From: a virus
Reading direction: 5' to 3' (one strand)
DNA length: 22,565 nt
IMG/VR virus record: IMGVR_UViG_3300011114_000391
Coordinates: 1 to 22,565 of that record
The position numbers and the translations under genes are program-made. The notes beneath the pieces were generated by a model. It ran no database searches. It was not told where the DNA came from and saw nothing but the letters and a program-made list of their open reading frames with translations. This document shows positions 1 to 22,565 of this stretch, one piece after another (positions within the stretch are counted from its first letter, which is position 1; each line of letters begins with the position of its first letter).

Positions 1-132
1 GAACCGGGTATGAGGGGCATCGGGTTGCGAATGTGCGCTGGTTTCCGCCATCACGGGGAGGTTGTTCCCTAGCCCAAGCGTTTTTTCCTCTTGCTTGAGT
101 AGCCAGTCTCTGATCCATCTGCGAATGTTCAT
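1..132 (-). CDS. Hypothetical protein, N-terminal part (runs off window)
   Basis: The frame opens with ATG at 132 and stays open to the window edge, giving 44 residues beginning MNIRRWIRDWLLKQEEK. The ATG overlaps the TGA of the gene before it (ATGA), as at most junctions in this operon, which supports the start. The visible part has a basic, Trp-containing amphipathic N-terminus, then a Ser/His/Pro-rich stretch. No family is recognised, and function cannot be judged from the fragment. It is the last visible gene of the P1 operon. Confidence 0.55.
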   Translation of the reverse strand, partial: MNIRRWIRDWLLKQEEKTLGLGNNLPVMAETSAHSQPDAPHTRF

Positions 133-344
133 CGCTTCATCTCCCGAATAAACGTAGCAAAGCTGTTGATGGTGTCCTGCCCAAACGGAATGGTGAACTC
201 CTCCAACGCTTTCGCTACCTCCTCAATGATTTCGTTGCGATACACGTCTAGCTCTTTGTCTAGCCGTACCATAACCTCCTTAACTTCTTTGCGTCCCAAT
301 TTGTGCTCCAATTCTTCAAAGGCTTCGTCTTCGGCAGTCTTCAT
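129..344 (-). CDS. Small charged helical hypothetical protein
   Basis: This 71-aa protein begins MKTAEDEAFEELEHKLG. It is rich in Glu, Lys and Arg and predicted mostly helical, with VMVRLDKELDVYRNEIIEEVAKALEEF looking like an amphipathic or coiled-coil helix split here by eye. The ATG at 344 is preferred over the one at 356: GGAG lies 6 nt upstream and the ATG overlaps the TGA of the preceding gene in an ATGA. No family is recognised. Its neighbour at 341-511 resembles a ribbon-helix-helix protein, so a regulator-partner pair is conceivable but unsupported. Confidence 0.6.
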   Translation of the reverse strand: MKTAEDEAFEELEHKLGRKEVKEVMVRLDKELDVYRNEIIEEVAKALEEFTIPFGQDTINSFATFIREMKR

Positions 345-511
345 TTTTTTCTCCATTCTGTCTTTGGTCGTTGATTGTGTTTGCGGTAGTAGTTGATCAA
401 GTAGTCCACAAGCTGAACGTAGCTGTACTCAATGCCATGCTCCTCGTGTAGCTGCTTCTTAATCGCGTCTATGTTCGCACTGATGGTCAATGTGATTCGT
501 TTGGTCTTCAC
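341..511 (-). CDS. Small ribbon-helix-helix-like protein (GTG start)
   Basis: A 56-aa reading frame starts with GTG at 511. GAGGGAG lies 6 nt upstream, and the GTG overlaps the TGA of the secreted-protein gene as GTGA. It ends in an ATGA overlap with the next gene. The N-terminus KTKRITLTIS reads as a beta strand followed by helix NIDAIKKQLHEEHG and a second helix YVQLVDYLINYYRKH, the order of an Arc/MetJ-type ribbon-helix-helix DNA-binding domain. The family call is from pattern only. It could be a transcriptional regulator, including a candidate binder of the 13-bp palindromes. Confidence 0.65.
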   Translation of the reverse strand: MKTKRITLTISANIDAIKKQLHEEHGIEYSYVQLVDYLINYYRKHNQRPKTEWRKK

Positions 512-834
512 AACGCACTCCCTCGTTTAGCGCATGGCCAGACAGCCTTGAGCACTCTGTTGACGATCGTATCCCCAGTCAGGTGCCGCTCGGCTGGTGT
601 GTTGTCCAGGTAGTTCTTTACCATGTCGTTGATCTGCCCTGCGGTTACGTTGTTAGGCGCACAATGGATGACGTTCCTACCCATGTCGAATACCCCGACC
701 ACGTACCCCATGGCGTGCATGCGGTCGTAAACATCGCCAGTCATATCTTTCAGCAACTTGTTGCCGTCTGCAAACTCTGCGTGGGCTACACTTATCGATG
801 CAGTGGCTAACAATGTTAGTGCAAGGCGTTTCAT
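508..834 (-). CDS. Secreted Rap1a/Tai-like protein
   Basis: This 108-aa protein has a clear Sec signal peptide (MKRLALTLLATASISVAHA, cleavage near residue 19). The mature domain carries YVVGVFDMGR, C58-A-P with NNVTAGQINDMVKNYL, and a terminal WPC (C101). This pattern resembles the Rap1a/Tai family of periplasmic type VI immunity proteins and their phage relatives; the two cysteines probably form a disulphide. The start overlaps the upstream TGA (ATGA) and it ends in a GTGA overlap. A perfect 13-bp palindrome lies inside the signal-peptide codons at 807-819. Family assignment is from motif memory; a role in envelope protection or immunity is inference. Confidence 0.7.
   Translation of the reverse strand: MKRLALTLLATASISVAHAEFADGNKLLKDMTGDVYDRMHAMGYVVGVFDMGRNVIHCAPNNVTAGQINDMVKNYLDNTPAERHLTGDTIVNRVLKAVWPCAKRGSAL
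807..819. repeat. 13-bp palindrome, perfect, in CDS
   Basis: CTAACAATGTTAG within the signal-peptide codons of the Rap1a/Tai-like gene. Confidence 0.9.
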
Positions 835-1025
835 CTCACACCTCCCAAACTACGAACCCAGGCAGGCTCGGGGTCTTTGACCACGGGCGGGGTCATCTTC
901 TCGCTCGGCGGGGTCCATCCGTACTTGCGCCATGTTGCTTGTACGTCAGCACCGGATGTCCACTTGTAGTCGGGGTGGCCGACGGGAATCCACGGCATGG
1001 TCAGTTTTGCAGTACTCTCACTCAT
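831..1025 (-). CDS. Small hypothetical protein
   Basis: This 64-aa protein (MSESTAKLTMPWIPVGHPDY...) is rich in Pro and Trp, with the segment TWRKYGWTPPSEK in the middle. It has no signal peptide or membrane segment. Its ATG at 1025 overlaps the end of the gene before it by 8 nt, and its TGA overlaps the ATG of the secreted protein. Translation is therefore probably coupled through the whole run. The Trp/Pro content suggests a short extended peptide domain; no family is recognised. Confidence 0.65.
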   Translation of the reverse strand: MSESTAKLTMPWIPVGHPDYKWTSGADVQATWRKYGWTPPSEKMTPPVVKDPEPAWVRSLGGVR

Positions 1026-1860
1026 CTTTGTTCTCCTCGGGCATTATCACGAACGTCGTATCACTAACCTTGAACCCGCAGCCAGTGATGTATTGCTTCT
1101 CGTCTACTAACTTCAGCATGCCTAGCTTTGGTTTCATGAACTCGGGTAGAGTCGCGTCGGTGTACCTAACAATGTTACTCCCTGACTTGACATTGTACAC
1201 TGAATCTTTTTGTGTGACCACAAACGCCTTGAGATTCGCTAGTGCGCTCTCAATTTCTGTCATGCGTTCATACTCTTGATGCATCATGTCCTTATCTACG
1301 ATATGCTCGGCGGCCTTTGGGTTATGGGTAAGTGCGTACTCTAAGAATAGGTTGCGCCCGGCCCCATTGACAAACTCCACCGCCGCCTTGTCCACATGGC
1401 TCTTGAGATGCGAGTACTCGTACCACTTCTTCTGTCGGCAGTCGTGCATCGCTTCCCCGGCTTCCTTCTCTGCCTTGTCCATGATCTCGGCAACAGTCTG
1501 ACTGCTGAACGTCTTTTTGATCTTGGATATGGCCTTGCTCACATCGGCGGTTGAGTAATAACTACGCCGCTCCATCTGCTTGTCGATACGCTCGTTACCC
1601 ACAAGGTACTTGTCCTCTCGACCCACATACCCACGCCGCACATAGCCCAGCACCTCCCCGTCTTTGAGTATGTTGATAGTCCTAAACATGTCGTGGCCAC
1701 GCCATTGCTGTCCGGTCACCTGAAACGTCCACAGCGGCTTGTCTACCATGAACGTATCCAGAATCGGTTTCAACTTCGGGTCGAGCTTCATCTCATCGGG
1801 CAAGTCTTTACCCGTCACCTCGACTCGGTTGTTGTTCTCGTATCCAATCAGCTTCGTCAT
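1018..1860 (-). CDS. Phage hypothetical protein, about 280 aa
   Basis: This 280-aa soluble protein follows the DUF3150-like gene. The junction reads TAAGGAGTAAATGATG, so the previous stop is fused to the Shine-Dalgarno. The second ATG (1860) has the better 6-nt spacing, but 1863 is possible. Visible parts are an N-terminal beta-rich region (WTFQVTGQQWRGHDMFRTI, then VLGYVRRGYVGREDKYLV), a helical middle (AEIMDKAEKEAGEAMHD) and a beta C-terminus. No catalytic motif is obvious. Its place after the VWA and DUF3150-like genes suggests it belongs to the same AAA+/VWA module. It contains a one-mismatch palindrome at 1166-1178. Confidence 0.8.
   Translation of the reverse strand: MTKLIGYENNNRVEVTGKDLPDEMKLDPKLKPILDTFMVDKPLWTFQVTGQQWRGHDMFRTINILKDGEVLGYVRRGYVGREDKYLVGNERIDKQMERRSYYSTADVSKAISKIKKTFSSQTVAEIMDKAEKEAGEAMHDCRQKKWYEYSHLKSHVDKAAVEFVNGAGRNLFLEYALTHNPKAAEHIVDKDMMHQEYERMTEIESALANLKAFVVTQKDSVYNVKSGSNIVRYTDATLPEFMKPKLGMLKLVDEKQYITGCGFKVSDTTFVIMPEENKDE
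1166..1178. repeat. 13-bp palindrome, one mismatch, in CDS
   Basis: CTAACAATGTTAC in the codons for SNIVRYT of the gene at 1018-1860. Confidence 0.75.
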
Positions 1861-1870
1861 CATTTACTCC

Positions 1871-2725
1871 TTACCACTCAAACTTCTTCAGAATTTCATC
1901 GACTTTGGACTTCACTTCTGACCGATAGTGCTTGTCCTCTTTGATACCCTCCATGGTCACCCCTAACATTGTTAGTTCTAATTGCTTACGCGCCTCCTCC
2001 AGCTTGGGATCATTGGTCACGTTCAGCTTGGTCAACAGGCCACACAGCTCCAGCGGGTTGCTGATAAGTGTGTCGTGGTAACGCTTCTTCTCGTCATCTC
2101 CCACTGCGTCAGTCAACTTCTTCGAGATTGTGGATAGCTCAGCATGGAGACGTTCCCACGGCTCGCGGACCGCCTCGGCCAATTTTTCTTTTTGCTGAAC
2201 TTCAAACGACTGCACCAGTTCCTGCATGTCCTCGGCAGGTACATCTAAGCGGAAGTCGCCCGCTTCGGGTACGGGCTTAACAGTACGTCGGAACCCAAAC
2301 TTCAGCTTGACCTCCTCGATGTCCGGGTAGTCCTCGGCCTTGTACAGCTTGCCCAGGTTGACCTGCGACTCCTGCACCAAGCGGGGGTACTCATTAAAGA
2401 ATGTGTCGCACATCTGCTCAAACTGTTGCTCATACGCATTCATGGTTTGCTTGTACTCCATGAATAACTTGGTCGGCAGTAACCGCTCACCCTTGTCCGC
2501 CCAGGGTAACGTATGCTGACTATGGTACAAGCGCGCACGCGCAGCCAACTTCTCGATGTCTTTACGCAGGCTCGTACCGGCAAAAAGATTCTTCTTGGTC
2601 TGCGATGCGTCACGCACTGCTGATGCGTTCGTATTGACTAGATCGGTTGTCTCCCGGTCGACCTTCGACGCAGGCCACACGCTGATGTTCAACTCCACTA
2701 ACACTGCTGATGCACTGATACTCAT
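1871..2725 (-). CDS. DUF3150-like protein of the AAA+/VWA module
   Basis: This 284-aa, mostly alpha-helical protein begins MSISASAVLVELNISVW. It has the conserved-looking KVDRETTDLVN near residue 22 and ARARLYHSQHTLPW near residue 63. From memory this pattern matches DUF3150, a phage/bacterial family that occurs beside MoxR-type ATPases and VWA proteins; no function is established. The start is well defined by AAGGAG-TAAATC-ATG, the same ribosome-binding cassette used by the scaffold gene in the late arm. A perfect palindrome lies within the coding sequence at 1963-1975. Confidence in the gene is high, in the family name moderate. Confidence 0.8.
   Translation of the reverse strand: MSISASAVLVELNISVWPASKVDRETTDLVNTNASAVRDASQTKKNLFAGTSLRKDIEKLAARARLYHSQHTLPWADKGERLLPTKLFMEYKQTMNAYEQQFEQMCDTFFNEYPRLVQESQVNLGKLYKAEDYPDIEEVKLKFGFRRTVKPVPEAGDFRLDVPAEDMQELVQSFEVQQKEKLAEAVREPWERLHAELSTISKKLTDAVGDDEKKRYHDTLISNPLELCGLLTKLNVTNDPKLEEARKQLELTMLGVTMEGIKEDKHYRSEVKSKVDEILKKFEW
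1963..1975. repeat. 13-bp palindrome, perfect, in CDS
   Basis: CTAACATTGTTAG in the C-terminal part of the DUF3150-like gene, encoding LTMLG. Confidence 0.9.
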
Positions 2726-2728
2726 GAT

Positions 2729-2908
2729 TTACTCCTTGGTTTTAACTTCTTCGATTGACTCAACTTCCCAGCTTGCATACGCCGAATCACCTTGGCCCTC
2801 AACTTCACGAAACGCCAACGCTTCCGCTTCCTCCACTGTCTCAGCCTCGACAGTGAACGTGACGTAACTCGTCCGTTGCAACTCCACCTCGTAGGTTTTC
2901 TTGTTCAT
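2729..2908 (-). CDS. Small beta-alpha protein, DpnD/PcfM-like pattern
   Basis: A 59-aa acidic protein starts with ATG at 2908, overlapping the upstream TGA as ATGA, and ends just before the Shine-Dalgarno of the DUF3150-like gene. The segment YEVELQRTSYVTFTVEAET, then VEEAEALAFR, is a two-strand plus helix motif. It recalls small phage/plasmid proteins of the DpnD/PcfM type, where a strand ending in VEAET leads into a helix. The match is a pattern only. It shares this strand-plus-helix plan with several other small proteins of this operon. Confidence 0.7.
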   Translation of the reverse strand: MNKKTYEVELQRTSYVTFTVEAETVEEAEALAFREVEGQGDSAYASWEVESIEEVKTKE

Positions 2909-3114
2909 GATTCATTCTCCATTAAAAGTTTCAAAAATCCGATCGCTGTTTTGCGCTCGTCTACCCACTCCGTGATGACATCAAAGTCATCGTCGTCAAA
3001 TGGCCTTTTCTTCTTAACGACCGCCCACTTACCTGCAAGGTTTAGCAGGCCATACGTGGTGCTCCACCACTTGGGGTCGCATATCCACTCCACTTCAGGT
3101 TTTAGCTTCGCCAT
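2905..3114 (-). CDS. Small hypothetical protein
   Basis: This 69-aa protein (MAKLKPEVEWICDPKWW...) is basic and Trp-rich at the N-terminus, acidic in the middle (KKKRPFDDDDFDVITEW) and ends in a short helix. The ATG at 3114 overlaps the last two bases of the palindrome variant at 3113-3125, and the upstream gene's TAA stop lies in the same motif. A Shine-Dalgarno (GGAGAAGGG) precedes the motif. Longer in-frame starts would run back into the upstream gene and are rejected. No family is recognised. Confidence 0.7.
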   Translation of the reverse strand: MAKLKPEVEWICDPKWWSTTYGLLNLAGKWAVVKKKRPFDDDDFDVITEWVDERKTAIGFLKLLMENES

Positions 3115-3125
3115 AACATTGTTAG
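3113..3125. repeat. 13-bp palindrome, one mismatch, gene junction
   Basis: ATAACATTGTTAG. The minus-strand TAA is the stop of 3122-3373, and the next start ATG (3114) overlaps the motif's end. Confidence 0.85.
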
Positions 3126-3373
3126 CCCTTCTCCGGTTTCCCGGCCAGCTTCGCCATCTGATACATCTCATCAGTGATGATCTTCATGTTGTAGCTCTTG
3201 TCGTTCGGATACACGTGATACGTGTATTCCTCGGTGATGCCCTTCGCAGTACGCTCGTCACGCGACCAGTACTTGTCCTCATACACCTCTGACTTCTCAA
3301 GTAGCTCGACCATCTTGAGCGCGGATTCCCTCGGCATGATTACTTTCTGCCAGCCTAAGTCAATGACAACCAT
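3122..3373 (-). CDS. Small hypothetical protein
   Basis: This 83-aa protein (MVVIDLGWQKVIMPRESALK...) has strand-helix-strand content: a Lys/Glu helix (KMVELLEKSEVYEDKYW), a strand EYTYHVYPND and a final helix ITDEMYQMAKLAG. The start at 3373 is set by GAGAGGA 6 nt upstream, directly after the VWA gene's TGA; longer in-frame starts lie inside the VWA gene. Its TAA stop falls inside a palindrome. The closing strand plus T-D-x-x-x-x-x-A-K-L helix resembles other small proteins between 3.1 and 5.8 kb. Confidence 0.7.
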   Translation of the reverse strand: MVVIDLGWQKVIMPRESALKMVELLEKSEVYEDKYWSRDERTAKGITEEYTYHVYPNDKSYNMKIITDEMYQMAKLAGKPEKG

Positions 3374-3383
3374 GTGATTCCTC

Positions 3384-4595
3384 TCAGTCTTTGATATGTA
3401 TAGTCTTACCATTCGGGGCCGTAACTTCGTTACCGCCAGTGATGCACCAAAGTACAGGGCGAGTCCAATCGCCACCCCAGTCACTACCGACATACCCGTC
3501 TGTAAGAATGATGATGCACTCGGGGTCAATCTTCTTCTCCTTCAGGTACTCAGTGATACAGCTCGGGCTCGTACCACCACCGCCTCGTGGCTTAGTGGAT
3601 TGCACAATATCCCTAACATTGTTAGCCTCGTAGGTCTCATGTCCTGCAACCTCGCAGTCCCAGTACAGCAGGTCAACCTTCTCGGGGTTCACGTCCTCGG
3701 CGATGCACTTCACCTCGGATAAGAACTCCGCCAACTCTGGCCCACCGATGGAACCCGATGTGTCGATTGCTACTACGATGTGACCTACCTTCTCACCGAT
3801 CAAGCTCGGCATGTACATGCCTGTGGATAAGAACCTACGGTTAACCCTGCGCCATGAGCTCGTATCATTGGCACGGCATGCTGACTTCACGAACTCACGC
3901 AACACCTCGCGCCAGTCCACCTTGGGTGCCATCAATTCATCCAGCTCACGGTTGAGTCCACCTGCGCCCTTACCTGCAAGTTTCTGGTGCGCCATCTGAC
4001 CTTGACGGATCGCTTGGTCGATCTCTTTGAGTAGTTGTTTCTTCTCCTCCTCGCTCATCCCCTGCGCATCAGCCCAGTCATGGAAGTCCATCCCATCCTC
4101 GCCGTCTCCGCCGCTCCCGTCATCCTCCTCTTTGAGAATGTCGAACACTTGCTTGGTGTTCATGCCACGGAACCGCTCGTCGATCAAGCCCATCGGGTCG
4201 CCCCGCTTCTTACCAATCTCGGGCATGTCCTTGTCCCACTTGGGCATCTGGATTAGCTTGCCCTCGGGGTCCATGTCTTTCAGCATCAGGTTAATAACGT
4301 AGTCGCAAGCTGCATTGGCCAGGTGATGGCTCTCGTCGTGCAGTTTCTTCCACGTACTCAGGTGTCGATACATCTTGTGCGATGCCTCGTGTGCCACCAC
4401 GAAATTCAACTCCTGATCTTTGAGTCGGGCTACGAACTCACGCCCGTACCGCTCGTCTCGACCATTGGTCGCCGCAGTGGGGATGTCATCGTCCACTCGG
4501 GTCTTGCCTACCATGAGCACGCCAGACAGTAGCGCGAACTTCGGGCTACGCATCAGGCTGATCTTGGCCTTCTGTACTTTACGTTCCTCTAACAT
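3384..4595 (-). CDS. DUF2201-type protein: HExxH metallopeptidase-like plus VWA domain
   Basis: This 403-aa protein has an N-terminal metallopeptidase-like domain with HEASH at residues 69-73, a further His at 78 and NAACDYVIN near 95. An acidic Gly-rich linker follows (about 155-170). The C-terminal von Willebrand A domain carries the metal site D278-T-S-G-S282, T342 and T-D-G at 365-367. This is the DUF2201 arrangement; such proteins work with MoxR-type AAA+ ATPases, here at 5834-6898. All MIDAS residues look intact. The ATG lies inside a perfect palindrome 6 nt after AAAGGA. Substrate and biological role are unknown. Confidence 0.88.
   Translation of the reverse strand: MLEERKVQKAKISLMRSPKFALLSGVLMVGKTRVDDDIPTAATNGRDERYGREFVARLKDQELNFVVAHEASHKMYRHLSTWKKLHDESHHLANAACDYVINLMLKDMDPEGKLIQMPKWDKDMPEIGKKRGDPMGLIDERFRGMNTKQVFDILKEEDDGSGGDGEDGMDFHDWADAQGMSEEEKKQLLKEIDQAIRQGQMAHQKLAGKGAGGLNRELDELMAPKVDWREVLREFVKSACRANDTSSWRRVNRRFLSTGMYMPSLIGEKVGHIVVAIDTSGSIGGPELAEFLSEVKCIAEDVNPEKVDLLYWDCEVAGHETYEANNVRDIVQSTKPRGGGGTSPSCITEYLKEKKIDPECIIILTDGYVGSDWGGDWTRPVLWCITGGNEVTAPNGKTIHIKD
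3613..3625. repeat. 13-bp palindrome, perfect, in CDS
   Basis: CTAACATTGTTAG in the VWA domain codons for EANNVRD. Confidence 0.9.
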
Positions 4596-4601
4596 TGTTA
4601 G
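4589..4601. repeat. 13-bp palindrome, perfect, stop/start junction
   Basis: Its TAA ends 4598-4789 and its ATG starts the VWA gene; AAAGGA precedes it. Confidence 0.92.
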
Positions 4602-4789
4602 TCCTTTCTTTCCATCAACTTGTTAAGCCCACGTGCGTATTTCCACGCACTATCAAGTTTGCTTTTGGTTGCAACCTTCTTGCCTTGGTGTATCACCTCG
4701 TACCGGATGATTTTTTTACCCACTTGTCTCACCCACGCAGGGTCGTACCTGTACTCCCTACCATCATCGTCAGTTGTGACATACGTCAT
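4598..4789 (-). CDS. Small basic hypothetical protein
   Basis: This 63-aa protein (MTYVTTDDDGREYRYDPAWV...) has beta strands (KKIIRYEVIHQGKKVATKS) and a final helix KLDSAWKYARGLNKLM. A G-rich stretch after AAG precedes the ATG. Its TAA stop is the TAA of the palindrome at 4589-4601, whose ATG starts the VWA gene, so the two are separated by two bases. The strand-plus-helix ending groups it with the other small proteins of this region. No family name is known to me. Confidence 0.7.
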   Translation of the reverse strand: MTYVTTDDDGREYRYDPAWVRQVGKKIIRYEVIHQGKKVATKSKLDSAWKYARGLNKLMERKD

Positions 4790-4799
4790 ACCACCCCCC

Positions 4800-4991
4800 T
4801 TAAACTAAATACGGACTGTCTTCGCCGTCTGCGTTATACATACGACTGAATACATCGCACATATACCTAGCTGTGTGCCTTGTGTATGCTTTGTGTAGCA
4901 CCTTCCCATGCGGGGTCTCCCGAGTCTGGTAGATGGTCTCAAATGCTTTTCGCAGTTTTATCTTTCGCCGCTTTCGCATCTGCTTCTGCAT
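4800..4991 (-). CDS. Very basic small protein
   Basis: This 63-aa protein starts MQKQMRKRRKIKLRKAF and is strongly basic in its first 20 residues, which suggests nucleic-acid binding. The rest (YQTRETPHGKVLHKAYTRH) is also basic, with an acidic end. The start at 4991 has GGAGGAG about 4 nt upstream; the longer in-frame start at 5024 is less likely. It overlaps the gene at 4939-5160 by 53 nt in another frame, unusual here, so one of the two boundaries may be wrong. Confidence 0.55.
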   Translation of the reverse strand: MQKQMRKRRKIKLRKAFETIYQTRETPHGKVLHKAYTRHTARYMCDVFSRMYNADGEDSPYLV

Positions 4992-5160
4992 AGTGCTCCT
5001 CCTGTGTGTTAAGTAACTTCGCAATAGCTAGCGCCGTCTCCTGATCTGGATACGTTGCAACCGTCATGTTGTCGAACTTTGACCAGTCAACTACATCCCA
5101 CCCGGTGATGCGCAACTCTCCACCCTCAACGGATGTTCTCCATCTGATTGAATACCTCAT
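4939..5160 (-). CDS. Small beta-rich plus helix protein
   Basis: This 73-aa protein opens with a beta-rich half (MRYSIRWRTSVEGGELRITGW) and continues with TVATYPDQETALAIAKLLN, a T-x-x-x-x-x-x-A helix. The tail is rich in Ala and Lys and may be disordered. Its ATG overlaps the TGA of the preceding gene as ATGA. The plan matches the proteins at 5157-5423, 5426-5659 and 5643-5837, which suggests a divergent paralogous series. Function is unknown. Confidence 0.65.
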   Translation of the reverse strand: MRYSIRWRTSVEGGELRITGWDVVDWSKFDNMTVATYPDQETALAIAKLLNTQEEHYAEADAKAAKDKTAKSI

Positions 5161-5423
5161 TGCTTGGCCTCACTGATTAACATGGTCAGCATCAGCTCGG
5201 CATGCTTGGGGTCGGTCGTCTCAAACAGTACGTGACGGGCTCGGTCGCTGTCCCACCTCACCACTACGCACCGATACTCAACGCCTCCACCAAACATGCT
5301 CCGCTCCATGATCAACTGATACTGGATGGTGTACTTCTGCAAGAACTTGTGAGCATTGATCACAAGCTCCCACTCGTCGGGGATGTCCTTCCAAAATTTG
5401 TGACTGAATGGCGCCCATAACAT
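5157..5423 (-). CDS. Small protein starting inside a palindrome
   Basis: This 88-aa protein begins MLWAPFSHKFWKDIPDEWEL. A helix is followed by strands YTIQYQLIMERS and YRCVVVRWDS, then the helix TDPKHAELMLTMLISEA. The ATG at 5423 is the ATG of the motif at 5417-5429, with GAAGGA 6 nt upstream, and the TAA of the preceding gene lies in the same motif. Its second half follows the strand-plus-helix plan of its neighbours. Function is unknown. Confidence 0.7.
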   Translation of the reverse strand: MLWAPFSHKFWKDIPDEWELVINAHKFLQKYTIQYQLIMERSMFGGGVEYRCVVVRWDSDRARHVLFETTDPKHAELMLTMLISEAKQ

Positions 5424-5429
5424 TGTTAG
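5417..5429. repeat. 13-bp palindrome, one mismatch, stop/start junction
   Basis: Its TAA ends 5426-5659 and its ATG starts 5157-5423; GAAGGA precedes it. Confidence 0.88.
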
Positions 5430-5659
5430 TCCTTCGTCGGTAGTACCAAGTTGATGTAGTTGTTCAGCTCGTCCAAGCTCTCGGTCTCGTAGATGATGGG
5501 GTAGCCCCCTTCGTCGTCCATTCGGTGCAGGGTATACGTACGCACTCCTGTCTTGTCATCCTTGAACGCCCCCGCCGCATACCCGGCTCGGTTCAAGGCA
5601 AGAGTTGTCTGGTTTGACTCCAGCCACACACCATCCTCAAACTCAACGCTCCACTTCAT
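5426..5659 (-). CDS. Small beta-rich plus helix protein
   Basis: This 77-aa protein reads MKWSVEFEDGVWLESNQTTL and continues with strands around VRTYTLHRMDD and YPIIYETES, then the helix SLDELNNYINLVL. The ATG at 5659 is 14 nt inside the end of the preceding gene, with GAAG upstream as a weak ribosome-binding site. Its TAA is the palindrome's stop codon. It belongs to the apparent paralogous series between 4.6 and 5.8 kb. No enzyme motif is present. Confidence 0.68.
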   Translation of the reverse strand: MKWSVEFEDGVWLESNQTTLALNRAGYAAGAFKDDKTGVRTYTLHRMDDEGGYPIIYETESLDELNNYINLVLPTKD

Positions 5660-5837
5660 CTTCGTGCTCCGTTTGCTTGTTGTAAAAGTCGGCTAGGCGA
5701 TGGGCTTCGTGCATGTCAGTGTGCTCAGAGACGACGTTGCCGTCGCCCCAACTTTTACCAATGACTATCTGATAGACAAACGGGCGCACAAAGTACATCC
5801 CCCCCTTCTTCATACGCACCCAGGCCCAACGCTTCAC
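5643..5837 (-). CDS. Small beta-rich plus helix protein (GTG start)
   Basis: This 64-aa basic protein (initiator, then KRWAWVRMKKGGMYFVRPF) has strands followed by HTDMHEAHRLADFYNK, the same helix seen in its neighbours. It starts with GTG at 5837, overlapping the ATPase gene's TGA as GTGA, so its translation is likely coupled to the ATPase. No internal Shine-Dalgarno is obvious. Function is unknown; adjacency to the AAA+ gene makes an adaptor or substrate role conceivable, as pure inference. Confidence 0.65.
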   Translation of the reverse strand: MKRWAWVRMKKGGMYFVRPFVYQIVIGKSWGDGNVVSEHTDMHEAHRLADFYNKQTEHEDEVER

Positions 5838-6898
5838 AGCAGGTCTTGGTTCTTTGCAACCCAGTCGGCGAACGCCTTACAGCTGAACGCGATGGATTGT
5901 TTGCTCGGTGTCTTGGCGATGTTGATAGCGAACACCGCTTGCCACTCTGCATCGAACCGCTCCAGGTACTCCATGAATGGAGTGATGGTCTCCTTAGTGA
6001 TCCGGCTGATTGCACCAAACACTACGATCGCACATGCACCAGGGCTCGACGGAATCTCGGTCTTGGCCGGGTCTTTGATCGTCGCCTCCCATGTCGGCAG
6101 TTGATCTGCGAACTCGATGTACGCTTGCATGTCACGTGCACCTGCTTCGCCAATAGCACCAGTCAACGCCGCGATGATGGTATCGGCATCCAACTCACGA
6201 CGTGCCCTAACAATGTTAGACGCGGTCGCCAATGAGCGTGGGGATACGAACGCATTCTGATGCTTGCGTGGGTTGTAGATATACGGGTTGTCCGCTTGCG
6301 CCGGGTCGGTGTAACTCGCAAAGATATGCGGATACTGATTCGCCCATGCCAACACCTCGGCCTCGATGCCGTGATTGATACCCCACTCGATCCATTCCTC
6401 AGCAGTGGGTTTAGCGATGGTGACGGGTACAAGTCGGTTGCGGCTATGTGCTTTGAGGGAGTCACCCACACCATCAGTCGTCAGGTTGCCAGTCAGGAAC
6501 ACGATCGAATTCTTGTCGATCGAAATGTCACCGAGTCGGGGATTGGCCTTCTCAAGCATTGGGTGAAGCATATTCTTCACCGGGTCTGCACCCTTGGTGA
6601 ACTCATCTAGCATGATCACCACCGGCTTACCCTCGTGCACCTTGAACCGGGCGTTCGGATAGTAGCGGGTTGTCCGGGTCTCGTGGTCGATCACCGGCAT
6701 GGCAATGTCGCCCAAGTCCATATTCGGTACGTCGATATACGCATGGTCGTAGCCCAGATCACCAGCAATGGATTCCAAGATTGAGCTTTTGCCAATCCCT
6801 GGTTCCCCCTGGAGTAAAAATCTGGTCTCGGGGTTGGTCTTGATCAACTGAGCGGCTTGCTTCAGGGTGATGGTTTTGCCGAACATTACTTCTGACAT
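5834..6898 (-). CDS. MoxR-type AAA+ ATPase
   Basis: This 354-aa protein has Walker A GEPGIGKS (31-38), Walker B IMLDEF (95-100), sensor-1 FLTGN (134-138), an arginine-finger-like HSRNR (151-155) and SPRSL, a possible sensor-2 helix. The layout matches the MoxR branch of AAA+ proteins, which remodel or activate partner proteins together with VWA-domain proteins. The VWA partner is encoded 1.2 kb downstream in the same operon. The start is supported by GGAG 8 nt upstream. It is the first gene after promoter P1, whose leader contains a palindrome; another copy lies in the coding sequence at 6207-6219. Confidence 0.9.
   Translation of the reverse strand: MSEVMFGKTITLKQAAQLIKTNPETRFLLQGEPGIGKSSILESIAGDLGYDHAYIDVPNMDLGDIAMPVIDHETRTTRYYPNARFKVHEGKPVVIMLDEFTKGADPVKNMLHPMLEKANPRLGDISIDKNSIVFLTGNLTTDGVGDSLKAHSRNRLVPVTIAKPTAEEWIEWGINHGIEAEVLAWANQYPHIFASYTDPAQADNPYIYNPRKHQNAFVSPRSLATASNIVRARRELDADTIIAALTGAIGEAGARDMQAYIEFADQLPTWEATIKDPAKTEIPSSPGACAIVVFGAISRITKETITPFMEYLERFDAEWQAVFAINIAKTPSKQSIAFSCKAFADWVAKNQDLL
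6207..6219. repeat. 13-bp palindrome, perfect, in CDS
   Basis: CTAACAATGTTAG in the AAA+ ATPase codons for SNIVRA. Confidence 0.9.
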
Positions 6899-6922
6899 TT
6901 CTGATTCTCCGATGATTGCCCC

Positions 6923-6935
6923 ATAACATTGTTAG
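6923..6935. repeat. 13-bp palindrome, one mismatch, P1 leader
   Basis: Centred at 6929, 47 bp below the downstream edge of the P1 -10 box (6976), between promoter and ATPase start. Confidence 0.88.
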
Positions 6936-6975
6936 GGCGGGTTGCACACACTGACAAATTAAAAACTTTTCGTTA

Positions 6976-7004
6976 ATTATACCACGGGAACTTAACATTG
7001 TCAA
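6976..7004 (-). promoter_or_regulatory. P1, consensus sigma70 promoter
   Basis: On the minus strand TTGACA (6999-7004) and TATAAT (6976-6981) are separated by 17 bp, with TGG before the -10 as an extended -10. This is a perfect consensus match. It faces the AAA+ ATPase gene and the operon down to 1. The -35 and first spacer bases read TTGACAATGTTAAG, sharing ACAATGTTA with the dispersed palindrome, so a palindrome-binding protein could compete with polymerase here. Confidence 0.88.
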
Positions 7005-7027
7005 GTCTCATGGCTTCGGCCAAGGCA
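7001..7027 (-). repeat. Promoter-upstream repeat, copy 1
   Basis: The 26-27 bp reaching from the -35 box of P1 upstream are repeated at P2 (10307-10332) with two differences. The shared core on the plus strand includes AAGTCTCATGGCTT. It may be an activator or UP-like site, or a duplicated promoter block. Confidence 0.7.
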
Positions 7028-7030
7028 TGA

Positions 7031-7219
7031 TCACGCCTCGTTCGCCGCTTTCCATTCCTCGTACTGCTTGAGTGCTTGGTTACGCACCCCCTCGTCCTCG
7101 ATGAACTTCATCATCATGTGCGCCGCCATGTCACGCTCGGTCTTGAACCTGAACGCATACAGGGTAGCGACCATTGCCCACCCAAACAGGGCTATCTCGG
7201 TTATGGTTACTTCAATCAT
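7031..7219 (-). CDS. Small single-pass membrane protein
   Basis: This 62-aa protein has one hydrophobic helix at residues about 7-24 (TEIALFGWAMVATLYAFRF) and a charged helical cytoplasmic-type tail. The ATG at 7219 overlaps the preceding TGA as ATGA, with AAGGAG just upstream inside the preceding gene; the longer upstream start is rejected for that reason. It is the last gene of the P2 operon before promoter P1. It could be a holin-like or membrane-anchored accessory protein; one helix and a long tail do not decide. Confidence 0.65.
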   Translation of the reverse strand: MIEVTITEIALFGWAMVATLYAFRFKTERDMAAHMMMKFIEDEGVRNQALKQYEEWKAANEA

Positions 7220-7503
7220 TGGTTCTTCTCCTTGAGTTTGGCCTCGGCCCACTTAGCACCATGCATAAATGCAACATCGCCGACGGCAATCTCTGGTAGG
7301 TCATCCCATGTCAGCCCAACCCACGGCAGCTCGATCACATCGTGCCCTGCTTGCTTGTAGGCTTCGGCTCGCCATCTGGCAGCGCGGTTCTTGTGGTACT
7401 CGCAGTCGGAGCAGGGCTTGTTTGCGCCTTCCCAATCAAACTCATCACAGGCTTTTTCCAAGTAAGCCATCCATTCTTTTCTTGTCAAAGGTCTGTTAGC
7501 CAT
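7216..7503 (-). CDS. Accessory phage protein with a CxxC
   Basis: This 95-aa protein begins MANRPLTRKEWMAYLEKACD, carries C31-S-D-C34 and ends AKWAEAKLKEKNQ. The C-terminal codons double as the next gene's Shine-Dalgarno (AAGGAGAAGAA). The same 20-bp end occurs at 8378-8397 in the gene ending at 8371. Its style matches small hypothetical proteins of Burkholderiales phages as I remember them. The start has AGGAG upstream, and its first 8 nt overlap the previous gene. Function is unknown; a lone CxxC does not prove metal binding. Confidence 0.7.
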   Translation of the reverse strand: MANRPLTRKEWMAYLEKACDEFDWEGANKPCSDCEYHKNRAARWRAEAYKQAGHDVIELPWVGLTWDDLPEIAVGDVAFMHGAKWAEAKLKEKNQ

Positions 7504-7690
7504 GGTTCCTCTCCTTTATCTTGTCCCAGTGTGTGCCGTAGATCTCTTCACATTGAACCCATGTAAACAGTGCCTGCCACATGGACAGCTCGTTACCCAG
7601 CTCGCAGTGGCGCTTGGCTACCCACAGCTGACCCTCTTCATGGCGCTTGATGTATGACTCTCTGGTGTCGTCGTTGTAGGGGACGGTCAT
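7496..7690 (-). CDS. Small hypothetical protein
   Basis: This 64-aa protein (MTVPYNDDTRESYIKRHEEG...) is predicted helical, with two Cys residues and an aromatic-rich middle (MWQALFTWVQCEEIYGTHW). AAGGA lies upstream of the ATG within the three-base gap and the end of the preceding gene. Its TAA lies 8 nt inside the next gene. No family is recognised; the tight spacing supports a real coupled gene. Confidence 0.62.
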   Translation of the reverse strand: MTVPYNDDTRESYIKRHEEGQLWVAKRHCELGNELSMWQALFTWVQCEEIYGTHWDKIKERNHG

Positions 7691-7693
7691 CTC

Positions 7694-8374
7694 TCAATCC
7701 TTAATGCCGTGTGCGGCTTCAATGTCCCGCACAAAATCTTTGGCAAGTTTCAAGTCGGTGATGTGGAAAATTTGTGCGCTCCACAGGTCTGCAATCTCCT
7801 CATCCGTCAGCGGCTTGCGATGTGCGTCATGGTATGTCTGGTCAAGCATTACTGTTCGCGCTAGTGCTTCGCACGTTGGGCATGGTGGCGGTGTTTTGTA
7901 CAAGGCTTCCCATCTGTCAGGATGTTTATCCAAATCAGCAGGTCGATGCGGAACAGCAACACCTTCTATTTTTGTGTGCAACCACGCAACCGGCTTTTGC
8001 TGTGCTTCCAACTCTGCGATGCGCTTTGCCATACGCTGTTGTTCTTCCACCATGACAGCCATTGCGTCCCAATCAGGGTTGAATTCGTTTTGCTCTGGCT
8101 GTGGTGGGGTGGTGTAGAGAGGCACAAAGTCATCCCGTTGCTTAGGCTCAACGCGGCACAGGAATGGTGCTCGTCGTGCCAGTTGCAAGTGATTCGGTTG
8201 AATCCATACCGGCTCTTGCTCCGGCTGCGCCAGCCTCTCGCGCAGAGCGGCGATGGATTCCGTTGTGTTGCGTTTCGCCTGCTCCAGCGCAGACTCAGGC
8301 CAAACCCACTCGCCGTGATTTGCCCAGCCCTCTAGCGCCTCCAGCGCCTGCTGCATCAGTTCTCTGTCAGTCAT
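7694..8374 (-). CDS. Burkholderiales-phage-type protein with internal repeat
   Basis: This 226-aa protein begins MTDRELMQQALEALEGWANH. Two similar segments follow: EPVWIQPNH ending in LYTTPPQPEQ, and KPVAWLHTK ending in LYKTPPPCP. A coiled-coil (EEQQRMAKRIAELEAQQ) lies between them, and CPTC and an LTDEEIADLW helix near the end. Proteins with these PVAW/YTTPP repeats are common accessory genes in phages and prophages of Burkholderiales, with no known function. The ATG overlaps the upstream TGA (ATGA). It is the best host clue in the window. Confidence 0.75.
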   Translation of the reverse strand: MTDRELMQQALEALEGWANHGEWVWPESALEQAKRNTTESIAALRERLAQPEQEPVWIQPNHLQLARRAPFLCRVEPKQRDDFVPLYTTPPQPEQNEFNPDWDAMAVMVEEQQRMAKRIAELEAQQKPVAWLHTKIEGVAVPHRPADLDKHPDRWEALYKTPPPCPTCEALARTVMLDQTYHDAHRKPLTDEEIADLWSAQIFHITDLKLAKDFVRDIEAAHGIKD

Positions 8375-8574
8375 GTGTTCTTCTCCTTGAGTTTGGCTTC
8401 AATGGCTCGTGCGTAGCTTCGCCTTGCATCCCAGACTTGTGTTTCGTGTGTCTTGTCAATCTCCTCATCCGTCAGCCCAACCCATTCCTTCTTCACTACC
8501 TCCACACCAGGGCCATCAACCCTGTCGTCGTAGCAAGCGCACCCGCGCTCGAAACATGCTTTATCTACAATCAT
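8371..8574 (-). CDS. Small Cys-rich accessory protein
   Basis: This 67-aa protein begins MIVDKACFERGCACYDD with three Cys close together, then has EWVGLTDEEIDK and the tail IEAKLKEKNT. The LTDEEI motif and tail are shared with the two neighbouring accessory genes, which suggests pieces of one recombining family. The start overlaps the previous stop as TGATG. The tail codons supply the Shine-Dalgarno for the gene starting at 8374. Function is unknown. Confidence 0.68.
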   Translation of the reverse strand: MIVDKACFERGCACYDDRVDGPGVEVVKKEWVGLTDEEIDKTHETQVWDARRSYARAIEAKLKEKNT

Positions 8575-8738
8575 CAGCTACTCCTAAGTGCGTACACCTT
8601 CACCATCTTCAGTGTCGGGTACTGGGTTACAAATCGTTTCCTTGCAGACTCCCTGTCTCTGCACTCGTAGTTCTCAGTTAGCCAATGACCGAACCGAGCA
8701 CTCCATCCAGTCACCATGTATCTCGTCATGCCACTCAT
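8574..8738 (-). CDS. 54-aa basic protein
   Basis: A short frame starts with ATG at 8738, overlapping the upstream TGA as ATGA, and stops in a TGATG overlap with the next ATG. It encodes a basic protein beginning MSGMTRYMVTGWSARFGHWL, followed by the helix CRDRESARKRFVTQY and a strand LKMVKVYALR. Both flanks are overlapping coupled junctions and it fills the gap exactly, which is good evidence for a real gene. It resembles small phage proteins with a strand-helix-strand plan but no family is named. Confidence 0.68.
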   Translation of the reverse strand: MSGMTRYMVTGWSARFGHWLTENYECRDRESARKRFVTQYPTLKMVKVYALRSS

Positions 8739-8920
8739 GCTTCCTCCCTAACATTGTTATACCTGTCAGCAAATACACTAACCACTTCACTCATCCCAGG
8801 CGCTACCATACGTGCAACCTCAACGAACTCCGGGGCCGCGATTAGTTTTTGTCTTAAGTATCTGTCTTTACAGATCACTGCGACCAGCTCGGCTACCTTC
8901 TCCAGTTCTTCGTTTGTCAT
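8735..8920 (-). CDS. Small helical hypothetical protein
   Basis: This 61-aa protein (MTNEELEKVAELVAVICKDR...) is predicted to be all helical. AAGGAG lies upstream, and the ATG overlaps the preceding TGA. Its last codons (RYNNVREEA) lie over a one-mismatch palindrome at 8748-8760, 11 nt before the stop. No family is recognised. Position in the P2 operon between other tiny genes gives no functional clue. Confidence 0.68.
   Translation of the reverse strand: MTNEELEKVAELVAVICKDRYLRQKLIAAPEFVEVARMVAPGMSEVVSVFADRYNNVREEA
8748..8760. repeat. 13-bp palindrome, one mismatch, end of CDS
   Basis: CTAACATTGTTAT at the codons for YNNVR, close to the stop of 8735-8920. Confidence 0.8.
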
Positions 8921-9102
8921 TTCATCTCCTTCAAAGTTTTGCGCGACTGCAACATCGCACGTAGGATCACACCCTTGGTGTAATGATTGAGCACTGCATG
9001 GAATTGGTCATGGTTCAGGTCACCATCGTGCAGTGCATCCTCCATCTCTTTCATCGTTGCATTGAGTTCTTGTATCGCTTGCTCGTACGTCTTCTTTGCC
9101 AT
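8917..9102 (-). CDS. Small helical hypothetical protein
   Basis: This 61-aa protein (MAKKTYEQAIQELNATMKEM...) has two helical segments and DGDLNHDQFHAVLNHY in the middle. The ATG at 9102 follows GGAGATGCAAG, a good ribosome-binding site; the longer in-frame extension has no such site. Its TGA overlaps the next ATG. Its first third overlaps the doubtful frame at 9020-9209. Function is unknown. Confidence 0.68.
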   Translation of the reverse strand: MAKKTYEQAIQELNATMKEMEDALHDGDLNHDQFHAVLNHYTKGVILRAMLQSRKTLKEMK

Positions 9103-9209
9103 CTTGCATCTCCTTGAGTGTCCGCATCCAGTCGACACGGGTTAAAAACCATCTGAACAGCGGCTGTGAACAGTCTTGGCACAGCAACTCTGGGTTATCC
9201 CCTAACATT
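9020..9209 (-). CDS. Doubtful small CxxC protein starting in a palindrome
   Basis: The ATG of the palindrome at 9202-9214 opens a 62-aa frame (MLGDNPELLCQDCSQPLFRW). GAAGGA lies 6 nt upstream, and the preceding gene's TAA is in the same motif, exactly as at better supported junctions. The first 30 residues look coded and include C-Q-D-C. The last 25 overlap the gene at 8917-9102 by 83 nt and look unlike a protein. Either a real short gene with an overrun, a decayed gene, or a chance frame. Confidence 0.4.
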
Positions 9210-9214
9210 GTTAG
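9202..9214. repeat. 13-bp palindrome, perfect, stop/start junction
   Basis: Its TAA ends 9211-9525; its ATG opens the doubtful frame 9020-9209. Confidence 0.9.
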
Positions 9215-9525
9215 TCCTTCTCGGCAGATTCCCGTCCCTCCAGATAACTGAAGTAACTGTCGAACCTGTATTTGCCATAACCGTTCCACCATGTCTCCGG
9301 GGCAGTCAGTCGGCCAAACGAACGCAGGTAGTCTTGGTCTTTGCTCTCCATCACCAATGACCACGCGCCGTTGTATGTGCCAAACTCCCATTTAACCCCC
9401 GGTACTCCGTTGTAAGCCTGCAACCTGCTTCGGTAGATCACCCGCAACTCGCCGTCTTGAGCGTCTCGTATAAGTGCGTACCAATAGCCTCGTTTACTCT
9501 TTGGTTTCCCTTCTGCCTCTAACAT
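9211..9525 (-). CDS. Beta-rich hypothetical protein
   Basis: This 104-aa protein starts MLEAEGKPKSKRGYWYALIR. It is rich in Tyr, Trp, Arg and Gly with alternating strands (GELRVIYRSRLQ, VKWEFGTYNGAWSLVM), which points to an all-beta fold. The ATG at 9525 is the palindrome ATG, 6 nt after a GGAGGGG Shine-Dalgarno; a start at 9561 is rejected because it lies in the previous gene. Its own TAA sits in another palindrome. The first codons resemble those at 9745 (MLEAE), extending the repeat identity between the two junctions. Function is unknown. Confidence 0.7.
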   Translation of the reverse strand: MLEAEGKPKSKRGYWYALIRDAQDGELRVIYRSRLQAYNGVPGVKWEFGTYNGAWSLVMESKDQDYLRSFGRLTAPETWWNGYGKYRFDSYFSYLEGRESAEKD

Positions 9526-9531
9526 TGTTAG
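9519..9531. repeat. 13-bp palindrome, perfect, stop/start junction
   Basis: Its TAA ends 9528-9662 and its ATG starts 9211-9525. The identity with the 9739 copy extends several bases on both sides. Confidence 0.92.
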
Positions 9532-9662
9532 CCCCTCCCCCTGGTTAAGTCCAACACCCACACCTCGATCTCGTGGGCTTCCTCATGCTTGCCTATAAAA
9601 CGCAAGGCGTTGGCAAGTTGCATCCCTGCTTGGTAAACCTTCTCCATCTCGTATCCAGTCAT
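9528..9662 (-). CDS. 44-aa helical protein
   Basis: This short protein (MTGYEMEKVYQAGMQLANAL...) is predicted to form two helices, with HEEAHEIEVWVLDL in the second. Its ATG at 9662 overlaps the TGA of the membrane microprotein as ATGA, and GGAG lies 1-7 nt upstream. Its TAA is the stop in the palindrome at 9519-9531. Much longer in-frame extensions run through two upstream genes and are rejected. No family is known. Confidence 0.62.
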   Translation of the reverse strand: MTGYEMEKVYQAGMQLANALRFIGKHEEAHEIEVWVLDLTRGRG

Positions 9663-9745
9663 CTCCACACTCCCACGTCTAGGATTAACACGATCAGTGC
9701 CACTAGGAACACTACCCGGATTACTTTCTCCTCTGCCTCTAACAT
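9659..9745 (-). CDS. 28-aa single-helix membrane microprotein
   Basis: The palindrome ATG at 9745 opens a 28-codon frame beginning MLEAEEKVIR. It continues into an uninterrupted hydrophobic stretch (VVFLVALIVLILDVGVW, residues about 11-27) and ends in Arg. AAGGAGG lies 6-8 nt upstream. The previous gene stops in the same palindrome, and this one ends in an ATGA overlap. The acidic start, full-length transmembrane helix and coupled flanks make coding likely despite the length. It could be a membrane-active regulator or toxin-like peptide; that is inference. Confidence 0.6.
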   Translation of the reverse strand: MLEAEEKVIRVVFLVALIVLILDVGVWR

Positions 9746-9751
9746 TGTTAG
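9739..9751. repeat. 13-bp palindrome, perfect, stop/start junction
   Basis: Its TAA ends 9748-9924 and its ATG starts the 28-aa membrane microprotein. Confidence 0.92.
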
Positions 9752-9924
9752 CCCTCCTTCCTCGGTGCGTCTTCGTAGTCAATCAGGTACTCGTTGCCGT
9801 AGCTGATAGAGGCATCCTCAACCCAGCCCGGGTCAATGTCGCCCATCTCCTCGGGTGTCCAGACAATCACGGCATACCCTTCGTTGCGCATCTCGCGCAG
9901 GATTTCTTTCCATTCCGCTTTCAT
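9748..9924 (-). CDS. Small phage protein with a VWTPEE motif
   Basis: This 58-aa acidic protein (MKAEWKEILREMRNEGYAVI) has GYAVIVWTPEEM followed by VEDASISYGNEYLID. Small proteins with GYAV-hydrophobic-TPEE and a VED segment are common in phages and plasmids as I remember them, with no known function. The ATG at 9924 lies just after the upstream TAA in a half-palindrome (TAATGTTATG). Its own TAA falls in the palindrome at 9739-9751. Confidence 0.7.
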   Translation of the reverse strand: MKAEWKEILREMRNEGYAVIVWTPEEMGDIDPGWVEDASISYGNEYLIDYEDAPRKEG

Positions 9925-9928
9925 AACA

Positions 9929-10219
9929 TTACCCCCTCGGTTGCTTCTGGTTGGTGTTCTTGAGCGAGACAAAGGCAGTCTCGGTTGTTACGTATTGGTA
10001 GTTACCCTTGCCGTACTCTTGAATAATGCACCAGGATGATCTTGCTTCTTGAGCCAGCTGATCGCCGCAGTGTTTACAAACCCGATAGCCAAGTCGCCAT
10101 CGCTCGATGTGCACATCGTCGCCGCAGGTCTCACATTCTTTCCAATCTAGATTGACCGCTAACGCTGTCGTTAGGGTATCCACGCAGCCTTCGCTGCTTT
10201 GGTTTTTCGGGGCTAACAT
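9929..10219 (-). CDS. Zinc-ribbon phage protein
   Basis: This 96-aa protein carries C29-E-T-C32 and C48-K-H-C51 around a 15-residue loop: a treble-clef or zinc-ribbon pattern, likely one Zn. A C-terminal strand (NYQYVTTETAFVSL) follows. It is the first gene after promoter P2. The ATG at 10219 is the palindrome ATG, with AAAGGAG 8 nt upstream, so repression at the palindrome would act directly on its start. A 16-bp variant with the same arms but a wider centre lies in its codons (10159-10174). It may bind nucleic acid or another protein; family unnamed. Confidence 0.75.
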   Translation of the reverse strand: MLAPKNQSSEGCVDTLTTALAVNLDWKECETCGDDVHIERWRLGYRVCKHCGDQLAQEARSSWCIIQEYGKGNYQYVTTETAFVSLKNTNQKQPRG

Positions 10220-10225
10220 TGTTAG
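10213..10225. repeat. 13-bp palindrome, perfect, at the first start after P2
   Basis: Its ATG starts the zinc-ribbon gene; centre 10219, 63 bp below the P2 -10 edge. Confidence 0.92.
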
Positions 10226-10281
10226 GGCTCCTTTGCTTCGGGTTGGTAGTACTTACGCTTTACTTTCATGTTTTCTTATAT

Positions 10282-10310
10282 TGTACCACAATTTAACCCC
10301 AAAGTCAAGT
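10282..10310 (-). promoter_or_regulatory. P2, sigma70 promoter
   Basis: TTGACT (10305-10310) and TACAAT (10282-10287) lie 17 bp apart on the minus strand, again preceded by TGG. It faces the zinc-ribbon gene at 10219 and the operon to 7031. The sequence just upstream of the -35 nearly repeats that of P1. Confidence 0.82.
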
Positions 10311-10332
10311 CTCATGGCTTGGGCAAAGGCAA
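10307..10332 (-). repeat. Promoter-upstream repeat, copy 2
   Basis: Second copy of the block found upstream of P1 (7001-7027), here lying between P2 and the stop of the ribbon-helix-helix gene. P3 lacks it. Confidence 0.7.
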
Positions 10333-10353
10333 GAGTAACAACCCCCGAACCCA

Positions 10354-10842
10354 TCAAAGCCATGCGTCTGTCAGTGCTTGCATCGCTTCGTCCTTGTCTT
10401 CACTCTTGTGAGAGCGTGTGTATTCGTAGACGGCTCGTCGGTACAGAACAGCTAGCTGTACCTTCTCTCGTTTGGCCATGGCAACTGCGTCGGCTCGGAT
10501 GTTTGGGTATCGCTTGGGGAAGATGAACGACACCATCACAGGTCGGGACGGGGCCATCGCATACGGAGGGAGCGCGGGGGGTTTCAGGATGGATGGGTTA
10601 TCGAGCACCTCGGCAATCGCACGGACGCATACCTTGGAAACCGACATGCTTTTGTCTTTAGCGTAGCTTCTGAGTTGGCTGTTCAGTGCACCGGACATGA
10701 TGAACGTGCCGACATTGGTCAGGCGCAGGGCTTTGGGATCGGCATGTGCGCTAGGTTTTGTATTGTTACGTTTCTCTGGGTCAGGTTGGGCAGCCTTGGT
10801 ATTGTTACGTTTTATGATGTCTTGAATGATGCGGTCTAACAT
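10354..10842 (-). CDS. Tandem ribbon-helix-helix DNA-binding protein
   Basis: This 162-aa basic protein appears to hold two ribbon-helix-helix units: residues about 44-82 (VGTFIMS strand, LNSQLRSYAKDKSM and SVSKVCVRAIAEVL helices) and about 101-145 (VMVSFIFP strand, IRADAVAMAKREKV and AVLYRRAVYEYTRS helices). Two such units in one chain recall TraY-like proteins. The N-terminus repeats KRNNTK twice because its codons contain two ACGTAACAATAC repeats also found upstream. The ATG at 10842 is in a palindrome variant, 9 nt after AAAGGA. An autoregulator, partition or origin-binding protein is likely; which one is open. Confidence 0.75.
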   Translation of the reverse strand: MLDRIIQDIIKRNNTKAAQPDPEKRNNTKPSAHADPKALRLTNVGTFIMSGALNSQLRSYAKDKSMSVSKVCVRAIAEVLDNPSILKPPALPPYAMAPSRPVMVSFIFPKRYPNIRADAVAMAKREKVQLAVLYRRAVYEYTRSHKSEDKDEAMQALTDAWL

Positions 10843-10848
10843 TGTTAT
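10836..10848. repeat. 13-bp palindrome, one mismatch, at a start codon
   Basis: CTAACATTGTTAT; its ATG starts the tandem ribbon-helix-helix gene. Confidence 0.88.
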
Positions 10849-10994
10849 GTTTCCTTTCGGTTGGATTGTTACAAAGTTACAGAATCAAGGGGCGATTTCA
10901 GAGAAACGTAACACGAAACATAACGCGCTTGGGTCAATGAAATCAACAACTTAGAGTCTATAATCTATATAATAACATAAATGTTAAAGGAAAA

Positions 10995-11066
10995 ATGAAA
11001 TATATAACCCGGGGGGAAAAAATTTTAGTGGTGCTGACTGCACTTGCTGACCTGCTCGCTCTCTGA
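10995..11066 (+). CDS. Possible 23-aa peptide in the control region
   Basis: A plus-strand ATG at 10995 with AAAGGA 4 nt upstream opens a 23-codon frame (MKYITRGEKILVVLTALADL...) with a hydrophobic second half. A TATAAT at 10959-10964 lies about 30 nt upstream but no matching -35 box is seen. It is opposite in direction to every other gene of the left arm. It might be a leader or regulatory peptide, or a chance frame in an origin-like region. Confidence 0.25.
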   Translation: MKYITRGEKILVVLTALADLLAL

Positions 11067-11190
11067 ATTTCCCGGTGAGTACTTTGCCAAAATCACGTAA
11101 CTTTATGTCAGCTATTAGGATTCGGCCCGCAAACCCGCATGAATGCTAGAAACATATCGTTACGTAATGCGTTACGTTTCCACAAATTTC

Positions 11191-11203
11191 CTAACATTGT
11201 TAG
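11191..11203. repeat. 13-bp palindrome, perfect, intergenic
   Basis: In the candidate origin region, between ACGTAAC copies. Confidence 0.9.
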
Positions 11204-11229
11204 GCCGAAGACGTAACAACCGCTTTCTG

Positions 11230-11255
11230 CTACCCCCGCGCAGGGAACTGGTCCA
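11230..11255. repeat. 26-bp direct repeat, copy 1
   Basis: Contains CTACCCCCGC and AGGGAACTGGT; repeated at 11299-11324 with three differences, 69 bp apart, each followed or preceded by ACGTAAC copies. Confidence 0.8.
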
Positions 11256-11298
11256 CTTTTGTAACATTCGATTGTTACGTTTTTCCGAGCCCTTGCCA

Positions 11299-11324
11299 CT
11301 ACCCCCGCATAGGGAACTGGTGCA
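11299..11324. repeat. 26-bp direct repeat, copy 2
   Basis: Second copy of the block at 11230-11255 in the candidate origin region. Confidence 0.8.
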
Positions 11325-11370
11325 GAGCGCGGGCGCGTAAACGGAAACGTAACATTAAAGTGAGGGCAGA

Positions 11371-11383
11371 CTAACATTGTTAG
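11371..11383. repeat. 13-bp palindrome, perfect, beside the terminator
   Basis: Eight bases from the terminator region of the P3 operon, on its downstream side. Confidence 0.9.
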
Positions 11384-11390
11384 GGCAGAC

Positions 11391-11417
11391 GCAAAAAAGC
11401 CCGGACTAGCCGGGCTT
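11391..11417 (-). terminator. Rho-independent terminator of the P3 operon
   Basis: An 8-bp stem (11397-11404 with 11410-11417, AAGCCCGG/CCGGGCTT) with a 5-nt loop is followed on the minus strand by a T tract (TTTTTT, partly in the stem). It lies 20 bp after the stop of the 56-aa gene. Confidence 0.88.
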
Positions 11418-11436
11418 GGTGTTAAGTGAGCAGGGG

Positions 11437-11607
11437 TTAGGCTTTGCGGGTCTTTTCGACCGCTACCTTGTTGCGGGTCTTTTCGACCACTACCTTTACG
11501 TCATTAGCTATACACACTTCGACCCATTTCATGGCGTCCAGGTAACTATTAAAAATTTTGACGATTTCGCCAAAAATTGTATCGGGGCAAGTAACGATAA
11601 TTTGCAT
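11437..11607 (-). CDS. 56-aa protein with a tandemly duplicated tail
   Basis: This small protein begins MQIIVTCPDTIFGEIVKIFN and has a strand-helix-strand start. It ends with two 9-residue units, VVEKTRNKV and AVEKTRKA, created by a 27-bp tandem duplication at 11444-11496. The ATG at 11607 has GGAG 6 nt upstream, better than an in-frame TTG at 11619. It is the last gene of the P3 operon; the terminator lies 20 bp after its stop. Function is unknown. Confidence 0.65.
   Translation of the reverse strand: MQIIVTCPDTIFGEIVKIFNSYLDAMKWVEVCIANDVKVVVEKTRNKVAVEKTRKA
11444..11496. repeat. 27-bp tandem duplication inside a gene
   Basis: Two units, 11444-11469 and 11471-11496, differ at one base and are offset by 27 bp, so the reading frame is kept and the protein tail is doubled. 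Confidence 0.85.
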
Positions 11608-11628
11608 AACATTCTCCAAGGGTTAGGG

Positions 11629-11641
11629 CTAACAATGTTAG
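11629..11641. repeat. 13-bp palindrome, perfect, between P3 operon genes
   Basis: In the 60-bp gap between 11668-12201 and the 56-aa gene. Confidence 0.9.
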
Positions 11642-11667
11642 GGGCGGGTTTCCCCGCCCCGCTCCGA

Positions 11668-12201
11668 TTACTTGACCATGGTCAGGTCGACACCCAGGGC
11701 TTGCAGTGCCGAGGCGATATGCGTCTGAGCTTGCGACTGCTTGGCATCGAGGTTATTTTTGTCGGCCTCACGCTTGCAGGCCTTGAACAATGCGGACAAG
11801 TCTTCGACCAGTCGCAGGGACAGCGAGCGGATTTGCTTCGTCCCGGCCTTGTCGCCGTCACCTTCGCCGGATTCGCCGTCACCGCTAGCGGCCTCGGGTT
11901 CGCCTTCGACTAGCTTGCGGCCTTCGTTACGTACCCGTGTCCAGATGACCGAGGGGTTTTTATGCCCCGCTTCACGCAGGGTTTTGCGGAACTTATCGGC
12001 CTCGGCGAGAATACCCTTCGCGGCCTCGGCCTTGTCGCCGTACTCGTACATGTACCAATCGCTCGGGAAAAACCGGGTTAGGGTCTCCGCGTATTCCCGC
12101 ACCGCGCCATATTGACGGGTGACGGTATCGGCCACTGCCGTACGGCAGGGTGCAAGTGCGGCCTCGGCCGCATCGGTGGTGGTGATTACTTGAGTGTTCA
12201 T
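11668..12201 (-). CDS. P3-driven helical hypothetical protein
   Basis: This 177-aa protein is Ala/Lys/Glu-rich and mostly helical. Landmarks are FFPSDWYMYEYGDKAEAAKGIL near residue 44, an acidic Gly-rich linker (GDGESGEGDGDKAG, about 112-125) and a C-terminal helical domain (SLSLRLVEDLSALFKACKRE). No signal, membrane segment or catalytic motif is visible. The ATG at 12201 has only a weak GAGG upstream. The leader contains a perfect palindrome 47 bp below the promoter. Its own promoter and position suggest an abundant early protein, for instance DNA-binding or host-interacting, but no family is recognised. Confidence 0.75.
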   Translation of the reverse strand: MNTQVITTTDAAEAALAPCRTAVADTVTRQYGAVREYAETLTRFFPSDWYMYEYGDKAEAAKGILAEADKFRKTLREAGHKNPSVIWTRVRNEGRKLVEGEPEAASGDGESGEGDGDKAGTKQIRSLSLRLVEDLSALFKACKREADKNNLDAKQSQAQTHIASALQALGVDLTMVK

Positions 12202-12236
12202 AACATCTAACCTCGCTTAGTTACTCTAACGAATCC

Positions 12237-12249
12237 CTAACAATGTTAG
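12237..12249. repeat. 13-bp palindrome, perfect, P3 leader
   Basis: Centre 12243, 47 bp below the P3 -10 edge (12290), the same distance as at P1. Confidence 0.92.
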
Positions 12250-12289
12250 GGGGCTTGGTATGCAATCGATCTCTCGCTTGCATGGGTAT

Positions 12290-12318
12290 ATTATACCACA
12301 AAAAGAACCCTAATGCAA
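12290..12318 (-). promoter_or_regulatory. P3, sigma70 promoter
   Basis: TTGCAT (12313-12318) and TATAAT (12290-12295) lie 17 bp apart on the minus strand with TGG before the -10. It faces the gene at 11668-12201. A perfect palindrome lies on each side, at 12237-12249 and 12358-12370. Confidence 0.8.
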
Positions 12319-12357
12319 AGCGTGCGTAAACAATAATTCAATGCCCCCGGCACGGGG

Positions 12358-12370
12358 CTAACAATGTTAG
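12358..12370. repeat. 13-bp palindrome, perfect, upstream of P3
   Basis: About 45 bp upstream of the P3 -35 box and the last copy before the late arm. A GCCCC/GGGGC pair (12343-12358) abuts it. Confidence 0.9.
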
Positions 12371-12505
12371 TTCGGGTTACTTGGTCAACCCCACCCACCC
12401 AAAATGGCAGCAAGGGGAGGTAGGGCCCCCTCACACAGTGTGTTGCACACCCGATTCCCAATTTTGAGTTTTGGTTTTAGTTTGGCTTACTTTAGTATTA
12501 CTATT

Positions 12506-12527
12506 AGGACTACATTTATTTTTACTT
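12506..12527. repeat. 22-bp direct repeat before the late genes, copy 1
   Basis: The block AGGACTACATTTATTT plus the next 6 bases occurs here and at 12560-12581 with one difference, 54 bp apart, in the non-coding stretch upstream of the terminase genes. Confidence 0.8.
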
Positions 12528-12559
12528 AAGACCCCCCTCCCCCCTTCGTTTTTCCCCCC

Positions 12560-12581
12560 AGGACTACATTTATTTCTACTT
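12560..12581. repeat. 22-bp direct repeat before the late genes, copy 2
   Basis: Second copy of the block at 12506-12527. A weaker relative (TACATATTTCTGTTAC) lies near 12631-12646. A late promoter or activator site is the natural guess. Confidence 0.8.
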
Positions 12582-12684
12582 GGCAAACACCCCCCGTCAA
12601 GGGAACCGTAAACAAAAGTTGCACGGGGGTACATATTTCTGTTACATTTCGCCACATTCCCTTCTCAGTAAGGTGCTATCCACG

Positions 12685-13293
12685 ATGATTCCTGTTGAGC
12701 CTACGGCAGAAGTGCCAATGCCTTTTGATCTGACCGATCAGGAGCCTGCTACGCATAAAGATGCGGTGGCCGTGGCAGTCAATACAGCGAATCTCATTGA
12801 ACAGCTTGGTGGTGGCCTGGACTTCAGCAATGAAGACCTCTCCAAAGCGCAGAAACTCGTCACCGGCCAGGAAAAACCCAACAAACCCACCCATATCACT
12901 GCCCCTTCTGAGGCAGCAGCAGCCCATCAGATCATACGAAGGTATGACTTTGCTACGTTCCAAGACGCCATGCAGGCGCGGAACTTCATTACGAACAAAC
13001 TCGTGAAGCTAGCCGACTGCGGAGACCCCAAGTTGGAGCTGAAAGCACTAGAGTTACTGGGCAAACACTCGGATATTGGCCTCTTTACCGACCGCAGCGA
13101 GATCACAATCCACCATACTTCGTCCTCGGCACTGGAGAATTCGATCAAAGAGCGCATCAAGCGCCTACTAAATTCCGATACCGTCGACGTGGTGACCGAT
13201 TTGGTCGATGAATTAGACGTTCTCGACAAGAAAAAGCAGGAACAAGTAGAAGACGTGAAAGAAATTGCTGAGGACTCCCCAGAAAATGAGTGA
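12685..13293 (+). CDS. terS: Terminase small subunit
   Basis: This 202-aa protein begins MIPVEPTAEVPMPFDLTDQE. It has a helical middle with ARNFITNKLVKLADCGDPKL and then LKALELLGKHSDIGLFTDRS, a pattern common in small terminase subunits, followed by an acidic Lys/Glu tail. Small subunits bind phage DNA at the packaging site and recruit the large subunit. The following gene is an unmistakable large terminase that overlaps by 8 nt, which carries most of the weight. The start at 12685 has a loose AAGGTG upstream; the longer frame from 12580 would cover the direct-repeat region and is rejected. Confidence 0.8.
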   Translation: MIPVEPTAEVPMPFDLTDQEPATHKDAVAVAVNTANLIEQLGGGLDFSNEDLSKAQKLVTGQEKPNKPTHITAPSEAAAAHQIIRRYDFATFQDAMQARNFITNKLVKLADCGDPKLELKALELLGKHSDIGLFTDRSEITIHHTSSSALENSIKERIKRLLNSDTVDVVTDLVDELDVLDKKKQEQVEDVKEIAEDSPENE

Positions 13294-14833
13294 AGAGAAG
13301 GACGTTTCGCTCAAAGACCTGCTGGTTTTGATAGAAGCCAAGAAGGCGGCGGGCGTTCCTCTGTCTGAGTCGGAGCTGCGGGCGATAGATATTGAGTTAA
13401 CCCGTCTGGAGATGACCAAAGAACGGGAAACTTCGCAAGATAGGTTCATCACTTTCGTGGAAAAAGTGTGGCCGACCTTCATTTCGGGGGCACACCACAA
13501 GCGAATGGCTGCGGCATTTGAAAGGGTAGCAAATGGAGAGTGCAAACGTCTTATTATTAACATGCCTCCTCGCCACACTAAGTCAGAGTTTGCTAGTTAT
13601 CTGCTACCTGCTTGGTTTTTGGGCAAATTCCCGCACAAGAAAGTGATCCAAACGTCCCACACTGCTGAATTGGCGGTGGGTTTCGGTCGTAAGGTCAGGA
13701 ACTTGGTCGACTCCGAGGTCTATAAGAGCATATTCCCAAGTCTTTCCTTGTCAGCGGACTCAAAAGCGGCGGGACGGTGGAACACATCCAAGGGTGGCGA
13801 CTATTTCGCTATCGGTGTGGGCGGTGCAGTGACGGGTAAGGGCGCCGACATCCTCATTATTGACGACCCGCACTCAGAACAAGAGGCTGCGATGGCAGCT
13901 TCAAACCCAGAGGTCTACGACAAGGTGTACGAGTGGTATACGTCAGGTCCGCGTCAGCGTCTACAGCCGGGTGGGTCCATCGTGATCGTGATGACTCGCT
14001 GGGCGCAGCGTGATTTGACTGGTCAAGTGTTGAAAGCGGACTCGCAACGAGGTGGCGAAGGGTGGGAAGTGATTGAGTTTCCCGCCATCTTGCCGAGTGG
14101 CAACCCGCTATGGCCGCAGTTCTGGAGTATCGAGGAGCTGGAGGCGCTGCGGGAGGAACTGCCCAATAGTAAGTGGCAGGCACAGTATCAGCAGAACCCG
14201 GTTGGCAATGAGTCAGCCATCGTCAAGAGAGATTGGTGGAAGTGGTGGGAGGAGGACGATCCGCCGCAGTGTGAGTTCATCCTTCAGTCTTGGGACACGG
14301 CGTTCGAGAAAACGCAGCGAGCCGACTACTCCGCAGGGACGACGTGGGGGGTGTTTATGAACCCCAAGGATGGTAATAGGCCGAATGTGATTCTCCTGAA
14401 CACGTACAAGAAACGGGTCGAGTTCCCAGACTTGAAGAAAGACGTGATGGAGGAGTACCAAGCGTACGAGCCGGACACCATCATTATCGAGAAAAAGGCG
14501 TCTGGGGCGCCGCTGATCTACGAGCTGCGAGCGATGGGCATACCGGTGCAGGAGTTCACGCCTAGTAAGGGGCAGGACAAAATTGCCCGTTTGAACGCAG
14601 TCTCAGACATAATTGCCAGTGGCAAAGTATGGGTACCCCAGACACGCTGGGCTGAAGAGTTGGTAGATGAGATCGCGGCGTTCCCGTCAGGTGAGCACGA
14701 TGACTTGGTGGACGCAACGACGTTGGCGCTCATGCGCTTTCGTCAGGGTGGGTTCCTTCGCCTTCCGGTGGACGAGCCTGAAGACATTAAGTGGTTCAAA
14801 GGATACCGCCGAGAGCGGTTCTACACGGTGTAA
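13286..14833 (+). CDS. terL: Terminase large subunit
   Basis: This 515-aa packaging motor has the ATPase signature PPRHTKS (94-100, Walker A), ILIIDDP (189-195, Walker B with an extra acidic residue) and TRW near 237-239. The C-terminal RNase-H-type nuclease has D337 (SWDTAFE), E402 (IIIEKKAS) and HDDLVDA (471-477). All catalytic residues look present. The ATG overlaps the end of the small subunit (ATGAGTGA). It translocates DNA into the prohead through the portal encoded next and cuts the concatemer. An alternative TTG at 13265 is rejected. Confidence 0.95.
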   Translation: MSEEKDVSLKDLLVLIEAKKAAGVPLSESELRAIDIELTRLEMTKERETSQDRFITFVEKVWPTFISGAHHKRMAAAFERVANGECKRLIINMPPRHTKSEFASYLLPAWFLGKFPHKKVIQTSHTAELAVGFGRKVRNLVDSEVYKSIFPSLSLSADSKAAGRWNTSKGGDYFAIGVGGAVTGKGADILIIDDPHSEQEAAMAASNPEVYDKVYEWYTSGPRQRLQPGGSIVIVMTRWAQRDLTGQVLKADSQRGGEGWEVIEFPAILPSGNPLWPQFWSIEELEALREELPNSKWQAQYQQNPVGNESAIVKRDWWKWWEEDDPPQCEFILQSWDTAFEKTQRADYSAGTTWGVFMNPKDGNRPNVILLNTYKKRVEFPDLKKDVMEEYQAYEPDTIIIEKKASGAPLIYELRAMGIPVQEFTPSKGQDKIARLNAVSDIIASGKVWVPQTRWAEELVDEIAAFPSGEHDDLVDATTLALMRFRQGGFLRLPVDEPEDIKWFKGYRRERFYTV

Positions 14834-14842
14834 GGAAACATC

Positions 14843-17368
14843 ATGGCAACAGGATACATGGGCAGTGGCGATATGGGTAAAGGGCTGTATGCAGCTCCTG
14901 AAGGACTTCCGGTTATGGAAGAAGGGCCCCCAATTGAGATTGAGATCGAGGACCCCGAGTCAGTGTCTATTGGCATTGGCGACATCGAGATTGATCTGGA
15001 GCCACGCAAGGAGACCGCCGAGGACTTTGATGCCAACTTGGCCGAGTACATGGACGACAAGGAGTTGGCGTCTCTGGTGACCGACTTGATTGGGGATTTT
15101 GACAAGGACATCAACGACCGCAAGGAGTGGATGCAGACCTACGTGGACGGGCTGAAGCTGCTGGGGCTGAAGTACGAAGAGAGGACTGAACCATGGCAAG
15201 GCGCATGTGGTGTGTTTCACCCGATGCTGACCGAGTCCGTTGTGCGCTTCCAGTCAGAGGCAATGACGGAGACGTTCCCAGCGATGGGGCCTGTGAAAAC
15301 GCAGATTGTTGGCGCGATCGACAAGCTACGCGAAGAAGCCTCGCTGCGCGTCAAAGAAGACATGAACTTCCAACTCACCGAGGTGATGACGGAGTATCGC
15401 AGTGAGCATGAGCGACTGCTTTGGAGCCTGCCGATTACGGGCTCTGCGTTCAAGAAGGTCTACTACGACCCGAGCAAGGGCCGTCAGGTGGCAATGTTTA
15501 TCCCCGCCGAAGACATCGTCGTGCCTTATGGTAGCTCAAATATTGAGGACTCGGAGCGTGTAACGCACGTCATGCGCAAAACCGAGCAAGAGGTTGTGCG
15601 ACTGATGGAGGCTGGGTTCTACCGAGACGTGGACCTTGGCGAGCCGTCATATCAGTTAGACGACATCGAGAAGCAAAAGGCCGAGGAGATGGGCCTGACG
15701 GCCATCCAGGACGACCGCTATCGCATCCTTGAGATGCACGTGTTGTTGGACTTGCCTGGGTTTGAGCACAAGGATAAGAAGGGTAAAGAGACTGGGATCG
15801 CTCTGCCCTATGTGGTGACCATTGAGAAGGGCACAACCACTATTCTGGCCATTCGGAGGAATTGGTATGAAGACGACAAGCTACACATTAAGCGGCAGCA
15901 CTTCGTCCACTACCAATACATCCCGGGCTTCGGCTTCTACGGCTATGGACTTATCCATCTTATTGGTGGTTATGCTAAGTCCGCTACTATGCTTATTCGG
16001 CAGCTTGTTGACGCTGGTACTCTTAGCAATCTCCCCGGAGGACTCAAAGCCCGAGGACTGCGGGTTAAAGGGGACGACACTCCTATTCAACCCGGAGAAT
16101 TCCGAGATGTGGATGTACCGAGCGGTTCCATCCGAGACAATATCCTTCCTCTACCGTACAAAGAGCCCAGTCAGGTTCTCTACACCCTGTTCAATCAGAT
16201 CGTAAGCGAAGGCCGTGCGTTTGCCTCTAGCGGCGATATGAAGGTGAGTGACATGAGCAGCCAAGCTCCTGTCGGAACCACACTGGCGATCCTTGAGCGT
16301 ACTTTGAAGGTGATGACGGCTGTTCAGGCTCGCATCCACAATGCAATGCGTCAGGAGTTCAAACTTCTGAAAGTGATTATTGCTGATTACTGCCCGGAGG
16401 AGTACGACTACCAACCGGTTGACGGTAGCCGACGCGCTCGCAAGAGTGACTACGACTTGGTGGACGTGATCCCCGTGTCTGATCCCAACGCTGCTACCAT
16501 GGCGCAGAAGATCGTGACGTATCAGGCCGTGCTTCAACTGGCTCAAAGCGCTCCGCAACTGTACGACTTGCCCCTGTTGCACCGTCAGATGATCGAGGTT
16601 TTGGGGGTCAAAAACGCTGCCAAGCTCGTGCCGATTGAGGATGACGCAACGCCGATTGACCCTATTCAAGAGAACCAGAATCTCTTAACGATGAAGCCTG
16701 TCAAGGCGTTCCTGGAGCAGAACCACCAGGCCCATATCCAGGTGCACATGTCTGCCATCCAGAATCCGCGTATTCAACAGATGATGCAGCAGAACCCGCA
16801 GGCTCAGGCTATTTTGGCCGCAGCTATGGCGCACATCAACGAGCACGTCGCGTTCCAGTATCGCATCGAGATTGAGCAGATGATGGGTATGCCCTTGCCC
16901 CCGATGGAGGACAAAAACTCCGACGAGAAGCAGCATATTCCTCGCGAGATCGCCGACCAGATTGCGATGCTCTCCGCACAGGCGTCTCAACAACTGCTCC
17001 AGCGCGACCAAGCTCAGGCCCAACAACAGCAGGCTCAGCAGCAGATGCAAGACCCGCTCATCCAAATGCAGATGCAGGAGCTTCAGCTGAAGCAGCAAGA
17101 GTTGCAACTCAAGGCTCAGAAGCAACAGGTCGAGGCGGCAGAGAAAGCCGACCGCATCCGTATTGAGGAGGAGCGCATCAACGCGCAGAAAGAAATCGCT
17201 GCCATGCAGGTGAGCGCTACCGCAGCCGCTGCAAAAGACAAACTCAATAAGCAGATGGAGGCTGAAGGGGTCCGCATGGGCCTTGACGCAGCCAAACACC
17301 GGGCGCAGATGCGCCAACAGCACTCTGCCAGCCAGCAGAGACAACAACCCAAGAAGGAGAATAGATGA
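14843..17368 (+). CDS. Portal protein with a long Gln-rich C-terminus
   Basis: This 841-aa protein directly follows the large terminase, with AAGGA 7 nt before the ATG. It starts with an acidic region (IEIEIEDPESV), then has DFDKDINDRKEWMQTYVDGL and RTEPWQGACGVFHP, which recall large podovirus-type portals. Later it carries YQYIPGFGFYGYGLIHLIGG and a stem-like helical part. Residues about 710-841 are a Gln/Ala/Lys/Glu-rich coiled coil (QAQAQQQQAQQQMQ), probably the crown or barrel reaching into the capsid. It is longer than the roughly 500-700 aa typical of portals. Function by order and composition is secure; subfamily is not. Confidence 0.85.
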   Translation: MATGYMGSGDMGKGLYAAPEGLPVMEEGPPIEIEIEDPESVSIGIGDIEIDLEPRKETAEDFDANLAEYMDDKELASLVTDLIGDFDKDINDRKEWMQTYVDGLKLLGLKYEERTEPWQGACGVFHPMLTESVVRFQSEAMTETFPAMGPVKTQIVGAIDKLREEASLRVKEDMNFQLTEVMTEYRSEHERLLWSLPITGSAFKKVYYDPSKGRQVAMFIPAEDIVVPYGSSNIEDSERVTHVMRKTEQEVVRLMEAGFYRDVDLGEPSYQLDDIEKQKAEEMGLTAIQDDRYRILEMHVLLDLPGFEHKDKKGKETGIALPYVVTIEKGTTTILAIRRNWYEDDKLHIKRQHFVHYQYIPGFGFYGYGLIHLIGGYAKSATMLIRQLVDAGTLSNLPGGLKARGLRVKGDDTPIQPGEFRDVDVPSGSIRDNILPLPYKEPSQVLYTLFNQIVSEGRAFASSGDMKVSDMSSQAPVGTTLAILERTLKVMTAVQARIHNAMRQEFKLLKVIIADYCPEEYDYQPVDGSRRARKSDYDLVDVIPVSDPNAATMAQKIVTYQAVLQLAQSAPQLYDLPLLHRQMIEVLGVKNAAKLVPIEDDATPIDPIQENQNLLTMKPVKAFLEQNHQAHIQVHMSAIQNPRIQQMMQQNPQAQAILAAAMAHINEHVAFQYRIEIEQMMGMPLPPMEDKNSDEKQHIPREIADQIAMLSAQASQQLLQRDQAQAQQQQAQQQMQDPLIQMQMQELQLKQQELQLKAQKQQVEAAEKADRIRIEEERINAQKEIAAMQVSATAAAAKDKLNKQMEAEGVRMGLDAAKHRAQMRQQHSASQQRQQPKKENR

Positions 17369-17565
17369 GCATTGACACCCGTGCGCTAGCGCACGTGCAA
17401 AAGGAAATTGATAAATTGCGGCAAGAGCAAGTTGCTTTCCTCGCTGCCAGCCGTGCTGATACCTACGATGAGTACAAAAAAATCTGCGGAGTGATCCGAG
17501 GTCTAAGCCTTGCAGATTCCATCATCAATGACCTCGTGCAAAGACTGGAGCACTCGGATGAGTGA
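17365..17565 (+). CDS. Small coiled-coil protein after portal
   Basis: This 66-aa protein (MSIDTRALAHVQKEIDKLRQ) is predicted to be a helical hairpin, with a second helix around GLSLADSIINDLVQRLEH. AAGGAG lies 5 nt before the ATG, which overlaps the portal TGA (ATGA). Tiny helical proteins occur at this place in several phages and may help head assembly, but no function is known. The next gene overlaps it by 8 nt. Confidence 0.7.
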   Translation: MSIDTRALAHVQKEIDKLRQEQVAFLAASRADTYDEYKKICGVIRGLSLADSIINDLVQRLEHSDE

Positions 17566-17968
17566 GTTTGATGTTACCGCTGTAGACCTTTCTGGCGTTC
17601 TGAATAAGTCCGCCGAGGAGAAAGCGAAGCAGCTGCCTGATCCTGCTGGTTTTATGCTACTAACTGTGGTCCCCGAGGCTATGGAAGAGTACGCTGACAG
17701 TGATGTTGGGATTGTTAAATCGGGTAAGGAAATCTGGAAAGAAGAGATGCTGACCCCGGTGTTGTTTGTGGTCAAGATGGGCCCCGAAGCCTATCAAGAC
17801 AAGACGCGGTTCCCTAGCGGGCCCCGTTGCAAAATCGGTGACTTTGTCATCGTTCGCCCCAATTCAGGTACCCGCCTGAAGATTCATGGCCGTGAGTTCC
17901 GCATCATCAACGATGATTCGGTCGAAGGCACTGTGCAAGACCCGCGTGGAATTACCCGCGCTGCTTAA
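17558..17968 (+). CDS. GroES-like co-chaperonin
   Basis: This 136-aa protein has a Cpn10-like body from about residue 27 to 127. FMLLTVVPEAMEE stands where GroES has its first strand, and VGIVKSGKE plus the following residues match the mobile loop. VLFVVKMGPEAY resembles the VVAVGPG strand, and CKIGDFVIVRPNSGTRLKIH with FRIINDDSVEGTV resembles the GroES C-terminal half. Phage Cpn10 proteins such as T4 gp31 replace GroES so that the capsid protein can fold in GroEL. A place between portal and scaffold fits. The start overlaps the preceding gene by 8 nt; an upstream ATG at 17510 is rejected. Confidence 0.7.
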   Translation: MSEFDVTAVDLSGVLNKSAEEKAKQLPDPAGFMLLTVVPEAMEEYADSDVGIVKSGKEIWKEEMLTPVLFVVKMGPEAYQDKTRFPSGPRCKIGDFVIVRPNSGTRLKIHGREFRIINDDSVEGTVQDPRGITRAA

Positions 17969-17978
17969 GGAGTAAATC

Positions 17979-18980
17979 ATGCCATTACCCAAGTTCAGGG
18001 GGGAAGATTATGAGTTCCCCGACGAAAAAGAAGAGAAGGCCAAAGCAAAGGCCGAAGACAATCTTGACATCGAGATTGAAGACGATACCCCGGAAGAAGA
18101 CCGTGGCCGCAAGCCTCTGAAGGAGCCTATTGAGGACCCCACAGAAGACGAACTTGCCAGCTACGACGAGAAAGTCCAAAGCCGGATCAAGAAATTCACT
18201 CGTGGTTATCACGACGAGCGCCGCGCAAAAGAAGCAGCCGAGCGGGAGCGCATCGCCGCTGAAAACTACGCCAAGCAGATTTTGGAAGAGAACAAACGCC
18301 TCCAGCAGCAGCTTGCTAATGGTAGTCAGGCGTACATTGAGACCTCCAAAACCGCCGCTGAAGCCGAGCTAAACACCGCCAAGTCCTTGTACAAGAAGGC
18401 GTACGAGGAGGGAGACCCCGACGCGCTGGCTGAAGCCCAGGCCAATATTGCCCGGGCAACCCTGAAATTGGACAAAGCTCAGGGTATGAGGCCTATTGAG
18501 GTGGAAGAGAGGGAGTGGAATCCCCCCGCCCAGCAGGCTCAACAACAGCAGCCAATGTCCCGCCGCACCAAAGAATGGGTAGATAACAACTCAGATTGGT
18601 TCGGAAAAGACGACGAAATGACTATGGCAGCTATGGGGCTTGACAAAAAGTTGCAAGCCAAGTATGGTGCCGACTATGTTGGTACATCTGAATACTTTCA
18701 GACTATCGACAAGACAATGCGAAAACGATTTCCTGAGTATTTTGAAGATGCTCAGAGCGATGAGGATGACGAGCCGCCTCGCCAAAAAAGAGCTGAACCG
18801 GCTGATGAGGAAGAACCTCCACGCCGTGCCTCAAAACCCGCTACTGTGGTTGCTCCGGCATCCCGTAGCACCCCGCCTAGTCGTGTTCGACTGAAGGCAT
18901 CCGAAGCTGCGATAGCCCGCAGGCTTGGGGTCCCTTTGGAAGAATATGCGAGACAGGTTGCAGCACTTAGTAAAGGTTAA
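17979..18980 (+). CDS. Scaffolding protein
   Basis: This 333-aa, highly charged protein has an acidic N-terminus (LDIEIEDDTPEEDRGR), a long coiled coil (about 70-165, including ENYAKQILEENKRLQQQ) and a Gln/Pro-rich linker. It ends with a basic tail VRLKASEAAIARRLGVPLEEYARQ that looks like a short helix-turn-helix. This composition and the place before the capsid protein are typical of internal scaffolds, whose basic C-terminus binds the coat protein. AAGGAG-TAAATC-ATG gives a strong start, with the previous TAA fused to it. No protease gene is seen nearby. Confidence 0.8.
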   Translation: MPLPKFRGEDYEFPDEKEEKAKAKAEDNLDIEIEDDTPEEDRGRKPLKEPIEDPTEDELASYDEKVQSRIKKFTRGYHDERRAKEAAERERIAAENYAKQILEENKRLQQQLANGSQAYIETSKTAAEAELNTAKSLYKKAYEEGDPDALAEAQANIARATLKLDKAQGMRPIEVEEREWNPPAQQAQQQQPMSRRTKEWVDNNSDWFGKDDEMTMAAMGLDKKLQAKYGADYVGTSEYFQTIDKTMRKRFPEYFEDAQSDEDDEPPRQKRAEPADEEEPPRRASKPATVVAPASRSTPPSRVRLKASEAAIARRLGVPLEEYARQVAALSKG

Positions 18981-18982
18981 AA

Positions 18983-19462
18983 ATGGAACAAAATACGCAA
19001 ACACAAACGCAGGATCGTCAGAATCGCTTGACTCGTGAACTCGATTCGCGGGAAACTATTCGTCGTCCTACGTCATGGAAGGCCCCCGAGGTTTTGCCAT
19101 CTCCGGATAAACGTCCGGGTTGGGCACACCGCTGGGTGCGTATTAGCATTCTTGGCAATGCTGATCCATCTAATATCTCTTCTAAGTTCCGCGAAGGATA
19201 CGAACCCTGCAAAGCAGAAGACTATCCCGAGCTTATGATGCACGCCGCCACTGAAGGTCGTTTCAAGGGAAACATCGAAGTGGGTGGTTTGTTGCTCTGC
19301 CGTATCCCTGATGAGTTTATGGAGCAGCGCTCGCAGCATTACGAGCGTCAAAACCGGGCTCAGGTGGAATCGGTGGACAACAATTTCCTTCGTCAAAGTG
19401 ACGCACGGATGCCTCTCTTCGCGGAGAAATCATCCAAAGTCACCTTTGGTTCTGGTTCATAA
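18983..19462 (+). CDS. Virion-associated hypothetical protein
   Basis: This 159-aa protein has a polar N-terminus (TQTQTQDRQNRLTREL). A compact region follows, with WAHRWVRISILGNADPSNIS, FREGYEPCKAEDYPEL and GGLLLCRIPDEFMEQRSQHY. The last 30 residues are basic and polar. The gene starts two bases after the scaffold stop, with AAAGG upstream. Its place between scaffold and capsid suggests a head protein. No family name is known to me. Confidence 0.75.
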   Translation: MEQNTQTQTQDRQNRLTRELDSRETIRRPTSWKAPEVLPSPDKRPGWAHRWVRISILGNADPSNISSKFREGYEPCKAEDYPELMMHAATEGRFKGNIEVGGLLLCRIPDEFMEQRSQHYERQNRAQVESVDNNFLRQSDARMPLFAEKSSKVTFGSGS

Positions 19463-19477
19463 ATTTTGGAGTCCTAA

Positions 19478-20152
19478 ATGGCATATCCTACCGTTGACGC
19501 CCCTTACGGGCTGAAGCCGATCAATCTGATCGGTGGGCAGGTGTTCGCCGGAGCTACTCGTCAACTCGTCATCGCAAATACCACTGGTACCGGCTACGGC
19601 ACCAGCATTTTCTATGGCGACGCTGTCAAGCTGGTTTCTGGTGGCACTATCGAAAAAGACGCTGGCACGACCACTGCCACCCCCGTGGGTGTGTTTTTGG
19701 GTTGTCAGTACACGAGCGCCACTACTGGCCAACTGACTTTCTCGCAGTATTATCCTGCAAGTTTGGCGGTTAAGAGTGGCTCCATCATCAGCGCTTTCGT
19801 TGCTGATGATCCCGACCAGCTGTTCAAAGCTGTTCTGGTGGCTGGCACTACCGCCGACGATACGGCCTCTGGTTTGCTCCCCGCTTTCCTAGGCCGTACC
19901 GTGATTGGGTCTAACGCCCAGTTGGTGCAAAATGCGGGCTCGACCGTGACTGGCGACTCTAAGGTTGGTGTTTACACCGCCGCTGGCGCTACCACGACCG
20001 CAACTCTCCCGTTCCGCATCATTGATGTGGTCCCCGATACTGCCAACTCGTCTGGCAACTTCTGCGAAGTTATTGTTAAGTGGAATGCACCTAACGTGAC
20101 TGGTCAGACCGTTGCTAACGGCCATCAGTATCTCAACCCGACTGGCGTCTGA
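19478..20152 (+). CDS. Beta-rich head decoration-like protein
   Basis: This 224-aa protein (MAYPTVDAPYGLKPINLIGG) is rich in Thr, Ala, Gly and Val with repeated strands (IFYGDAVKLVSGGTI, TPVGVFLGCQY), which suggests an all-beta virion protein. YGLKPINLIGGQ near the start followed by an IFYGD segment is a pattern I recall from aquatic phage structural proteins encoded just before the capsid protein. It may decorate or stabilise the capsid. GGAG lies 7 nt before the ATG. Confidence 0.75.
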   Translation: MAYPTVDAPYGLKPINLIGGQVFAGATRQLVIANTTGTGYGTSIFYGDAVKLVSGGTIEKDAGTTTATPVGVFLGCQYTSATTGQLTFSQYYPASLAVKSGSIISAFVADDPDQLFKAVLVAGTTADDTASGLLPAFLGRTVIGSNAQLVQNAGSTVTGDSKVGVYTAAGATTTATLPFRIIDVVPDTANSSGNFCEVIVKWNAPNVTGQTVANGHQYLNPTGV

Positions 20153-20166
20153 TAAGGAGCTAAATC

Positions 20167-21078
20167 ATGGCAATTTCACGCGCACAACTGCTGAAAGAGC
20201 TGCTCCCTGGTCTGAACGCCTTGTTCGGTCTGGAGTATGCTCGTTACGGTGAAGAACACAAAGAAATCTACGAAACTGAGACTTCTGAGCGTTCCTTTGA
20301 AGAAGAAACCAAGCTGTCTGGCTTCTCCGCCGCTCCGGTGAAGAACGAAGGCGCTGCCATTGCTTATGACAATGCGCAGGAAGCATGGACCACCCGCTAT
20401 ACGCACGAAACCATCGCTCTGGGTTTCTCGATCACCGAGGAAGCCATCGAAGATAACCTGTACGACAGCTTGTCTGCTCGCTACACGAAGTCGCTGGCTC
20501 GCGCTATGGCTTACACCAAGCAGGTTAAGGCTGCTGCGGTTCTGAACAACGGCTTCAGCTCTAGCTACCCCGGTGGCGACGGTCAAGCTCTGTTCTCTAC
20601 TGCTCACCCCCTGGTGTCCGGTGGTACCAACAGCAACACGCCCTCTACCCAAGTTGACCTGAACGAGACTTCCCTGGAAGCCGCCGTTATTCAGATCGCC
20701 GCTTGGACGGATGAACGTGGTCTGCTGATCGCTGCCAAGCCCAAGAAGATGATTGTTCCCCCGGCACTGATGTTCGTCGCCGACCGTCTGCTCGAAACCG
20801 AGCTGCGCGTTGGTACCAACGACAACGACATCAACGCCATCAAGAACATGGGCGCTGTGCCGGAAGGTTACACCGTCAACCACTTCTTGACCGACACCAA
20901 CGCTTGGTTCCTGACGACTGACGTGCCCAACGGTATGAAGCATTTCGTCCGCACCCCGCTGCAAAACAGCATGGACGGCGATTTCGATACCGGTAACGTC
21001 CGTTACAAGGCCCGCGAGCGTTATTCGTTTGGCTGGTCTGACCCCCTCGGAATGTGGGGCTCTTCGGGTTCGTCCTGA
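20167..21078 (+). CDS. Major capsid protein, Mu gpT-like
   Basis: This 303-aa protein contains SFEEETKLSGFSAAPVKNEG, ATG-frame residues near 80 (TTRYTHETIALGFSITEEAI) and LARAMAYTKQVKAAAVLN, the order seen in Mu gpT-type HK97-fold capsid proteins. C-terminal strands (VRYKARERYSFGWSDP) match the usual end of the fold. There is no obvious long propeptide, so the delta function is presumably supplied by the separate scaffold. AAGGAG-CTAAATC-ATG is a strong start, and a strong terminator follows its stop, as expected for the most abundant protein. Family assignment rests on motif recognition. Confidence 0.88.
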   Translation: MAISRAQLLKELLPGLNALFGLEYARYGEEHKEIYETETSERSFEEETKLSGFSAAPVKNEGAAIAYDNAQEAWTTRYTHETIALGFSITEEAIEDNLYDSLSARYTKSLARAMAYTKQVKAAAVLNNGFSSSYPGGDGQALFSTAHPLVSGGTNSNTPSTQVDLNETSLEAAVIQIAAWTDERGLLIAAKPKKMIVPPALMFVADRLLETELRVGTNDNDINAIKNMGAVPEGYTVNHFLTDTNAWFLTTDVPNGMKHFVRTPLQNSMDGDFDTGNVRYKARERYSFGWSDPLGMWGSSGSS

Positions 21079-21086
21079 TGAGATGA

Positions 21087-21116
21087 GAAAAGGGGCCTTG
21101 TGCCCCTTTTCTTTTT
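21087..21116 (+). terminator. Terminator after the capsid gene
   Basis: A 10-bp perfect stem (21087-21096 GAAAAGGGGC with 21102-21111), a 5-nt loop CTTGT and then TTTTT form a textbook rho-independent terminator 9 bp after the major capsid stop, inside the late gene run. Confidence 0.92.
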
Positions 21117-21215
21117 GGGGTATATTGCGTTAAACCGGAGTTCCCGGTCCGTCAAACTGATCCGGCAGATGCGTACACAATTGACGGGCTGATCTTTGTA
21201 CGAAGGACAATTCAA
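21117..21215 (+). other. Leader between capsid terminator and next structural gene
   Basis: This 99-bp gap holds a short inverted repeat ACCGG/CCGGT (21136-21150) and a 7-bp pair CCGTCAA/TTGACGG (21149-21155 with 21181-21187). TTGACG at 21181 has no fitting -10, so no promoter is claimed. It may be a structured 5' leader. Confidence 0.45.
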
Positions 21216-21665
21216 ATGGCTCTCTCTACCACCCAAAGCATTTGGCGTTCGGGCGGCGGCGATCAGACGCGCACCGCTTACTGTGGCTCTGGCGTTATGG
21301 CCGCGCAGTTCTATATTGCTGACGCCTCTGTTGCTACTGCTACTAACGTCACCGTCTCTAGTGGCGGTCCCGCACTGATTCTTCCCGCTGGCGCAGTTGT
21401 TCTGTCCGTGGCTATCAATGACGCAGGTGCTGGCTCTGTTGACCTGGGCACCCGTGGTTACACCAGCGGTACCGTGACTGGCGCAGCCATCGCTAACAAC
21501 TTGTCCGTGGCTTCGGCTGGTGTGGTTACTAGCGGCTTGACTCTGACCGCTATTAGCGCAATGAGCTACGTGACTGTGACGATCGACACCTCTGGCTCCG
21601 GCACCGTTGGTGGCTACATCACCTACTTCGTGGTCGATCCCCAGGCTGGTCAGCAAAACGACTGA
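21216..21665 (+). CDS. Beta-rich structural protein
   Basis: This 149-aa protein (MALSTTQSIWRSGGGDQTRT) consists almost wholly of Ala, Gly, Ser, Thr and Val with repeated short strands (LILPAGAVVLSVAI, AISAMSYVTVTID). An all-beta decoration or head-fibre-like fold is likely. It begins a new transcription segment after the terminator, with AAGGA 8 nt before the ATG. A one-domain decoration protein is most likely; a tail or neck role is possible. Confidence 0.72.
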   Translation: MALSTTQSIWRSGGGDQTRTAYCGSGVMAAQFYIADASVATATNVTVSSGGPALILPAGAVVLSVAINDAGAGSVDLGTRGYTSGTVTGAAIANNLSVASAGVVTSGLTLTAISAMSYVTVTIDTSGSGTVGGYITYFVVDPQAGQQND

Positions 21666-21677
21666 TAGGAGCCCGCC

Positions 21678-21959
21678 ATGGGTATGCAAACAGACGTACT
21701 TAGTGCGACTCGTACAACTGACGGTACGTTAGTTGCTGGGCCTGCACGTATCAAAGGCATCCTCCTGACGACCACCTCCGTAGCCGGTTCAATCGTGCTA
21801 AAGGATGGTGGCGCTTCGGGCACCGCCCGTATTACGCTCAATACACCTGCTGTTGCTGAGATGTTCAACGCTTTGCTCCCCGGAGAAGGCGTGCGTTTCA
21901 ACACGGATGTGTATTTAGATACCACTGACGTGGCGTCTGTGACGGTGTTCTATGGCTAA
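21678..21959 (+). CDS. Small beta-rich structural protein
   Basis: This 93-aa protein has strands ARIKGILLTTTSVAGSIVL, TARITLN and PGEGVRFNTDVYLDTTDVA, ending in VTVFYG. I recall similar short sequences ending in a TSVTVFYG-like strand next to phage head genes, without assigned function. AGGAG lies 6 nt before the ATG. Its stop overlaps the next start by 8 nt (ATGGCTAA). Confidence 0.72.
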   Translation: MGMQTDVLSATRTTDGTLVAGPARIKGILLTTTSVAGSIVLKDGGASGTARITLNTPAVAEMFNALLPGEGVRFNTDVYLDTTDVASVTVFYG

Positions 21960-22275
21960 GTCGCCCGCATGGCAACGCAAGGAAGGCAAATCGGAATCTG
22001 GCGGCTTGAACGCCAAGGGCCGTGCCTCCTACAACCGGGCCAATCCCGGGAAACCGGGGTTGAAAGCGCCGCAACCCGAGGGCGGTCCACGCCGAGACTC
22101 TTTTTGCGCTCGAATGAAGGGCATGAAAGCCAAACTGACCTCTGCCGAGACAGCGAAAGACCCAAACTCGCGGATCAATAAAAGCCTGCGTGCGTGGAAC
22201 TGCGCTGATGGCGGGTACGTCGCAGCTGCTGATGGCTGCGTAACCCGAGGGAAGACTAAAGGTCGAATGGTGTGA
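21952..22275 (+). CDS. Basic phage protein, DUF6321-like
   Basis: This 107-aa basic protein begins MAKSPAWQRKEGKSESGGLN and continues AKGRASYNRANPGKPGLKAP, PRRDSFCARMKGMK and a final DGCVTRGKTKGRMV. The N-terminal GGLNAKGRASY plus PRR-SF-ARM pattern is a common small phage family that I believe is named DUF6321. The name is uncertain, the pattern is not. Its role is unknown. The Lys/Arg/Gly content suggests DNA or RNA contact, or a disordered virion peptide. Confidence 0.72.
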   Translation: MAKSPAWQRKEGKSESGGLNAKGRASYNRANPGKPGLKAPQPEGGPRRDSFCARMKGMKAKLTSAETAKDPNSRINKSLRAWNCADGGYVAAADGCVTRGKTKGRMV

Positions 22276-22276
22276 C

Positions 22277-22525
22277 ATGGAGATGATGCTGTGGAACGTC
22301 TTGCTGACTACATTCATCGGGTTACTCAGTTGGAATCTGAGGGAAAAGTCAGCCGAGTTAAGTCGAATCACGATCCTGTTGAACAGGACGCGGGAAGAGA
22401 TCGCTCGGGACAATGTGACACAGGCGGAGATCGACAAGATCGTCGCACATATCGACAGTCGGTTCGACAAGCTGAACGACAAGATTGACCTCTTCATTCG
22501 GGAGCAACGAAGTGCCCTCAACTAG
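22277..22525 (+). CDS. Small membrane-anchored coiled-coil protein
   Basis: This 82-aa protein has one hydrophobic segment near the N-terminus (MLWNVLLTTFIGLLSW, residues 4-19) followed by a long charged helix (IARDNVTQAEIDKIVAHIDS). The layout suits a holin-like or tail-associated membrane protein; one helix alone does not prove lysis function. The ATG lies one base after the preceding TGA, with only GGTGTG as a weak ribosome-binding site, so translation is probably coupled. Confidence 0.65.
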   Translation: MEMMLWNVLLTTFIGLLSWNLREKSAELSRITILLNRTREEIARDNVTQAEIDKIVAHIDSRFDKLNDKIDLFIREQRSALN

Positions 22526-22565
22526 TAAGAAACAGCACAACATGATGGCGATGGTTGCAAACGAC
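22512..22565 (+). CDS. Start of a common small phage protein (runs off window)
   Basis: GTG at 22512 has GGGAG 7 nt upstream and opens a frame whose first residues are (M)PSTSKKQHNMMAMVAND, continuing past the window. Many phages encode small proteins starting PSTSKKQHN followed by a hydrophobic AVA-N segment, usually near the head genes. The function is unknown. It overlaps the preceding gene by 14 nt. Confidence 0.65.
   Translation, partial: MPSTSKKQHNMMAMVAND

Follow-up and report, generated by a model that had tools for sequence, protein, structure and literature searches.

A phage operon encoding a MoxR ATPase, a zincin-VWA protein, a DUF3150-like protein and a fast-evolving fourth protein

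In group 2.2 jumbo phages (Iyer et al. 2021, PMC7824862), a MoxR AAA+ ATPase is encoded together with a vWA protein that bears a metallopeptidase domain at its N terminus. The pair was proposed to act in virion assembly, the analogue being a pair that serves tail assembly in the Acidianus two-tailed virus (PMC7824862). The gp24 and gp25 genes of phage N4 are middle genes (PMC4193335). In the N4-like phage LIT1 the pair is located directly before the helicase and DNA polymerase genes, and in S-TIM5 its neighbours are Hsp20 and a protein that bears a virion structural annotation. The VWA protein was found in 774 phage records, showing that the MoxR/zincin-VWA pair is common in phages; the pair is already known from N4 (gp24/gp25) and the jumbo phages, a point missed by the initial annotation of the locus described here. 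Prokaryotic conflict systems include MoxR-vWA ternary systems with VMAP, iSTAND or FtsH (PMC7159879). Bacterial MoxR-VWA chaperones such as RavA-ViaA also consist of a motor and a VWA cochaperone, a resemblance of a general kind only. Chaperones of the RavA-ViaA type are not known to possess a DUF2201_N, DUF3150 or P280 component.

The window analysed here, a stretch of 22,565 nucleotides from record IMGVR_UViG_3300011114_000391, is a tailed-phage contig, in agreement with the phage origin proposed for the module, and the four large genes occur on the minus strand in a single operon at the positions previously assigned. They code for a MoxR-type AAA+ ATPase of 354 aa (5834..6898), a 403-aa protein joining a zincin-like (HEASH) domain to a VWA domain with an intact metal site (3384..4595), a largely helical DUF3150-like protein of 284 aa (1871..2725) and P280, a fast-evolving fourth component of 281 aa detected in phages only (1018..1863). 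All four genes are under purifying selection. The operon belongs to the early arm and adjoins the DNA polymerase, exonuclease, helicase and primase genes, the terminase, portal and capsid genes being encoded on the opposite strand. The module shares with the jumbo-phage and N4-like gp24/gp25 pairs both proteins, the metallopeptidase domain on the VWA protein and PHROGs 1297 and 1314, but it differs from them in the additional DUF3150 and P280 genes, in its location in the early/replication arm and in its own MoxR and VWA clades; in the trees, the MoxR and VWA proteins of the phages carrying the quartet each formed one clade (100/100).

The MoxR assignment was provided by Pfam AAA_5 (24.5 bits, cut-off 22), with a further match to AAA that also passed its cut-off, and by PHROG 1297 'ATPase' (E 4e-45). 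The protein displays a Walker A motif, GEPGIGKS, in which G31, G34, G36 and K37 each reach a conservation of 90% or more among the relatives aligned, and a Walker B motif (D98/E99) with an invariant D98. A VWA gene is always found near MoxR, and its protein matched DUF2201_N with 94.1 bits (cut-off 23.2) and DUF2201 with 66.0 bits (cut-off 26.4). In the aligned relatives its metal site (D278, S280-S282, T342, D366) is invariant and H69, E70 and H73 are at least 90% conserved; Walker B, H69-E70-x-x-H73 and D278-T-S-G-S282 are all present as originally named. PHROG 1314 and many RefSeq phage records designate this family an HNH endonuclease, a reading that has nothing but the annotation name in its favour. 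DUF2201_N and DUF2201 cover nearly the full 403 aa, no HNH Pfam model was matched and conservation falls on the residues typical of a zincin and of a VWA metal site; the endonuclease reading is contradicted by the sequence and was rejected as having practically no chance of being correct.

Three of the four genes have counterparts on Burkholderiales plasmids, where MoxR, DUF3150 and VWA genes were found in this order and on one strand in all ten plasmids inspected, adjacent in nine of them. Seven of the ten carry the trio shortly upstream of VirB11/VirB2/VirB3/VirB4, and its neighbours are conjugation and PRTRC genes; no paper describing this plasmid trio was found. All three plasmid proteins are homologous to the phage ones (DUF3150 profile E 1e-44 to 1e-64), whereas P280 is missing, the gene order differs from the phage order MoxR-VWA-DUF3150 and the HExxH motif is lost in some copies. 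The phage DUF3150-like protein itself scored 20.0 bits with PF11348 over residues 7-202, below the Pfam cut-off of 24.9, so the wording 'DUF3150-like' was appropriate. A plasmid homologue classified by NCBI as DUF3150 (L117) matched the phage family's own profile with an E value of 1.6e-44. The PF11348 model returned nothing at E 0.001 from twelve whole records, where the controls were equally silent, and a DUF3150 scan of genome contigs gave one short, uninformative match in a Clostridiaceae MAG. Comparison of the DUF3150-like protein with the PDB (Foldseek, VIA-align) yielded nothing significant, helical bundles falling within noise. In three relatives (L094-L096) the DUF3150 slot is occupied by a 320-aa ORF with no detectable similarity to the DUF3150-like protein. 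Since DUF3150 accompanies the MoxR-VWA pair in phages and plasmids alike, we infer that it belongs to the core subunits in this MoxR-VWA branch.

The initial annotation would have been undermined by relatives in which the genes are not kept together, and it withstood this check. MinM2, among the cultivated relatives, has genes for MoxR, DUF3150 and VWA. Among IMG/VR relatives whose contig extends far enough, MoxR was retained in 33/33, VWA in 51/51 and P280 in 83/84, and DUF3150 and P280 are reported here for the first time as constant partners of the MoxR/zincin-VWA pair. P280 was assigned to no family, and its relatives were recovered solely through synteny with DUF3150, single-protein searches having retrieved none by tblastn against 50,697 phage records or by a peptide scan of IMG/VR. 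Its relatives in BFVD come from uncultured phages only. A match to N4 gp8 (E 0.14) was too weak and was not used; against the PDB (Foldseek, VIA-align) nothing significant emerged, a YdhG/frataxin-like hit over residues 13-122 (Z 6.7) lying within noise. The mean identity of P280 is 35%, compared with 71-78% for the other module proteins, and closer pairs gave dN/dS values of 0.17-0.46 for P280 versus 0.03-0.17 for MoxR. In one pair of relatives (L058/L059) the VWA proteins are 97% identical and the P280 proteins 48%, indicating that P280 alleles were swapped between near-identical neighbours. Because a target-selecting subunit would show divergence far above that of its neighbours, as P280 does, P280 may choose the target of the machine. 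Its speed could instead reflect relaxed constraint, with dN/dS remaining below 1.

Nine small ORFs, all on the minus strand, are interspersed in the operon, rather than the eight originally counted. Between the MoxR and VWA genes lie ORFs of 64 aa with few relatives (5643..5837), 77 aa, tandemly duplicated in certain relatives (L011, L012, L047; 5426..5659), 88 aa with matches in 31 loci (5157..5423), 73 aa with matches in 24 loci (4939..5160), 74 aa, for which a search found no relatives (4800..5024), and 63 aa, whose stop codon falls within the palindrome holding the VWA start (4598..4789). The VWA gene is followed by an ORF of about 96 aa by its putative start (3122..3412), one whose length would be about 69 aa from the ATG in the junction palindrome (2905..3114) and one of 59 aa with a weak PHROG 10718 match (2729..2908). 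Five of these genes had been regarded as one series: profile-profile comparison lent marginal support to four, those at 2905, 4939, 5157 and 5426, with pair probabilities of 43-60% where a signal was seen, and paralogy of all five was rejected, the signal being marginal only. Most of the small genes are not conserved alongside the module.

The operon is preceded by a minus-strand sigma-70 promoter, TTGACA-N17-TATAAT with an extended -10 element (TG), at 6976..7004. It matches the consensus at 12/12 positions, and a site of this quality has an expected count of 0.003 in 12.6 kb. When the region preceding MoxR was compared in 47 other viral contigs, at least 10 of the 12 positions were matched in 39, of which 37 had both the TG and the 17-bp spacer; its designation as the strongest promoter is thus borne out. 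As judged from their sequence, the four genes form a conserved unit that lies in the early/replication arm, apart from the virion genes, and behind a strong host-type promoter. The previous suggestion of an early-expressed MoxR-VWA protein-remodelling machine is also supported.

We tentatively favour, at slightly less than an even chance, a four-part ATP-driven protein-remodelling machine that is made early and in which P280 selects the target, likely a host or replication complex. From the protein families, MoxR would form an AAA+ ring on which the VWA protein would dock, gripping the target or an adaptor through its metal site, and the zincin-like N-terminal domain would hold or clip the substrate. 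P280, being exchangeable and confined to phages, would pick the target and so tune the machine to the host or partner proteins of each phage. The target would most likely not be the virion but a complex of the host or of replication that is handled early. The gene order of LIT1 and the middle-gene class of N4 gp24/gp25 count in favour of the explanation. A contribution to the virion, with the MoxR-VWA pair as a particle-building chaperone and the zincin domain trimming structural proteins, is nevertheless suggested by the identical domain architecture of the jumbo-phage pair (PMC7824862), by the S-TIM5 context, by retention of HExxH in the aligned phage copies and by a GroES-like gene in the structural operon of this phage, which suggests that assembly chaperones are in use. 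We consider this role unlikely, as the operon resides in the early/replication arm behind a strong host-type promoter, and P280 is not conserved while capsid and terminase are. Moreover, MoxR-DUF3150-VWA occurs without P280 on plasmids, which have no virion, and in most cases conjugation genes are close by. This distribution speaks against a role confined to the virion and points to a core function of wider use. Two plasmid copies (L100, L101) have lost HExxH and kept the VWA metal site, and proteolysis is therefore not the shared core function.

The strong host-type promoter in the early arm and the rapid evolution and exchange of P280 would also suit a dedicated counter-defence system, dismantling or blocking host immune complexes along with which P280 diversifies, as would the sharing of the trio with conjugative plasmids, which face the same defences. 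Anti-defence genes are usually patchy in distribution, whereas the quartet is present in essentially all relatives, and none of the proteins was seen to resemble a known anti-defence protein, with only short P-loop matches in PADLOC; we regard this role, too, as improbable. The occurrence of MoxR-vWA systems in prokaryotic conflicts (PMC7159879) speaks for it, and the module resembles those ternary systems in combining MoxR, VWA and a third protein. Its third proteins, however, are DUF3150 and P280, it resides in phages and plasmids and no effector domains were seen. No convincing match for the DUF3150-like protein or P280 was obtained in Pfam, PADLOC or NCBIfam and no VMAP, iSTAND or FtsH partner was recognised, so that the relationship to ternary conflict systems raised in the initial annotation is not supported as stated. 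Insertion of a cofactor or metal centre, as in MoxR/CoxD/chelatase-type AAA+ and VWA pairs, has a family precedent (PMC7159879) but appears very improbable, as the genes seen constantly nearby include none for a metalloenzyme or cofactor and the plasmid neighbours are of the conjugation and PRTRC types. A link to CobS/CobT of SXT elements was rejected, no paper having been found. Under the favoured remodelling machine, the exchangeable P280 offers a direct handle for a client search, with its alleles as swappable baits; MoxR-VWA pairs occur in hundreds of sequenced phages, often with the VWA protein mislabelled 'HNH endonuclease'.

The early arm also contains a palindrome, CTAACA-N-TGTTAG, of which 20 copies were counted in the window, none outside this arm. 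The repeat is TAACAWTGTTA, TTGACAATGTT having been wrongly taken as the repeated element, and its form with 1-bp spacing is CTAACAATGTTAG. An operator-like copy, TAACATTGTTA, lies between the promoter and the MoxR start (6924..6934), and another provides both the start codon of VWA and the stop codon before it (4590..4600). Palindromes inside the module genes persist at the DNA level: within MoxR (6208..6218) and within DUF3150 (1964..1974), where the copy is exact in 36/38 relatives with 1-bp spacing. The copy within VWA (3614..3624) is exact only here and in one relative (L005). The half-sites are spaced by 1, 2 or 3 bp, largely in a phage-specific manner. The palindromes are probably an operator array, which would constitute a second system, with a regulator whose sites vary among relatives mainly by spacing. 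A candidate regulator of 177 aa (family A6) is encoded on the minus strand at the head of the early arm (11668..12201) and was found only in palindrome-bearing contigs; a tandem ribbon-helix-helix ORF (10354-10842) was discarded as the universal regulator, being present in 5/39 contigs only. Mycobacteriophage stoperators (PMC6550527) are likewise many short genome-spread sites, some at promoters and most elsewhere, but they are asymmetric and oriented with transcription, whereas the sites described here are palindromic. Stoperators block transcription when bound by the phage repressor, a part for which the 177-aa protein would be the candidate here. On a more speculative and rather doubtful reading, MoxR-DUF3150-VWA would be a mobile-element machine of phages and conjugative plasmids that remodels a host complex early, on entry, with P280 as the exchangeable targeting subunit of the phages. 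The phage operon would then be governed by a novel type of palindromic operator array lying in the machine's own coding sequence, whose half-site spacing would have switched between relatives like an immunity type. A further copy of the palindrome, with one mismatch, overlaps the -35 element (6993..7003).

The window is the entire 22.6-kb IMG/VR record, in which the virion genes, including those for terminase, portal, a GroES-like protein and coat, occupy the plus strand beyond 12.6 kb, and the minus strand from 12.2 kb down to 0 is densely packed with mostly small genes, the reported operon among them. Gene calls together with Pfam and PHROG matches confirmed the four large genes of this operon, all on the minus strand: a MoxR-type AAA+ ATPase (6898-5834) that passed Pfam AAA_5, a 403-aa zincin-VWA protein (4595-3384) with DUF2201_N and DUF2201 matches covering nearly its full length, a 284-aa DUF3150-like protein (2725-1871) whose DUF3150 match scored below the curated cut-off, and P280, a 281-aa protein (1863-1018) with no convincing match. 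PHROG 1314 calls the zincin-VWA family "HNH endonuclease", a name spread over many RefSeq phage records, although no HNH domain was found in the window's zincin-VWA protein. Clustered with the virion genes, and following portal, is a gene for a GroES-like co-chaperonin (PHROG 3188; 17510-17968, plus strand).

Searches of IMG/VR returned 162 relatives of the DUF3150-like protein, the best 80 of which were examined, and 14 of the zincin-VWA protein. Using iterated profiles and contigs extending far enough, MoxR was found upstream in 33/33 relatives, zincin-VWA was present in 51/51 and P280 lay downstream in 83/84, in agreement with the proposal that these genes are kept together. The order MoxR-VWA-DUF3150-P280 is nearly invariable, with DUF3150-MoxR-VWA in locus L098 as an exception; loci L094-L096 retain P280 and have, in place of DUF3150, a 320-aa ORF that looks unrelated to it, and small genes between the large ones are gained and lost. 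In trees, MoxR of the quartet phages forms one clade (100/100), as does their zincin-VWA (100/100), and in each of the two trees the proteins from plasmids with a MoxR-DUF3150-VWA trio form another. In the aligned relatives MoxR D98 and VWA D278, S280, S282, T342 and D366 are invariant, and phage VWA copies retain HExxH. The known phage pair of MoxR and zincin-VWA sits within a four-part unit, of which we found no description in a literature search that was thin on subscription journals. Ten out of 12 long relatives have, directly 5' of MoxR, a fifth gene (about 310-340 aa) that evolves fast, belongs to no family and is absent from the window (L106, 9575-10504; L110, 4039-4968). A relative of P22 NinX (Pfam Phage_P22_NinX, E 1e-23) occurs at 8335-8901 of L106, in the early arm of contig G003.

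The strong promoter attributed to the operon was also recovered: a perfect TTGACA-N17-TATAAT with TG before the -10, 0.003 being expected by chance, ends 77 bases 5' of the MoxR start. Matches of at least 10/12 were found upstream of MoxR in 39 of 47 other viral contigs, 37 of them with the TG and the 17-bp spacer. In two 66-kb relatives the arm that holds the operon runs toward the genes for DNA polymerase, exonuclease, helicase and primase, and the virion genes lie in the other direction. Helicase and DNA polymerase likewise come immediately after the pair in N4-like LIT1; N4 gp24 and gp25 have been reported as middle genes (PMC4193335). Because of promoter type and position, the operon is predicted to be expressed early.

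Over the same 42 loci, mean pairwise identity was 78% for MoxR, 71% for zincin-VWA, 72% for DUF3150 and 35% for P280. Since dN/dS in closer pairs was 0.17-0.46 for P280 versus 0.03-0.17 for MoxR, P280 is a real, constrained yet fast-evolving protein. Loci L058 and L059 have VWA genes 97% identical and P280 proteins only 48% identical, with a P280 dS of 1.28, far above the 0.16-0.45 of its neighbours; their P280 is an exchanged allele. The AlphaFold2 model of P280 was confident (pLDDT 92.9): a beta-sheet domain at the N-terminus is followed by a long helical hairpin (residues 124-209), and a beta domain forms the C-terminus. The model had no significant match among solved structures, and its good matches in a viral structure library were only to uncultured-phage proteins. 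The DUF3150 model, of lower pLDDT (77.5), was largely helical and gave no significant structural match.

Zincin-VWA relatives occur in 774 phage records, many N4-like, with a MoxR gene adjoining or close by in those inspected. Hardly any cultivated phage has DUF3150 (3 records of identical length, with cyanobacterial hosts); it occurs on 42 plasmids. In each of the ten Burkholderiales plasmids inspected (L099-L101, L115-L121), a single strand carries MoxR, then DUF3150, then VWA, and only in Simplicispira are the three not adjacent; in L120 the MoxR gene is unannotated and reads as two pieces. On 7/10 the trio is followed, after no more than about 1.4 kb, by genes for a VirB11-like ATPase, VirB2, VirB3 and VirB4; a PRTRC cassette with its ThiF gene occurs on 8/10, and no P280 was found in the stretch read of the ten. 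The VWA proteins of L100 (9914-11191) and L101 (8938-10224) have a degraded HExxH and an intact VWA metal site.

The sequences establish the composition, linkage, genomic context and evolutionary rates of the quartet. The interpretation with most support is an early-made AAA+ remodelling machine, in which MoxR would be the ring motor, zincin-VWA a metal-site cochaperone carrying the zincin domain, DUF3150 the constant core partner and P280 a variable targeting subunit; we infer complex formation, catalysis, the target and this role of P280. For the jumbo-phage pair, virion assembly with proteolytic processing has been proposed (PMC7824862), and the gene context in S-TIM5 fits it. Such a function is possible for other lineages but fits badly here, as the quartet lies in the replication-gene arm, away from the virion genes and behind a sigma-70-type promoter. 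Moreover, given the plasmid trio and its degraded HExxH copies, the core common to phages and plasmids would be remodelling by MoxR, DUF3150 and VWA, and proteolysis and virion assembly are unlikely as its universal function. Counter-defence as the role of the machine would account for the fast evolution of P280 and for the presence of the trio on plasmids, but no specific defence is indicated. The operon observed in the initial annotation stands, and the interpretation given there is upheld in part.

The early arm also carries 20 exact copies of TAACAWTGTTA (mostly CTAACA-W-TGTTAG) between 808 and 12369, and none in the window's virion region; 0.4 copies would be expected by chance even allowing one mismatch. 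At the MoxR promoter, one imperfect copy overlaps the -35 element, and a further site lies between promoter and gene; several hold one gene's stop and the next gene's start codon (VWA, 4590-4600), and further copies are situated inside genes. Long relatives have the sites in one early arm only (5.5-24.3 kb of 66 kb in G003, 31.3-42.9 of 61 kb in G007, 28.9-39.3 of 48 kb in G019), and a reversed control pattern gave zero or one match. Early-arm CTAACA-N-TGTTAG palindromes were also seen in G005 and other contigs. Half-sites are spaced by 1, 2 or 3 bp (37, 29 and 4 loci; 4 mixed), most phages using a single spacing and a few mixing 1 and 2. Palindromes are conserved at the DNA level within the MoxR and DUF3150 genes: the 1-bp site in the latter is exact in 36/38 relatives with mostly spacing 1 and in 1/33 with spacing 2 or 3 (Fisher p 1e-16, kinship ignored and the site counting toward its own class where loci are site-poor). 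In most of those 33, other codons specify identical or nearly identical residues (LTMLG or LAMLG), which points to selection on DNA rather than protein. The palindromes are probably an operator array, arranged similarly to mycobacteriophage stoperators (PMC6550527), whose sites, unlike these palindromes, are oriented.

The best candidate for a palindrome-binding protein is a 177-aa protein (11668-12201, minus strand) whose gene heads the early arm, beside the small terminase gene. Its family, with a conserved NPSxxWxRVRxYA-like stretch, occurs in 20 site-bearing contigs and 0/9 site-free contigs, one long contig among the nine (G032) covering the equivalent position beside the terminase genes and many site-bearing contigs without it being fragments that end before its position. 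No Pfam DNA-binding domain was recognised in the window's copy. A 162-aa protein (10354-10842, minus strand), present in only 5/39 contigs, is related to a protein of L106 (6825-7283) with RHH_1 above cut-off, a ribbon-helix-helix match, and a palindrome overlaps the start codon of the 162-aa protein's gene.
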